This document shows positions 1-64,000 of a stretch of DNA of 64,000 bases, one piece after another. Source of the stretch: Caldicellulosiruptor acetigenus (GTDB taxonomy: Bacteria > Bacillota > Thermoanaerobacteria > Caldicellulosiruptorales > Caldicellulosiruptoraceae). The stretch spans positions 2,546,001 to 2,610,000 of the forward strand of contig NZ_CP113866.1 in assembly GCF_026914305.1 (NCBI RefSeq), read 5' to 3'. Each line of letters begins with the position of its first letter. Position 1 is the stretch's first letter. The notes below the pieces were generated by a model. The model was not told where the DNA came from and did no database searches. It worked only from the letters and a program-made list of their open reading frames with translations. The position numbers and the translations under genes are program-made.

Positions 1-668
1 ACCGGCACATTATTTTTGTAGCAAAAGTTTAAAAAATCGTCTATCCAATAATCTGAACCACCACAGATTGCCGGTCCACCCACTTTTATATTCTCATTGA
101 CCTCTTTGATGGCTTTTGCTGTAACTTCATATAATTTGAAGTATTCTGCCTGGTTTGCATCTTTCCAAAATACATTCAAGTTAGGCTCGTTCCAGATTTC
201 AAATGGCCACTGAATAACCTCTTTTTCGCCATATCTGTCTATAAAATGCTTTACAACACTTTTGATTAACTTTTCCCACTTACCATAGTCCTTGGGAGGG
301 GTGACATTCCCCCTCCAGTAAAATACTGTCTGTGTGCCCGAAGCAAGTCTCGACGGCATGAACCCAATCTCTACAAACGGTCGTATTCCAAGTTCCAAAA
401 ATGAGTCATATATTCTGTCAATGTATGTGAAATTGTAAAAAGGCTGTTCAGTATCACCAACCTTATCTTCACGATAAATTCCTACATCGTCATGCAGCAG
501 TCCGTGAGCTCTTATATACTTAAAATCTATATGTCTTTTAACAAAAGAAAGTGCATCCATATACTCTTTTTGAAGCGCAAGACCTATGCGACCACTACCA
601 ACACAAAACTTCCAGTTATCAGAAAATATGCCTATTTGCTTGCCTCTCTCAATCTTTATATGCGTCAT
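1..668 (-). CDS. GH39 beta-xylosidase, 3' part outside window
   Basis: This is the N-terminal ~222 residues of a glycoside hydrolase family 39 protein that would release xylose from xylo-oligosaccharides. The reading frame runs off the left window edge. The ATG at 668 is preceded by a GGGGG ribosome-binding site (RBS). The translation contains the IWNEPN motif, whose Glu is the family acid/base residue, and an early [11 protein letters not shown] segment typical of GH39. No signal peptide is visible, so the enzyme is probably cytoplasmic and acts on imported oligosaccharides. It lies 38 bp after the GH10 stop codon and is the last visible gene of the minus-strand xylan locus. The family call is from motif recognition; substrate is inferred from family and context. 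Confidence 0.85.
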
Positions 669-706
669 TAAACTTTCCCCCATTCAATCATATTCTGGCT
701 TTTTGG

Positions 707-2809
707 TTATCTCTTTGTGTTCAATTTAGGAATAGCCGGGGGTGTGGGCAAATTAATATTTTGTGGTACTATTGAGTAATCTATGAGTGCCCAGAAAGCT
801 GGTTTACCATCATAGTATTCATCAAATAATAGTGGAAAGTCTGGCTTATTGAAAACTCCCCTGAGCCATGAATAGTCATCTTTGAGTCCCCAGAATGTAA
901 CACTTTTTATTACTTTTTTGTATTTTTTAAATAGGTTAAACAGTTCATAATACTTCTTTGCTTGCTTCAGCAGCATCTCTCTTGACGGTTCAACGTAGTA
1001 AACAGAAGAACCCCATTGATAAAAGCTCATGTCAAGCTCTGTAATCTGAATCTCAAGCCCCGGAATTGTACTGAACAGTTTTATTGTCTCCTCAATCTCT
1101 TCAACAGACGGATTGTTGACATTTATATGACACTGAAGCCCTACACCGTGAATAGGAATACCTTTAGACTTCATCTTTTTAATCATGTTGTATATAAACA
1201 TCCTCTTCTGCGGTACCTCGGTGTTGTAATCGTTGTAAAAAAGCTTGGCTTGAGGGTCTGCCTCATGCGCCCATATGAATGCTTTTTCTATATACTCTGG
1301 ACCACAAATGTTGTACCAGTTCGACCTTCTATACCCATCTGGCTGAGTTTCATCAATGGCCTCGTTCACAACATCCCATGCATATATCTTGCCTTTATAT
1401 CTCCCAACAACTGTGTATATATGCTTTTTCAGCCTCTTTAAAAGCTCATCCTTTTTCAAAAAGTTACCATTGGAATCTTTGAAAAACCAGTCCGGTGTCT
1501 GATTGTGCCAAACAAGGGTATGTCCCCGAATACTTATGTTATTCTTAGTCGCAAACTCAACAAAAGCATCTGCAATTGTAAAATCGTATTTATCAGGTCC
1601 TCTTAATACACTTTCTGGTTTCATTTCATTGCCAGGTGTAATACTGTTAAAATGCTTTTTGATAAACTGTGTGTCTGTGTCATTCATAAGTTCCCCATAT
1701 CCAATAGCTACACCAACTTTAAAGTCATCTTTATACTTTTCTTTTAAAGATGGAAGATCGTAATTTGGTTCTTGCAGTTTCAATGGATCGGATATAGTAA
1801 AGTCATCAATCCAGAAAGATAATGTTGGGTCTTGCGCTTCAATGTAAAATTCAAGTTCTTCGATTTTACCGTTCTTGGGCACAGCATAACTTCCACTTAT
1901 TTCTACCCAACTATCACCTGCAACTTCGCTTGAAGTTATCCAGTCATACCTGTATTGTGCTTCATCAGCCATTTTTCTCTGAACCAAAATCGAAAATCTT
2001 TCAAAATCTATTGATGTATGATGTACCCAGATACTGAATCTGTAGCGCTTACCTGGAACAACATATTTGATAATTGGAATCTTTGCTCCGTGCCAGAAGG
2101 CTGTACGACCGAATACATAAAGGCTCTTGTTACCTTCATGAAACTTTGAATCATCTAATTTTACTTTTACATTCTCTCCTCTTGGCTGCCAGTTAGTAGT
2201 CTTATTTTCAAACGTATCCTTATATACTATAGCTTGCGATAGATAAGCTTCCTCGGTCATTATCTGAATATTGTCAACGTTATATACAGTTGTCTTATCA
2301 ACTGTTGGATGAATTGCAATTATCAGATTTGCCGGATTTTTCAGTGTTGGCTTCCATTTCACAGCAATTTTTTCCCATTTGTTTGGCATTATTATTTTTT
2401 CGCCAAGCTGAATGTATTTTAGACCCTTGCCGTCATCATACAAAGCCGTTATGGAAAATGCTACTGGCTTTTTACCCTCATGCCTTATATAACTTGATAT
2501 CAGCCATGTCTTGCCTCTTTTCAAAACATCCTTTACATCTATACCGAGGCTGTCCCATATAGATTTTCTGTTTGTAACCTTGATGCTCTTTTTCCCTTCT
2601 ATCGCCGAGCTTTGATCTGTTGCTATTTTGGCATTACCATATGCAAAGAAGGTCAATGTATCTTTCCCTTCAAAATTCACTGTTGTCACAGACGCTGTCT
2701 GAGCTATTACGCCTGGTATCACCGGGTATATCAGTGAAAAGATACTTGATATGATAAAAACAATAACCACAGTCAAAGGTATCACAATCTTATACGCACT
2801 TTTTTTCAT
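707..2809 (-). CDS. Secreted GH10 endo-1,4-beta-xylanase with CBM22 domains
   Basis: Extracellular endoxylanase that cuts the xylan backbone. The 700-residue protein starts with a hydrophobic N-terminal segment (about residues 8-35), which is a signal peptide or membrane anchor. Two CBM22-like beta-sandwich modules follow (about 40-190 and 195-345), each ending in an aromatic/Asp pattern such as [10 protein letters not shown]. The GH10 barrel (about 360-690) carries WDVVNEAI (acid/base Glu near residue 482) and ITELDMS (nucleophile Glu near 590). The start ATG follows a strong AAGGAGGG RBS. It lies 16 bp after the GH43 gene and is clearly cotranscribed with it. There is no SLH domain, so it is either free or held by its N-terminal hydrophobic segment. 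The domain reading is confident; the exact number of CBM22 copies is an estimate. Confidence 0.93.
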
Positions 2810-2825
2810 ACTTCTTACCCTCCTT

Positions 2826-5800
2826 TTACTTCACAAATCTCCAGCAATCCATATAAAACAAGTTACTTCCATTTTCTCCTTTGAACACAAAATACAAATC
2901 ATGTACACCTGTCACATTCTCAACCTTTGCTTCTACTTTGACCCACTGCGAAGAAGAACTATTTTGTGGCTGAACCTCTGCAACTGCAATTGTTCTGCCA
3001 TCAACCGAGTCTATCTTGATTTCTACATAGCCTTTCCCGTTGATGTTAGAAACCATCGCCTCAAATTTCTTCGGACCTATATTGCCAAAGTCAACCTTAG
3101 AAAGCGCAATCCAGTCCCCACTGTCTATTCCTGTTAAACACATGTTATTGCTTGCATTTGCTTTCTTTGTCGAAATTCCTGCACACCATGCAAATGTTTC
3201 TGCCTCAACAGTTTTATATGGATCAACAAACTTAATTTGATTAACACCTTTGTAATCAGCAATAACTTCTTTAATTTTATTTCCCTCAATGTAAAGTTCA
3301 TTAATATGCGGAGACCTGTAACCCTTGGCAGCCCCCATATCCTTTGCAAGTGTTTGTGCATGATACGCAATGTACCACTTGCCTCTGAATTGGAATATTT
3401 GGTGATGGTTGTTGCCACCAACTCCAAAGAAATATCCTGGATTATTTAGTATTACTCCTTTGTATTCCCACGGTCCCATTGGATTTTTACTTGTCATATA
3501 AGCTATTACACCAGCTGGTGGACTGCCCTGCGGTCTTGGTCCACTGTAAAAGTTTGTGCAGTAGGAGTAATAGTAAACTCCATTTATTTTGTTTATTCCC
3601 GAATCTTCAAACATGAATGGTGCAGGTATTGTTTTCGCCTCACCTACAACACTTATCATATCATCACCAAGCTGCATAACACGTGCAGTGTTTGGCATCG
3701 CATCTTGACCCTGCGGTACTCCACCACCAAAATAGATGTAAGCTTTTCCATCATCGTCTACCAGCACTGCGGGATCAAATAACCACACAACTCCTTCAAC
3801 ACCCGGTGTAAATCTCGAAATTAATGGTCTGCCTATCGGGTCTTTCCAGGGACCTATTGGACTGTCGCTGGTAAGAACACCTATGCCACTTGCATTGTTA
3901 GCAAAATATAAGAAAAATTTGTCTTTACCATTTATTTTCTTATATGCTATACTTGGTGCCCATGACTGTGTTGCCCACTTGGCAGCTCCGTTTGGACCTG
4001 CTACTTCAATTTCGCCATGATCTGTCCAATTGACAAGGTCATCAGATGATATTACAGTAATCTTATTTATCTTGCTGTATGTGTTATCCTTTATGTTCCC
4101 GTTTTCATCATATTCTAAAATATCGTTTGTCAAATATACATACACCCTGTCTTTATACACAAGCACAGCCGGATCTGCACCGAATTTGTGTGCTATCAAC
4201 GGATTCGCATTCGGTGGGATTTTACCAAGTGGCCTGTTTGGTGCTGTATATTCAACCTGTGTCACTGCAGAGTCACTCCCATAACTAATCTTTTCTTTTT
4301 CGCATAATAATTCAAAAGACTTAATTGATATTTCTTCTTTTATTGATTCATTGAACTTTTTCTTCTGTCTGAACTGTATCTTTATTAACTTTTTCCACAT
4401 TCCATCTGTGTCACAGAGTACTTTATTTATATCTCTGATGGTTATTGCAGTTTCATTTTCACTTCTCTTGACAATCTTTACAGTTGCATCTTCAAGTAGT
4501 TTATCGACTTTTAAAATGCCAACAACATCAAGCCACTCTGGATGTTTTAATACAACTTCAATCTGTTTTACTTCCTTATTGTCAGGCATGGAATTAACAC
4601 AAACCGAAATATCATGTTTTGTATCAAGTGTATTATCAAGTGAAATAGTGCTCTCTTCTAAATAGACCTTCCAGTTGTTATCTGTTTTTGTACCTGTGAG
4701 TTTATTCTCAAACTTGAAAAAGTCTATATCAACATAGCCCCCAGTCTTTTTAGTTGCAAAATTAAATATCGCAAACCTGTATCCCATAAAATGTTGAGGT
4801 AACGTATATATCATTGCCAGATCAGAACCAAATTTTGTCCAGTTAATTCCATCGTAACTGTAGTAAAAATATGCTTTGTCTATCTCAAAATCAAAATCAA
4901 TTTTTAAGTATACCATCGTCTGCATAAGTTCTTCTCTTGCAACCTCTTTGCCTTTCTCAACCATAACAACATAGAATCTGTTCCCCTGCTTTGTCACACC
5001 AATAAAACCATACTCCTTTTGAAATGCAGCAAGCCCTGCATAATCACCATCATTCATATTTCTTACATCCATCAGTATCCAACCTGAACATTTTGGTCCC
5101 AATGTACGCTGGGTTAATGTATTTCTTGCCTGCTGCAGATCCTCAACAACATTACAAGTTCTCAGTCTCAGAAAGCCTTTTCTTTCAAGCAAAGACCATT
5201 TGGAATTGTCAGGATTATGATTCCATTGCCAAGTCAATCCCAACACCGAGCCATTTGGTGCAGTTTCTTCTGATTCCTTGTTTGTTGATAAAACCTCTTT
5301 TACTGAAACAAAATCCACATAGTAATCTACCAAGCCCTTTTCTTTACCTTGTTTTCCTGTTGGTGTGGTCTTTATAAACAAGTATATCGTCTCTATGTCC
5401 TGGTCAATTACAAATGTTCCTGAAATGGATGCCCATTCATTTTTATTTACAAAACCCTTTATGAGATCTTTATAAATTTCTTTGCCATTATATGTTATTT
5501 TGGCACACAAAATAAACTCTGTCGTTTCAGGCCCATTTTTGTACTTCACTCTGAACGCTGCTTTGTATCTTTTGCCCTTCTCAATTCTACCAGTAAAATT
5601 CTGCTGCAATCCTGAATTCGAACCTGACAGAGAATATACGTGTATTATGTTTTTGTTTCCTTCCTTAACAATTTCTAATTTTGCTCCCTCTCTGCCTTTC
5701 CATCCAGCTGTCCCTCTACTAAAATCATTATTAACAGTCAGCTCTTCATTTCTTGTCATCTCTAAATTCTTAACCGCTTCAAATCTCCTTGCGTTGGTTT

Positions 5801-6869
5801 CTGGCTTTTCTTGATAAAATTCGTCGCTTTTTACTACTTCACTTTCAAAACTGCTTTTACCTGGTTTTATAAATTTGAGCGGTACTTTACCATTTTCATC
5901 GCCAAAAATCGGCCACCCGTTCTCCCATCTAACAGGAACAAGAACAGGAACACGTCCTACCGCATCATGGTCTTGAAACAACATTGCAAACCATTTTCCA
6001 TCGGGAGTGTCAATTAAACCTCCTTGAGCAACTCCATTAGATTTATAGCCCATAGTATCACTTAGTGCAAGCCGCTCTTCGTACGGTCCGTCAATCTTGT
6101 TTGCCCGATATATGTACTGTTTTCTTATGCTTCCTTTTTCCCACCAAATTGTAGTTATGTAATATTTACCATTAATTTTATATGCATGTGACCCTTCCAT
6201 GCCATCTTTTTTAGAAGGAATAATAACTTTGTTCAATCCATTAGGGTTAATAGCTTTGTAGTCGGGTGTAAGTTCTCTGATTCTTATTTCAGTTCTGCCG
6301 TAAATTATATACGCCTTTCCATCATCGTCGAACAAAAGAGATGGATCATGTAAATATTCATTAAATTCAACTCTTTCCCATGGACCTGTAATATTTTTTG
6401 AACTAAAGAGATATGTTTTACCAGTATCTAATGATCCAAATAAAACATAATATTTGCCTTTGTGGTAGCGAATACATGGAGCCCATTGTCCTTTGCCATA
6501 AATATTCATCCCATTTTTTAAATTATGCGCATCATTATCTTCCAATCTGTCATAAACATAGCCTATTATTCTCCAATTAACAAGGTCAGTTGAGTGCATT
6601 ATGGGAACACCTGGTGTCATATGCATAGTTGTACTAACCATATAATAGTTATTTCCTACTCTAATGATATCAGGATCAGGAATATCAGCTAAGATTATTG
6701 GATTATAAGCAATCATATTATCTTGTAGCAATTTTGAACCTCCCTGTAGATTGTATGAACTGTATACTTCATTAATTTGACTGCTCACAAATGCAAAAAG
6801 TATTAAACAAATAATAAATGTAACAGGTATTACCATCTTTTTTCCCTTTTTCAAATATTCTTTAATCAT
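2826..6869 (-). CDS. Multidomain GH43-CBM22-GH43-CBM6 xylan-debranching enzyme
   Basis: Large secreted hemicellulase of 1347 residues, probably combining beta-xylosidase and arabinofuranosidase activities. An N-terminal hydrophobic segment (about 12-32) marks export. The first GH43 propeller (about 50-350) has the IPDPDI catalytic-base Asp region and an EGSH acid motif. A CBM22/CBM4_9-like module follows (about 380-525), then the GH43 C-terminal beta-sandwich (about 543-720, with [11 protein letters not shown]), which normally follows the catalytic domain directly. An unassigned Ig-like stretch (about 725-890) precedes a second GH43 propeller (about 895-1215, with [11 protein letters not shown]). 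A CBM6 (about 1220-1347, starting VEAETFAW) closes the protein. The ATG has a GAGGGG RBS. The gene sits between the binding-protein gene and the GH10 gene. Substrate assignments are inferred. Confidence 0.9.
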
Positions 6870-6897
6870 TTCTTTAACCCCTCATCTGAATTGATTG

Positions 6898-6938
6898 AAT
6901 TTAAGGCATGCTCCAAAAAATGGAGCATGCCTTAAATT
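6898..6938 (-). other. Perfect intercistronic hairpin after binding-protein gene
   Basis: A 17-bp perfect inverted repeat (6898-6914 with 6922-6938, 7-nt loop) lies between the solute-binding-protein stop and the GH43 start. No T tract follows in the minus direction, so it looks less like a full terminator than an mRNA-stabilising or partial-termination hairpin. Such a hairpin would keep binding-protein transcripts more abundant than those of the downstream enzymes. Confidence 0.75.
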
Positions 6939-6950
6939 AGCCAAACTATT

Positions 6951-8735
6951 TTATTCAATCTCTTCAACCTTAATGTTGTCAATTACAAAGTCTCCACCTT
7001 CTGTTATACCAATTCTCAAGCACATGTTCTGTGAGTTATCGGGAATATTTGTAATATTTCCTTCTACTTTGTATACTGTCTGACCTCTATCTATTGTCTT
7101 TGAAACATTACCGTACGACTTTGCACCAGACTTTGGTTCGCTGAGTATTGTGCAGGATACTGTCGTCTTGCCTGCTGTTACAGCTTTTAATACTTTTACT
7201 TCAAAGCTAATTTTGTAATCATGCCAACCATATATTTTTACTTTTGCAGGATCAGTTACTACATAAATTTCTTTTCCGTCTTTTGACTGATCCCATGTAA
7301 CTTTTAATGATTTGCCTTTTACAGCTTCTTTGCCTGATACTATAGAAAGTTTAACAGTCTTCTTTGACGAATCTAAGAGTTTGAAATTGTTCTTTCCATC
7401 ATCGAAGTTAATTGTAAATGGTTTGAATGGTTTATACACAACTTCAACCTTTCCGCTCTGTGCATCTTTTATGTTCTTTTCAATTTGCGGTCTTAAGCTC
7501 GACAATGCTGATGCAACAGAATCAGAACTATCAACTCTTCCAAAGATATCCCAATGTGGCATACCCATTAAACCTTCTCCTAATGCTGGATAGAAGGACT
7601 TTTTAGCAAGTTCATTGACAAAGTCTACAAGATACTTTGGTCTATTCTTTGCATTGACATCATCATGATTTTTCTGAACGCTTTCTAATAGTAAATTGAT
7701 AAATTTACCAGCACCAACAGGATTTTTTGATCCCTTCATAATTCCGTATCCATCAGCATCAAACGGATACAAACCAGCTTTGTTATCAGGACCTAATGGC
7801 AATGGAGCTGCTTCAAGTTCATCTTCAACTTCTCTTTTATCCTGGTCAAATTTGTACTGAGGCGCAACAAGCATAACAGTCTGTCTCTTCTTAAGACCAG
7901 AAACTGTTATGTCCCAGTCACGTGCAAGCCATCCTTCTTTTGCACCCTTCTTATAGAAATTCAATGCTCTTTGTAGTGCTGCATTGTCAAAATTTAACTT
8001 TCCTTTTCCTGATTTGTCAACCGAAACAAATGCAACACCATTTGCATAAACCAGTGCAGTTGCTGCCCAGAAGTTTACACCATACCTATCAATCTTTCCA
8101 TCTTTATTTGTGTCTGCAGTCAATTTCTTTGCCAGTGCAGCGAATGTATCCCAATTCCATTTACCTTTCTTGTAAAGTGCAAGTGGCATCTCTTCTTCAT
8201 CTATACCCTCTTCTAACATTAAATCCTTATTATATATAACCAGCCATGGAACATTGGAACCTTTTTGAGATGCCAAGTAGTAATGACCATTGTACTTAAA
8301 TGCATAGTCCATTGCTCTTTTATTAATGTACGGTGCATTTAAATCAACATACTTATCAAGCGGCTGAACAAGTCCTCGTGTAAAGTGTGATGGGAAAGTG
8401 CTAACACCACCGAATATAACGTCAATTGGATCGCCTGCAGCCATTCTTGCTATTATTTTGTTCTGCCAGTTGTTCCAATCTGAGTATACGATGTTAACTT
8501 TTCCACCATACTTCTTTTGGTAATCTTCTATAGCTTTTGTTACTGCTTTGTTGAAAAGATCTGTGCTTTTAAGACTTTCTTTAGAAAAACCAGGCCTTAG
8601 GAACGAAATGTCACCTAATTTGGATGATGCTTCTGCCTTTTGGGTTGTGTTGCTAATGACTACCACAACTGAGGTAATTAAACAAACGATAAGTGCAATT
8701 GAAACAAGTTTTTTGAAAATTTTTGATTTTAGCAT
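6951..8735 (-). CDS. ABC sugar-binding lipoprotein/secreted protein, family 1, with C-terminal sugar-binding-like domain
   Basis: Extracytoplasmic solute-binding protein of an oligosaccharide ABC importer, 594 residues. The start chosen is the ATG at 8735, which has an AGGGAGG RBS 8 nt away; the open frame extends further upstream without such a signal. A classical signal peptide occupies about residues 1-35 and has no obvious lipobox Cys. The SBP_bac_1 fold follows (about 45-430), including a GDPIDVIFGG segment. Residues about 440-594 form an extra beta-sandwich resembling CBM4/9/22 modules (GWHDYKISFEVK near the middle, FVIDNIKVEE at the end). The two permease genes lie immediately upstream in the same direction. 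The ligand is probably a xylo-oligosaccharide, inferred from the adjacent xylanases. Confidence 0.9.
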   Translation of the reverse strand: MLKSKIFKKLVSIALIVCLITSVVVVISNTTQKAEASSKLGDISFLRPGFSKESLKSTDLFNKAVTKAIEDYQKKYGGKVNIVYSDWNNWQNKIIARMAAGDPIDVIFGGVSTFPSHFTRGLVQPLDKYVDLNAPYINKRAMDYAFKYNGHYYLASQKGSNVPWLVIYNKDLMLEEGIDEEEMPLALYKKGKWNWDTFAALAKKLTADTNKDGKIDRYGVNFWAATALVYANGVAFVSVDKSGKGKLNFDNAALQRALNFYKKGAKEGWLARDWDITVSGLKKRQTVMLVAPQYKFDQDKREVEDELEAAPLPLGPDNKAGLYPFDADGYGIMKGSKNPVGAGKFINLLLESVQKNHDDVNAKNRPKYLVDFVNELAKKSFYPALGEGLMGMPHWDIFGRVDSSDSVASALSSLRPQIEKNIKDAQSGKVEVVYKPFKPFTINFDDGKNNFKLLDSSKKTVKLSIVSGKEAVKGKSLKVTWDQSKDGKEIYVVTDPAKVKIYGWHDYKISFEVKVLKAVTAGKTTVSCTILSEPKSGAKSYGNVSKTIDRGQTVYKVEGNITNIPDNSQNMCLRIGITEGGDFVIDNIKVEEIE

Positions 8736-8770
8736 GATATCAACCTCCCTCTGTTTATTATTTTGATGTA

Positions 8771-8803
8771 TTTTAATCCCTCCTAATTTAGAGGGAATTA
8801 AAA
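8771..8803 (-). other. Intercistronic hairpin before binding-protein gene
   Basis: An inverted repeat pairs TTTTAATCCCTC (8771-8782) with its near-complement at 8791-8803, with one bulged base. It lies between the MalG-type permease gene and the RBS of the binding-protein gene. With the hairpin at 6898-6938 it brackets the binding-protein cistron, as expected if that segment is processed and protected separately. Function is inferred. Confidence 0.6.
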
Positions 8804-8809
8804 CCATTT

Positions 8810-9829
8810 TTAGCCAACAATACCTGTTCTCTCGATGCTCTCTGTAAAGTATCTCTGACCAATTATATATATCACTATTAGCGGCAAGATTACCATCAAA
8901 CACCCGGCTTCTAACACGGTAGAGCCCATTAGATATATATCTTCTGAAGAGAGGTTATATGCATCTTGTATCATACTCATTCTGTTATTTAAAACAGTTA
9001 GCATAACTGAAATTGGAAGGTTTTCATTATAAAACATAGCCGAGACATAATAATCGTTCCAATGCCAAACTATTGAAAAGAGCATAACTGTGATTATTGC
9101 ACCTGTTGCATTCGGTACCATTATTCTTATAAAGGTTGAAAATGGTCCACATCCATCAATTTTAGCGGCTTCTTCTAACTCAACAGGCATGTTTCTGAAA
9201 AATTGCCTGAATACAAAGATGTACAAGCTTGATCTTATACCCATTCCAAAGAGATTTAAAATGTAAAACGGCCATGGTGTGTCTAAAAGATTCACAGTAA
9301 GAGGTTTGCCAGTAATAAAACCTAAAAGTTTTCCAATGTATAGAAAATCGAAGTACCTGAACTTTACATACAGCGGAACAATTATTGTCTGTAGCGGTAC
9401 TATGATGGTAAAGAGCAAGATTGTAAAAAGTATTTCTCTTTCTGCAAATCTAAATCTCGCAAATCCATATCCTACCATCATGCATATAAATGTTTGAATA
9501 ATAACTGATGGTATGAGCATAAGCAGTGTATTTTTTATTGCTGTTGGATATGATAGAAGTACATTAGCATATTCAAAGTTGGAAAATGTAATATATTTGG
9601 GTATCCATATAACGCTCGGATCAAACAAGTCCTCCTTCGACCTCAGCGCATTGCTAATCAGAAACAATATTGGGTAAAGTAATATGTAGCTCATACATAT
9701 TAAAAATGCATAGAGAAATACATTTTTTAGCACAATGAATAAATGTTTCTTAGCTACTGATTTTGTAACCTCATTTACATTTAATTTTTTACCAATATAT
9801 GACATACTTAAACTTTTTACACTTTTCAT
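8810..9829 (-). CDS. ABC sugar importer permease, MalG type
   Basis: Inner-membrane permease subunit (339 residues) of the second oligosaccharide importer in the locus. About six transmembrane segments are visible. The EAA loop that docks the ATPase reads ELEEAAKIDGCGPFSTFIRIMVP, about two-thirds along. The N-terminal ~30 residues form a cytoplasmic extension. The start at 9829 has a weak GTGAGG RBS; an ATG eight codons further in is an alternative. It is paired with the MalF-type permease upstream (45 bp gap) and the binding protein downstream. No ATPase is encoded here, so a shared MsmK-type ATPase must energise it. Confidence 0.9.
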   Translation of the reverse strand: MKSVKSLSMSYIGKKLNVNEVTKSVAKKHLFIVLKNVFLYAFLICMSYILLYPILFLISNALRSKEDLFDPSVIWIPKYITFSNFEYANVLLSYPTAIKNTLLMLIPSVIIQTFICMMVGYGFARFRFAEREILFTILLFTIIVPLQTIIVPLYVKFRYFDFLYIGKLLGFITGKPLTVNLLDTPWPFYILNLFGMGIRSSLYIFVFRQFFRNMPVELEEAAKIDGCGPFSTFIRIMVPNATGAIITVMLFSIVWHWNDYYVSAMFYNENLPISVMLTVLNNRMSMIQDAYNLSSEDIYLMGSTVLEAGCLMVILPLIVIYIIGQRYFTESIERTGIVG

Positions 9830-9874
9830 AACTCAGTTCGCCTCACTTTAAATTCAACTTTTTTTTGAAAACCA

Positions 9875-10795
9875 TTACGTCAAATATACCACTCGTTTTC
9901 CAATTACTCTGTTAACTATCAGTATAATAACCATAACTACTAAGAAATATATGATGGCAATGGTAGTACTATATTCAAACCGTCCTTTATTTGCTTCATC
10001 TACAACCATTCTCATTACTTGATTGCCATAATCGGTGAAATAATCGATGATTGAATATATGATTGCTACATACACTGTGGGGGATATCATTGGAAATGTT
10101 ATTTTCCAAAACTTCTCCCACTCTGTTGCACCCTCAATTATTGCAACTTCATAAAAGCTCTTCGGTATGTTATGCAATGCTGCCAATATCAGGAGAATCT
10201 GTACCCCTGATCTCCAGGTTAAATCGAATATTTTATTTACGATATCTACAACATACATGCTAAACCATCGGGGTATACCGGCATTTATTAACACAGCTCT
10301 TAAATTTTCTGCCTTAAAAATTGTTGTAGATGAAGCCACCATATTAGAGGTACTTCCACCTAAAACATTTTCCTTTAACACAGTTATTACAACCCCAGAG
10401 GCAATTATTACAGGAAAGAAAAATATTGTTCTGGCAAAAGTTCTTCCCTTGAATTCATCTTTTAGCAGGTATGCAACAAATATACTGAATACAATGACAA
10501 TAGGCACTTCATATAACATATTGGTAATTGAAGATGTAAGATTTTTGACATAATTCGGGTCTTTTGTGAACGCGTATATATAGTTTTCCCAACCAATGAA
10601 TGAAAACTCCAATCCTTGGTCCCCTAAACTTAATTTCTGAAATGTATAGTAGACCGAATTTACAAATGGTATTATGAAAAAGACAATCAATCCGATCACC
10701 CATGGAAGAACAAACAGTCGACCATACATTGCCTCTTTCTGTCTCAATGTTAGTTTTCTTCTAAAAATTTGTTTAAAAGGATTTGTTTTAATCAT
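9875..10795 (-). CDS. ABC sugar importer permease, MalF type
   Basis: Inner-membrane permease subunit, partner of the MalG-type protein encoded just downstream. It has six predicted membrane segments and an EAA-like loop (FYEVAIIEGATEWEKFWKI) near residue 215. The start is placed at the ATG at 10795, which has AGAGGTG at about 8 nt; a GTG four codons upstream overlaps that RBS and is less likely. The N-terminal stretch is basic and has KEAMYGRLFVLPW, as is common in sugar permeases of this class. It follows the DUF5696-like gene with almost no gap, indicating one transcript. Confidence 0.9.
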   Translation of the reverse strand: MIKTNPFKQIFRRKLTLRQKEAMYGRLFVLPWVIGLIVFFIIPFVNSVYYTFQKLSLGDQGLEFSFIGWENYIYAFTKDPNYVKNLTSSITNMLYEVPIVIVFSIFVAYLLKDEFKGRTFARTIFFFPVIIASGVVITVLKENVLGGSTSNMVASSTTIFKAENLRAVLINAGIPRWFSMYVVDIVNKIFDLTWRSGVQILLILAALHNIPKSFYEVAIIEGATEWEKFWKITFPMISPTVYVAIIYSIIDYFTDYGNQVMRMVVDEANKGRFEYSTTIAIIYFLVVMVIILIVNRVIGKRVVYLT

Positions 10796-10810
10796 TAATA
10801 AATTCACCTC

Positions 10811-13009
10811 TTATTCTATCACTTTGAAGTTTCTCGCTTTAACCACTGTATTATATACCTTCTGGTCTGTTGATGTATAGTTAATTATTATCTCCGTCCC
10901 ACCTTCAAATTTTACAAGTACTAATCCCTCTTTTAATAATCTGTGTTCTAAAAATTTCTTGTTCTTGATTTTACTTAAAACTGGATAGAGTTCTTTGTAG
11001 GCCTTTTTCAAATCATCAAGCCATAACTTGTAATTTGATGAATATAAATAATCGCATATAGTTTCTTTTAATTCATCTTCATTTCGTGCAGTCCAAGTAA
11101 ACTTTATATACGAACCACTTTCCAATACTTTCAGCTTCCAAAGCCATTCGTTTGAATAGTCATTGAGTGATGGTGTTGAATATGGAATATAGCCACGCAG
11201 TACCATCTGATAAAATGGTATTTCATAATCTTCTATTGCAAATTTGCTACTGTAAATGGGAATATCAACAATTTCATTTGCGTTTGTAATGAGATATCCA
11301 TTTGGCTCAGTCAGCAGCAAATTATAACCTTTATTTTTTACATACCCAACAATTTGCTCAAATATCTTCTCTGTTTGCAATCTATTTATCCGTCTTGTTC
11401 CGAAGTCTGAATATAGCATCTTCGAAATTGATGAAATAGAAATATTTTTTGTAAAATTAAGTTTATTAGAAATAGCACTTTTGACAAATCTACCAACATA
11501 ATTAGGAGATAACATAAACAATACTGGATAATTGTCGTCTGGATAGCACGTTGCAGGCGAATATCTTATAAGCTTTGTAGGAACTTTTTTCATTGACTTT
11601 GTTGCAACCACATTTATCGGGTATAATAATGAACCTTTTCTGAAGGTTACAAAATCTACATCAAAGTATACCTTTGTTCTATTTTGTGAAAAGTAGTTCA
11701 GCATTTTTTGAAGATCATTTCTACCACCCAAAACACCTTCAGGATCTAAATTTACTGGCAAATTGTAGTAAACACCGTTATTGTACCACCCTGTGTATTT
11801 TACAACTACATCTTTAATCCCCAGATTCTTGATTTTCTTGACAATTTCTTGAGCATCCTTAAAAGTTGTCAATGGAATTGTTATATTTCTTGGCACTCCT
11901 ACAATATATTTAATCTTCTTAACCCCGCCATAGAGTTCAATATAAATTGGTAATTTATCCTGATTATTTTTCTTGAGCCCTTTTTCTTTTATTAAATACT
12001 CCCTATATCTTTCTGCCATTGCAACATAATCAGACTTGTCTTTATCGAGGAAATAATATCTTATCGAATATTTTGTCTGCGAGGGTATGCTATTTTCAAA
12101 TATATTAAATGTCTCTTCATTCCATTGCTTTTCTTTAAAGGTTATACTATCTTGCTCTCTTACAATAAATTCACAAAAAACTTGATTGTATGAGGTTCTT
12201 GAACCACTTGTATACGCATTTATGATTGATTTTGAATCACCTTCAGTTATCACTGCTAAATATCCAACATTCCCCTTTTTTAAGCCAAAGACTGGAAGTC
12301 TTGCATACTGTGTCACATAAACATTATGTTCTCGAACCAAGGCATAATCAGGACCATAAACACGCTGTGAATATTCTTCGTTGCCCTTCTTGTTATTAAA
12401 GTTTATAACAGCACCACAACCGTCTGGAACAACTATATATCCACTTTCTTTAATGCTTCCTGCACCGAAAAAAGGCAGAAGTTGGATTGAAACTAATCTA
12501 TATTTATCTTTCTTTATCTCTCTTATTTGATTCACAAGAATATCAACATTCACATAATCATTATTAATAGTGACCGAAATAGGCAATATAAAACCCTCTT
12601 TTTTAAAGGTATATGTTGCAATAAATCCGTCTTTTATCTTTTTAATTTTTAATCCCTTTTTCATGGCAGACCCAGCATAACTGTTTACTGTTTGCACAGT
12701 GTATGATTCCATGAATGCATACTTTAAAACCATCTGCGAAGCGAGCTGGGTTCGCATACTACCTGCCGCAATAGGATCATCACGCCAGTTTTCTGGATTG
12801 CTTAGCCAAACTGTGTTTGTCTTTTTGTCAAGTACTTTAATATATCCATATTTTTCATTTACATACAATTCAAATCTGTCGTTAGATGCCATTTTTTTGT
12901 AAGTTACATTATTTGCCAAAGCAAATTGAGAAAATTGCACGTACCCCAGAAGAACTAAAACACTAATTGATATTTTTAAAATAATTTTAAGTCTTCTATG
13001 CAAAATCAA
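10811..13009 (-). CDS. Secreted DUF5696-like protein of the xylan locus
   Basis: Protein of about 732 residues with an N-terminal signal/anchor segment followed by a long extracytoplasmic part. It resembles proteins annotated DUF5696 that sit beside YIP1-family proteins and sugar ABC importers in Paenibacillus and relatives; that assignment is from memory of the family. The middle (about 400-640) alternates strand and helix patterns suggestive of a glycosidase-like barrel, but I cannot identify catalytic residues. I chose the TTG at 13009 because a strong AGGAGG lies 8 nt before it; the frame opens seven codons earlier at a TTG that would leave this RBS inside the gene. Function is unknown; context suggests sensing or processing of oligosaccharides. 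Confidence 0.65.
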   Translation of the reverse strand: MILHRRLKIILKISISVLVLLGYVQFSQFALANNVTYKKMASNDRFELYVNEKYGYIKVLDKKTNTVWLSNPENWRDDPIAAGSMRTQLASQMVLKYAFMESYTVQTVNSYAGSAMKKGLKIKKIKDGFIATYTFKKEGFILPISVTINNDYVNVDILVNQIREIKKDKYRLVSIQLLPFFGAGSIKESGYIVVPDGCGAVINFNNKKGNEEYSQRVYGPDYALVREHNVYVTQYARLPVFGLKKGNVGYLAVITEGDSKSIINAYTSGSRTSYNQVFCEFIVREQDSITFKEKQWNEETFNIFENSIPSQTKYSIRYYFLDKDKSDYVAMAERYREYLIKEKGLKKNNQDKLPIYIELYGGVKKIKYIVGVPRNITIPLTTFKDAQEIVKKIKNLGIKDVVVKYTGWYNNGVYYNLPVNLDPEGVLGGRNDLQKMLNYFSQNRTKVYFDVDFVTFRKGSLLYPINVVATKSMKKVPTKLIRYSPATCYPDDNYPVLFMLSPNYVGRFVKSAISNKLNFTKNISISSISKMLYSDFGTRRINRLQTEKIFEQIVGYVKNKGYNLLLTEPNGYLITNANEIVDIPIYSSKFAIEDYEIPFYQMVLRGYIPYSTPSLNDYSNEWLWKLKVLESGSYIKFTWTARNEDELKETICDYLYSSNYKLWLDDLKKAYKELYPVLSKIKNKKFLEHRLLKEGLVLVKFEGGTEIIINYTSTDQKVYNTVVKARNFKVIE

Positions 13010-13038
13010 TTTGAATGCCTCCTTTTTCAAAACCTCGG

Positions 13039-15186
13039 CTATATCCTCAATAAAATCTCGCTGTAAATATTCGAAATAAAATCTATTAACTGTCCAAAAA
13101 GCGTAAGCATCAAAACAAGTATGAAAAGTATAATTCCAACTCCAATTACGCTCAAAACCATTGTTCCAACAGTTTTTCCTGCCGAAAATTGATGCGCTGC
13201 TTTCATCGCATTAAACAAACACACAATTAACCACAAAACACCTATCATCCTTACAAAATTTATAAACATTGCTTCTTCTGCTATCAAGAATTGACTCATT
13301 ATAACTGCCAATAATGTACAAATAATATATGGCACCAGTGAATATGCTGAGAATACCCACACTTCTCCGAATTTACCCTCACCCTCCATAAGTGTTGTTA
13401 CCATCCAGTTAGAAAGAACCCAGAAGAAGAATATCCCAACAGTACTTGAGAAAAGGGATATTATATTGATTTTGTCTTGCCTGTACGGATTAAATATGAA
13501 ACCTGTATACTGTCTATTTATGACCATTGTTATAAAAAACAGAAATACTATTAAAATTGCTAATCCAATAGAACCTTTTCTCTCTTCTTTTAATTCCTCG
13601 AAACCTCTAAATGGGTGTAACATTGTATGAATTGGATATTTGTATTTGCTTATCTTCTTTGTATATATTTCTTGAGCCGAAACAGGCTTTTTGAATCGCT
13701 TTATTATAATGTACAAAGCTATTATCAATACTATTAAAGTTGTTGCAAGTACTCCAAAGTTTCTTTTCAAAAACTCATTTCTGAGGTTCTCTTTTGCTTC
13801 TGAATAATCTTCTTTGTCATTTGCTAATCTAAAGTAATACATTGCATCTGAATATCTATCCATTCTCAAAAGTGCTTTGCCCAAACCAACCTGCGCAAGA
13901 GCAAAGTTGAAATCCATCTTGTGAACCTGCCTCCATAAATCTCTTGCCTCATCATACTTACCTTCGTTGTACAAAATAGTAGCTTTATGTACTAAGCTGC
14001 CAAGTTTGGTTTCTTCAAAAACAGTAATTGCTCCTTTCAACTTATCAAGTACAAGCAGAGTATTTCCTATACTATCAACTGCTACTGGGTCCCTAAATGT
14101 TCCTATCTGGTCACCCTTGCCGCCACATATAAATAGCAAATTAGCATTTTGGTCATACTGGAATATCCTTCCTCTCTCGTAGTCAAGAGCATTTATAAAG
14201 CCATCGTTTGTTACGTCGATATCTATAAAATATGTATCTTCAAGCTCTTTCCCAGAATATTTTGGAATATCACCATAATCCCTTGTTTGACCTTTTTTCT
14301 TATACCAAAGAATATTTTCACCTAAGTAGTTTAGTTTTCTAATCTCACCTTCACTAATATCTGTAAGATTTGATGTCGTATATATAAACCCGTCTTTCCC
14401 TATGTCAATACTCGTACATTCTGTCGGCAAGTATCGTACCATTGATGATTTTTGTTCTTTTGTAAGAATACTTTTCCAAATCCTATCTACAAGGAGTTGC
14501 CAAGTTACAACAACTTTGTTGCTACCATAAAACCCTAAAAAGTTTCCATTTTGATCAAACATATAAGCACCCTCGAAGCTACCCAAGGAGAGCACATAAA
14601 TAACCCCTGCATTGTCAACAACAACTTTGAACGGGACAAAATCTTTTTTTGCTGCTTTTAAATCTGACACCGGTTTTTCTATAGTTTTTACTAATTTACC
14701 ATCTTGATTTACTACTAAAACCACCTTTGCACCCTTGTCGCAAATGTAGATAAAACCATCTTTATCAACAAATATGCCTTCTGGCTCTACAAGCTGAATA
14801 TCGCCATTATTATCAAAGAACTTATCAATCACTTTTATCAATTTGAAATGCTGGTCAAAAATCACAATTCTTTTATTCCCACTGTCCATTATGTAAACAT
14901 TGTTTTTACTATCTACATAAATATCTGATGGATTTTTAAATGCTCCAACACCCAAATCTTCGCCTCTAACCCATTTATTAGGAAAATAACCTGCTGCACT
15001 TGGAATCTCGTGCAGATATACATCATAATTGTACTGATAATAAGGCACTTCTCGCATGTCTTCTATTATATACGCATATGCACTTATATTACCGAACCAC
15101 TGAAATATTAAACCTACTAAAAATACAGTAATTAGTTTTGCATATACTCTTCTTTTTATTTTCACTGTCCTCACCTTTACTTTCAT
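13039..15186 (-). CDS. NHL-propeller/TPR protein with C-terminal YIP1 membrane domain
   Basis: A 715-residue membrane protein. After an N-terminal signal/anchor (about 15-37), residues 60-390 contain NHL-type beta-propeller repeats (for example DIYVDSKNNVYIMDSGNKRI and GIFVDKDGFIYICDKGAKVV). A short TPR pair follows (about 400-465), then a membrane segment, and finally a Yip1-type bundle of about five membrane helices (about 520-715). It lies between the two importer halves and next to the DUF5696-like gene. The role is unknown; a cell-surface scaffold for the sugar importers is a guess. The start is uncertain: the ATG at 15186 lacks a good RBS, and a GTG seven codons later follows AAAGGTGAGG very closely. 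Confidence 0.75.
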   Translation of the reverse strand: MKVKVRTVKIKRRVYAKLITVFLVGLIFQWFGNISAYAYIIEDMREVPYYQYNYDVYLHEIPSAAGYFPNKWVRGEDLGVGAFKNPSDIYVDSKNNVYIMDSGNKRIVIFDQHFKLIKVIDKFFDNNGDIQLVEPEGIFVDKDGFIYICDKGAKVVLVVNQDGKLVKTIEKPVSDLKAAKKDFVPFKVVVDNAGVIYVLSLGSFEGAYMFDQNGNFLGFYGSNKVVVTWQLLVDRIWKSILTKEQKSSMVRYLPTECTSIDIGKDGFIYTTSNLTDISEGEIRKLNYLGENILWYKKKGQTRDYGDIPKYSGKELEDTYFIDIDVTNDGFINALDYERGRIFQYDQNANLLFICGGKGDQIGTFRDPVAVDSIGNTLLVLDKLKGAITVFEETKLGSLVHKATILYNEGKYDEARDLWRQVHKMDFNFALAQVGLGKALLRMDRYSDAMYYFRLANDKEDYSEAKENLRNEFLKRNFGVLATTLIVLIIALYIIIKRFKKPVSAQEIYTKKISKYKYPIHTMLHPFRGFEELKEERKGSIGLAILIVFLFFITMVINRQYTGFIFNPYRQDKINIISLFSSTVGIFFFWVLSNWMVTTLMEGEGKFGEVWVFSAYSLVPYIICTLLAVIMSQFLIAEEAMFINFVRMIGVLWLIVCLFNAMKAAHQFSAGKTVGTMVLSVIGVGIILFILVLMLTLFGQLIDFISNIYSEILLRI

Positions 15187-15220
15187 AGTTTAACATAGAA
15201 TATTTAATAAGAAACACCTT

Positions 15221-16084
15221 TTACTTTATACCAGCATTCACCATGGTTTCCATAACACTGCTCTGCGAAATTATGAAAAGGACTATTGGCGGTATCATTA
15301 GCACCAATGCAACAGCTGCTCCAACTCCAGCACGTGCAATACCTGCTGCTGCTATCTGGGACATAAGTGTAGGCAATGGTTTGAGACTCTCACTGAATAT
15401 AAACGAACCTCCTGTCTGATTCCACAACTGCTGAAACGACAAAATCATCAGTGTAAGCCATGCTGGTTTGACATTTGGCATAACTATTCGCCACCAAATT
15501 CTCAATTCACTTGCTCCATCAATCTTGGCAGCTTCTAAAAGTGCATCTGGAATCTGTGTCATAAACTGTCTCATCAGGAAAAGCCCTAGCGTCATTTGCC
15601 AAGCAGGGAAAATCAGAGCACCATAAGTATCGATAAGCTTTAAATTCGACATAATAATGTAAAGAGGAATATAGGTAACCTGTGGTGTAAAAAGCAATGC
15701 AAGAACAATTACCTCGTTTATAATCCTCTTTGCTGCAAACTGATGTTTGGCAAGTGGATAAGCAGCCAACGAAGCTATTAAAATATGTCCTACAGTTCCA
15801 ACTACACAAATAAACAAGCTATTAAAAATATACCTTGAAAATGGCACCCACATGTTTGTTGCAAGTTGAAATAGTAAGACAAAGTTATCAAGCGTAGGAC
15901 GTCTTACATAAAGACGCGGTGGAAAGATAAAAATCTCATCAAACGGCTTGAACGCATTGACTATTGTATAAATTAGTGGCAATGCCATAAATACGCCTAA
16001 AATCGCCAGAATAGCAAATATAACAAGATTACCAGCCATACTCCTGTTTTGCTTTCTCCATGCCAATGTTGCTTTTTTGCTCAA
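15221..16084 (-). CDS. ABC sugar importer permease, MalG type (first importer)
   Basis: Membrane permease of 287 residues belonging to the importer led by the 951-residue binding protein. Six hydrophobic segments are visible, and the EAA loop reads LLEAAKIDGASELRIWWRI near residue 185. The start is a TTG at 16084 with GGGTGA upstream. It follows its MalF-type partner by 37 bp and precedes the YIP1 gene by 34 bp, so it is part of the same minus-strand operon. Ligand is inferred from the locus. Confidence 0.9.
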   Translation of the reverse strand: MSKKATLAWRKQNRSMAGNLVIFAILAILGVFMALPLIYTIVNAFKPFDEIFIFPPRLYVRRPTLDNFVLLFQLATNMWVPFSRYIFNSLFICVVGTVGHILIASLAAYPLAKHQFAAKRIINEVIVLALLFTPQVTYIPLYIIMSNLKLIDTYGALIFPAWQMTLGLFLMRQFMTQIPDALLEAAKIDGASELRIWWRIVMPNVKPAWLTLMILSFQQLWNQTGGSFIFSESLKPLPTLMSQIAAAGIARAGVGAAVALVLMIPPIVLFIISQSSVMETMVNAGIK

Positions 16085-16121
16085 TTGATTTCACCCACTT
16101 TTTTTAAAATTTAATAATTGT

Positions 16122-17015
16122 TTAATCAAAGGAGTATCTTCTCAAAATTGATGCAATAACCTTGTTAGTCAAAAGCATCGCTATAAATAGGATTACCGCA
16201 ATTGCTGATGCATAGCCCATCTCAAACCTGACAGTCCCGTAGTCAATAAGATAAGTCACCACAGTATCAGCACTGTATTCTCTTGTTGGGAGTCCACCAA
16301 GAGCCATTACAACTGTGCTCACACCAAACGATGCACCTATCTGCATAACCGCACCAAACATAAGCTGCGGTGCCATTTGAGGAATAGTTATATAAAAGAG
16401 TTCCTGAAATCTATTTCTTATACCATCAATTGCACCTGCTTCAAACAGCTCTCTGTCAAGGTTCTGAAACCCTGCAACAAAGGCTAAAAATCCTGCGCCC
16501 ATGCTAAGCCACAGTTGAACTATTATAATTACCCACAAGATATAGTTTGGATCCTGCAACCAGTTGATAGGCTCATTTATAATGCCAAGTTTCATTGCCC
16601 ATCCATTTATCAACCCATATACATCGCCGCTGAAGATAAATGACCAGATGAAAAACACATTGCCAGCAAGCGATGGAGAGTAAAATACAAGGGTTAAAAA
16701 TGCTCTCAGTTTTGGATTAAATTCGCTTATAAACCATGCAAGGAAAAAAGACATAAAATAGCTAAGCGGTCCTGTTAAGCATGCAAATATCAGTGTATTC
16801 CTTAAAACTTTTAAAAATATCTTATCGCTTAGAAACAATCTTATGTAATTGGACCAACCAACCCATTTGGGTGGCTGAAGCATATTGTAGTTTGTAAAAC
16901 TTATAAATATTGAACTGACAACTGGTATTAACGTAAATATTGTAAACAACAACATATAGGGTGCAATCATTAAATAACTGGCTTTGTTCTTTTTTATATC
17001 TTCAATTAGTCCCAT
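16122..17015 (-). CDS. ABC sugar importer permease, MalF type (first importer)
   Basis: Membrane permease of 297 residues with six hydrophobic segments and an EAA loop (ELFEAGAIDGIRNRFQELFY) near residue 190. The ATG at 17015 follows GGAAGGGAG, a strong RBS. It lies 51 bp after the large binding-protein gene and 37 bp before its MalG-type partner. The N-terminus is short, unlike that of the second MalF-type protein in this locus, which supports two distinct importers rather than a duplicated pair. Confidence 0.9.
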   Translation of the reverse strand: MGLIEDIKKNKASYLMIAPYMLLFTIFTLIPVVSSIFISFTNYNMLQPPKWVGWSNYIRLFLSDKIFLKVLRNTLIFACLTGPLSYFMSFFLAWFISEFNPKLRAFLTLVFYSPSLAGNVFFIWSFIFSGDVYGLINGWAMKLGIINEPINWLQDPNYILWVIIIVQLWLSMGAGFLAFVAGFQNLDRELFEAGAIDGIRNRFQELFYITIPQMAPQLMFGAVMQIGASFGVSTVVMALGGLPTREYSADTVVTYLIDYGTVRFEMGYASAIAVILFIAMLLTNKVIASILRRYSFD

Positions 17016-17066
17016 TTTAAAATCTCCCTTCCTGGATTTATAAAACAGGCTTCAAAAAACCGTCTT

Positions 17067-19922
17067 TTATTGCTTGTACGAACTCAATTCTATCCTCTTT
17101 CTCTCAAGCTCATCATTGATCTCTTTTGTATACTTCCACAAGCTCTCTCTAGGATTTATTCCCTGATAAACAACTGCAGAAAATGCACTGTCTATACTTC
17201 TTGTAATATAATAACTACCAGGAACTTCCTCTATTTCTTTTACATACTTCCACTGTGATTCTAAATTTTCCATCTCTTCTTTGTTCCACGGAAGTCTTTG
17301 AAAAGCTGTCAAATTTGCTGTGTTGTACCTTGCCGCTGTTCCCATCAGCATCTCAAGTTCTTTACCAAACTGTGTTTGTATCTCATCAGACGTCCACCAT
17401 TTCAAAAACTCCCAGCAAGCCTCTTTATTCTTACTTTTCTTTAATATAATGCATGCCGTGCCTGAAGCACCTGTTGATCGGTCTATTTCGCCGTTTGGCT
17501 TTCTAACACCTGGAATAGGTGCTATGCCCCATTCATTTCTGATCTCTGGTGCTGCTGTTGCAAGCAGATTATATGTTGTATAAGGTGCAATACCCAGAGG
17601 CATTTCACCAGTTCTGAATCTGTTGTAAAAATCATAAATGAGCGGCAGATTATATTTTGTGTAAAAATCTGTCCATGTCTTGAATGCCGCAACAGCTTCT
17701 GGCCTATCTAACAGTGTTCGTGTCTTTGTTTTGTCGTAGAAGTTACCACCAAACTGCAACAACAAGGTCGGAAATAGATTTCTTGCTCCAAGACCTGCGT
17801 CAATAGCTTCTAGCGCATCTATTCTTTGATAAGGCAAACCTACCTGAAGATTGTATCTTTGTAATTTTGCAATAACTCTGTACATATCATCCCATGTTTG
17901 TGGAAGTTCTATATTAAGTTCCTCCAAGATATCTTTTCTGTAAAACATCATGTAAAAATCTTGTGTAACTGGCAGTCCATAAACCCCACCATTATATGTG
18001 TACGGCACAAGCGCTGTAGGTGCAAACCTTTTCTTTACCTGTTCAAAATCTTTGAACTTACTCAAATCAACAAGTGCACCACGAGCAGCTAAGTTAACAG
18101 GCTGTGCTCTCGAAACAGTTAAGACCACATCAGGTCCTTTTCCAGCGAGTATAGCCTCAATCAAGCCTGCCTGCACTAAACTTACATTCACTTTTATCCC
18201 TGTCTGCGGTGTGAACGAATCATTTATCAAATCTCGTATAATCTGGGCCTGGTCACGCCCTCCACCAACCCATACTTTGATTACCTTTTGACCTTCATAT
18301 ACTTCTCCAATGTTGGTGTAGTCTTCAATAAAGGAGTATATAAATGCCTTAAATGAATTTATGAATTTGCTAGCCATTGAAGCTGTCGGCGATGGAAGTT
18401 TTGCATCAGGTGAAGCAACAAGTATATAATCAATTTCCAATGGCTGATCTCTTCTGTAAGCAAGCCAAGATGACAAACCGCTTAAATTATCTCTGAAATT
18501 TGAAATCCTACCAGGTATACTATCAGTATCTTTAGCCATATCTCTCAGCTGGAGAGCAACCCTTCGTAAGAATTCAGCTTCTCCACCCTTCTGCCCAGCC
18601 AGTTTCTCAAACAGTGTTGCTTCTTCTTCTAACTCATTGCTAAATTTCAACAAAGTCTTTACAAGCCCAGGTATCTGCTCTTCAAGAAAATAGTCTCTGT
18701 ACAAATCTGGAGATGTACCTGTTATCATTATAATCTTCCTGTAAAGGTCATTCAGTCCTCTGGCTGTATTTTCAACTCTACTAAGTATTTCTGCAAATGA
18801 ACCTAGGGTAGCTTCTAATTTGATTTCATGAAGTCCTTTTGTCAGATAAACCAAGTATGGTTTGTCTTTCTGCCCTATAGTCTTCATATACCATCTTATA
18901 CTATAAGGAAATTCAATATCTTCTGCCTCTTTAAACGGAACTTTCCCATCAATATAAAGTTTTCTGTGAACAGACAAGCCACGAACAAAGTTCTGACGTG
19001 CTTTGATTGCTATTTTATAATAGCCATCTTCTGGAACTTCAATCTTCCAGCTTATCCACATCCCTGGATATCGCCAGTTCCATTGACCTATTGTATTTAA
19101 TCTAATTTTTGATACATGGTAAGGTTCTGTCGCCGGATCTGTTCTGTCATATGTAGGATATAGAATAGGATCAGATTTTAGATATGGATGCTCACCTTGA
19201 ACTTTGATAACAATGTCCTTTGAAACTTTATTTGTCATGTCATTCTTTTTTATGTAATCAGCATAGGAAGGCAACTTTTCTGGGTTATAGATGATTAGCT
19301 GTTTTAATGCAAAAGGTTCTCTTATGCTTACAAGTCTTATCGTGTGCTCACCTTGAGTAAAATAGAAAGGCAATGATTTGTTATAAAATCCCTCTGTATC
19401 AATGAAATCTACTTTCTGCCATCTCGGATCTTCCTGGCATTTCGGTCTCAAATCATTGTCTTTTTTATCCTTTCTTATCCCTGTTGTATCTTTCCATACT
19501 CTGTAAAAAGTCACTTTCTGAGCTTCTTTGTACGGGATTTTACCGTCAATCATCACAGCAACTTCTATACCCAAACCTTTACCAGGCAAAGGATAATACT
19601 GAAGAGCCATATTATACAGACCTGTTTCAGGAATATGTACCTTCCATTCGACCCAGCCCCCTTCTTTTTCCCACAAAAGAACATCATTCTGTCCCTTAAA
19701 TTCCGCCACTTTTTTAAGAAATGCATTCTCTGAGTTGGTGTAATTTATCGCTTTAAAAACAATTGTATTTTGAGGCTTTTTTGCATTTTCTACCTTTTTC
19801 AAATATTCTTGAAGAGTTGATATTCCTTCAGAACCGAACGACATCGTTTTCAAAAGCAAGAACACTATAATACACGCAAAAGTTATTTTTAGTGTCTTCG
19901 ATATTTTTGAAAACCTATTCAA
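17067..19922 (-). CDS. 951-residue solute-binding protein with two N-terminal beta-sandwich domains
   Basis: First gene of the xylan locus. A signal peptide (about 1-31) leads to two similar beta-sandwich modules. The first (about 45-210) contains WVEWKVHIPETGLYNMALQY; the second (about 235-385) contains WISWKIEVPEDGYYKIAIKA. Both end in a DGKIPY/DGKVPF-type segment. A helical linker follows (about 390-520), then a family 1 solute-binding fold (about 535-940) with GPDVVLTVSRAQP and LPVTQDFYMMFYRKDIL. It is roughly twice the usual length for the family because of the N-terminal modules, which may help capture polymer ends. The start is a TTG at 19922 with AAAAGGAG 10 nt away. The long upstream region holds the operon promoter. 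Confidence 0.88.
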   Translation of the reverse strand: MNRFSKISKTLKITFACIIVFLLLKTMSFGSEGISTLQEYLKKVENAKKPQNTIVFKAINYTNSENAFLKKVAEFKGQNDVLLWEKEGGWVEWKVHIPETGLYNMALQYYPLPGKGLGIEVAVMIDGKIPYKEAQKVTFYRVWKDTTGIRKDKKDNDLRPKCQEDPRWQKVDFIDTEGFYNKSLPFYFTQGEHTIRLVSIREPFALKQLIIYNPEKLPSYADYIKKNDMTNKVSKDIVIKVQGEHPYLKSDPILYPTYDRTDPATEPYHVSKIRLNTIGQWNWRYPGMWISWKIEVPEDGYYKIAIKARQNFVRGLSVHRKLYIDGKVPFKEAEDIEFPYSIRWYMKTIGQKDKPYLVYLTKGLHEIKLEATLGSFAEILSRVENTARGLNDLYRKIIMITGTSPDLYRDYFLEEQIPGLVKTLLKFSNELEEEATLFEKLAGQKGGEAEFLRRVALQLRDMAKDTDSIPGRISNFRDNLSGLSSWLAYRRDQPLEIDYILVASPDAKLPSPTASMASKFINSFKAFIYSFIEDYTNIGEVYEGQKVIKVWVGGGRDQAQIIRDLINDSFTPQTGIKVNVSLVQAGLIEAILAGKGPDVVLTVSRAQPVNLAARGALVDLSKFKDFEQVKKRFAPTALVPYTYNGGVYGLPVTQDFYMMFYRKDILEELNIELPQTWDDMYRVIAKLQRYNLQVGLPYQRIDALEAIDAGLGARNLFPTLLLQFGGNFYDKTKTRTLLDRPEAVAAFKTWTDFYTKYNLPLIYDFYNRFRTGEMPLGIAPYTTYNLLATAAPEIRNEWGIAPIPGVRKPNGEIDRSTGASGTACIILKKSKNKEACWEFLKWWTSDEIQTQFGKELEMLMGTAARYNTANLTAFQRLPWNKEEMENLESQWKYVKEIEEVPGSYYITRSIDSAFSAVVYQGINPRESLWKYTKEINDELERKRIELSSYKQ

Positions 19923-20137
19923 TTTTTATCAACTCCTTTTATTTTAATAAGTTTGCTGCATTTTCCTTCATTAAACTACAATTAGCTTGAGAAGATTTGT
20001 TATTTATACATTTCTTACTTAGACTATATTCATTTAGGATTTGGTCAATTTTAAAAGCGTAATTTTTACTAAACTAATTACTGTTGAGAGCCTTTTCAAA
20101 TTCTAATATTCCAAAAGGTAAGTTATGTTTCGTCTAT

Positions 20138-20211
20138 ATTATATTATCTTAAACGTTCATTAGTCAATAGTTTTTAGTAGCATTATATTAAAAAAGTTGT
20201 ACGTATACAAC
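20138..20211 (-). promoter_or_regulatory. Promoter and palindromic operator of the xylan operon
   Basis: On the minus strand a -35 TTGACT (20162-20167) and a -10 TATAAT (20138-20143) are separated by 18 bp. This would start a leader of about 210 nt before the TTG at 19922. At 20196-20211, upstream of the -35, lies GTTGTACGTATACAAC, with six perfectly symmetric bases on each side. It resembles GntR/LacI-type sugar operators such as AraR sites. An AACGTT core also lies inside the promoter spacer. The rest of 19923-20294 shows no gene. Confidence 0.6.
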
Positions 20212-20294
20212 ATGAATTTTAATCCCATTTAAAACTTTGTTGTTTTTTCGAGTAATAACAAATGAATAAAAATTAAGATGAATTTGTTGTAACC

Positions 20295-20311
20295 TGTCGA
20301 ATAATGTCGAA
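20295..20311. promoter_or_regulatory. Tandem Spo0A boxes, distal
   Basis: Two exact TGTCGAA heptamers, the Spo0A-box consensus, start at 20295 and 20305. They are spaced one helical turn apart, the same arrangement known from the B. subtilis abrB promoter. They lie about 220 bp upstream of the abrB promoter. No convincing promoter is adjacent, so the target is unclear. Nothing else is recognised between 20312 and 20516. Confidence 0.5.
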
Positions 20312-20516
20312 TTATGACTTTAAATTTGCTATTTAAATTTTACAGTTTAAAGATTTATATATTGTTATTATTTTCCTGACATTAACACATTTTATTTTAA
20401 TCTATTTTCGATCAAATGACTTCATAACTGTTATCATTTCTCTTTTGCACACTTAAACCCTGCAAAAGCGATTGTTTGCTTGAATAAAATTTATTGTAAA
20501 AAGATTAAAAAACTCC

Positions 20517-20578
20517 TTGACATAAAATTGCAACGATGGTATAATAGCAGTGTAAGAAAAATGTCGAAATTTGTTGAA
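20517..20578 (+). promoter_or_regulatory. abrB sigma-A promoter with downstream Spo0A boxes
   Basis: A consensus promoter has TTGACA at 20517-20522, a 17-bp spacer and TATAAT at 20540-20545. The expected start point is near 20552. Directly downstream lie TGTCGAA (20562-20568) and the one-mismatch copy TGTTGAA (20572-20578), again 10 bp apart. Binding there would block transcription, matching the known Spo0A repression of abrB. Confidence 0.75.
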
Positions 20579-20594
20579 AGGAGGAAGATTTGAA

Positions 20595-20837
20595 ATGAAA
20601 TCAACAGGCGTTGTTAGAAAGGTTGACGAGCTTGGCAGAATAGTTCTTCCTATCGAACTTAGAAGAACACTTGACATTGCTGAGAAGGATGCTCTTGAGA
20701 TCTTCGTTGATGGTGACAAGATAATCCTCAGAAAGTATGAACCAGCTTGCATCTTCTGCGGCAATGCAAAGGATGTTATCTACTACAAGGGCAAAAACAT
20801 CTGCAAAGACTGCATGGATGAACTCAAAAAGAGCTAA
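20595..20837 (+). CDS. abrB: AbrB-family transition-state regulator
   Basis: An 80-residue DNA-binding protein. Residues 1-47 form the SpoVT/AbrB swapped-hairpin domain (STGVVRKVDELGRIVLPIEL at the start). The C-terminal part carries two CxxC pairs, CIFCGN and CKDC, which could bind zinc. The ATG at 20595 has an AAAGGAGG RBS about 10 nt away; an upstream in-frame TTG at 20571 would precede that RBS and is rejected. The gene has its own consensus promoter with Spo0A-box-like sites and ends at a bidirectional terminator. The role is inferred from the family: repression of post-exponential genes. Caldicellulosiruptor is described as non-sporulating, so the regulon may differ from that of Bacillus. 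Confidence 0.9.
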   Translation: MKSTGVVRKVDELGRIVLPIELRRTLDIAEKDALEIFVDGDKIILRKYEPACIFCGNAKDVIYYKGKNICKDCMDELKKS

Positions 20838-20862
20838 TTGAGCAAAAGAAGAAAGACACAAC

Positions 20863-20902
20863 AAGAATAGAGGGCAGAAAAAATCATTCTGCCCTCTATT
20901 CT
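20863..20902. terminator. Bidirectional terminator abrB/rsmI
   Basis: A perfect 17-bp inverted repeat pairs 20863-20879 with 20886-20902 across a 6-nt loop. T-rich sequence follows on the plus side. It lies between convergent abrB and rsmI and ends 3 bp before the rsmI stop codon. Confidence 0.9.
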
Positions 20903-20905
20903 TTT

Positions 20906-21754
20906 TCATTTAAATTCATTGCTTTCAATCATAATCTTGTATACCTTGTTTTTAGGCAAATTCAGCTCATCTGCAACCATCTTTGCTGCCTCTTTTTTTG
21001 AAAATCCTTGCAAAAACTTTTCTTTGAGCCTTTCTCTTATAAGCTCAACATTATCATCTTGTGTTTTTTCTTTAGCATCTTCATAACCTCTCACAACAAG
21101 CACATATTCACCCTTGGGAGGATTTTGTTTGAAAAACTCTATCGCTTTTGAAAGATTTGTGAGCATGACACTCTCATGCACTTTTGTTATCTCTTTGACA
21201 ATACTTATCTCCCTATCCACTCCAAAAATTTCAGCCATCTGAGAAAGTGTATCTAAAAGTTTGTGGGGAGCCTCATAAAATATGAGTGTCCGCTTTTCAT
21301 ATTTTAAGCTTTCAAGCTTTTCTCTCTTAGCTCTTTTATTTTTGGGTAAAAATCCCTCAAACACAAAGCCGTAGGTGTTCTGCCCAGAGAGCACCAAAGC
21401 ACATACAAAAGCAGAAGGTCCGGGCACCACTGTAACCTCTATACCTTCTTCTATGCACCTTCGAACAAGCTCATACCCAGGGTCTGAAATAAGAGGCATT
21501 CCCGCATCAGACACAAGCGCAATCTTCTTGCCGCTTTTCAGCTCATGTATAATTTTCTCTTCTTTTTCTTTTGGGCTGAACTCATGAAAAGAAACAAGTT
21601 TCTTTTTTATCCCAAAATGGTTCAAAAGCTTTATGGTGACCCGTGTATCCTCACATGCAATAAAGTCTACCGAATTTAAAGTATCTATAGCACGTTTTGA
21701 CATGTCATCTAAATTTCCAATTGGTGTTCCAACAATAAATAGTTTCCCACTCAT
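20906..21754 (-). CDS. rsmI: 16S rRNA (cytidine1402-2'-O)-methyltransferase RsmI
   Basis: SAM-dependent tetrapyrrole-methylase-fold enzyme of 282 residues that methylates the ribose of C1402 in the ribosomal decoding centre. Recognisable blocks are LFIVGTPIGNLDDMSKRAI at the N-terminus, ACEDTRVTIKLLNHF, ALVSDAGMPLISDPG and VVPGPSAFVCAL. The C-terminal helical domain ends with a KKEAAKMVADELNLPKNKVY helix-turn-helix-like segment usual in this family. It overlaps the upstream methyltransferase gene by 4 nt, so the two are translationally coupled. A terminator shared with abrB lies just downstream. Confidence 0.95.
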   Translation of the reverse strand: MSGKLFIVGTPIGNLDDMSKRAIDTLNSVDFIACEDTRVTIKLLNHFGIKKKLVSFHEFSPKEKEEKIIHELKSGKKIALVSDAGMPLISDPGYELVRRCIEEGIEVTVVPGPSAFVCALVLSGQNTYGFVFEGFLPKNKRAKREKLESLKYEKRTLIFYEAPHKLLDTLSQMAEIFGVDREISIVKEITKVHESVMLTNLSKAIEFFKQNPPKGEYVLVVRGYEDAKEKTQDDNVELIRERLKEKFLQGFSKKEAAKMVADELNLPKNKVYKIMIESNEFK

Positions 21755-22473
21755 TCCTTTTCATCCTCGCTGCCATTTTGCTCCTCAAGGTAATATTCCA
21801 TCTCATCTATAAACAGTGGCTTGTCAACTTTTAGCGAACACTGTTTGCCTTTTTTTGCCTCTATCAGCACAAGTGAAGACTCTTTTTCCTTGTTCTGGTG
21901 AACAAATCGTATAAGGCTTGGTTCTAACTTGTAAAGTCTCAAATAATAGAGTGCATCTGTAAGTCTGTCGCTCCTGTAGACCATGTAAAAACGCCCGCCA
22001 AACTTCAAGATCTGCATTGCGCTTCTCACAACATCTTCAATGGTGCACATAATCTCATGTCTTGCGATGGCTTTTTTGATGTTTGGATTTATTGTTCCGC
22101 TGCTTACCTTCCTGTAAGGTGGGTTTGTAAAAACTACGTTTGCAAACTCAGAGCCAAAAATCTTGAGTGCATCTTTCAAATCAGCATTTATCACTTCAAT
22201 TCTGTCCTGAAGATTGTTTATATTCCTATTCAAAATGGCAAGGTCACAAACTTCTTTTTGTATCTCCAGAACATAGAGTTTTTTGAACTTTTTGCCTTTT
22301 GCCCACAGCAAAATGGGGATTATCAGATTCCCTGTGCCAAACTCAACTACAATGTCATTTTTCTTAAGCTGTATAAAATCGCTCAAAACCACGGCATCTG
22401 TACCATACAAGAAAAAATCTGTATCTTGATATATACAGTAGTTCCCTATCTTTAAATTTTCCTTCCTGAGCAT
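21751..22473 (-). CDS. tRNA1(Val) adenine-N6 methyltransferase-like protein
   Basis: Class I SAM-dependent methyltransferase of about 240 residues, similar to the YfiC/TrmN6 and YabB group. It has a VEFGTGNLIIPILLWAKG motif I and the FTNPPYRK (NPPY) catalytic motif that marks N6-adenine or related base methylation. The ATG at 22473 follows AAAGAGGT at a good distance; the frame continues 13 codons upstream without such a signal. A terminal ATGA overlap couples it to rsmI, and in many Firmicutes these two genes are neighbours. The tRNA substrate is inferred. Confidence 0.85.
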   Translation of the reverse strand: MLRKENLKIGNYCIYQDTDFFLYGTDAVVLSDFIQLKKNDIVVEFGTGNLIIPILLWAKGKKFKKLYVLEIQKEVCDLAILNRNINNLQDRIEVINADLKDALKIFGSEFANVVFTNPPYRKVSSGTINPNIKKAIARHEIMCTIEDVVRSAMQILKFGGRFYMVYRSDRLTDALYYLRLYKLEPSLIRFVHQNKEKESSLVLIEAKKGKQCSLKVDKPLFIDEMEYYLEEQNGSEDEKE

Positions 22474-22550
22474 ACTTCTACCTCTTTGCCTGCAAAATTG
22501 ATAATATGACAATGTTATTATTCAGATGAAAAAATTCTATTCATTTAGTG

Positions 22551-22578
22551 TTGTTTTTTTTAGTAAAAGCATTATAAT
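22551..22578 (+). promoter_or_regulatory. Candidate promoter of the receiver gene
   Basis: TTGTTT (22551-22556) and TATAAT (22573-22578) are separated by 16 bp, about 50 bp before the receiver-protein start. The -10 is perfect; the -35 is only fair. Confidence 0.45.
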
Positions 22579-22631
22579 ATATTATAGTGCCCTTGAAAAT
22601 ATTTGACAATCTCAAAAAGAGGAGATTTGTT

Positions 22632-23018
22632 ATGAAGGTTTGTATTGTAGATGACGCCCATTTTATTAGGATAATGTTAAAAGACATCTTTACATCACTT
22701 GGGCACCAGGTTATAGCAGAGTTTTCTTCCGCCTCAGATCTCATAGAGGAGATAGAGGACCTCAAACCTGACATTGTAACACTTGACATAACCATGCCTG
22801 ATATTGATGGACTTACTGCGACGCGTATCATTAAAAATATACTACCAGAAACAAATGTTATCATAATTTCTGCCATCTCTCAGCCAGATATTGAAAAAGA
22901 AGCAAAAAAATGTGGTGCTTTTGAGTTTATAAGAAAGCCATTTTCAAAGCTGGCAATTGAGCATGTTTTAAAACAAATTGAAGAAGAGCAAAATAGCAAA
23001 AATGGGGCTGTGCGATAA
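22632..23018 (+). CDS. Stand-alone CheY-like response regulator receiver
   Basis: A 128-residue single receiver domain without an output domain. Acidic residues Asp7-Asp8, phospho-acceptor Asp52 (in VTLDITMPD) and a conserved Lys near residue 102 (FIRKPFSK) are all present, so it should be phosphorylatable. The ATG at 22632 follows AAGAGGAG; the longer upstream frame has no RBS. It is flanked by its own promoter and a terminator that overlaps its stop codon, so it is monocistronic. The partner kinase is not in this window. It may act in chemotaxis or as a phosphorelay intermediate; the sequence does not decide. Confidence 0.85.
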   Translation: MKVCIVDDAHFIRIMLKDIFTSLGHQVIAEFSSASDLIEEIEDLKPDIVTLDITMPDIDGLTATRIIKNILPETNVIIISAISQPDIEKEAKKCGAFEFIRKPFSKLAIEHVLKQIEEEQNSKNGAVR

Positions 23019-23029
23019 GCCCCTTTTTG
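23004..23029. terminator. Bidirectional terminator after receiver gene
   Basis: GGGGCT (23004-23009) pairs with AGCCCC (23018-23023), with A-rich sequence before and TTTTT after. It serves convergent receiver and hydG transcripts. The receiver stop codon at 23016-23018 lies within it. Confidence 0.8.
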
Positions 23030-23040
23030 ATTGAAAAATT

Positions 23041-24474
23041 TTAGAAGTACAAATCCCTCACACCGTTTCTTATCATCTCAAGTCTTTTTTCTGTCTCTTT
23101 GCGCATTCTCTCATCTTTTATTTGATTTAAGCTCTCATATATCAAGCGTCTTCCAACCTCTTTTGTCTTTTCAGAACCATAGTCCTCTAAATACTCCATA
23201 AAAGTCAAAAGCGCATTTGGTGTGCAAAAGTCTTGAATATCACCTGTCTTTGCATACTGCATAAACAAATCCCCTGTTCTCCCTTTCCTATAACATGCAG
23301 TGCAGTAGCTTGGAATATAACCTGCCTCACAAAGGGTTCTTATGACCTCATCTGGACTTCTTTTATCTTCTACCTCAAACTGTGCAAGGTCTTCATCTAA
23401 ATCACCCGTGGATTTTCCTTCATACTCAAGTGTGTAGCCGCCAACACCTGTGCAAGAACCAGCGCTGATTTGCGATATCCCAAGGTCAATTACTTCTTCT
23501 CTAAAACCTGGCCTTTCACGGGTAGATAAAATCATGCCAGTGTAGGGCACGGCAAGTCGAATTATTGCAACAATCTTTTTAAACTCTTCATCAGAGACCA
23601 AATAAGGGTATCTTTCTTTTGTCACCTCAACACCTTCTGCAGGTCTAATTCTTGGCACAGAAATTGTATGCGGACCTACTCCAAACCTTTCCTCAAGATG
23701 CTTTGCATGCAAGATTAGTCCAACAACCTCAAATTTATAGTCATAAAGCCCAAAGAGCACTCCAAGCCCAACATCATCAATTCCTGCCTGCATTGCTCTG
23801 TCCATTGCCATCGTGTGCCAGTCATAATCTGACTTTGGCCCTTCGGGGTGCATGTATTCATAGGTTGGCCTGTGGTATGTTTCCTGGAAAAGTACATAGG
23901 TGCCTATTTTTGCTTCTTTTAGCATTCTGTATTCTTCAATGGTTGTTGCAGCGATGTTGACGTTCACCCTTCTTATGTTTCCTTTTTCTTTATATACTGA
24001 ATATATTGTTTTAATGCTATCTATAACATATTCAATTGGCGCTTCTTTTGGGTCTTCGCCAAGCTCAAGAGCAATTCTTTTGTGCCCAAGAGATTCAATT
24101 ATTTCAACCTCTTTTCGTATCTCATCCATTGTGAGCTTTCTTCTTTTCATCTTTGTATTTGACCTGTGATAACCACAGTATCGGCAGTTGTTTACACAAA
24201 AGTTGCTGATGTAAAGAGGTGCAAAAAGTACAATTCTTTTACCATAAATCCTCTCTTTTACCTGTCTTGCCGCCTTAAAAAGCTTTTCTAAAAGGTCTTT
24301 GTCCTCTATATAAAGAAGGGTTGCAACCTCCTGAGGCTCAAGTCCATTTAGCTGCAAAGCTTTTTCAATTATTTCTTCTGCTCTCTCAATATTTTTGCTT
24401 CCCTCTTCAAGGATATCATAGACCATCTGGTCATTTATAAAATCAGCTCTTTCCCATTGATCTTTTCTAAACAT
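23041..24474 (-). CDS. hydG: [FeFe]-hydrogenase H-cluster maturase HydG
   Basis: Radical-SAM enzyme of 477 residues that cleaves tyrosine to deliver the CO and CN ligands of the hydrogenase H-cluster. The CVNNCRYCGY motif (CX3CX2C, near residue 95) binds the SAM iron-sulfur cluster. The C-terminal CTACYRKGRTGDLFM segment holds the cysteines of the auxiliary cluster, which is specific to HydG rather than ThiH. The ATG at 24474 follows GGAGTG; the frame is open 13 codons further upstream. TM1266-family gene lies 22 bp upstream on the same strand. HydE and HydF are not in the window. The identification is firm. Confidence 0.95.
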   Translation of the reverse strand: MFRKDQWERADFINDQMVYDILEEGSKNIERAEEIIEKALQLNGLEPQEVATLLYIEDKDLLEKLFKAARQVKERIYGKRIVLFAPLYISNFCVNNCRYCGYHRSNTKMKRRKLTMDEIRKEVEIIESLGHKRIALELGEDPKEAPIEYVIDSIKTIYSVYKEKGNIRRVNVNIAATTIEEYRMLKEAKIGTYVLFQETYHRPTYEYMHPEGPKSDYDWHTMAMDRAMQAGIDDVGLGVLFGLYDYKFEVVGLILHAKHLEERFGVGPHTISVPRIRPAEGVEVTKERYPYLVSDEEFKKIVAIIRLAVPYTGMILSTRERPGFREEVIDLGISQISAGSCTGVGGYTLEYEGKSTGDLDEDLAQFEVEDKRSPDEVIRTLCEAGYIPSYCTACYRKGRTGDLFMQYAKTGDIQDFCTPNALLTFMEYLEDYGSEKTKEVGRRLIYESLNQIKDERMRKETEKRLEMIRNGVRDLYF

Positions 24475-24496
24475 CTCAAAATCACACTCCAATTTC

Positions 24497-24742
24497 TTAT
24501 TTAGTAAGAGCACTTTTTACCTTAACACCTGGCAAGCTACCAAGTTTACCTGTGAGCGCACCAATCTCATCAGTTGTCCCATCAACAATGAGCGAAATCA
24601 CACAAAGCCCTCTTTCTTTATATGGTATACCCATTCTCCCAACAATAATATCACCATGGTCACTTAGGATTTTGTTGAGCTTATCTGACACCTCTTTCCT
24701 GTTCTCAACCACAATTCCAATAACTCCAATCCGCCTTTCCAT
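24497..24742 (-). CDS. TM1266-family iron-only hydrogenase system regulator
   Basis: An 81-residue ACT-like small protein of the TM1266 family (putative regulators of the iron-only hydrogenase system, similar to NikR-type C-terminal domains). It reads RRIGVIGIVVENRKEVSDKL at the start and has a conserved HGDIIVGRMGIPYKE centre. It lacks a DNA-binding domain. Its position directly before hydG is typical of the family. The function is not established beyond this association. The two genes share the structured leader at 24774-24893. Confidence 0.85.
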   Translation of the reverse strand: MERRIGVIGIVVENRKEVSDKLNKILSDHGDIIVGRMGIPYKERGLCVISLIVDGTTDEIGALTGKLGSLPGVKVKSALTK

Positions 24743-24773
24743 AAAAACACCATTCCCTTTTCTAAAAAAATAA

Positions 24774-24919
24774 ATCCACCTCTCCTGACTTTTTTAACCT
24801 TTTTAGCCAAAAGAGGTGGATACAAGCCTTATTCTTGCTGACTTCAATCCAATTCCCCTCCTTATCAGGCTACTTTGCCCTCTAAGTCAGGAGCAAATGT
24901 TTTGTTTGTTAATATTATA
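24774..24919 (-). promoter_or_regulatory. Structured leader and promoter of TM1266-hydG (regulatory RNA candidate)
   Basis: On the minus strand a -10 TATAAT (24914-24919, weak -35) would start an approximately 165-nt leader. It contains two perfect 10-bp complementary pairs in interlocking order: CTCCTGACTT (24884-24893) with 24782-24791, and ATCCACCTCT (24812-24821) with 24774-24783. The two right arms share two bases. The second pair is followed by a T-rich run, as in an intrinsic terminator. A second partner for the first arm, GAAGTCAG, lies near 24838-24845. The layout suggests a pseudoknot or mutually exclusive helices, as in a riboswitch or attenuator. I do not recognise the class. Confidence 0.55.
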
Positions 24920-25014
24920 ACATAGTTTTTAGTAAATTAAAACACTATTTTAATCTCCTTCAGCAAAAATATCTTTATTCACTTCAAACTACAGCATATA
25001 TGATATAATGATAG

Positions 25015-25056
25015 TAAGCAATGAGCAACAAAAAATAAGCAATGAGCAACAAAAAA
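25015..25056. repeat. Two tandem 21-bp repeats
   Basis: The 21-bp unit at 25015-25035 (TAAGCAATGAGCAAC plus six A) is repeated exactly at 25036-25056. It lies in the 5' leader of the glycosyltransferase gene, just after a TATAAT at 25004-25009. It may be a slippage duplication. Confidence 0.8.
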
Positions 25057-25079
25057 GTGGCAAAAGGAGTTGAAATAAA

Positions 25080-26174
25080 ATGGCTGTTTTCTTTTTATTT
25101 TTGATATGCTGGGCAGTAGGTTTTATCCTCTTCGCAAAAATCTCCTTAGATCAAGAAGAAACTACTGAACTGCCTGATGTGAAAGTCTCGGTCATTATCC
25201 CTGCTCGAAATGAAGAAAAGAACCTTCCCTTCTTGCTCGAGTCGCTCAAAAGACAGTCTTTAAAGCCCTATGAAGTAATAGTTGTAAACGACTTTTCAGA
25301 TGACAAAACAAAGGAGATTGCAAAAAGCTTTGATGTGAAAGTAATCGATAACCCTCCAATTCCAAAGGGCTGGACAGGAAAAAACTGGGCTTTGTGGAAC
25401 GGGTATTTGCACTCATTAGGACAGATTCTAATCTTTTTAGATGCTGATGTTCGACTCTCTGAAGATGGCATTGAAAAGCTCACAAAAGCACTTTTTAAAT
25501 CCAAAGGAGCAATCTCTGTAATTCCATATCATAAAACTGAAAAGTTTTACGAAAAGCTGTGCATGATTGTCAACATACTTGGTGTTTTTGCCTTCACATC
25601 ACCATATGAGAGAAAAAGCAAACAAAAAGGACTTTATGGTTCATGCATTGCACTTTTCCGAGAAGATTACCAAAAGATAGGTGGTCACAAAAGCATCTGC
25701 AGCAAAGTGACAGATGATTTGAGCCTTGGCAAACGCTTGAGTAGCTTCAACATCAATATAGAAAATTATCTTGGTATTGACACAGTCTGGTTCAGAATGT
25801 ATCCAAATGGTATTAAAAGCCAGGTTCATGGTATTGCAAAAAGTGCAGCGCTTTCAATGCAGCTTCTACAAAGAAAGACCACAATCTTAATTGCTCTGTG
25901 GGTTTTAGGACTTTCGTTGTCAGGATTTTTGACACCTTTTTTGTTTTTTGCACACCATTCTCTTTTTAAGATATTTTTGTTAGCATATTTACTTTATTTT
26001 GTCCAGATTCTCTACCTTCAAAGATACATAGGAAATTTTGGAATTGTGATGCCTCTTTTTCATTTTGTATCTACAGCTTTTTTCCTGTTCATGGTTTTAT
26101 ACTCATTTTACCAGGTCAAATTTACAGGAAGTGTGTGGTGGAAAGGAAGACAAATAGAAGTAGGGGGTAAATAG
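25080..26174 (+). CDS. Membrane glycosyltransferase family 2 protein
   Basis: A 364-residue GT2 (GT-A fold) enzyme resembling CrtQ-type glycosyltransferases. An N-terminal membrane segment (about 1-22) is followed by the nucleotide-sugar domain, with VSVIIPARNEEKNLPFLLES, the FLDADVRL metal-binding DxD motif, and a TDDLSLGKRL acceptor motif. Two or three membrane helices close the protein (about 265-355). The ATG follows AAAAGGAG. It is 2 bp from the PlsY-like gene, so both probably act on a membrane lipid. The acceptor is unknown; a glycolipid or carotenoid-type lipid is possible. Confidence 0.8.
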   Translation: MAVFFLFLICWAVGFILFAKISLDQEETTELPDVKVSVIIPARNEEKNLPFLLESLKRQSLKPYEVIVVNDFSDDKTKEIAKSFDVKVIDNPPIPKGWTGKNWALWNGYLHSLGQILIFLDADVRLSEDGIEKLTKALFKSKGAISVIPYHKTEKFYEKLCMIVNILGVFAFTSPYERKSKQKGLYGSCIALFREDYQKIGGHKSICSKVTDDLSLGKRLSSFNINIENYLGIDTVWFRMYPNGIKSQVHGIAKSAALSMQLLQRKTTILIALWVLGLSLSGFLTPFLFFAHHSLFKIFLLAYLLYFVQILYLQRYIGNFGIVMPLFHFVSTAFFLFMVLYSFYQVKFTGSVWWKGRQIEVGGK

Positions 26175-26176
26175 GG

Positions 26177-26803
26177 ATGATTGTTTTTATCGTGCTATTA
26201 GAGTTTTTTTGCGGTTCTCTCATGTTCTCTTACTGGCTTGGAATGCTATTTAAAAAGGATATAACAGCTGTTGGAGATGGAAATCCCGGTGCATTTAATT
26301 TGATACAGGCAGTTGGGTTTAAAATTGGGCTCTTAGGTGTTGCCTTAGACTTTTTAAAAGGTTATTTTCCTCTTGTGTACTTTGTTGAGAAAGGCTACCT
26401 TCCAAAATCGTATATAATTGCCGGAGCAATTGCACCAATCTTGGGCCATGCATTTTCGCCTTTCCTAAGATTTAAAGGCGGAAAAGCAATTGCAACTACA
26501 TTTGGAGTGTGGAGTGCTACAACTCGTTTTAGGGTTTCTCTTTTCTATGCGGTAGTACTTGCCCTGCTCTTTTTAATAGCAAAAAAGCTAAAGCATGGTG
26601 GTCCTACCTCAACAGAAGAGGATGCTTTTATGGTAGTGCTCGGTTTTACAATTGTGGGAGCATATCTTTATTTGAATAACTTTTCGGTCTATCTTTTGAC
26701 TTTGTGGTTTTTAAACCTAATTATAATGATATATAAAAACAAGGAAAAACTTGCTACTTTTTATATTTCGCTCACTGATAGACAACATGAGATAAAAAAA
26801 TAA
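26177..26803 (+). CDS. PlsY-family glycerol-3-phosphate acyltransferase-like protein
   Basis: Polytopic membrane protein of 208 residues with the three loop motifs of the PlsY family: a Gly/Asn-rich GDGNPGAFNLIQAVG near residue 35, a GVALDFLKGYFP segment, and GHAFSPFLRFKGGKAIATTFG near residue 95. PlsY transfers acyl groups from acyl-phosphate to glycerol-3-phosphate. Motif 1 here reads NPGAFNL rather than the usual NIGATN, so this may be a paralogue with a different acceptor. It is cotranscribed with the preceding glycosyltransferase, which supports a glycolipid role. Confidence 0.8.
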   Translation: MIVFIVLLEFFCGSLMFSYWLGMLFKKDITAVGDGNPGAFNLIQAVGFKIGLLGVALDFLKGYFPLVYFVEKGYLPKSYIIAGAIAPILGHAFSPFLRFKGGKAIATTFGVWSATTRFRVSLFYAVVLALLFLIAKKLKHGGPTSTEEDAFMVVLGFTIVGAYLYLNNFSVYLLTLWFLNLIIMIYKNKEKLATFYISLTDRQHEIKK

Positions 26804-26941
26804 ATTCTTTTTCCTCAAAAGAATAGTTTAGTATCTTTTGTCCTGATAATGTTTTGTATAGCAAGTAATGCCTACTGTTTTTGTAAAATTTATGTTATAC
26901 TATTTATATGCTATACTTTATTGAAAGGAGAAGTGATTGAC

Positions 26942-28612
26942 TTGCACAAAAAGTGGTGGAAGGAAGCTGTTGTATATCAAATCTATCCTCGAAGCTTTTA
27001 TGACTCAAACGGTGATGGAATTGGAGATTTGCCAGGAATAATAGAAAAACTTGATTATCTACAAGAACTTGGAGTGGATGTCATTTGGCTAAATCCTATT
27101 TACAAATCTCCAAATGCAGACAACGGCTATGACATCAGCGATTACTATGACATCATGGATGAGTTTGGTACAATGGAAGACTTTGATAGACTCTTGAATG
27201 AAGCCCACAAAAGAGGAATTAAAATTGTAATGGACCTTGTTGTGAACCACACATCTGACGAACATAAATGGTTTTTGGAGTCAAGAAAATCAAAAGATAG
27301 TCCTTACAGAAACTTTTATTTCTGGCGACCTGGGAAAAACGGCGGACCTCCCAATAACTGGACATCCTTTTTTGGTGGTTCTGCCTGGGAGTATGACCCA
27401 CAGACTGGAGAGTACTATCTACATCTTTTTGCAACAAAGCAGCCCGACCTCAACTGGGACAATCCTCAGGTCCGTCAGGAAGTTTATAAAATGATGAAGT
27501 GGTGGCTTGACAAGGGTATAGACGGTTTTAGAATGGATGTGATAAACCTTATCTCCAAGGTGGAAGGACTACCAGACGATAGAGAAGGCGAAAAAAAAGG
27601 AGGACTTGTTGGTTTCAAATACTATGCAAACGGTCCGCGCGTTCATGAATATCTGCAGGAGATGAATAGACTAGTCTTGAGCAAATACGACATTATGACA
27701 GTAGGTGAAACTCCATTTGTAACTCCTGAGATTGCAAAGCTGTATGTGGAGTATGACAGAAATGAGCTTAATATGCTCTTTCATTTTGAACATATGGACA
27801 TGGACTGTGAAGGTAGCAAATGGAATGTAAATCCCTGGAAATTAACTGATTTGAAAAAAATAATGTACAAGTGGTATTTGGCATTGAAAGACAAAGGCTG
27901 GAATTCGCTTTACCTTAACAATCACGACCAGCCAAGGATGGTCTCACGTTTCGGCAATGATAAAGAATACAGGGTTGAGTCTGCTAAGCTTTTGGCAACT
28001 TTGCTTCATACATGGCAGGGAACTCCTTACATCTATCAAGGCGAAGAGATTGGCATGACAAACTGCAAGTTTGAAAGTATTGATGAATTCAGAGACATTG
28101 AAACACTTAACTTTTACCGTGAAATGAAGGAAAAAGGTATGTCAGATGATAGCATTTTAGAAATCCTGAACAAAAGAAGCAGAGACCATGCAAGAACTCC
28201 AATGCAATGGGACGACTCAAATAACGCAGGGTTTACAACAGGAAAGCCGTGGATAAAGGTAAATCCAAATTACAAAGAAATAAATGTGAAGAAGGCTCTT
28301 GCTGACAAAGATTCTATCTTTTACTACTACAAAAAACTTATCCAGCTGCGAAAAACACATCCGGCAGTTGTATATGGTGATGTTCAGATGCTTTATGAAA
28401 ATGATGAAAAAATCTTTGCATACACAAGAAGCTATGGAAATGAAAAACTTCTTGTTGTTATGAACTTTTCAGAAGAAGAAGTGGAATTTTGCGCACCAAA
28501 AGAAATATTCTCCAATCAACCTGAGCTTTTAATCAGCAATTATGAGGTTGAAGATGATATTCAACAAAAAATTGTTTTAAAACCATATGAGTCGAGGGTA
28601 TATAAAATATAA
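26942..28612 (+). CDS. GH13 alpha-glucosidase / oligo-1,6-glucosidase
   Basis: Cytoplasmic alpha-glucosidase of 556 residues. It begins HKKWWKEAVVYQIYPRSF, the standard start of the oligo-1,6-glucosidase group, and has the GFRMDVINLISK nucleophile Asp, the TVGETPFVTPE acid/base Glu and the NNHDQPR transition-state Asp. The start is placed at the TTG at 26942, 11 nt after AAAGGAG. A GTG at 26933 is too close to the RBS and an ATG at 26849 has none. No signal peptide is present. It has its own terminator. The Val in MDVIN is typical of enzymes cutting alpha-1,6 bonds, so isomaltose or dextrin ends are likely substrates. Confidence 0.92.
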   Translation: MHKKWWKEAVVYQIYPRSFYDSNGDGIGDLPGIIEKLDYLQELGVDVIWLNPIYKSPNADNGYDISDYYDIMDEFGTMEDFDRLLNEAHKRGIKIVMDLVVNHTSDEHKWFLESRKSKDSPYRNFYFWRPGKNGGPPNNWTSFFGGSAWEYDPQTGEYYLHLFATKQPDLNWDNPQVRQEVYKMMKWWLDKGIDGFRMDVINLISKVEGLPDDREGEKKGGLVGFKYYANGPRVHEYLQEMNRLVLSKYDIMTVGETPFVTPEIAKLYVEYDRNELNMLFHFEHMDMDCEGSKWNVNPWKLTDLKKIMYKWYLALKDKGWNSLYLNNHDQPRMVSRFGNDKEYRVESAKLLATLLHTWQGTPYIYQGEEIGMTNCKFESIDEFRDIETLNFYREMKEKGMSDDSILEILNKRSRDHARTPMQWDDSNNAGFTTGKPWIKVNPNYKEINVKKALADKDSIFYYYKKLIQLRKTHPAVVYGDVQMLYENDEKIFAYTRSYGNEKLLVVMNFSEEEVEFCAPKEIFSNQPELLISNYEVEDDIQQKIVLKPYESRVYKI

Positions 28613-28619
28613 GAAGGTA

Positions 28620-28662
28620 AAAAGGGCTGTCAATGATGACAAAAACAGCCCTTTTGTTTTTA
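28620..28662 (+). terminator. Terminator after GH13 gene
   Basis: AAAAGGGCTGT (28620-28630) pairs with ACAGCCCTTTT (28645-28655), followed by a T-rich tract. It separates the alpha-glucosidase from the perR promoter. Confidence 0.92.
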
Positions 28663-28685
28663 AAAAGTAATTTTCAAAATTCTTA

Positions 28686-28716
28686 TTGACAAAATTAAAA
28701 GTTGTAATTATAATAA
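28686..28716 (+). promoter_or_regulatory. perR promoter with overlapping PerR box
   Basis: A fully consensus promoter has TTGACA (28686-28691), a 17-bp spacer and TATAAT (28709-28714). TTGTAATTATAATAA (28702-28716) matches 13 of 15 positions of the PerR box (TTATAATNATTATAA) and covers the -10. This predicts autoregulation of perR and peroxide control of the rubrerythrin gene. Confidence 0.8.
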
Positions 28717-28764
28717 AATTGTAATTAGTTCAATACTAAAATAAGTTCACAGGGGGCGACCAAG

Positions 28765-29187
28765 ATTAATGATCTAAATCTATTGAAAGAGCAGCTCGAG
28801 AAAAAAGGAATAAAACCATCTTTAATAAGGCTGAAAATCTATGAGTACTTGACAAAGCACAAAACACACCCCACAGCAGAAGAAGTGTACAGTAGTCTTT
28901 CAAAAGAGATTCCAACACTTTCTAAAACATCGGTGTATAACACTTTAAGCCTTTTTATTGAAAAAGGGCTTGCACAGATGATAACAATTGAAGAGAATAT
29001 AGCAAGGTTTGATGCTGACACATCTGTCCACGGACATTTTCAGTGCAAGGTATGCGGAAAGATTTACGACTTTTTAGTCTCAAAAGACTCAATTGAGACT
29101 TCTTTAGACCCAAGCTTTGATGTTGAGGAAATTTACGTCTACTATAAGGGCTTATGCCCTTATTGTAAAAATAAAAATCTATCATAA
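28765..29187 (+). CDS. perR: Fur-family peroxide regulator PerR
   Basis: Fur-fold metalloregulator of about 140 residues. It has a winged helix (PTLSKTSVYNTLSLFIEKGL), the HPTAEEVY helix with a metal-ligand His, an ARFDADTSVHGHFQC segment with Asp and His ligands, and two CxxC pairs (CKVCGK, CPYCKN) for structural zinc. The best-placed start is an ATT at 28765, eight nt after AGGGGG. The first in-frame canonical option is a TTG at 28783, which lacks a nearby RBS; an ATG at 28769 is out of frame. The rubrerythrin gene follows in the same transcript, as is common for PerR. The start codon is the uncertain part; the family is firm. Confidence 0.88.
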   Translation: MNDLNLLKEQLEKKGIKPSLIRLKIYEYLTKHKTHPTAEEVYSSLSKEIPTLSKTSVYNTLSLFIEKGLAQMITIEENIARFDADTSVHGHFQCKVCGKIYDFLVSKDSIETSLDPSFDVEEIYVYYKGLCPYCKNKNLS

Positions 29188-29211
29188 GTTTATGGGAGGT
29201 TGAGTTTTAAA

Positions 29212-29748
29212 ATGAAGGATTTGAAAGGAACACAGACAGAAAAGAACTTGTGGGCGGCGTTTGCTGGTGAGTCTCAGGCAAGAAACAAGTATACCTATTT
29301 TGCATCCCAGGCAAGAAAAGAAGGATATGAGCAAATTGCAGCAATCTTCGAGGAGACTGCTGAAAATGAGAAAGAACACGCGAAGCTGTTTTTCAAGTTC
29401 TTAAACGGAATTGGCAACACTCAAGAAAACCTAAAAGCTGCTGCAGAAGGCGAACATTACGAATGGGCTGAGATGTACAAAGAGTTTGCAAGGGTTGCAA
29501 GAGAAGAAGGATTTGAAGAGATAGCTATTGCTTTTGAGTTTGTTGCAAAGGTTGAGGAAAAACATGAAGAAAGATACAGAAAACTCCTTGAAAACGTTGA
29601 AAACGGCAAGGTATTTGTAAAAGATGATGTTGTTGTTTGGAAATGCAGAAACTGCGGCTATGTGCATGTTGGCAAAGAAGCTCCAAAGGTATGTCCAACC
29701 TGCAAACATCCACAGTCGTTCTTTGAGATAAGAGCTGAAAACTATTAA
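29212..29748 (+). CDS. rbr: Rubrerythrin
   Basis: Peroxide-scavenging non-heme di-iron protein of 178 residues. The N-terminal ferritin-like four-helix domain (about 1-140) carries the ligand motifs [20 protein letters not shown] and EKHEERY. The C-terminal rubredoxin-type domain has two CxxC pairs (CRNCGY and CPTCKH) for one iron. The ATG at 29212 lies 11 nt after GGGAGGT. It follows perR by 24 bp and shares its promoter. A long terminator follows. In anaerobes this protein reduces hydrogen peroxide using rubredoxin or NADH-linked donors. Confidence 0.95.
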
Positions 29749-29820
29749 AAATTTTAAAGGCTGCCACCTACTTTGGGGTTGAACTTCCTGAAGTAGCATG
29801 TGGCAGCCTTTAAATTTTTA
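29747..29820. terminator. Long bidirectional terminator after rubrerythrin
   Basis: A ~20-bp stem with one bulge pairs 29747-29767 with 29800-29819. An inner CTACTT/AAGTAG stem (29768-29773 with 29791-29796) extends it. It overlaps the end of the convergent SHOCT gene. Confidence 0.88.
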
Positions 29821-30099
29821 AAGTTGTTTATTTTGAATCAATCGTTTTTTCCTCTCATACTCTTCTTCAGTTATCTCACCATTTGCAAATCGCATATTTA
29901 AAATCTTAAGCGCTTCGTCTTCTGGTGAGGAAGATTGCAAACCATTTCTTTTAGTTTGCATATACAATTGGCTAAATTTGTTAATAGCATAAATTATTAT
30001 AACAACTAATACTATCAAAAATAAAATACCCACAAGCCAACCTCCTATCATATGAAGTCCCCAAAGACCATCAAAGTCGTTATAAAAATGTCTCATCAT
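29818..30099 (-). CDS. Small membrane protein with SHOCT domain
   Basis: A ~93-residue protein. One membrane helix (about residues 18-40, GWLVGILFLIVLVVIIIYAI) is followed by a short linker and a C-terminal SHOCT motif (DEALKILNMRFANGEITEEEYERKK). SHOCT domains occur at the ends of many small membrane proteins, with a proposed oligomerisation role. The ATG at 30099 lies 12 nt after AAAGGAG; an upstream TTG abuts that RBS and is unlikely. It is transcribed convergently with rubrerythrin. Its specific function is unknown. Confidence 0.75.
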   Translation of the reverse strand: MMRHFYNDFDGLWGLHMIGGWLVGILFLIVLVVIIIYAINKFSQLYMQTKRNGLQSSSPEDEALKILNMRFANGEITEEEYERKKRLIQNKQL

Positions 30100-30289
30100 T
30101 GTTATTGTCAACTCCTTTCAATCAGGTTTTGTTTACATTATCTATAATACCCCTTTAATGTGAAGAAAGTATGATTAAATTGTAAAGAATGTGTAAATTC
30201 AATTTAGTCGATGTTTGAAAAAGCATAACTTGTAAATAGTCAGATTATTATTTTTCTCCGGCGTATTAATCTGTTATTTCAAAAAATTA

Positions 30290-30318
30290 TTGACAGTAGA
30301 AGATTTTTTGGATATACT
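30290..30318 (+). promoter_or_regulatory. Promoter of the secreted unknown gene
   Basis: TTGACA (30290-30295) and TATACT (30313-30318) are 17 bp apart, about 45 bp before the start codon of the downstream gene. Confidence 0.75.
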
Positions 30319-30362
30319 TAGCATATATTCAATTATTAAAAATACACGAGGGGGTAATTTTT

Positions 30363-31535
30363 TTGAAACTGAAAAGATCAATAAAGCTGCTCATCACATT
30401 TGTAGTTGTTTTAAGTGTTGTGATTTCTTCTGTTGCATATTCTCAAACAAATTCTACTGCACTTTTGAAGGCGGGAATTGCTTATCTGCAGGCACAAAAC
30501 GCAAAAACGGTTGATGAAGAGATAAGAATTGACTTCAGACTCTCTGCAGGCAAAAATGCAACAGCAGAAGATAAGAAATTGGAAGAGTTTTTAAAGAAAA
30601 TGTATATAAAAGCAAGAGTTGTAGCAGATGTTTACAACTATGAAACTAATATGGCACTAAACCTGTATTACAACAACAAACAAGTTTTAAGTGGATCTAT
30701 TTACGTCAACAAAGAATTGGCTGTTTACAACTTCCCACAAATTTATTCAAAACCACTATATGTAAAACTCAGCGATGCCTACAAGAACATGCCTATTCAG
30801 ATTGACGTCGAGAAATATACAAAGTTGTTTGATGTAAGATCTAATAAACAGCTTCAAGAATTGGTGGCGAGCTATGCTGAGGTTCTGATGCCTAAACTTG
30901 CAGCTGCTGCTAAGCTTTCTGACAAAAAGGTGGAAGTTGTCTTCAGCGATGGTAAAAAACAGAGCTGTAGCGAGGTCATTTTTGAATTTAACAAAGACTC
31001 AAGCTTAGAGATTGTAAAAGCCATTTTAACAAAAGCAGCAAATGACGCTAAAACAAAAGAGTTTATACTTCAAGTTTTAAAGCTAATACTTGAAGATTCC
31101 AAAGCAATCCTTCAGACACAGATGTTATCTGAAGGAGAAGGACTTAAACCTGAGGATTTTAACGTAAATGAAATCTTAAATCAAGTAAGTGCAAACTACA
31201 CTCAAGCTGTTGGCAGTGCTGTTTATGCCATTGATGAAGTAAAGCCACAAATTCCACCTTTTACCCTTCAGTATAGAATCATGATTGATGACAAAAATAA
31301 CCTAAAGGGCGAGAGATTGTATTTTTACTTAAAAGACTCTAACGGTTTTAAGATTATGTTTGACATGAAGGGTGTTATAAACTCTATAAATGCAAATATT
31401 AAGGTACCTAAAATCGATATATCAAAAGGCATTGATATGACAAAGCTTACTGACAAAGACTTTGAAATCATGCAGAAGAATTTAGAAAATATATTCAAAA
31501 AGCTGGGCTTGCCAATAGAAGGAATGAAGATGTAG
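30363..31535 (+). CDS. Secreted protein of unknown function
   Basis: A 390-residue protein I do not recognise. A basic N-terminus and hydrophobic segment (about 1-28, ending VAYSQ) indicate a Sec signal peptide. There is no lipobox Cys and no other membrane segment. The mature part is Lys-rich and mixes helices with strands, without evident repeats or catalytic motifs. The ends are well defined: TTG start at 30363 with GAGGGGGT at 7 nt, a near-consensus promoter, and a terminator 22 bp after the stop. It stands alone as a single transcript. Confidence 0.75.
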   Translation: MKLKRSIKLLITFVVVLSVVISSVAYSQTNSTALLKAGIAYLQAQNAKTVDEEIRIDFRLSAGKNATAEDKKLEEFLKKMYIKARVVADVYNYETNMALNLYYNNKQVLSGSIYVNKELAVYNFPQIYSKPLYVKLSDAYKNMPIQIDVEKYTKLFDVRSNKQLQELVASYAEVLMPKLAAAAKLSDKKVEVVFSDGKKQSCSEVIFEFNKDSSLEIVKAILTKAANDAKTKEFILQVLKLILEDSKAILQTQMLSEGEGLKPEDFNVNEILNQVSANYTQAVGSAVYAIDEVKPQIPPFTLQYRIMIDDKNNLKGERLYFYLKDSNGFKIMFDMKGVINSINANIKVPKIDISKGIDMTKLTDKDFEIMQKNLENIFKKLGLPIEGMKM

Positions 31536-31556
31536 TAACAACCTTTATAAGATCTT

Positions 31557-31602
31557 GGGGTCTGCCAATACTTTCCAAATAGCAGATCCCTTTTGTTTTT
31601 TA
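31557..31602 (+). terminator. Terminator after secreted unknown gene
   Basis: GGGGTCTGC (31557-31565) pairs with GCAGATCCC (31582-31590), with one G-U pair, followed by a T-rich run. Confidence 0.85.
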
Positions 31603-31680
31603 ATAAGATTTTAAAATTCGACAATTTTTTTTAGACATAAAAAAAGTTATAATCGTTCAAAAATCTACGCTGAAATTATA

Positions 31681-31739
31681 AAAGGGGGAGTTTCATTCCT
31701 AGCAAAAAAGGTCTGTTGTAGGATTGCTGATATTCCCCC
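31681..31739. other. Unassigned inverted repeat
   Basis: AAAGGGGGA (from 31681) pairs with TCCCCCTTT near 31733-31741, with an inner TCCTA/TAGGA pair. No T run follows. A TATAAT at 31648-31653 lies upstream on the plus strand but lacks a -35. No coding frame covers it. It could be a small structured RNA or the remnant of a mobile element; I see nothing else in 31603-31816. Confidence 0.35.
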
Positions 31740-31816
31740 TTTGGATTTCGAAAAAACTCTCTAATTGGGCGTCTATTGCAGCATTTATTATAAGGATATC
31801 TTATTCATACCTTAAA

Positions 31817-32595
31817 TTACTTTGAGGCCCTGATTTTAATAGAAAGAAAATGTTTAATTGCTATGCACATCAAAACAACTCCAATTATAAAAGGTAAAAT
31901 GAGGGCCTTTGGGGAAACCTCTTCATTTAAATTGACCGAATCAGAAAACAAAATTACAATAACAGCAAGAGAATTAACTGTAAAATGCATCACAATTGAG
32001 CTCCAAATTGAACCTGTCCAATATAACGCAAGTGCTAAAAAAATTCCAATGAAAAATGCAAATATACCCTGATATAAATTTAAATGAATTAAACCAAACA
32101 GCAATGCTTGAACAACAATCGCTACAAAAATATTTAATCTGTTTTTTTGCATTACCCCAAAAATCAATCCTCTGAATATGAATTCTTCAAAAAATGGAGC
32201 TACTAATGCCATTGATATGCCCATTGAAACTATTCCGCTCTTTTTCATTCTTGATATCTATTGTAATACTCATTTCTGTCAGGAATCAAATTCTCTATTC
32301 CCGTAAGTCCACAAATTCCACCATATACGAATAAAAAAGATATTGCTAATAAGACTGAAAAAATAATATCCTTTATTGTTATTCTATGAAAACTACAGAG
32401 CTCTAAGATATTTACTTTATTTCTTTTCAAAGAAATTAAAGCAAACACCATAAACAAAAAGGCACCCCCTATATAAAGCAGGGTAGTTGGTGGTGTGGAT
32501 GTAAAAATTAATGCTCCCACTGAAATTATCAACATACTTAAAAATAATAAGCCGATATATTTAAAAATCTCTTTCATAGCCTTTACCATGCTCAA
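31817..32595 (-). pseudogene. CPBP (CAAX-like) membrane protease gene split by frameshift
   Basis: Two overlapping minus-strand frames together make one CPBP intramembrane protease. The upstream frame (32245-32595, 116 residues) holds three membrane segments. The downstream frame (31817-32248, 143 residues) holds the family signature APFFEEFIFRGLIFG and the second motif FGLIHLNLYQG, then C-terminal helices. They overlap by 4 nt (TGA/ATG), so a one-base change would restore a single product of ~260 residues. Neither half alone is a normal family member. Reinitiation at the overlapping ATG remains possible, so it may not be wholly dead. It directly follows the ABC-exporter permease gene and may have been cotranscribed with it. 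Confidence 0.75.
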
Positions 32596-32611
32596 ATCTT
32601 ACCACCTTAAA

Positions 32612-34294
32612 CTACAATCTTTTGTATGTTTGTTTAGCCACAGAATTATCTATGCTTTTGAAAAGACCTGACATTTCAAATGTCAAGATCCACAAAATTG
32701 TATCAAGCAAGATTAATCCTGCCAAAAAAATAGGTTTGTATTCTTTCGGCAACCATCCGTGAACAAATCCTAATCCTATACCAATTGCTATATACATCAA
32801 ATAAGTCAAACCTGAGCCTTTTTTTCCTGTTCCTCTTTCTTTGATATCGAGTGAAAATGGCATTTGGGCAGTTGCAAGTGGAAACATTAAAGTTGAGAAG
32901 AATATGAGAACAAAGAATATTATTAAATAGTCTATCAATGAATTTCTCAAGAATATGAACATGCCAATTGATAGTAGAATAAATAACCTAACAACAATTG
33001 TGAAAACAAAAGCTAAATATGCACCTTTTTTTATATCAAATGGATCTTCAATGGGCATAGCATTGTAAATCCATGAAGCATTCTTGTTACTTGTAATTTG
33101 AATAGCTGGCAGTGTACTGATAACGCCTATTATGAAAGCATACATTGAATACAAGAAGAAAAATTGAATGTTAAAATACTTTTGATGATCAGATTTATCG
33201 AAAATAAACTGAATAGCCGGTGCAATAACAACTACCAAAAATGTTGCAATAGTAGGGTAAATAATACTTTTCAGTGTCCTATCTCTTTTAAGCTGAGCTT
33301 TTGCAAAGATATACGAAGCTCTCTGAATGCCATTTCTCAAAAAAAGATTTGTCAAAAATCCTATTTTGTATATTTTGGGTTTTACCTCTACTTCTCCGCT
33401 GTTGAGTTTTACAAGATTCTTTTCCAAAATCTTGCCTGTGTAAAAAATTTGAAGAAGCAAAACTGCTAAAGTAATGACAATCGAAAATACACTTAACACA
33501 ATATATACTGAATTCTTGTTTTTACCAAACAAAACCTCAAACACAGCCGCAAACCATGAAGAAGGAAGTAGATATACCCAGAAATATTGAACTTTTCCGA
33601 AGTGTACGCTGCCGATTATCTGCACTATTCTTCCAGCAAGCTGATAAGCTGCAGTTGCTATAATCATAAAAACTATCTGAAAACTCACAATTACATCCTT
33701 TAGCTTTTCACCATCAAAATAAACCAAGATACCTGCATAAAGTAAGTGGCAAATGCAGTAAGAAAAAATTACCAAGAGAAAATAAATTAATACAAGCACA
33801 ATGAAAAAAACTATATTGTATTTGAATAAAACTAAAATTAAAGATGGAATAAAAACTCGGATTGTTTTTGAAAAAATCATAACTACAATAAAATAATTTT
33901 TAGCAAATGAGTATGTTTTATCATCTACAGGTTTTGATAAAATGATGTTTTTTTCAGCTATGTCCAATATAAACCATGAAATGTCAGAAATAATTGTGCT
34001 AATAAGAAGAAACATTAAAATAGCTATATTAAGTGAAAGTTTAACAAATATTGGTGCATCAATAAGTATAAATATAGCTGGGATGAAACCTAAAACTAGT
34101 TCTATAATAATTACAAAAACTTTTGTCACCCTATCAATTTGAGAGGTTCTTGAAAAACTCGGCAGAGTTCTTTTCGACATTAAAAATTTATACACAAGAA
34201 TTGTCTTTGCAACATCAAAATTTATTCCCCATTTTCGAATTATGCCAGAGAACATTTCTAAAATCTTTATAGCCAAAAAATTATTATTACTCAT
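32612..34294 (-). CDS. ABC-2-type exporter membrane subunit
   Basis: Integral membrane protein of 560 residues with about ten to twelve hydrophobic segments, partner of the ATPase encoded immediately upstream (8-nt overlap). It resembles the large permeases found with CcmA-type ATPases in Firmicutes. No peptidase or C39 domain is present. Substrate unknown: antimicrobial-peptide resistance, lipid export or membrane-protein release are all possible. The adjacent broken CPBP protease gene hints at a peptide- or bacteriocin-related system, but this is weak. Confidence 0.78.
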   Translation of the reverse strand: MSNNNFLAIKILEMFSGIIRKWGINFDVAKTILVYKFLMSKRTLPSFSRTSQIDRVTKVFVIIIELVLGFIPAIFILIDAPIFVKLSLNIAILMFLLISTIISDISWFILDIAEKNIILSKPVDDKTYSFAKNYFIVVMIFSKTIRVFIPSLILVLFKYNIVFFIVLVLIYFLLVIFSYCICHLLYAGILVYFDGEKLKDVIVSFQIVFMIIATAAYQLAGRIVQIIGSVHFGKVQYFWVYLLPSSWFAAVFEVLFGKNKNSVYIVLSVFSIVITLAVLLLQIFYTGKILEKNLVKLNSGEVEVKPKIYKIGFLTNLFLRNGIQRASYIFAKAQLKRDRTLKSIIYPTIATFLVVVIAPAIQFIFDKSDHQKYFNIQFFFLYSMYAFIIGVISTLPAIQITSNKNASWIYNAMPIEDPFDIKKGAYLAFVFTIVVRLFILLSIGMFIFLRNSLIDYLIIFFVLIFFSTLMFPLATAQMPFSLDIKERGTGKKGSGLTYLMYIAIGIGLGFVHGWLPKEYKPIFLAGLILLDTILWILTFEMSGLFKSIDNSVAKQTYKRL

Positions 34295-35078
34295 CCCTTT
34301 CCCCCTTTATAATGCTTATAATTTCTTTTGCAATATCCTGATGATTTGTAAAGCCAGTCAACTGATTGAAAAGCTCTTCTAAATTTTTTTGTTTGAGCTT
34401 TTGCGCAAGTTCTTCAAAAGGACCATCTGCAACAATTGTCCCTTGATTTAGAAGGATAATTCTATCGCTCACTCTTTCAACCACTTCCATAATATGTGAA
34501 GAATAAAATATGGTTTTGCCTTCATTTTTGAGCTCTTTCATAAGTTCTTTGAAGACCGTTGCAGAATTAGCATCAAGGCCTGTTAGTGGTTCATCAAAAA
34601 ATAACAAGTCAGGATTGTGAATAAGGCTTGCAACAATAGCAAGCTTCTGTCTCATACCCTTAGAATATGTAGAAAGTCTGGAATTAATTGCTTCTTGCAA
34701 ATCAAACATTTCAATGAGTTTCATAGCTCTTTTTGTTATCTGCCGCTCAGAAAGCCCGTAAAGTTGACCGACAAAATTCAGATATTCCATTGCAGTAAGA
34801 CTTTCATATAGTTCTATGATTTCCGGAACATACCCAATCCTCTTTTTATAAAGATACTTGTTTCTAATGTCCTCTCCAAAAATCTCAACCTTGCCCGTGT
34901 AATTTGTAATAATCCCTAAGAAGATTTTTATTGTAGTGCTTTTGCCCGCACCATTTGGCCCAATATAGCCCACAATCTGGCCAGGTTCTACATCAAAGCT
35001 AATACCATTGAGGACATTACCCTGCCCATAGTCCATGTAGAGGTCTTTTACCGACAATATATATCTCAACCCTACCAC
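34287..35078 (-). CDS. ABC transporter ATP-binding protein (CcmA type)
   Basis: A 263-residue ATPase with Walker A GYIGPNGAGKSTT (near residue 38), signature LSTYSKGMRQKLAI (near 137), Walker B LLFFDEPLTGLD, and the usual switch His in YSSHIMEVVERV. It energises the downstream membrane subunit. The start is a GTG at 35078; a TTG three codons later is possible, and the AAGGGTGG region is ambiguous as RBS. A TATAAT at 35132-35137 on the minus strand is the likely -10, with a poor -35. Confidence 0.9.
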   Translation of the reverse strand: MVGLRYILSVKDLYMDYGQGNVLNGISFDVEPGQIVGYIGPNGAGKSTTIKIFLGIITNYTGKVEIFGEDIRNKYLYKKRIGYVPEIIELYESLTAMEYLNFVGQLYGLSERQITKRAMKLIEMFDLQEAINSRLSTYSKGMRQKLAIVASLIHNPDLLFFDEPLTGLDANSATVFKELMKELKNEGKTIFYSSHIMEVVERVSDRIILLNQGTIVADGPFEELAQKLKQKNLEELFNQLTGFTNHQDIAKEIISIIKGERDE

Positions 35079-35162
35079 CCTTTTTATATAAAAGCTTCAA
35101 TACAATCATCTTATAGCCTCATTTTGTCATAATTATACCATAAAATACTACTTTAGAAAACA

Positions 35163-35209
35163 AAAAAGGCTGAGGCAAGTTTTTCTTAAACTGTACCCCT
35201 GCCGTTTGC
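35163..35209 (-). terminator. Orphan terminator downstream of the esterase stump
   Basis: On the minus strand a GGCA/TGCC outer stem with an AGTTT/AAACT inner stem is followed by TTTTTTG. It lies just after the stop codon of the CE7 remnant and probably was that gene's terminator. Confidence 0.6.
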
Positions 35210-35231
35210 TTTTAATCTTTTTTGAAATTGA

Positions 35232-35378
35232 TTACTTTAGCATCTCCATAAAATACATAAAAATCTTATCATTTAGCCCAAATATAGTCTCATGGCCAAA
35301 GTCAGGGTAGATGAGCATTTGTTTTTTGGATTGTATCTTGTTGTAAGCTGCAAACTGGGTAGATGGTGGGCAGATTGC
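35232..35378 (-). pseudogene. 3' remnant of a CE7 acetyl xylan esterase gene
   Basis: The minus strand from 35378 to the TAA at 35232-35234 encodes 48 residues, including [15 protein letters not shown] and [10 protein letters not shown]. These match the C-terminal end of acetyl xylan esterase / cephalosporin-C deacetylase (AXE1, carbohydrate esterase family 7). The catalytic His lies in the GHE motif. A stop codon lies immediately upstream in frame, and the nucleophile and Asp regions are missing. It is therefore the stump of a deleted gene, followed by its own terminator. The rest of 35079-35457 contains only terminators and the exporter promoter. Confidence 0.85.
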
Positions 35379-35390
35379 GTTTATTTAAGA

Positions 35391-35443
35391 AAACAAAAAG
35401 CAGGACTGTTTTTTCACTTTAGCTTCTCAAATCCAGCCCTGCT
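35391..35443 (-). terminator. Terminator of the fru/ptsHI operon
   Basis: CAGCCCTGCT (35434-35443) pairs with AGCAGGACTG (35399-35408), one wobble. Read on the minus strand it is followed by TTTTTGTTTTC. It ends the PTS operon just after ptsI. Confidence 0.88.
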
Positions 35444-35457
35444 ATTTTCTTTTTACT

Positions 35458-37149
35458 TTACTGCCAATTTAAAAGCTCTTTTACACCAAGGTTTTCTCCT
35501 TCATACCTTGTTTGTAAAATTTTCTTCTTTACATTTAATATCTTAGAAGGATTTACGCTTAGCTCATCAACACCAAGTCCTATCAAAACAGGAACAAATT
35601 CCTGGTTTGATGCAATCTCTCCGCACACTCCAACCTCTATGCCTCTTTTGTGAGCATTTTCGACTGTCATCTTAATAAGTCTCAAAATCGCCGGGTGCAA
35701 AGGATTGTACAGGTACGACACTTTATCATTTGTCCTGTCAATTGCAAGGGTGTACTGGATAAGGTCATTTGTTCCTATGCTAAAAAAGTCAACTTCTTTA
35801 GCCAAAACATCTGATATAACTGCTGCAGCAGGAGTTTCTATCATTATACCAATTTCGATGTTTTGTGAGTAGCTAATATTTTCTTTTTTGAGCTCTTCTT
35901 TGGCTTCCTGGATAATCCATTTTGCCTGATACACTTCATCAATACAGGTTATCATAGGAAACATTATTTTGAGTTTTCCATAAATAGATGCTCTTAAAAG
36001 CGCCCTCAGCTGAGTTTTAAAAAGCTCTTTATTTCCTAAGCAGAGCCTGATAGCTCTGTATCCCAAAAAAGGATTTTCTTCTTTATCTATATTTAAATAT
36101 GAAATATTCTTGTCGCCCCCGACATCCAAAGTTCTTATAATAACCGGCTTGTCTTCCATCTTTTCAAGTACAGTTTTATAAACTTCAAACTGTTCATCTT
36201 CTGATGGTGGCTGGCTTCTATCCATGAACAAAAACTCTGTTCTGAAAAGCCCAATTCCTTCTGCTCCATTTTTCAGGGCAGCGTCAATCTCTTCTATATG
36301 CGCAATATTTGCAAACAGTTTTATCCTTTTCCCATCTTGTGTCTTGGACTCAACATACAAAAAGCTTTTTAACTCTTCTTTTCTCCTCTTTTCTTCCACA
36401 AGCTTCTTTTCATACTCCTTTATTAAATCTTCTTCAGGATTCACATAGACAAACCCCTCATATCCATCCACAATCAAAAAATCTCCATCTTTTACACTAT
36501 TGACTATGTCCACTACACCAACAACTGCAGGAATTTCGTATGTTCTTGCAATTATTGCTGTATGAGAAGTTTTGCCACCTTTCTCTGTGACAAATCCCCG
36601 CACATTTTGTTTATTTATTTGGGCTGTTTGTGAAGGGGTAAGGTCATGAGCAACCAAAATACTGCCATCAGGAAGATTCTTTAGGTCTATTTGTTCTTCT
36701 CCATTCAAAATTCTAATTAGTCTTAAAGCTACATCTTTTATATCATTTGCCCTCTCTCTCATATATTCATCTTCTAAGCTCAAAAGAATATTTTCAAAAA
36801 ATCTTGCCGATTCATCAATGGCAAACTCAGCATTTATCCCTTCTTCTATCTTCCCCTTTACCATACTTACAAATTCTGGGTCATCAAGGATTAAAAGATG
36901 GGCATCAAAAATCATTGCGTTTTTTTCGCCCAAACTTTCCTGAGTCGCGGCTTTTATCTTCCTTATCTGTTCTTTTGCTTTTTCTATGCTATCCAAAAAG
37001 CGTCTCAGTTCAGCACCAGTATCCTCTATTTTTGTCTTTTTGATTGTATGTTCACTTTCTTTGATTACAACTGCTCTTCCTAATCCAATTCCTTCTGAGA
37101 CAGGAATGCCTTTTATCACCACACTATTTACCCCCATCAACTTACTCAT
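35458..37149 (-). CDS. ptsI: PTS enzyme I (phosphoenolpyruvate-protein phosphotransferase)
   Basis: Cytosolic enzyme I of 563 residues; it moves phosphate from PEP to HPr. The phospho-His motif GGKTSHTAIIAR lies near residue 190. The PEP-binding barrel carries EGIGLFRTEFLFMDR, GGDKNISYL, SIGTNDLIQYTLAIDR and the C-terminal GVCGEIAS Cys motif. The ATG at 37149 overlaps the ptsH stop by 8 nt; a GTG at 37122 preceded by GGGGG is a credible alternative and gives the more typical start VIKGIPVSEGIGLG. It is the last gene of the fructose PTS operon. Confidence 0.95.
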   Translation of the reverse strand: MSKLMGVNSVVIKGIPVSEGIGLGRAVVIKESEHTIKKTKIEDTGAELRRFLDSIEKAKEQIRKIKAATQESLGEKNAMIFDAHLLILDDPEFVSMVKGKIEEGINAEFAIDESARFFENILLSLEDEYMRERANDIKDVALRLIRILNGEEQIDLKNLPDGSILVAHDLTPSQTAQINKQNVRGFVTEKGGKTSHTAIIARTYEIPAVVGVVDIVNSVKDGDFLIVDGYEGFVYVNPEEDLIKEYEKKLVEEKRRKEELKSFLYVESKTQDGKRIKLFANIAHIEEIDAALKNGAEGIGLFRTEFLFMDRSQPPSEDEQFEVYKTVLEKMEDKPVIIRTLDVGGDKNISYLNIDKEENPFLGYRAIRLCLGNKELFKTQLRALLRASIYGKLKIMFPMITCIDEVYQAKWIIQEAKEELKKENISYSQNIEIGIMIETPAAAVISDVLAKEVDFFSIGTNDLIQYTLAIDRTNDKVSYLYNPLHPAILRLIKMTVENAHKRGIEVGVCGEIASNQEFVPVLIGLGVDELSVNPSKILNVKKKILQTRYEGENLGVKELLNWQ

Positions 37150-37402
37150 TTAGATTCTCTAACAAATCCACTAAACGTTTTAAAGCTTGGTCTTCATCTT
37201 CGCCTACAACTTTGAGAATAATTTCATCACCTTTTTTAGCGCCCATTGCTAAGATGTTTAAAATACTTTTTGCATTTACTTCCTTCCCGTCTTTTATAAT
37301 AAAAATATCACTTTTAAACTTCCCCGCTTCAGTCACAAATATGCTGGCAGGCCTTGCGTGAAGACCTGTTGGATTTTTTAAAACAACTTTAGCTTCAACC
37401 AT
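37142..37402 (-). CDS. ptsH: Phosphocarrier protein HPr
   Basis: An 86-residue HPr with the active-site His15 in PTGLHARPAS and the regulatory Ser46 in NAKSILN, the site used by HPr kinase in Firmicutes for carbon-catabolite control. The ATG has a GGAGGAT RBS. It lies between the EIIBC gene and ptsI, so the general PTS proteins are made from the fructose operon. This fits an organism whose only PTS is for fructose, as reported for C. saccharolyticus. Confidence 0.97.
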   Translation of the reverse strand: MVEAKVVLKNPTGLHARPASIFVTEAGKFKSDIFIIKDGKEVNAKSILNILAMGAKKGDEIILKVVGEDEDQALKRLVDLLENLNE

Positions 37403-37448
37403 TTAAAATCCTCCTCCGACATATGATAAGTTTATTTGAAAGAAGAAA

Positions 37449-37468
37449 AGGCAGGCACTCACCTGCCT
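37449..37468 (-). terminator. Intraoperon hairpin between ptsH and the EIIBC gene
   Basis: AGGCAGG (37449-37455) pairs with CCTGCCT (37462-37468), followed on the minus strand by a T/C-rich tract. It may attenuate transcription between the fructose-specific genes and ptsHI. Confidence 0.6.
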
Positions 37469-37481
37469 CGAAAGCTTTTTA

Positions 37482-38846
37482 TCAAACCTTCTTTGGCTTT
37501 AAAACTGAAACTATAAGTGCTGTTACAACTGTTCCTATTGCAATAGCCACCGCATACAAGAGCAAATTTCCTACAGCGTTTGGTATCGGCAGTACAAATA
37601 TCCCGCCATGTGGAACTGCTAAAGTACATTTGAACAAAATGCTCAGGGCCGAAGTTACTGCTGATCCAATCATAATAGATGGAATAACCCTCAGCGGGTC
37701 TGCTGCAGCAAATGGAATAGCACCTTCAGTTATAAATGAAATCCCAAGGAAGAATGCTGCCTTTCCTGCTTCTCTTTCTTCTGTTGTAAATTTATCCTTT
37801 GCTATCAAGGTTGCAAGTGCCAAACCAAGTGGTGGTGTCATACCTGCTGCCATCACTGCAGCCATTATTGTTGAAGGCTGACCTGCCGCCAAAGTTGATA
37901 CAGCAAATGTATATGCAGCTTTGTTGACAGGTCCACCCATATCAAACGCCATCATCAAACCCAAAATTATTCCAAGTAACACAGCGCTGCCACTGCTCAT
38001 GCTCTTGAGCCATTCAGTCATTGCCTTATTTAAAGCTGCAACAGGTTCGCCTACAACATATATCATACCCAAACCAATAATCAATGTTGACAAAACAGGG
38101 AGTATCAATACCGGCATCAAACCTTCCATTGTCTTTGGTAGCTTTATGGTTTTCTTAAGCCATGCAACTAAATACCCGGCTGCAAACCCTGCAACAATGC
38201 CGCCCAAAAAACCTGCTCCAAGTTTATTTGCTAAAAGCCCACCTATCATTCCTGGTACAAGCCCAGGCCTGTCTGCAATCGAAAATGCAATAAAGCCAGC
38301 CAGTATTGGAACCATGAGATAAAATGCACTGCCACCGCCTATGTCCATGAGCGCTGCTGCAAGTGTTCCTTTTTGTTCAAAAGCTTTGATACCAAACGCA
38401 AAGGATATTGCAATTAAAATACCACCTGCAACAACAAATGGAATCATATAAGAAACACCTGTCATCAAATGCTTATAAACACCAGTTGCTTTTTCTTTTG
38501 CTTCTTTCTTGGCCTCAAAGACCTTATCAACATAGTCCTTCTTCTCCATGTTCATAGCCTTTGTGATAAGCCTTTTGGGATCTTTGATAGCATCTTTCAC
38601 ACTTGCTCGTACAATTGGCAATCCTTGGAACCTATCTTCGTCAATCTTGGTGTCACAGGCTAAAATTACCGCATGTGCTTGTTTCAAATCCTCTGGAGTT
38701 ATCTCATTTTCTGCACCGACAGACCCTCTTGTTTCGACCTTGATTTCAACCCCAAGCTCTTTTGCCGCCATCTGAAGTGCCTCTGCCGCCATGTACGTGT
38801 GGGCAATTCCAGTGGGGCAAGATGTGACAGCCACAATTTTTTTCAT
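37482..38846 (-). CDS. fruA: PTS fructose transporter subunit IIBC
   Basis: Fructose-specific permease of 454 residues. The IIB domain (about 1-100) begins KKIVAVTSCPTGIAHTYMAA, with the phospho-accepting Cys10. The IIC domain (about 125-450) has about nine membrane helices with VPGMIGGLLANKLGAGFLGG and GPVNKAAYTFA. No IIA domain is fused; EIIA is a separate gene upstream. The ATG at 38846 follows AGGAGGAATGG; the frame is open six codons further. Fructose enters as fructose-1-phosphate, the substrate of the neighbouring fruK product. Confidence 0.95.
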   Translation of the reverse strand: MKKIVAVTSCPTGIAHTYMAAEALQMAAKELGVEIKVETRGSVGAENEITPEDLKQAHAVILACDTKIDEDRFQGLPIVRASVKDAIKDPKRLITKAMNMEKKDYVDKVFEAKKEAKEKATGVYKHLMTGVSYMIPFVVAGGILIAISFAFGIKAFEQKGTLAAALMDIGGGSAFYLMVPILAGFIAFSIADRPGLVPGMIGGLLANKLGAGFLGGIVAGFAAGYLVAWLKKTIKLPKTMEGLMPVLILPVLSTLIIGLGMIYVVGEPVAALNKAMTEWLKSMSSGSAVLLGIILGLMMAFDMGGPVNKAAYTFAVSTLAAGQPSTIMAAVMAAGMTPPLGLALATLIAKDKFTTEEREAGKAAFFLGISFITEGAIPFAAADPLRVIPSIMIGSAVTSALSILFKCTLAVPHGGIFVLPIPNAVGNLLLYAVAIAIGTVVTALIVSVLKPKKV

Positions 38847-38867
38847 CTTCCCATTCCTCCTCATTTT

Positions 38868-39317
38868 TTATTTTTCTTCAAAAGCAGTTATGACATCTTC
38901 AAAAGACTTAGCATTATATAATTTTTTTCTCACATCTTCATGCATAAGTTTTCGTGATATAAAACTTAATACATGAAGATGTGTATCATCCGCATTTTCA
39001 GGAACTGCAATTAGAAAGAATATATATGCAGGCTCTCCATCCATAGAATCAAAATCTACCCCTTTTTTAGAAACACCAAAGGTAATACAAGGCTCTAAAA
39101 CTGAACTATCTTTCCCATGAGGAATTGCAATGCCCATACCTATACCTGTTGAAAATTCTTCTTCACGTTTTATAACTGCCTTTTTAAACTTTTCTTTATC
39201 AGATAGTTTTCCATCTTTATAGAGAAGATCTATAAGCTCGTCAATAACTGCTTCTTTTGTCTCTGCTTGCAGATCAAAACTCATTCTTGATGGTGAAAAC
39301 AAAGTTTTTATATCCAT
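38868..39317 (-). CDS. PTS fructose subunit IIA
   Basis: A 149-residue EIIA of the fructose/mannitol family that passes phosphate from HPr to the IIB domain. The active His lies in GMGIAIPHGKDSSV. The N-terminal EAVIDELIDLLYKDGKL helix is typical. It overlaps the end of fruK by 10 nt and precedes the EIIBC gene by 21 bp, so the order fruK-EIIA-EIIBC is translationally tight. Confidence 0.95.
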   Translation of the reverse strand: MDIKTLFSPSRMSFDLQAETKEAVIDELIDLLYKDGKLSDKEKFKKAVIKREEEFSTGIGMGIAIPHGKDSSVLEPCITFGVSKKGVDFDSMDGEPAYIFFLIAVPENADDTHLHVLSFISRKLMHEDVRKKLYNAKSFEDVITAFEEK

Positions 39318-40255
39318 TTTATTTCCCCCAGCCTTTCTAATTTTATTTTTTCCAAAAACTCCTCAATTTCATTTTTCTCAGGCGGTTTTACACCCTCCTT
39401 TGAAACTTTTGCCGCTGCACATGCTAAAGCAAGCTTGAAAATAGATACATCATCCATATTTTGCGAAAGCCCATAAGAAATAGCTGCAACCATTGAATCG
39501 CCCGCGCCTGTTGTGCTTTTTACCTCAACCTCAGCTGCCTTTGCAAATAACCACATGTTTTCTGTCACAAAAACTGCACCCTTTGCTCCCATCGAAATCA
39601 AAACCTTTTTTATCCCACTTTCTATGAGCTTTCTTGCTGAACTTACAATAGAATTTAAATCATTTTCATCAACATCAAAAAGACATTTAAATTCGTGGAT
39701 ATTTGGCTTTATAACATCTGGCTTTTCTAAAACGCCTCTCTCAAGCGCTTTTCCGTCAGCATCAAATATAACCTTTGCACCTTTTTGTTTTAGCATTCTT
39801 ATAAGCTCTACATACACATCCTCATCTGCACCAGGCGGAAGGCTTCCTGAGAGCACAAAGATGTCATCAGTTTTTGCTATCCTATCTATCTTTTCAAACA
39901 AAAGACTTATGTCTTTCTTCTTCACTTCAAAACCATTTTGATTGAGGTCGGTATAAACCTTTTGCGCTGTCTCAACAATCTTGATGTTTGTTCGTGTAAG
40001 ACCATCCACAAGAATGAAGTCAAAATCAAGCTGCATGTCTTTTAAATATTTCAAAAACCAATCCTTGTTGTCATTTCCTAAAAAACCAAGAGCGATTGAC
40101 TGCCCGCCCAATGCTTTTATAACCTTTGAGACATTGATGCCTTTCCCACCAGCATCAATCAAGCAACAATAACTTCTGTTTACCTGCCCTTTTTTTAGAG
40201 TATCGATGTATATTGTCATGTCTATTGCTGGATTTAGTGTAACTGTATAAATCAA
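39308..40255 (-). CDS. fruK: 1-phosphofructokinase
   Basis: PfkB-family kinase of 315 residues converting fructose-1-phosphate to fructose-1,6-bisphosphate. It begins MIYTVTLNPAIDMTIYID, has the GGKGINVSKVIKALG substrate motif near residue 37, and ends with the catalytic STTGAGDSMVAAISYG motif near 250. It lies 27 bp after fruR on the minus strand. Confidence 0.96.
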   Translation of the reverse strand: MIYTVTLNPAIDMTIYIDTLKKGQVNRSYCCLIDAGGKGINVSKVIKALGGQSIALGFLGNDNKDWFLKYLKDMQLDFDFILVDGLTRTNIKIVETAQKVYTDLNQNGFEVKKKDISLLFEKIDRIAKTDDIFVLSGSLPPGADEDVYVELIRMLKQKGAKVIFDADGKALERGVLEKPDVIKPNIHEFKCLFDVDENDLNSIVSSARKLIESGIKKVLISMGAKGAVFVTENMWLFAKAAEVEVKSTTGAGDSMVAAISYGLSQNMDDVSIFKLALACAAAKVSKEGVKPPEKNEIEEFLEKIKLERLGEIKWI

Positions 40256-40282
40256 TTTGATCCCACCTTGAAATTTAAAGTT

Positions 40283-41035
40283 TTACGTGATGACCTTCAC
40301 ACCAAGTTTTTCATACTCTGCTCTTTGTCTGTCATCCATCTTATCAGTTATAATATAATCAAGCCTGTTTACAGGACATATGAGTGAAAAAGTAACCTGG
40401 CCAAATTTTGAACTGTCTGCAACCAAAAACACCTCTTTTGCATTTTCTATCATTGCTCTTTTTATAGCAGCTTCAACATGGCTTGGAGTTGTAACTCCAA
40501 ACTCTATCGACACTCCGTTTGCTGCCACAAAAGCTTTGTCAACCCTAAATTGTCTTAGTATGCTTTGCGTTATATCTCCAACAAGAGCCTTTGTCTTTGT
40601 CCTTATCACTCCACCTGTCACAATCACTTCAAGATTATCATTGTTAGAAAGTTCGTATGCTATATTTACTGAGTTGGTTATTATAGTTATATTTTTTGCA
40701 TTTATGTTTCGTGCAATGTATTGGGTTGTTGTTCCAGAATCAAGGATGATGGTATCACCATCTTTGATAAAGCTTGCTGCAAGTTTTCCTATGTACTCCT
40801 TTTCTTTTGCAAACTTGTCCTCTTTTTCTGCAAAAGAAGGCTCAAAAGAGGTAATAAAATTGTTGACCGCCCCACCATGAGTTCTTTTTATTATCCCCAG
40901 AGCTTCAAGCTCCGCCAAATCCCTTCTGATAGTAGACTCTGACACACCAAACAGCTTTGCAAGCTCTGAAACCTTGACACTTTGCCCACTTTTTATCATC
41001 TGCGCTATTTTACTTTTCCTTTCCTCTGCAAACAT
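40283..41035 (-). CDS. fruR: DeoR-family repressor of the fructose operon
   Basis: A 250-residue DeoR regulator. The N-terminal winged helix reads SVKVSELAKLFGVSESTIRR, and the sugar-phosphate sensor domain contains DSGTTTQYIARNI and TNSVNIAYELS. The ATG at 41035 follows AAAGGTGA; an in-frame ATG 16 codons upstream has no RBS. It is the first gene of the fru operon, and operator-like direct repeats lie in its leader, so it probably represses itself and is relieved by fructose-1-phosphate. Confidence 0.92.
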   Translation of the reverse strand: MFAEERKSKIAQMIKSGQSVKVSELAKLFGVSESTIRRDLAELEALGIIKRTHGGAVNNFITSFEPSFAEKEDKFAKEKEYIGKLAASFIKDGDTIILDSGTTTQYIARNINAKNITIITNSVNIAYELSNNDNLEVIVTGGVIRTKTKALVGDITQSILRQFRVDKAFVAANGVSIEFGVTTPSHVEAAIKRAMIENAKEVFLVADSSKFGQVTFSLICPVNRLDYIITDKMDDRQRAEYEKLGVKVIT

Positions 41036-41047
41036 TTTATTCACCTT

Positions 41048-41136
41048 TCGTTTGTGCTCATTTCGATGAATGAATTTAATCATTTATGCTCATTTATGAT
41101 TAATTTCATTATAGAACATGAAAGCTGCCCTGTCAA
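41048..41136 (-). promoter_or_regulatory. fru operon promoter and operator repeats
   Basis: A consensus minus-strand promoter has TTGACA (41131-41136), a 17-bp spacer and TATAAT (41108-41113). Downstream of the start point, TCATTTATGCTCATTT (41080-41095) and TCGTTTGTGCTCATTT (41048-41063) are direct repeats matching at 14 of 16 positions. They are 32 bp apart, about three helical turns. They are good candidates for FruR binding. Confidence 0.78.
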
Positions 41137-41304
41137 GCACCTTTTACAAAAAATATATGCCTTCTTGTCTAAATTTGTTTGATTTGCACATATATAATAA
41201 GATGGTATTGTGAAAAGTGAAAAAGAAGAATATTGACTGTCAGAAATCAAAGGAGTATATTGATATTGAAAAAACTGAGAGTATGAGCATGAGGTGATTT
41301 AAAA

Positions 41305-41937
41305 GTGAAAGTTGTTGCATTCAATGGAAGTCCACGAAAAGAAGGAAATACATATCATGCTATAAAAATAGTAGCACAGGAGCTGGAAAAGGAAGGAATA
41401 GAGGTTGAAATTGTCCATGTTGGTGACAAACTAATTCGGGGTTGTCTTGCCTGTGGAATGTGCGCAAAAAACAAAAACGAAAGATGTGTAATTGATGATG
41501 AGGTAAACGAGTGGATTGGGCTTATGAAAAACGCAGATGGAATAATCTTGGGTTCTCCTGTTCACTACTCATCAATTTCAGCTACAATGAAAGCGTTTTT
41601 GGACAGAGCCTTTTATGTCTCTGGTGCAAATGGAAATTTGTTGCGCCACAAAGTAGGTGCAGCTCTGGTGGCAGTAAGACGTTCTGGTGGAACACAAGCT
41701 TTTTTGCAGCTTTTGCAATACCTAAACTATGCAGAAATGCTTATTGCATCATCAAATTACTGGAACATCATTCACGGTACTCTTCCTGGCGAGGTTTTGC
41801 AAGATGAAGAAGGTGTTCAAATTATGAGAGTGCTTGGCAAAAACATGGCTTGGCTTTTGAAGCTTGTTGAAAATGGAAAAGGCAGTGTTTTAGAGCCTGC
41901 AAAAGAACCAAAAGTAGTTACCAATTTTATAAGATAA
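41305..41937 (+). CDS. NADPH-dependent FMN reductase / iron-sulfur flavoprotein-like
   Basis: A 210-residue flavodoxin-fold protein. FNGSPRKEGNTYHAI at residues 5-19 is the FMN phosphate loop. CLACGMCAKNKNERC near residue 48 is a cysteine cluster found in iron-sulfur flavoproteins and related oxidoreductases, and GSPVHYSSISATMKAFLDR is the second flavin motif. The start is a GTG at 41305 with GAGGTGA. It is a single gene with a TATAAT at 41193-41198 upstream. Electron donor and acceptor are not evident. Confidence 0.87.
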   Translation: MKVVAFNGSPRKEGNTYHAIKIVAQELEKEGIEVEIVHVGDKLIRGCLACGMCAKNKNERCVIDDEVNEWIGLMKNADGIILGSPVHYSSISATMKAFLDRAFYVSGANGNLLRHKVGAALVAVRRSGGTQAFLQLLQYLNYAEMLIASSNYWNIIHGTLPGEVLQDEEGVQIMRVLGKNMAWLLKLVENGKGSVLEPAKEPKVVTNFIR

Positions 41938-41943
41938 TAAAAA

Positions 41944-41981
41944 AGAGGGGGTTTTGGAAAAACTTACTTCCAAACCCCTCT
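41944..41981. terminator. Terminator between flavoprotein and deacetylase genes
   Basis: A 12-bp interrupted stem pairs AGAGGGG...TTTGG (41944-41957) with CCAAACCCCTCT (41970-41981). A T run follows on the minus strand, so it mainly ends the convergent deacetylase transcript. Confidence 0.8.
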
Positions 41982-42038
41982 CTTGTCAATAATATTTCCT
42001 CCCAAAATAGTCATCTACTTGAGTATGCTTCCTTTTTG

Positions 42039-42845
42039 TTAAAACCTTGTTATCTTCCCACCTTCAACCTTAACAATCTTATCATCTACAGAAATCCAGA
42101 CGTCAATTGAAGATGGGTTGTATACAAACTCGCCGTTTGCCGAAAACTTAAGATTTTGCAAGGCTTTTATGTAATCTACTATCTCAATGTTTGTTGCATA
42201 CCAGATATCCGGTTGATTGCCAACCATTCTACAAAACTCTTCAATTAAATCCCAGTTGTTGTCGTTGTCAAACTCATAGCTATGTCCCCAAACGTACATA
42301 AGATACAGATATTGCTTCTTGTAAAAGCTCAAAAACTGCTCTGCAAGCTTTAAAAGATTGTAGTTATGGTGACAGGTTGCCTTCCACTCGTAAAAGTCGG
42401 TAGGAAGAGAAAAGTCGCTGCTATTTCCAACAATTCGCGCATAGTCAATACCGCAGTATGGCAAAAGCTTTTTTATCTCAGGTGTATAAGAGCCATTTGG
42501 ATAAGCCAAGCCCCTTACTGGATATCCAACAAGGTCTTCTAAAATCTTTCTGTCTTCTATTATCTGCTGAACTATCTGGTCATGAGGACATCTTGCAATG
42601 GTCGGATGTGAATATGTGTGCGCTGCAACCTCATGACCTTGGTAAAGCTCAGCAACCTCTTTTAAAGAGATTCTATCATCCTGTCCCAAAAGCCCAGCGT
42701 TCAAATTGAATGTGGCTTTGATACCGAACTTGTTGAAAATCTCAACAAGTTTTCTATCCTGCTTTTTGCCATCGTCATAACTCAAAGTCAGCGCTTTGAA
42801 CCTGCCACCAGGAAAGCAATAATAAATCTTTTTCATCTTTTGCAA
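42039..42845 (-). CDS. Polysaccharide deacetylase family protein
   Basis: NodB-fold protein of about 268 residues. The metal-binding motif reads LSYDDGKKQD instead of the common TFDDG, and HTYSHP is the zinc-ligand motif. Only the catalytic core is present, with no signal peptide, so it is probably cytoplasmic. TTG at 42845 sits 7 nt after GGAG; an ATG three codons later is an alternative. It follows the GH13 gene by about 75 bp on the same strand, suggesting coexpression. Substrate unknown: acetylated sugars or oligosaccharides are plausible. Confidence 0.8.
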   Translation of the reverse strand: MQKMKKIYYCFPGGRFKALTLSYDDGKKQDRKLVEIFNKFGIKATFNLNAGLLGQDDRISLKEVAELYQGHEVAAHTYSHPTIARCPHDQIVQQIIEDRKILEDLVGYPVRGLAYPNGSYTPEIKKLLPYCGIDYARIVGNSSDFSLPTDFYEWKATCHHNYNLLKLAEQFLSFYKKQYLYLMYVWGHSYEFDNDNNWDLIEEFCRMVGNQPDIWYATNIEIVDYIKALQNLKFSANGEFVYNPSSIDVWISVDDKIVKVEGGKITRF

Positions 42846-42919
42846 AATTCATCTCCTTGCACTTTAAGTTTATACTTTCTATTTTACCTCTGCGCTTGTG
42901 CAAGGAAAGTGCCAATTTT

Positions 42920-44998
42920 TTATTTAACCTTCAAAATTTTTATATCAAGAGTCTCCATCTCAATTGTAAGCTGCGGAAAATCGTACATATACTCTTTATT
43001 TCCTTTTAGAGAATAGATACAGTCAATTTGTCTGCCCTTCCCCACATCAAATAAACCTGCTTTCATCAAATTCAAACTGACTTTCCTTTTTCGCAGAATA
43101 TCGGCATTTGCAACTACAATTAGATACTGCTTCCCATGTTCATTAAAAAGTCTGTATCCAAATGCCAAAACAAATTTACTGTTGTGAGGAATCTTGAAAA
43201 AGTTTTCTTTGCTTATAAAGTCCAAATATTCTTTTCTTATTCTGGCTACTTCTTCAATTAAAGCTATCATCTCATCTGCACCTTCGTTTGTCCAGTGAAG
43301 AGCGTATTTGTCAAAAAACGCAAGCTTGCCATAAAGAGGGTCTGATTTTGGAAGCATGTACTTACTTTCTGGTTGTGGGTCAAGACCCAAGTTCATTGGC
43401 TGAACTTCATAGACTTCCTGCCCGCACGTGACAAAAGGCACGCTGTTTGGCAAAAAGAAGTTCAAAGCGGTTGCAAACCGTGAAAACTCTTTTTTTCCAA
43501 GCCTTGAAGTTGCGCGCGGACTGTCTGGGATTTCACATGCCGCAAAAATAGGGACTTCAAGCTGCAAAAGTATATCCAAAACCTTTTTTAGTGTCCCTTG
43601 ATAGTATCGAGGCTCTCTTGCCCAAAGATCGCCAATTATCATGTCATACCCTGACTCTTTTGCTTTTTTGTGCGCATCCATTGAAAGTTCTTCTGCAATA
43701 AAGCAAAACTGTGGATCTACATTTCTAGCATTTGAAATTATCATATCTTCCAGTTCTTTTGGAAGAGCATGACCCATGTCAATTCTTGCACCGTCTATGC
43801 CAAAGTTCTTCTGGTAGTGTACAATGATGTTTGCAATTTTTTCCCAAAGCTCTTTGTTTGGCTTTTTGCCTTTATATATATTTCCTCTTATAATGTCAAA
43901 CAAGATATATGGCGGCTGGTCTTCTTCTACATACTTTGCGGACTGAACAGGGTGGTCAAGATACAGCCTTAAGTACGTCACATCTGTCCATGGCGGCTGC
44001 GGGTCATTAAGACAGTCTGAAAAAGCTGGTGCCGTTGTAAGCCCAATCTCTTTTTCAATCAGTTCAAAAAAGTCAAGGTTTTTGTCTTTTTCGCACCTTT
44101 CTTTTATACTCTGCCACATTTGTGGGGCAAACCTATCAGGTGATGGCACAAACTTTTTAATGTGCTTTTGCACAGCCGGGTCTTTGTATATAAGCTCAAT
44201 GTTATCTTCATTTGCTTTTGTAAACTCTTTTATCAAAGTCAGCTTTGGCGGACCGTAGTCTCTCAAATCCTCTATTTTAATCCAGTAAAACCAGTCAGGA
44301 TGTTCCAATATAAAATCAGAGTCTCTTGCAGATGTCCTTGGAATGATGTCAATTATAAACCTTATACCAAGAATATGGCATGCCTCAATCAGCGCTTTGA
44401 ACTGTTCATCTATTGATAGATCATCTGCCATAGGGTCATATAGTACTGGGTCAAGCTCAAAAAAGTTTTTCACTGCATAAGGCGATCCCATCTCACCTTT
44501 TTTATACCTTGTGCTGTTTTTAGTAATCGGAAGAGTGTAGATAGCATCAAAACCCATCTTTTTTATAAGAGGCAAAAGCGCAATTGTTTTTATAAACGTC
44601 CCTGTGTCTTTTAGCCCAAAGCTATTTTCAAGTTCAAGTTTTTTGTCGCCGTCGTGGTCCCAAGCAGAAAATGTTCTTATTTGCATACCATATACGTTGC
44701 TCTTTTCAATCCAGCTACTATATGGTTTTTTAAATACGCTTCTGTCTTGAGAGAGTATCTTTGAAAGCGGCTGAAGGTAGTCAATTTCTTCCTTTTGGTA
44801 AGGCAAAACTGCTTTTTCTGCCGCCCTTGCTACAAACTTATAAGGGTTTACTGAGATTGTGCCATCGCTATTTTCTTTTTTCTCAAGCCCATCATAGCCG
44901 AAACTGTCCCACAGTTTTGGTATTCTGAAATCGTTTTTCTCATCCCATTCTTTTGCTTTATTATTCAGAATCTCAACAAGCTTTTTTAAAGCTGACAT
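42920..44998 (-). CDS. GH13-family alpha-amylase-like enzyme
   Basis: A 692-residue protein of the alpha-amylase superfamily without a signal peptide. The barrel contains MGFDAIYTLPITKNS, DGARIDMGHALP (nucleophile Asp), FIAEELSMDAH (acid/base Glu region) and a later SPRATSRLG segment where the third acidic residue is less standard. A ~150-residue N-terminal extension and a C-terminal beta domain frame the barrel. It does not match the standard neopullulanase or amylase layouts I know, so specificity is open (alpha-glucan transfer or phosphorolysis cannot be excluded). A LacI-type operator lies 64 bp upstream. Confidence 0.75.
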   Translation of the reverse strand: MSALKKLVEILNNKAKEWDEKNDFRIPKLWDSFGYDGLEKKENSDGTISVNPYKFVARAAEKAVLPYQKEEIDYLQPLSKILSQDRSVFKKPYSSWIEKSNVYGMQIRTFSAWDHDGDKKLELENSFGLKDTGTFIKTIALLPLIKKMGFDAIYTLPITKNSTRYKKGEMGSPYAVKNFFELDPVLYDPMADDLSIDEQFKALIEACHILGIRFIIDIIPRTSARDSDFILEHPDWFYWIKIEDLRDYGPPKLTLIKEFTKANEDNIELIYKDPAVQKHIKKFVPSPDRFAPQMWQSIKERCEKDKNLDFFELIEKEIGLTTAPAFSDCLNDPQPPWTDVTYLRLYLDHPVQSAKYVEEDQPPYILFDIIRGNIYKGKKPNKELWEKIANIIVHYQKNFGIDGARIDMGHALPKELEDMIISNARNVDPQFCFIAEELSMDAHKKAKESGYDMIIGDLWAREPRYYQGTLKKVLDILLQLEVPIFAACEIPDSPRATSRLGKKEFSRFATALNFFLPNSVPFVTCGQEVYEVQPMNLGLDPQPESKYMLPKSDPLYGKLAFFDKYALHWTNEGADEMIALIEEVARIRKEYLDFISKENFFKIPHNSKFVLAFGYRLFNEHGKQYLIVVANADILRKRKVSLNLMKAGLFDVGKGRQIDCIYSLKGNKEYMYDFPQLTIEMETLDIKILKVK

Positions 44999-45061
44999 TT
45001 TTCTTATTTCTCCCCTTTTTCATTTTGCTTCTGATAAATTTATACCCTCAACTTATTTTAA

Positions 45062-45073
45062 GCAAACGTTTGC
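45062..45073. promoter_or_regulatory. LacI/CcpA-type operator upstream of the GH13 gene
   Basis: GCAAACGTTTGC is a perfect 12-bp palindrome with the central CG typical of LacI-family sites. It lies downstream of a candidate minus-strand -10 (TAAAAT, 45089-45094), where a bound repressor would block transcription. No regulator gene of that family is in the window. Confidence 0.7.
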
Positions 45074-45139
45074 AATCTATATGAAATTATTTTAGCATAC
45101 AAAATTCAAAATTTGTAGTGGTTTTTTCTGAAAAGTAAA

Positions 45140-45182
45140 GCGGCTCTGGTGCATCTTGTAAAATCCTCTTTCCCAGAGCCGC
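45140..45182 (-). terminator. Terminator after SPFH gene
   Basis: GCGGCTCTGG (45140-45149) pairs perfectly with CCAGAGCCGC (45173-45182). T-rich sequence follows on the minus strand. Confidence 0.85.
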
Positions 45183-45216
45183 ACTTTCAGGTACAGGGTA
45201 TTTAAAATCTTACAGC

Positions 45217-47238
45217 TTAAGATACAGCACTTTGCTGTTGTGAATCCTGAGAAACCTGTTCAGTTTTCTCTTCTTTTTCACTTTCCTTTGCAAGAAGGAT
45301 TGAGTTTAGTATCTCCTGCTTTATCCTTCTGACATTCTCATCCTCTGTCTCTTTTGCCTTGAACTCAACACCAAGTTCTTTTGTCAAAAGCAAAGTCAAG
45401 AGCATTTCAAATGCATTGAAAGATGCAGAAGAAGCCTTTTCGCCCATCGCAACCACAGTTTCAGGAACAATGTCGATGCCCGTTTTCTCTAAAGCCTGAG
45501 TAAACTTGCCCATGACATCCTGCAGAACTTGATATTGAGGTCCGCCGTATGCCTTTACCTGCTCTTCTATCGCAATTGCCCGGCCAATACCAATTCGTGC
45601 TTCTTTTTCTGCTTCTGCCTCTGCCAAAGCTTTTATCTTCTGAGCTTCTTGAAGCGACCTCTGATATTCTGCCTTTCCTTGGTTTGTCTGAATCTGGATG
45701 TTTATCTCAGACTCTGTTAGAAGTTTTTGCTGGGCAGCCCTTGCCTCAGCCTCTCTGAGCTCTCTTTCCTTTTCTGCTGCTTTTTGCTGGCGTGAGTATG
45801 TCTCTATCTGTTCAAGGGCAATTTGCCTATCTCGAAGCTGCTCTAAGATTGCGTCTATCTTGTTGTCGTTTGGAGATGACATTGGAGTTCCAATCAAAAC
45901 CTCTTCAAGTTCCAAGTTGTAATGAGCAAACCTCTCTTTCATCTCCTCAGACGCCATCTTCTGAATCTCATCTCTTTGCTGGATAAGCTCAATGAGTGTC
46001 TTTTTCTGCCCTATATTTTTAAAGTATGCAGATACCATCGGGTCAAGAGTCTGCTCAACAAGCATTTTCAAATCTCCAAATCTTTGGACAACAAGCGGAG
46101 CTTTCCTGTAGTCTATGTGAAGAACAACCGCCAATGGCAGCGACGGTTCAAACGCATCTTTTGTGATAAGGCTTACTTCTTTGAGGTTTTCGTCATAGCG
46201 GTGCGTGCCTGTCTGGTTGCTTATCCATTTTAGTATGATATTTGTTGTTGGCACTTTGACAATCTTTCCTGCATATGTGTTGAATGCATACTTCCCAGGC
46301 ATTAAAGGTTCTCTCCATACACCTCTGTATCCCTTTTCAACAAGCTCACCATGTTTGTAGTCTTCACCTGACGTGTCCTGCCCCTTTGGCCCAACATATG
46401 ATACAACAACTCCAACATAACCAACTTCAATGACTGTCTTGTCAATCAGCTCAACTGTTGCAAAGAGGCGGTTTATAAAGTATGTTCCTTCAACAAGCAC
46501 CTGAAGCTGTCTTCCACGAAATCCACCTGCTTTTAAAAACTTTTCAGGGTCCTGGAAGTTGTTGTGGTAAGTCTCAGGGTCAGACGGGTCATCTCCAACA
46601 GTTGGTGCAATAATGTCACCGCTTGGAAGTGATGGTCCGTCGTGCACAGTCACAATTCCAACTTTGTCCTCTGTGATTACAATCGGCCTGAAAGCATTTC
46701 GGGATTTTAAAGTCTGGACCATCTTCTCTATCATCTCTTTTTCTTCTTTGTTGCCCATTGGAAGATAGTAAATCTTGTCCTCTGTGATGACTATAAACTG
46801 CGCAAGGTTAAAAGCATATGTTCCTTCACGAAGAATAGCTCGCTGCGGCCCTCTCTGCCCACCGTTTTCCAAAAAAGCCCTGACATCCTGGAAATTATTA
46901 CATTCTGGAATCACTTTGCCAAGGGTCTGGGTAGGTTCAAGAGGCTTTCCATCCCTTGCAAATACATATCCAATCTGACCCTGTGGAATTGTAACAAGAG
47001 GAACGATATGGACTTTGTACATAAGCGGTGTCCTAAAATGAATACCACCTCTTAAAACTTCTGGCTGAAAGCCTGCTTCACCTTTCAAGGCTATAATCTG
47101 CTCATCCAGTGAACCTTTGAAAGACCACCACTTTTCAACAATTCCTACTTTGTCATTAGGAATAACTCTAAGACCTATGAGTTTAAGTAAAATATAAATG
47201 GAAATTAACACACCAGCAACTTCAATCAATACGACCAC
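45217..47238 (-). CDS. SPFH/Band 7 (flotillin-like) membrane protein
   Basis: A 673-residue protein. A single N-terminal membrane helix (about 2-22) is followed by RVIPNDKVGIVEKWW and a long SPFH region with repeated IGYVFARDG / VGIVTVHDG / VGYVGVVVS strands. A long charged coiled coil spans about 470-575 (REAEARAAQQKLLTESE). The C-terminus is acidic and Gln-rich. It is larger than typical flotillins because the SPFH region contains several repeat units. The start is a GTG at 47238 with AAAGGAG. Probably a membrane microdomain scaffold; the specific function is unknown. Confidence 0.82.
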   Translation of the reverse strand: MVVLIEVAGVLISIYILLKLIGLRVIPNDKVGIVEKWWSFKGSLDEQIIALKGEAGFQPEVLRGGIHFRTPLMYKVHIVPLVTIPQGQIGYVFARDGKPLEPTQTLGKVIPECNNFQDVRAFLENGGQRGPQRAILREGTYAFNLAQFIVITEDKIYYLPMGNKEEKEMIEKMVQTLKSRNAFRPIVITEDKVGIVTVHDGPSLPSGDIIAPTVGDDPSDPETYHNNFQDPEKFLKAGGFRGRQLQVLVEGTYFINRLFATVELIDKTVIEVGYVGVVVSYVGPKGQDTSGEDYKHGELVEKGYRGVWREPLMPGKYAFNTYAGKIVKVPTTNIILKWISNQTGTHRYDENLKEVSLITKDAFEPSLPLAVVLHIDYRKAPLVVQRFGDLKMLVEQTLDPMVSAYFKNIGQKKTLIELIQQRDEIQKMASEEMKERFAHYNLELEEVLIGTPMSSPNDNKIDAILEQLRDRQIALEQIETYSRQQKAAEKERELREAEARAAQQKLLTESEINIQIQTNQGKAEYQRSLQEAQKIKALAEAEAEKEARIGIGRAIAIEEQVKAYGGPQYQVLQDVMGKFTQALEKTGIDIVPETVVAMGEKASSASFNAFEMLLTLLLTKELGVEFKAKETEDENVRRIKQEILNSILLAKESEKEEKTEQVSQDSQQQSAVS

Positions 47239-47363
47239 TTGAAATCTCCACTCCTTTCACTTTTTTGACAACTTTCTCTTAATTTCGACAAAATTCGACC
47301 TGATTGTGCTAAATGTTGCTGTAAATTCTTTTGTTTCTTACTATGATATCACAATACTATTAC

Positions 47364-47379
47364 TGATACAACAGTATCA
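47364..47379. promoter_or_regulatory. Palindrome upstream of SPFH gene
   Basis: TGATACAACAGTATCA has perfect six-base arms around a 4-base centre. It lies 126 bp before the SPFH start, in the region expected for its promoter. It resembles a repressor operator; the regulator is unknown. Confidence 0.4.
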
Positions 47380-47419
47380 ATTTGACATTTTATTTTTACA
47401 ATATTATAAACGCATCAAT

Positions 47420-47713
47420 CTATTCAATTGTTGCGAAAAATTCTTGAATGTATTTATAACTCTCTTTTAGTCTTTCGAGATACTCAACATTCTCCCAAGT
47501 CTGCCAGGTGTATTTTTTAACTTCAAAGCTGCTGTTTCCTGGCAGAACATCACCAAGCTTTCGGTCTTCAAAAAGCGCACAGTAAAATACAAACCCATCT
47601 GTTTTTGTTGTTCTGAGCATATCCCTTGAAAGTTGTTTGAAAGTCCTTTTGTCATCTAATACGGTGCGGCTTGACGGGTCTGAGACGTTCAAAAGCATCC
47701 AGGGAATTCTCAT
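47420..47713 (-). CDS. Hypothetical protein, probably 5'-truncated by the CRISPR array
   Basis: A 97-residue frame whose first ATG lies inside the last, degenerate CRISPR repeat. I do not recognise it. It is rich in aromatic and charged residues and ends LERLKESYKYIQEFFATIE. It has no plausible RBS or promoter, because the upstream DNA is the array. It is best read as the C-terminal remnant of a larger gene cut when the array end formed or rearranged here. It could also be an unexpressed frame. Confidence 0.4.
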   Translation of the reverse strand: MRIPWMLLNVSDPSSRTVLDDKRTFKQLSRDMLRTTKTDGFVFYCALFEDRKLGDVLPGNSSFEVKKYTWQTWENVEYLERLKESYKYIQEFFATIE

Positions 47714-47956
47714 AGTTCAGATAAAACGGACTTGACTACTGGGATAACTTTCTCGGGTTCAAAAGTTTACATCCCTCACAGTTCAGATAAAACTTTTTTA
47801 TTTTTTCAATCCCCAACGGGTAGGCTACGCGTTTACATCCCTCATAGTTCAGATAAAACAAAAGGAGCAATTATAAAAAAAATAAGCAGAGATTTGTTTA
47901 CATCCCTCATAGTTCAGATAAAACCATTTGAAGCCGATTGCTCATAAGATACTTGC

Positions 47957-49860
47957 AATTGTTAATGATAAAATAAAATCGGTTCTTTCCGAAGTCAGTT
48001 GAATAAATTTTATTTTTCGGCTATAATGAAAGGACTATTAGATCAAAGGAGAAATCAATACAATGGAGTCAATTATAAACCTGTTAGATAATAATCTTGT
48101 CATGGAGAAATACGAAATAATTGATGATACAATTTACATCTATGTTAAATCTAAAAATTCACAAGCTACGTGTCCTTATTGCAATCAAAGTTCTAATAAA
48201 ATACATTCTTACTATTCGAGAAGTTTTCAAGATCTTCCAATACAAGATAAAAAAGTTGTTATAGTTCTCAAGAATAGAAAATTCTTTTGTAAAAATCCTG
48301 TGTGCAGTAAAAAAACATTTGCTGAAAGATTTCAATTTATCTCTGATAACGCAAAAAGAACTAAAAGACTTGAAGATGAAATATTAAACATTTCAATGAA
48401 TATAAGTTCTGTAGCTGCGTCAAAGATATTAAGGAGAAACATTGCAAACATAAGTAAGAGCACAATTTGTGAAATGATAAAAAAAAAGCAATTCTAATTG
48501 ATAGAGATACAGTTAAAAGAGTCTGTATTGACGATTTTGCCCTAAAGCGCAGGGAGAAATATGCAACAGTAATGATAGATATTGAAAGCAGGAAGGTTAT
48601 TGATATTTTAAATTCCAGAGACTACGACGATGTAAAACAATGGTTGGAAGAATATCCAAATATAGAGGTTGTATGTAGAGATGGTTCTGTAACTTATTCT
48701 AAAGCAATAAAAGATTCACATTGTGAAGCAATTCAAATAAGTGATAGATTTCATTTATTAAAAAATTTAACCGATTATTGCAGAGAATATATAAAAAGAG
48801 AGATTAAAAATAAGATAAAAATAGAAATGCCAACAGTAAGGGAAGCAGAAACAAAATATTCAACTGAGACAAAGATGAAATACCATTATAAGACAAAATG
48901 GGAATTAATACTTGCTGTGAAAGAGATGATTTCGAATGGTTGTACAATAAATGAAGTATGTAGAGTTTTAGGACTTGGGAATAAAACTGTTATAAAGTAT
49001 TCAAAAATAAATGAGAGCGAAAAAGAAAAATATGACAAGGAGCCGATTGGGAAATCGAAGCAGGAAAATATTTGTAAACGAAAGGAAGAATTAATTGAAC
49101 AGGCCAAATTGCTTAGAAGGAAAGGATATAGCATTACTGGGATATCGAGAGAATTAGGTTTAGATCGAAAAACAGTAAAAAAATATCTTGAATCAGATGG
49201 TAGATTTAATCATGCATCGAAAGGAAGAAAATTTAAAAGTAAGTTAGACAATTATAAAGAATGCATTTTAGAACTTTTTTCAAAGGGATATAGTGGCGCA
49301 AGAATATTTGAAAAGATAAAGCAAATGGGATACGATGGTTCATATTCGTTAGTAAGATACTTTATTGCTAATACGAATAAAGAAATGATATTTTTAGAAG
49401 ATAGAAGTGAGACAATTAAGATAGTCGAGAGAAAGAGTCTGATAAGTTTGCTTTATAGAGGGATAGAAGAAGAAAAAGCCATAACAGGTGAGGAATTGGA
49501 AAAAGTAATGGAGATTTATCCCCAATTAAAGATAATCTACCGATTAGTCAAGCAGTTTAAAGAAATCCTATTGAAAAAAGAAGTGTTTAAGGTAGAGCAG
49601 TGGCTTAAAGAGAGTGAAGAGTTAGATATTCCCGAGTTGAATAGTTTTGTGTCAGGGGTAAAGAGAGATTATGAAGCTGTAAGAAATTGTATTATGTATG
49701 AATACAGTAACGGCTTAGCAGAGGGGATTATAAATAAGATAAAAGTTATTAAGAGAATTATGTATGGTCGCTGTAGTTTTGAAATGTTAAGAAGTAAGGT
49801 TTTATTATTTAATTTCAACTAAGTTAGGAAAGAACCGAAAAAGTATTGACAATAACAGTC
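47957..49860 (+). mobile_element. ISL3-family insertion sequence inside a CRISPR spacer
   Basis: A 1904-bp element with imperfect terminal inverted repeats. The left end (47957-47990) and the complement of the right end (49827-49860) agree at 23 of 34 positions, with 11 identical at the inner end (CGGTTCTTTCC). Flanking GATACTTGC (47948-47956) and GATACTGC (49861-49868) look like an 8-bp target duplication with one inserted base. Removing the element and one copy rejoins a 36-nt spacer (47925-47956 plus 49869-49872), the normal length here. Confidence 0.88.
48063..49822 (+). CDS. ISL3-family transposase in two frames joined by a -1 slippery site
   Basis: The first frame (48063-48497, 144 residues) holds the ISL3 zinc-finger head (CPYCNQSSNKIHSYY, FFCKNPVCSKKTFAERF) and a helix-turn-helix. 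The second frame is open from 48473 to 49822 and holds the catalytic core: CIDDFALKRREKY (first Asp), VCRDGSVTYSKAI (second Asp) and NGLAEGIINKIK (Glu). An inserted helix-turn-helix (YSITGISRELGLDRKTVKKY) sits in the core. The two frames overlap only across nine A residues at 48479-48487, which form the classical A AAA AAG heptamer in the zero frame. A -1 slip there gives a 586-residue transposase. Alternatives are an inactivating indel or a homopolymer sequencing error. Confidence 0.85.
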
Positions 49861-52800
49861 GATACTGCAACGGTTTACATCCCTCATAGTTCAGATAAAA
49901 CTTTAGGTGGTGGTTTATGATGGCAAAGTATCTTGCAGTTTACATCCCTCATAGTTCAGATAAAACCAAGTATGGAGATATAAGAGTAAATATTTGGACA
50001 AGTTTACATCCCTCATAGTTCAGATAAAACCAGTGGACTTTCAGTGGCATTGTGACGAAGCTAAAAACGTTTACATCCCTCATAGTTCAGATAAAACCAG
50101 GAAGGCATGATTTGTCACAAGGGTGTAATTTTCGCGTTTACATCCCTCATAGTTCAGATAAAACAGAGTATGATTTAAAACCTATTCAGTTATATAAACA
50201 GTTTACATCCCTCATAGTTCAGATAAAACAGATAAACAATCCACGAGACCCGTGGATTTTTGATGAGTTTACATCCCTCATAGTTCAGATAAAACCCATT
50301 TTCATAATCCCACCTTCCAATCATACAAATATGTTTACATCCCTCATAGTTCAGATAAAACGGGCTGGTTCCAATCATCTGGTTTGACTAACTCAGCGTT
50401 TACATCCCTCATAGTTCAGATAAAACTCGAGTATGAAACTAAATATTCAAAAATCGAAAAGGTTTACATCCCTCATAGTTCAGATAAAACACAATTCGTT
50501 TGTTTGCATGTTTACAGCTGCTGCAAGGTTTACATCCCTCATAGTTCAGATAAAACGTGTAAAAATCGTATACGCAATTATAAGTGCAACTGCGTTTACA
50601 TCCCTCATAGTTCAGATAAAACGTTACAGAAGTTTTTTGTTGACAACAAGATAAAAGAGTTTACATCCCTCATAGTTCAGATAAAACTGCGGATATCGAG
50701 GACATGGTAATATAGAAATACTTTCGTTTACATCCCTCATAGTTCAGATAAAACATAGAAATTGTCGCCAGGGCAATGACCGATAGCCTGCAGTTTACAT
50801 CCCTCATAGTTCAGATAAAACTAATACAAAAGTCAATATCGTAAAATTGCACAAATTTTTGTTTACATCCCTCATAGTTCAGATAAAACTTATGTACAAG
50901 TTACAATTAATCTTTACGATGATAAGTTTACATCCCTCATAGTTCAGATAAAACCTACAAATTGTCTTTTCAAGAAAAAGTTCAAAATGGTTTACATCCC
51001 TCATAGTTCAGATAAAACTTAAGAATAAGCAAACAGGCTTAATATGGGAAGTAGCGTTTACATCCCTCATAGTTCAGATAAAACACCACAGCCAGTGCCC
51101 GAGGAACATGTAACTACTCTTGTTTACATCCCTCATAGTTCAGATAAAACCCAGAGTCGGTTATTCTTGAAAGTGTGTTAGAAGGAAGTTTACATCCCTC
51201 ATAGTTCAGATAAAACCCTCAAAAAAGACGCAGGTATAAAAAATAAAAGTCGTTTACATCCCTCATAGTTCAGATAAAACATTATCTTGCGACATTCTTC
51301 AAGCGTAACCTTCATAAGTTTACATCCCTCATAGTTCAGATAAAACAAAACCATTTTCTTTTAGTTTCTGAAACAATTCTTTTTGTTTACATCCCTCATA
51401 GTTCAGATAAAACAGCTTTTTTCATTTTCCGTGTATCAGGAACATAAGGGTTTACATCCCTCATAGTTCAGATAAAACTTTGAGATTTTCATAAGCAACA
51501 ACGTTCCAAATACAACGTTTACATCCCTCATAGTTCAGATAAAACGGATGACATAGATTTTAAAAACAAGCTTTGCACAGTTGTTTACATCCCTCATAGT
51601 TCAGATAAAACTTTGTTTTCTAAAAGTTTCAATATAGCTTCAATTTCGTTTACATCCCTCATAGTTCAGATAAAACAGCTGCTTTGACAATTAATCTGTA
51701 AATATCTCCCTCGTTTACATCCCTCATAGTTCAGATAAAACCTTGTTCCAAAGATTGTTTTGTCAAGAAATTTCCATGTTTACATCCCTCATAGTTCAGA
51801 TAAAACGGATAGGTTCTTTTATCTTGTCCAATTTTTTAACAGTGTTTACATCCCTCATAGTTCAGATAAAACGGGTATAATTATAGATGTAAAGAAAAAA
51901 ACAGAAACGGTTTACATCCCTCATAGTTCAGATAAAACCTTGTTCCAAAGATTGTTTTGTCAAGAAATTTCCATGTTTACATCCCTCATAGTTCAGATAA
52001 AACTGGTCTCAGGAGTATTGTTGGTATCGTCGCAGATTGGTTTACATCCCTCATAGTTCAGATAAAACGCAATTAACGCCGCATGAATCTGCTCCGAATA
52101 CTGCTGGGCGGTTTACATCCCTCATAGTTCAGATAAAACTCGAAAAGCAAATCGTTCCTGGCCACCAGGCGCTTCAGTTTACATCCCTCATAGTTCAGAT
52201 AAAACAAACAGTGTCGTCAAACTGAGATAGAACCCAGTTTAGCGTTTACATCCCTCATAGTTCAGATAAAACTAGCAATTCGAGCTATTGATGACATATT
52301 AGAACAGCTGTTTACATCCCTCATAGTTCAGATAAAACTCCGTGTATGCGTCTATAAACAAACTCAACTCATAGTTTACATCCCTCATAGTTCAGATAAA
52401 ACCTTGAAATTTTCTATATGCTATTCTCTGGTGGTGCAATGTTTACATCCCTCATAGTTCAGATAAAACCTAATTCTCGCATTAATTGCACCTGCTATTT
52501 TAACGTTTACATCCCTCATAGTTCAGATAAAACAGCCTTGACAGAAGCTCATAAACGAAATCGTAAAATGTTTACATCCCTCATAGTTCAGATAAAACCG
52601 GCTAAGATGTTGACTGGTCAGGTAGCTACTGTTGAGTTTACATCCCTCATAGTTCAGATAAAACATTCACAAGGTAGTCTTCAAAGTACATGTTGAAGTA
52701 GTTTACATCCCTCATAGTTCAGATAAAACTGCTGATGTAATAGACGGCAAGCTTTATGCGATTCCACGGTTTACATCCCTCATAGTTCAGATAAAACTTG

Positions 52801-55800
52801 TTAATGCACCAAATGCCATGCAATATGTTCCTGCGTTTACATCCCTCATAGTTCAGATAAAACCTGCTCAAAATTTTATTGAATTTTTTACTTACAAAGT
52901 CGTTTACATCCCTCATAGTTCAGATAAAACTTGTTCAATATGTATGGTTGTGAAACAAACAGAAGAGTTTACATCCCTCATAGTTCAGATAAAACTAACA
53001 TACATTGTAAACAAAACTAAAAAAGCTTACACAGTTTACATCCCTCATAGTTCAGATAAAACTAACATACATTGTAAACAAAACTAAAAAAGCTTACACA
53101 GTTTACATCCCTCATAGTTCAGATAAAACCCAGTAGGTGGTTAACATGTTTAAAAAGTGGTATAGAGTTTACATCCCTCATAGTTCAGATAAAACCACAG
53201 TTATAGTAGCAGGATATCTCTTTTTTACAAAAGTTTACATCCCTCATAGTTCAGATAAAACAAGAAGTAGGAAGTAACAGAATTGATGATATTGTAGAAG
53301 TTTACATCCCTCATAGTTCAGATAAAACTTCGTCTTGCATAGCAATTTTCGCAGCCTTCACTCACGTTTACATCCCTCATAGTTCAGATAAAACTGAACG
53401 TTTGGGCCAAGGGGTCTACTGTCCGCCACCGTTTACATCCCTCATAGTTCAGATAAAACGCCTTGTGGTCTTTCTAAACCAAGGCGACGAATTTCGTGTT
53501 TACATCCCTCATAGTTCAGATAAAACCTCAATTCTGTCATTGTCAGATTTGTCGTTACCACAACGTTTACATCCCTCATAGTTCAGATAAAACACAGAAA
53601 ACGACACAGTGAGAATTACAGCTTACGAGTTTACATCCCTCATAGTTCAGATAAAACTTACTTATAAGGGCAGGGGTAGTGAACGGTGGATTTATCGTTT
53701 ACATCCCTCATAGTTCAGATAAAACAAGGATGTAGTAATAACTGGTCCAATTGCTGTTCCTGGTTTACATCCCTCATAGTTCAGATAAAACTAACTGAAA
53801 CAACGAGCAATCATTTAATGCCTAATATGTTTACATCCCTCATAGTTCAGATAAAACCAAAGAAGGGCAAGAAAAAGAAGAAGAGCTCCAAAGTGGTTTA
53901 CATCCCTCATAGTTCAGATAAAACTACCAGATGACAGGTACAATCCCAAAATAGTCCGACGGTTTACATCCCTCATAGTTCAGATAAAACTTCAACAGAG
54001 AATTCGAAGACCCAGAGAATGCAGACGTTTACATCCCTCATAGTTCAGATAAAACCTCCATTTTTTTAATTATTTTTCAAACCCCAAAGGGTGTTTACAT
54101 CCCTCATAGTTCAGATAAAACAAAAGAGCTAAAAATCAAAGAACGTGAGTTTATCCAGGTTTACATCCCTCATAGTTCAGATAAAACCAGTGCTTGAGAT
54201 TATAGAAGATTATCAGACAAGGAGTTTACATCCCTCATAGTTCAGATAAAACAAGTCGTATAAATCGTATAATCGCCAGACAAAGCTAAAGTTTACATCC
54301 CTCATAGTTCAGATAAAACAAGTCGTATAAATCGTATAATCGCCAGACAAAGCTAAAGTTTACATCCCTCATAGTTCAGATAAAACAAGTCGTATAAATC
54401 GTATAATCGCCAGACAAAGCTAAAGTTTACATCCCTCATAGTTCAGATAAAACGGTTTTAGCGAATTGAATAGTTCTATTCGTAATCGACTGTTTACATC
54501 CCTCATAGTTCAGATAAAACAAGGATTTGCGATACATATTTGTATTCAACAGAATAACAGTTTACATCCCTCATAGTTCAGATAAAACCCTGAAACCCGC
54601 TTTTCTGAATTCCTCAATTCTATCGTTTACATCCCTCATAGTTCAGATAAAACGATGGGATAAATTGTCCAGGACCAATAGGAGGATTAAGGTTTACATC
54701 CCTCATAGTTCAGATAAAACGTGAGATACCAGATAGCTGTAAAGTTTAGCATCATTGTTTACATCCCTCATAGTTCAGATAAAACCTTTTATTTTAGTAC
54801 TTTTTATTGTAAAATTAAAGGGAGTTTACATCCCTCATAGTTCAGATAAAACAGCAGAACTTGAGGAAGCTATAGCACTGCTTATAGGGTTTACATCCCT
54901 CATAGTTCAGATAAAACGCTAAATTTTGAGTTTGTTGTTCACTTGCATTTGCGTTTACATCCCTCATAGTTCAGATAAAACCATTTGATTGTAAAATCAC
55001 CTAAAACGTAAACGTTCTTGTTTACATCCCTCATAGTTCAGATAAAACCAAGGGTGCAGTAAAAATTGAAGAAAATAAGTATCTTGGTTTACATCCCTCA
55101 TAGTTCAGATAAAACGGAATTAATCCCAAAAGTAAGTCGTCTCTAATCGTGAAGTTTACATCCCTCATAGTTCAGATAAAACTCAATCTTATTGCTTCTA
55201 TAGCAAAAACAACATCTGAGTTTACATCCCTCATAGTTCAGATAAAACGTAAGACTGTAACAATTACGCTTTCTTATGATGCAAAGTTTACATCCCTCAT
55301 AGTTCAGATAAAACCCATTTTCATAATCCCACCTTCCAATCATACAAATATGTTTACATCCCTCATAGTTCAGATAAAACAAGCGGAAGGCTAACAACAG
55401 TTACTCAGCAAGCTGGTTTACATCCCTCATAGTTCAGATAAAACCTTGATAAACCTTTTTGCCTTTAAATTTCGATTTCTCGTTTACATCCCTCATAGTT
55501 CAGATAAAACTCCCGCAAGCTGTTGCTAAGGTAGCGAAAGAAATAGTGTTTACATCCCTCATAGTTCAGATAAAACCTTTGCTATTCATTTCGTATCTCC
55601 TCCCTCCCCAAGTTTGTTTACATCCCTCATAGTTCAGATAAAACTTATGTGACCCTAAATTAATTACATGCACAGGTATTGTGTTTACATCCCTCATAGT
55701 TCAGATAAAACCTTACCCAAAATGATGAGCTAATAGTAACACAATACATGTTTACATCCCTCATAGTTCAGATAAAACGCTTATCACCTGAACAAAAAGC

Positions 55801-58800
55801 ACCTCAGCTTTTTGCGTTTACATCCCTCATAGTTCAGATAAAACCCATCGCACCTTTCTGTAATTTCCTATATACCAGTAGTTTACATCCCTCATAGTTC
55901 AGATAAAACATCTTTAATATTTTGTCCTGTTTGGCTCAAAATTGAGTTTACATCCCTCATAGTTCAGATAAAACGCAGATTTTTGGATGTGGGTTCCTGT
56001 AGCACATAAAAGTTTACATCCCTCATAGTTCAGATAAAACAGTTTGGGTATCATAGGATATGTAATTGTAACAGTAAGGTTTACATCCCTCATAGTTCAG
56101 ATAAAACCACAACAAGTGATGTAATCATCAAATTAAATACCGACTGGTTTACATCCCTCATAGTTCAGATAAAACAATGAAATTTGGAGCAACCTATGCA
56201 AACTTGTTATCGTTTACATCCCTCATAGTTCAGATAAAACTGAAAACTTCTTTGTACTTTCGCAATCCAGTTATTTTGGTTTACATCCCTCATAGTTCAG
56301 ATAAAACCGACGCAACAATGATATAATGTTCGGGTAGCTCGGTGATGTTTACATCCCTCATAGTTCAGATAAAACCTCATTGTGTGATAATAGACGAGTT
56401 GCATGCGATAAGTTTACATCCCTCATAGTTCAGATAAAACTGACTATGAGACAGCGAAAAGTTTAAGTGATAAATTAATGTTTACATCCCTCATAGTTCA
56501 GATAAAACCTTACAACATTATTTATTGCACTCGTTATAAAACTAAAGTTTACATCCCTCATAGTTCAGATAAAACTAAGTCTGGAGAAAAGATATTCAAG
56601 TATGTAATTAAGAAGTTTACATCCCTCATAGTTCAGATAAAACCTGATAATAGCCTTGATCAATATAACTACTTCATAGTTTACATCCCTCATAGTTCAG
56701 ATAAAACTCAAAATAATACTGTATATCCCCAATTATCCCCTCGTTTACATCCCTCATAGTTCAGATAAAACTGGAATGATAAAAGCAAATCCAAGGTTAG
56801 GTTCAATGTTTACATCCCTCATAGTTCAGATAAAACAAATTCAGTTTGGGATACTGCAAGAAATTGTGTATCAAGTTTACATCCCTCATAGTTCAGATAA
56901 AACGCGATGGATTGGTATTGGGGATTAATAATACTTAGTTTGTTTACATCCCTCATAGTTCAGATAAAACTGATTATACGCAAGAGCAAGCTCTGTCCTT
57001 GCTATCGTTTACATCCCTCATAGTTCAGATAAAACGTGTATTGCTGCAGTTCTGGGTCTACCCAATACTCCTCGTTTACATCCCTCATAGTTCAGATAAA
57101 ACCCCAGAGACGAAAAGTGCATACAAATTTCCACACCATAGTTTACATCCCTCATAGTTCAGATAAAACTAACTGCTGGATCGTGCTTGGCTTTTGTTTT
57201 ATTTCGTTTACATCCCTCATAGTTCAGATAAAACCGTATGGTATTTTGTCTTCGACTACACGCCTTTCTAAAGTTTACATCCCTCATAGTTCAGATAAAA
57301 CTCTCTGACTGTTCCTGCTGTGGTAATCATAACAAGTAAGTTTACATCCCTCATAGTTCAGATAAAACAAGATATTGCAGTTGCAATTGAGAATGACATT
57401 ATTAAGTTTACATCCCTCATAGTTCAGATAAAACAGAAAAAAGGGATAAAATAGCAAAAGCTCTCATCAAAAGTTTACATCCCTCATAGTTCAGATAAAA
57501 CTGTTAGATGATGGAAGATGACAGATGACTGTTAGGGATGTTTACATCCCTCATAGTTCAGATAAAACAAGTTAGCAGACGGTGACAGAGTGGTAAGGAT
57601 TGGGTTGTTTACATCCCTCATAGTTCAGATAAAACTAATATAAATTATTCAATAACAGGTGGCTCTGTTAAGTTTACATCCCTCATAGTTCAGATAAAAC
57701 ATATAGTTTCAATCTTACCTTATACATTGCAAGTAAAGTTTACATCCCTCATAGTTCAGATAAAACGATAACCAGCAGTTGCTTGAAATTCCAAATTACT
57801 TCATGTTTACATCCCTCATAGTTCAGATAAAACATCTTCCGCCGGTGCAACTTCCAATACGTTTTTCTCTGGGTTTACATCCCTCATAGTTCAGATAAAA
57901 CTTTGGGAATTGGCACTGAAAACTTATCAAGTTTTAAGGTTTACATCCCTCATAGTTCAGATAAAACGAAGGTTCAAATATGACACCACGCCTAATAGAA
58001 TATGTTTACATCCCTCATAGTTCAGATAAAACCACCTTATTATGCAGCTGGTACTTGCAAGATTCTTATTGGTTTACATCCCTCATAGTTCAGATAAAAC
58101 GCTTCTTTGTTGTGTATTGCTCTAAAGGTAGCATATGTTTACATCCCTCATAGTTCAGATAAAACCATGGATATTGACAATGTGGCAAAATCTATTTTGG
58201 AGTTTACATCCCTCATAGTTCAGATAAAACCCACGCATAAACTTGAAAAATGCAGCTTTTTTCTCGCTGTTTACATCCCTCATAGTTCAGATAAAACAAG
58301 CACCGTCGAGAGCTGCAAACTTTGCAAAAGGCTGTTTACATCCCTCATAGTTCAGATAAAACCGGCAATTTGCGATACTTACAACCGCACGACCCATTTC
58401 GTTTACATCCCTCATAGTTCAGATAAAACTCAAGTATTTGCTCTTGTGATTTGCTATTGCTTTTTAGGTTTACATCCCTCATAGTTCAGATAAAACCAGC
58501 AGGAATTACAGGGATATCGTCCTGATTGTAAATGTTTACATCCCTCATAGTTCAGATAAAACTGACAGGATTAGAAGAAGAAGCTTGACCGAGGTAACTG
58601 TGTTTACATCCCTCATAGTTCAGATAAAACCCGTCGATATAAATCAAATACACTTCTCCATCTTGGTTTACATCCCTCATAGTTCAGATAAAACTGAGAA
58701 AATTTTTACTTTATCTTTTTCCATTTTATTACGTTTACATCCCTCATAGTTCAGATAAAACCAGTTATCAGCGTTGCGGGATAATCTAAGAATAGTTGTG

Positions 58801-60729
58801 TTTACATCCCTCATAGTTCAGATAAAACTATACATCGACGAAATACCCTTCTTGTAGCTGGAAAAAGTTTACATCCCTCATAGTTCAGATAAAACTTAAA
58901 GTCGTTAGTTGAAAAATCCCAAGCATATTCTTTGTTTACATCCCTCATAGTTCAGATAAAACTAGGGTCAGCTAACTTTGAAATTATGCTCACTACAGTG
59001 TTTACATCCCTCATAGTTCAGATAAAACCGTTGTTTTGGTCTATGCTTCTCGCTGCAGCTTCAATTGTTTACATCCCTCATAGTTCAGATAAAACTCACT
59101 GTTGACTTTTACGGTGAAATGTCCGCACAAATGTTTACATCCCTCATAGTTCAGATAAAACAGGTTTTTAACCTGTTGAAATACTTTATTAAAAAGTGAG
59201 TTTACATCCCTCATAGTTCAGATAAAACCGGATTCGAACTCCATTTCCAAGGTCCATAATCCGTCGTTTACATCCCTCATAGTTCAGATAAAACCATACA
59301 AGAAACATTTCCCTTGCGATAATTCAAAACGTTTACATCCCTCATAGTTCAGATAAAACATATAAGCACCTATTTTGTACTTCCCTAAACCTATTCCAGT
59401 TTACATCCCTCATAGTTCAGATAAAACGCAAAGTCGCTTGCATCATACCCGTCCACTTTGTCTACATGTTTACATCCCTCATAGTTCAGATAAAACACAA
59501 CATGGAATGCAATAAAGAACGTATTTTTGACGATTGTTTACATCCCTCATAGTTCAGATAAAACCTTAAATCTTTGCCTTTCTTGATTGAAAATTGCTTG
59601 CGTTTACATCCCTCATAGTTCAGATAAAACCTTTATTTTCTTGTTTTTGATTTTTCTTTTGTAACAAGTTTACATCCCTCATAGTTCAGATAAAACTATC
59701 CTAACAAAGATTTAACCTGAGACGTAAAATTATTGTTTACATCCCTCATAGTTCAGATAAAACAGGTTGTGTTATTCTAAATCTTCTATTAATGATTTAA
59801 GTTTACATCCCTCATAGTTCAGATAAAACCAACAAATACTATATTAGAACCCTTCTCCTCAAATACACGTTTACATCCCTCATAGTTCAGATAAAACAAA
59901 TCAGGCGGTAAACCTCTTAACTTGTGTTCAAACAAGTTTACATCCCTCATAGTTCAGATAAAACATTAATTGGCTATACTCACGTTTTCCTCAAATGCCT
60001 ATGTTTACATCCCTCATAGTTCAGATAAAACTTTTCTTCTATCCATACTTTTGCCAGTACACCATCAAGTTTACATCCCTCATAGTTCAGATAAAACATT
60101 TTAATGTCAAGTTAGGAGAGAGCTCTGTTTATATGTTTACATCCCTCATAGTTCAGATAAAACTACGCAACAATCATGATACCTTCGATGAAGAAAGCAG
60201 TTTACATCCCTCATAGTTCAGATAAAACCAAGAAGTTGAAGGAAAGAAATTTTACTATGTTGATTTGTTTACATCCCTCATAGTTCAGATAAAACGGCAC
60301 TTGTTAGGCAAAATAGACGAGAACGTAGCAGTTTACATCCCTCATAGTTCAGATAAAACTTGAGCGAGAAAGATATTTTGTGCTGACAAGTTCAGTTTAC
60401 ATCCCTCATAGTTCAGATAAAACGTGGTAATGGTGTTAACAAGCATAGAACAAATTGGTATGTTTACATCCCTCATAGTTCAGATAAAACTGTATTGATT
60501 TATTACGTAATTACGTATATACTATATATGTTTACATCCCTCATAGTTCAGATAAAACCTATATTGAAAAGTTTGATATTTCAAGGTTTTAGCGAATGTT
60601 TACATCCCTCATAGTTCAGATAAAACCAAGGGCGATTGGAAGAGCGTTTGGAACGACATAGTTTACATCCCTCATAGTTCAGATAAAACCCATTAATAAA
60701 AAATATCCTCTTTTCTATGCTATATCTTT

Positions 60730-60758
60730 ATTATAACCCATTAGCAAAATCTTCTCAA
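60730..60758 (-). promoter_or_regulatory. CRISPR leader promoter
   Basis: On the minus strand TTGAGA (60753-60758) and TATAAT (60730-60735) are separated by exactly 17 bp. The start point would be near 60723, about 34 nt before the first repeat at 60689. This fixes the direction of array transcription independently of repeat orientation. Confidence 0.75.
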
Positions 60759-60769
60759 CAAAAATAAAT

Positions 60770-60874
60770 TGCAGCGAGGGGGTGGTTGGGTTTTGTAAGG
60801 AGTTGGTAAATACCTTTTAAAGCCTTGTAGGAAGAGAAGGCAGAAACTTTAAATTAGTTATAGGCCTCGCTGCA
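60770..60874 (-). ncRNA. Candidate structured RNA between cas2 and the CRISPR leader promoter
   Basis: TGCAGCGAGG (60770-60779) pairs perfectly with CCTCGCTGCA (60865-60874), closing a 105-nt element. Inside, on the minus strand, a GCCTT/AAGGC hairpin extended by TAAA/TTTA and a GGTA/TACC hairpin can form. The closing stem is followed by ATTTATTTTTG on the minus strand, as in a terminator. It may be the cas-operon terminator, a small RNA, or a leader structure. No family is recognised. No coding frame covers 60690-60926. Confidence 0.45.
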
Positions 60875-60926
60875 GAATGGTTTTGTTCGGAAATACAGGT
60901 TCATCTCTAACTTTATTTCAAAATCT

Positions 60927-61190
60927 TCAAATTATAATAGAATCATAGTTCTTTTCTTGTCCCAAAACCTTTTTATTGCACACAAGTTTATATTCCATCT
61001 CATAAAAATAGACCGAATCTTCATCTTTTTCTATTACCGATAAAAGTTCTCGTTTGCACTTTTCAAGCTTTCCAAGTGTAATCTCTCCTTCAAAAACTGA
61101 GTTTTGAACCCATGTGAAGTATTTTTTCAAAATCTTTCTTACCTTGTTGACTCTCTTTTCATTGATGTCGTATGTTACTATGACAAAGAT
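60927..61190 (-). CDS. cas2: CRISPR-associated Cas2, apparent ATC start
   Basis: Small ferredoxin-fold protein of 87 residues that forms the spacer-integration complex with Cas1. The translation FVIVTYDINEKRVNKVRKI matches the Cas2 N-terminus, with the Asp of the TYDIN strand, and continues through WVQNSVFEGEIT to YDSIII. The codon in the start position is ATC (61188-61190), and TAG lies two codons upstream, so no ATG, GTG or TTG is available before residue 21. A strong GGAGGAG (61200-61206) sits 9 nt before the ATC, supporting initiation there. A shorter product from an internal TTG at 61130 would lack the first strand. A 92-bp gap separates it from cas1. Confidence 0.85.
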   Translation of the reverse strand: MFVIVTYDINEKRVNKVRKILKKYFTWVQNSVFEGEITLGKLEKCKRELLSVIEKDEDSVYFYEMEYKLVCNKKVLGQEKNYDSIII

Positions 61191-61282
61191 GTTCTATCAC
61201 TCCTCCGAGCAAAAATTTGTCATCAAAGACTAATTGCTGGACTTGAAAAGATTTAAGTGCCTTATAGCACATTCAAGCCAAC

Positions 61283-62263
61283 TTACCACCATGCTTTGAG
61301 TGGTGAGTAAACCTGATCGCCTATAAAATGTTTTATTAGCTTATAGCACTCAAGTCTTATAAATCCCTTATAGGAAACATTTCTATTTAGCTGTCTGTGA
61401 CGAACTGTAGTCTCAAGCTTGCTTTGGAACTCTTTTATAAATATCTTCTTTCCCTCTTGGTTCAGATAACAATAGTTCAAATCTTCATCGAAATGTTCAA
61501 GACTAATTTGGCGGTTGTTGAGAAGTTTGAATATTACTGTGTCAACAATCAACGGTTTGAAAATCTCAGAGATGTCAAGGCTCAGTGAAAATCTTTTTTC
61601 ACTTGGTTCATGCAAAAAACTTATTGTTGGGTCAAGTTGCGTTTGATAAATTTGAGACAAAGTGTGACTATAAATTAGGCTATTTCCGAATGAAATCAAG
61701 GCATTGATAGGATTTGTGGGTGGTCTTTTTTCTCTTTTTTCCATTGCAAAATCTTCTGGCAAGAACTGATTAAACGACTGATAATATATATTGCGAATTC
61801 TTCCCTCAAGCCCCATCAGCTCTGCAATGTTTGATATATTGAACCTGCCTTTTCCCCACTCATCTTCAATTGCAATCAAAAAAGCCTCAGCTTCTTTTCT
61901 TTCTCTCAAATTTCGCATCATGTGGTATACTGCCGACTCAACAAAACAATACGCTAAAAATAATCTCTTTTCTCTATCAAGATAATGCAGAGCTTGTCTT
62001 ACAACAACGTCTCCAGATACATTTTTCTTGCGTGGCAAGAAACTCCCAGCATAAAAGCCGTAGTAGTTGTAAAAATGAAGAACAATGCCGTATTGAGAGA
62101 TATAATTTAGAGCTTTGGTGTTTAAGTCTACCTCTCCAAAGATGTGAATCTGCTCAACATTCTCAATGTCAATAGACCTTTTTTCCACTTCGGTCTCAAA
62201 GTATAAGGTGTTTTCGTGCCTTCGGAGCCTTCCGTTAGAAGTAAGATACAAGCTCTTTTGCAT
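61283..62263 (-). CDS. cas1: CRISPR-associated Cas1, type I-B
   Basis: Integrase subunit of 326 residues that inserts new spacers at the leader-proximal repeat. It has the N-terminal beta domain (KSLYLTSNGRLRRHENTLYF) and the helical catalytic domain with metal-ligand Glu in MGLEGRIRNIYYQSF, His in HEPSEKRFSLSLDISEI, and Asp/Glu in the last block. It follows cas4 by only 6 bp. All conserved residues appear intact, so loss of adaptation, if any, would come from cas2. Confidence 0.95.
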   Translation of the reverse strand: MQKSLYLTSNGRLRRHENTLYFETEVEKRSIDIENVEQIHIFGEVDLNTKALNYISQYGIVLHFYNYYGFYAGSFLPRKKNVSGDVVVRQALHYLDREKRLFLAYCFVESAVYHMMRNLRERKEAEAFLIAIEDEWGKGRFNISNIAELMGLEGRIRNIYYQSFNQFLPEDFAMEKREKRPPTNPINALISFGNSLIYSHTLSQIYQTQLDPTISFLHEPSEKRFSLSLDISEIFKPLIVDTVIFKLLNNRQISLEHFDEDLNYCYLNQEGKKIFIKEFQSKLETTVRHRQLNRNVSYKGFIRLECYKLIKHFIGDQVYSPLKAWW

Positions 62264-62269
62264 ACTATT

Positions 62270-62797
62270 TTACCCCCAGCAAAACTCAAAGTACGCGCAC
62301 GACTTGCAAATCTTTTGTTTTTGCGCAGGTGGTGGAATGGGCTTTGTTGTAATTTCTTCTATCTCTTTTAAAGCTTGCTTTACCTTTTCTTTGTACTCAG
62401 GGGTCAGCTCCAGCACCTCTTTTCTTTTCTCTTTCGGATAATTGATTATTCCTTGCTTTTGAATTCCTTTTTGCTTGAGATAGTAAAGATAGTACACAAC
62501 CTGCATTATATCAGCTTCTTTCATTTTACTGCTATATTTTACTTCTCTGATGCTGCCGTCTGATAAAATATCTATCATGACAAGGTTGTCAATCAAGACT
62601 TCTTTTGTGTTTTCTTTTGGATACGAATACTCATGTAAAACTTTGCCCAGAAGAACTTTGTCTGATGTACTTTCAAAAGTTATGTTTTTGCTAAATAGCC
62701 AGAGTTTTCTTTTGCAGATGTAAAGGTAGTTGATTTTTATGCCTTGAAATTTGACTTCAGAAAATTCTTGTATATCTTCCATTTTTCTCTCACTCAC
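62270..62797 (-). CDS. cas4: CRISPR-associated Cas4
   Basis: RecB-like nuclease of 175 residues with an iron-sulfur cluster, which trims prespacers and selects PAMs in type I-B systems. The cluster cysteines are in YICKRKLW (near residue 27) and CKSCAYFEFC at the C-terminus. The nuclease motifs are GKVLHE, LVMIDILSDGSIREVKYSS (Asp and E-V-K) and QVVYYLYYLK. The start used is a GTG at 62797, 4 bp after the cas3 stop; an ATG at 62782 is an alternative. Cas4-Cas1-Cas2 form one adaptation module. Confidence 0.93.
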   Translation of the reverse strand: MSERKMEDIQEFSEVKFQGIKINYLYICKRKLWLFSKNITFESTSDKVLLGKVLHEYSYPKENTKEVLIDNLVMIDILSDGSIREVKYSSKMKEADIMQVVYYLYYLKQKGIQKQGIINYPKEKRKEVLELTPEYKEKVKQALKEIEEITTKPIPPPAQKQKICKSCAYFEFCWG

Positions 62798-62801
62798 TTA
62801 T

Positions 62802-64000
62802 TTACCATATATCAGATTGTTCTAATCCTTTTGGTGGTATCAAACCTAATTGGTCATCATATTCGCAATCAAGTATATAGATCCCTAAATCTTTGTTATA
62901 ACAACTTGCTCCGCCTTTGGCAAAGAAGTATGCCGGGGCTGTAACGGTATATTTTCTGATGGAGGAAATTAATTTCAATTTTTCTATAGACCTTATAGAC
63001 CTTGAATTTATTTTTTTAAGAGCTTCATTTATTTCTTCGATATTTTTATCAAATATTTCTCTCGGTATGCCAGAAATTGTAACAACATCTCTGAAGATCT
63101 TTTGTGCTTCAATTTTTCTATCTGCTCTGAAGCCAAGTTCTAAAAGTTCATATGCCTTTTTGAATTTACTTATAAAATTGGTACTTGAGAGTGCATCAAT
63201 ATCGTATACATATTCATTTAGCTCTTTCTTGTCATATTCTGTAATTTTATTTTCATCAAATTTTTTCAGAAACTCTTCTGTCCTGTCGACAATCTCTCTC
63301 TGATAAACTTTTCCGATTCCACTTGGGTCTTTGGTCAAAATGATAACATTCGGGCATAGCTCATTATATGGTCTTTTTCTATATACCCTTCCCATTCGCT
63401 GAAGTAGCGAATCTGCCGATGCAAGTTCTGTAAACAAGATATCATAATCTATGTCAAGTGAAGCTTCCACAAGCTGAGTTGATATTACAATACCGTTTTT
63501 TCTGTGATTTGAGATAACAATTTGCTCTTTTTGCCTCTTTTGTCCCTCTAAAAACCTTGAATGCAAAAGTTCAACAGGAATCTCTCCAAACCTTTTTAGA
63601 TTTTCCTTTATAACTTGGTAAACTTCCTGTGACCTTTTTACAGTATTGCATATAACAAGCACATTTTTTTGTTTTGCATGTTCAACTATTTCGTCTACGC
63701 AGTCTAAAATTGAAAGTTCTTTGATTGCAATAATATGAGAATATCTCTTTTTCAGTTCTTCATCTGAATATGCTTGCAAATACTCAGCCCACTCTCCAAG
63801 GTGTTTTAGGATAAGCGGGTTAATTGTTGCACTCATTAAGCAAAACTTTCCATTTAAATTTATGATTTCTTCTAAGGTCTTTATTATAATTGCCAAAGAC
63901 TCTGGAGAGTAGCTCTGCGGTTCATCTATTACAATCTTTGAGTATAAGAATAATGAATAAATCTTTTCAAATCCCGGCCACTTCAAAGCTGATGTAAAAA
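62802..64000 (-). CDS. cas3: CRISPR-associated helicase Cas3, C-terminal part
   Basis: The 3' part of cas3 (about 399 residues); the frame stays open to the right window edge, so the HD nuclease region, if fused, and helicase motif I lie outside. Visible superfamily 2 helicase motifs are VIDEPQSY (motif II, DExx form DEPQ), LMSATIN (motif III), STQLVEASLDIDYD (motif V) and LLQRMGRVYRK (motif VI). Cas3 unwinds and degrades target DNA after Cascade binding. The Cascade genes are expected further upstream, beyond 64000. The gene precedes cas4 by 4 bp. Confidence 0.93.
   Translation of the reverse strand, partial: FTSALKWPGFEKIYSLFLYSKIVIDEPQSYSPESLAIIIKTLEEIINLNGKFCLMSATINPLILKHLGEWAEYLQAYSDEELKKRYSHIIAIKELSILDCVDEIVEHAKQKNVLVICNTVKRSQEVYQVIKENLKRFGEIPVELLHSRFLEGQKRQKEQIVISNHRKNGIVISTQLVEASLDIDYDILFTELASADSLLQRMGRVYRKRPYNELCPNVIILTKDPSGIGKVYQREIVDRTEEFLKKFDENKITEYDKKELNEYVYDIDALSSTNFISKFKKAYELLELGFRADRKIEAQKIFRDVVTISGIPREIFDKNIEEINEALKKINSRSIRSIEKLKLISSIRKYTVTAPAYFFAKGGASCYNKDLGIYILDCEYDDQLGLIPPKGLEQSDIW

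Follow-up and report, generated by a model that had tools for sequence, protein, structure and literature searches.

PyrR-dependent attenuation of the pyr operons in Bacillus (Rfam PyrR element) relies on hairpins repeated in the leaders, which act as anti-antiterminators with an OFF logic; the small regulator gene often stands first, and copies of the hairpin precede biosynthesis genes and a transporter. The TM1266-hydG leader analyzed here appears alike in these respects. It is distinct from a PyrR element proper, however, in that the sequence and structure of its hairpin are unrelated and give no match to the PyrR model, and in that TM1266, here a proposed binder only, is a NikR-C/ACT-like protein instead of a phosphoribosyltransferase homologue. 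Guanidine-II (mini-ykkC) and tandem mini-hairpin riboswitches are likewise very short, near-symmetric and sometimes tandem, but in Guanidine-II two loops meet, whereas the present element has both of its UGA/RAG loops inside a single hairpin, has another regulon and does not match the Guanidine-II model of Rfam. Kink-turns and box C/D motifs share a CUGA strand and tandem sheared G-A pairs; the 3-nt bulge of the kink-turn is absent here, and covariation of column 17-26 places the loops as symmetric 3x3 (U-G, G-A, A-R). The RNA elements of ANTAR antitermination (PMC3369931) are small repeated hairpins over terminators that are read by a protein; binding there antiterminates (ON), whereas the hairpin here is predicted to be OFF and has other loop motifs. 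Leader RNA of the Moco/Wco (molybdenum/tungsten cofactor) riboswitch has been found upstream of some hydrogenase genes (PMC9481103), but the genes it controls, for a cofactor or enzymes, belong to another metal system, its fold is larger and it showed no Rfam match here.

Scanning with Rfam 15 at gathering score (including the PyrR element, Moco, guanidine, THF and NiCo models) gave 0 matches in the window, i.e. the whole 64,000-nucleotide stretch analyzed, and in 20 diverse loci; at a permissive E-value, no Rfam match overlapped the motif in 9 further loci. Weak matches in the leader (mir-3122, idnO and SBWMV2) were at chance level, far under their gathering scores. The scan itself works, as Guanidine-I was recovered elsewhere in locus L133 (2867-2965, 50.4 bits, sub-threshold), downstream of a hairpin-bearing hydE. 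An earlier note, made from the letters of this DNA, could not match the leader to a riboswitch class, and the scan agrees with it. In the open-access literature that we searched, this RNA is not described and no case of [FeFe]-hydrogenase maturation being controlled at the RNA level came up; nor is a target or mechanism given there for TM1266, by annotation a putative regulator in the iron-only hydrogenase system. The leader almost certainly represents a real and widespread class of structured regulatory RNA that is absent from Rfam.

The TM1266-hydG leader in Caldicellulosiruptor

The genus comparison used 12 congeners, whose gene content and Rex site point to Caldicellulosiruptor. All features of the locus lie on the minus strand. 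The leader is followed by a TM1266-family gene (24497-24742; TIGR03959, 120.5 bits) encoding a NikR-C-like protein of 81 aa without a DNA-binding domain, and by hydG (23041-24513; HydG, TIGR03955, 658 bits) for the H-cluster radical SAM maturase of [FeFe]-hydrogenase, which likely starts at the ATG at 24474. These identities confirm the H-cluster maturation gene that the earlier note had placed downstream.

That note had described two perfect 10-bp helices in the order A-B-A'-B', and both are indeed perfect: arm A (CTCCTGACTT, 24884-24893) with A' (AAGTCAGGAG, 24782-24791), and arm B (ATCCACCTCT, 24812-24821) with B' (AGAGGTGGAT, 24774-24783), where A' and B' share two bases and the last helix is followed by a T-rich run (24764-24774), again as described. 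When G-U pairs are counted, B:B' becomes a 17-bp terminator stem made of ATCCACCTCTTTTGGCT (24805-24821) and AGTCAGGAGAGGTGGAT (24774-24790), which a terminator scan limited to loops of ≤8 nt had missed. Among dinucleotide shuffles of the 177-nt leader (n = 3000), 3.4% contained one perfect 10-bp arm pair, and ~0.03% (about 3 in 10,000) contained two independent pairs. The second partner reported for arm A is present (AAGTCAG near 24845), but since it is not conserved among the 12 congeners we treat it as incidental.

Across the 12 congeners the leader is kept in blocks, with the Rex site and -10 element first, then TCCTGACTTAGAGGG-N6-GCCTGATARGGAGGGG, a variable linker, and finally TCCACCTCTTTTG..loop..GTCAGGAGAGGTGG and T's. 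Arms A and A' are almost invariant (12/12), as is the twin-loop hairpin described below. The A' core GTCAGGA is invariant in 12/12 species and A:A' retains 8-9 of 9 Watson-Crick pairs, while the terminator arm that faces A' varies, with G-U pairs and mismatches, indicating on sequence grounds that A' is held by A and not by the terminator. Thus, A:A' and B:B' are real helices, but they constitute a genus-specific expression platform, a form not found outside the genus; the widely conserved part, which the earlier note missed, is a hairpin of arm A with 24870-24855.

A covarying hairpin with two UGA/RAG loops

The twin-loop hairpin, a proposed sensor and anti-antiterminator, spans 24853-24894 (minus), as defined by its match to the covariance model R1 (37.6 bits), pair counts and conservation. 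Its 5' strand reads CC (24891-90)-UGA (24889-87)-CUUA (24886-83)-GAG (24882-80)-GG, followed by the loop, and its 3' strand CC (24869-68)-UGA (24867-65)-UAAG (24864-61)-GAG (24860-58)-GGG (24857-55). In the conserved core of ~38 nt, CC-UGA-NNNN-RAG-G...C-UGA-NNNN-RAG-GG, two near-identical UGA/RAG loops (tandem G·A) flank a freely covarying 4-bp helix; the pairs run C-G, C-G, U-G, tandem G-A/A-R and the free helix, and beyond it R-A/A-G, G-U, G-C, N-N and the loop. The corresponding blocks upstream of TM1266 in other families, such as those of Caldicoprobacter (CCTGATTACGAGGGG-ATGC-CCCTGAGTAAGAGGGG) and Syntrophomonas (CCTGATAATAAGG..GCTGAATTAGAGGGG), differ in their letters.

In the alignment of the 23 seeds, pairing is seen in 95% of cells and two-sided changes at five pairs. 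Since the seeds were chosen partly for complementarity, a second model was built from sequence only and the test was repeated on its matches, which gave a covariation score of 0.419 (76 distinct rows) compared to 0.118 when shuffled and ≤0.110 when slid. With the seeds excluded, 56 rows were left; in the 48 whose central helix was complete, this helix paired in 149/192 cells versus 85 after shuffling (0/5000 shuffles), with at least 3 of its 4 pairs formed in 36/48 rows versus 11 expected. Such covarying secondary structure characterizes the element as a structured cis-regulatory leader RNA.

Covariation was also observed at the pair adjoining the apical loop (GC, AU, UA, CG, UG), and for this reason a single nested hairpin was chosen over two mini-hairpins with kissing loops. 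The kissing arrangement fits the central helix, but its distal pair 26-38 fails in 7/23 seeds and shows no two-sided change, while the nested pair 17-26 covaries. A 3x2 bulged form of the loops gave a poorer fit. In Moorella, Desulfofundulus and relatives (L036, L043, L055, L065, L072 and L076), the twin-loop hairpin is preceded by an additional module, CC-UGA-CCGUAC..GUGCGG-GA-GGG, whose helix is longer and which has a single UGA/GA loop.

Distribution, downstream genes and co-occurrence with TM1266

The leader hairpin (E 6.7e-8 among loci) is the one credible R1 copy in its own genome; three weak extra matches there, and one at 58009 of the window (13.6 bits), were not credible. The covariance search was positive in 65/398 genomes of the phylum (44/266 genera), showing conservation in close as well as distant relatives; neither of the outcomes that the earlier note had named as refuting it, an Rfam match to a known class or a lack of conservation in close relatives, was thus observed. 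DNA around the phylum matches was combined with two class-level searches, and the next gene on the same strand was identified for each match. Among the genome-wide matches (n = 99), this gene was TM1266 in 38, HydG in 35, HydE in 13 and HydF in 1, so that 87/99 stand directly upstream of one of these four; transporters followed in 8 (ECF transporter S component 6, SsuC-like ABC permease 2, the latter at one tandem locus), and none was assigned in 4 (contig end 1, inside coding sequence 2, protein of unknown family 1). All 95 assigned matches lie on the strand of the downstream gene, a consistent position and orientation upstream of the genes of one pathway. Since no hydrogenase structural gene was found downstream among the 99, the regulon is one of maturation. 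Several copies can occur in one genome, for instance in Syntrophomonas and Thermosyntropha, where TM1266 and hydG are each preceded by the hairpin, and tandem copies occur in 13 loci. Two matches were rejected as false, L145 because it falls within a gyrase-like gene and L176 as a coding repeat.

The ECF transporter S component (PF12822) is the first gene after the hairpin at L151, L154, L156, L157, L162 and L210, and it follows TM1266 in the same operon at L143 and L146; knowing what it transports may tell which signal the regulon responds to. At L160 (551-637), tandem hairpins stand before genes for an ATPase and an SsuC/TauC-like ABC permease; TM1266 and hydG of this genome are on another contig. 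A good-looking hairpin at L147 (3501-3540, minus) lies upstream of a 185-aa protein with no Pfam or NCBIfam match, and in a MAG that bears the label Omnitrophota, TM1266 is preceded by a strong copy (L085, 2869-2908, 36.7 bits), reflecting either horizontal transfer or mis-binning.

Both TM1266 and HydG are encoded in 182 of the 398 genomes, HydG only in 31 and TM1266 only in 25, and the RNA was found in 64/182, 0/31 and 0/25 of these, respectively; when the 31 genomes with HydG only were searched under relaxed settings, no RNA was detected at E 0.02. Within HydG-positive genomes the RNA was associated with the presence of TM1266 (p = 8e-6; ~7e-5 by genus), shared ancestry being only partly controlled in this comparison. 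One family (f70) has both states, with the RNA in 2/2 genomes with TM1266 and 0/2 without. Of the 65 genomes with a match, 64 encode both HydG and TM1266 and the 65th is a false match to a coding repeat; TM1266 is therefore present in 64/64 genomes with credible RNA, as expected for the cognate protein of a PyrR-type attenuator. The RNA persists where only hydE, hydG or hydF follows and TM1266 is encoded elsewhere, e.g. in Thermoanaerobacter. The RNA ties control of maturation to TM1266 across >40 genera, including H2-producing and acetogenic thermophiles. No RNA match was obtained at the threshold used in 118 genomes with TM1266 and HydG; if TM1266 is the regulator, it would have other roles or diverged RNA targets there. 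A HydG frame with one in-frame TAG (G376:C14:49035-50444) may be a pseudogene, an error or a case of stop readthrough.

TM1266 proteins are ~81 aa long and related to NikR-C (PF21699 and NikR_C), with one solved relative (2nzc). As they lack a DNA-binding domain, their label 'regulator' would be accounted for by an RNA target. TM1266 is the most likely partner of the RNA, an assignment to which we give about an even chance of being right.

Alternative folds, probable direction of control and proposed effector

Arm A would be the 5' strand of both the twin-loop hairpin and an antiterminator, and A' both the 3' strand of the antiterminator and the inner 3' arm of the terminator. In ViennaRNA predictions, A:A' was the minimum-energy fold of the transcript reaching A' in 9/12 species (window: −41.3 versus −35.2 kcal/mol), and hairpin plus terminator was the better fold of the complete transcript in 10/12 species (window, with B' made: −46.8 versus −44.8 kcal/mol; unconstrained optimum −47.8), with energies computed at 37 °C for thermophiles and small differences within Caldicellulosiruptor. 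The predicted ON fold is nested, A:A' enclosing the 3' strand of the hairpin paired with the 5' arm of the terminator. The expression platform of the 12 congeners thus has conserved, mutually exclusive predicted structures, which supports the terminator/antiterminator switch that the earlier note had offered; the pseudoknot of A:A' with B:B', its other reading, is not needed to explain A:A', for which the fully nested antiterminator suffices. Outside the genus, about half of the genome-wide matches have a terminator-like hairpin between motif and gene, and the G-rich 3' strand of the motif is ≤25 nt from the start codon in 22/99, including all ECF and HydF cases, which by its position at the Shine-Dalgarno region points to a translational form. 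Because the hairpin competes with the antiterminator or overlaps the Shine-Dalgarno region, we infer from these models that its formation means OFF in both designs, and the RNA is probably an OFF switch.

We favor, at roughly even probability, PyrR-like attenuation with TM1266 as the RNA-binding regulator over a direct small-molecule riboswitch. The hairpin, ~13 nt after the presumed transcription start, would act as an anti-antiterminator: an effector on its two identical UGA/RAG loops would keep it folded and arm A locked, so that the 17-bp terminator forms and transcription ends before TM1266-hydG. Without the effector, A:A' and the pairing of the hairpin 3' strand with the terminator 5' arm would build the nested antiterminator and RNA polymerase would pass, and in other genera the hairpin would cover the Shine-Dalgarno sequence and block translation. 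As effector we propose the TM1266 protein, either by itself or carrying a signal of the status of H-cluster maturation; by binding the 2-fold pseudo-symmetric hairpin it would autoregulate itself and control HydE/F/G and a few transporters. It is conceivable, at a little under even probability, that proteins of the TM1266 family, with their ACT/NikR-C fold, make up a new type of attenuator protein that binds RNA, responds to an intermediate of H-cluster maturation and controls, through the pseudo-symmetric hairpin, an RNA regulon of its own. The function of TM1266 is now testable by one binding assay.

A serious rival, to which we assign perhaps a third of the probability, is a direct riboswitch of the same logic without a protein, in which the hairpin is the aptamer for an H-cluster-linked metabolite or metal, for example an Fe-CO-CN intermediate, tyrosine, SAM or Fe2+. 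A conserved structured leader with varied expression platforms, tandem copies and control of an ECF S component and ABC permease, a pattern common in riboswitch regulons, all fit this reading, but the hairpin is very short without a conserved junction, its conserved nucleotides are the two symmetric tandem-GA loops, and co-occurrence with TM1266 is strict even where the regulated gene is not TM1266. With a metabolite as effector, the hairpin would define a new class of riboswitch, which might respond to a building block of the H-cluster or to an organometallic precursor; protein or metabolite alike, the effector would offer a way to engineer H2 producers. Protein or tertiary contacts are typically made by tandem G-A motifs, and another RNA-binding protein, such as a k-turn-binding L7Ae-like protein or a moonlighting maturase, could read those of the hairpin, TM1266 being merely a common target. 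HydG, too, always accompanies the RNA; nevertheless the 3-nt bulge that a k-turn would have is absent, and TM1266 is encoded wherever a credible match occurs, which makes this improbable.

The Rex operator (24906-24924, minus; palindrome TTGTTAATATTATAACA read on +), unique in the window, overlaps the -10-like TATAAT (24919-24914) in the promoter of TM1266-hydG. A study of C. bescii picked a Rex site of this operon, 181 bp ahead of the ATG, for binding assays, and its authors report validated Rex control (PMC6391272). The reading that Rex regulates and the leader senses nothing, being a plain intrinsic terminator with chance complementarity or a DNA operator only, accords with this overlap with the -10 (PMC6391272) and with the strong terminator hairpin, but is contradicted by covariation and conservation across 44 genera. 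The 5'-UTR placement on the strand of the gene and the C. bescii rex deletion, in which the operon was not derepressed (log2 −0.21 to −0.27; PMC6391272), also speak against it, and we regard it as very improbable. The lack of derepression is consistent with an added layer of control such as the leader.
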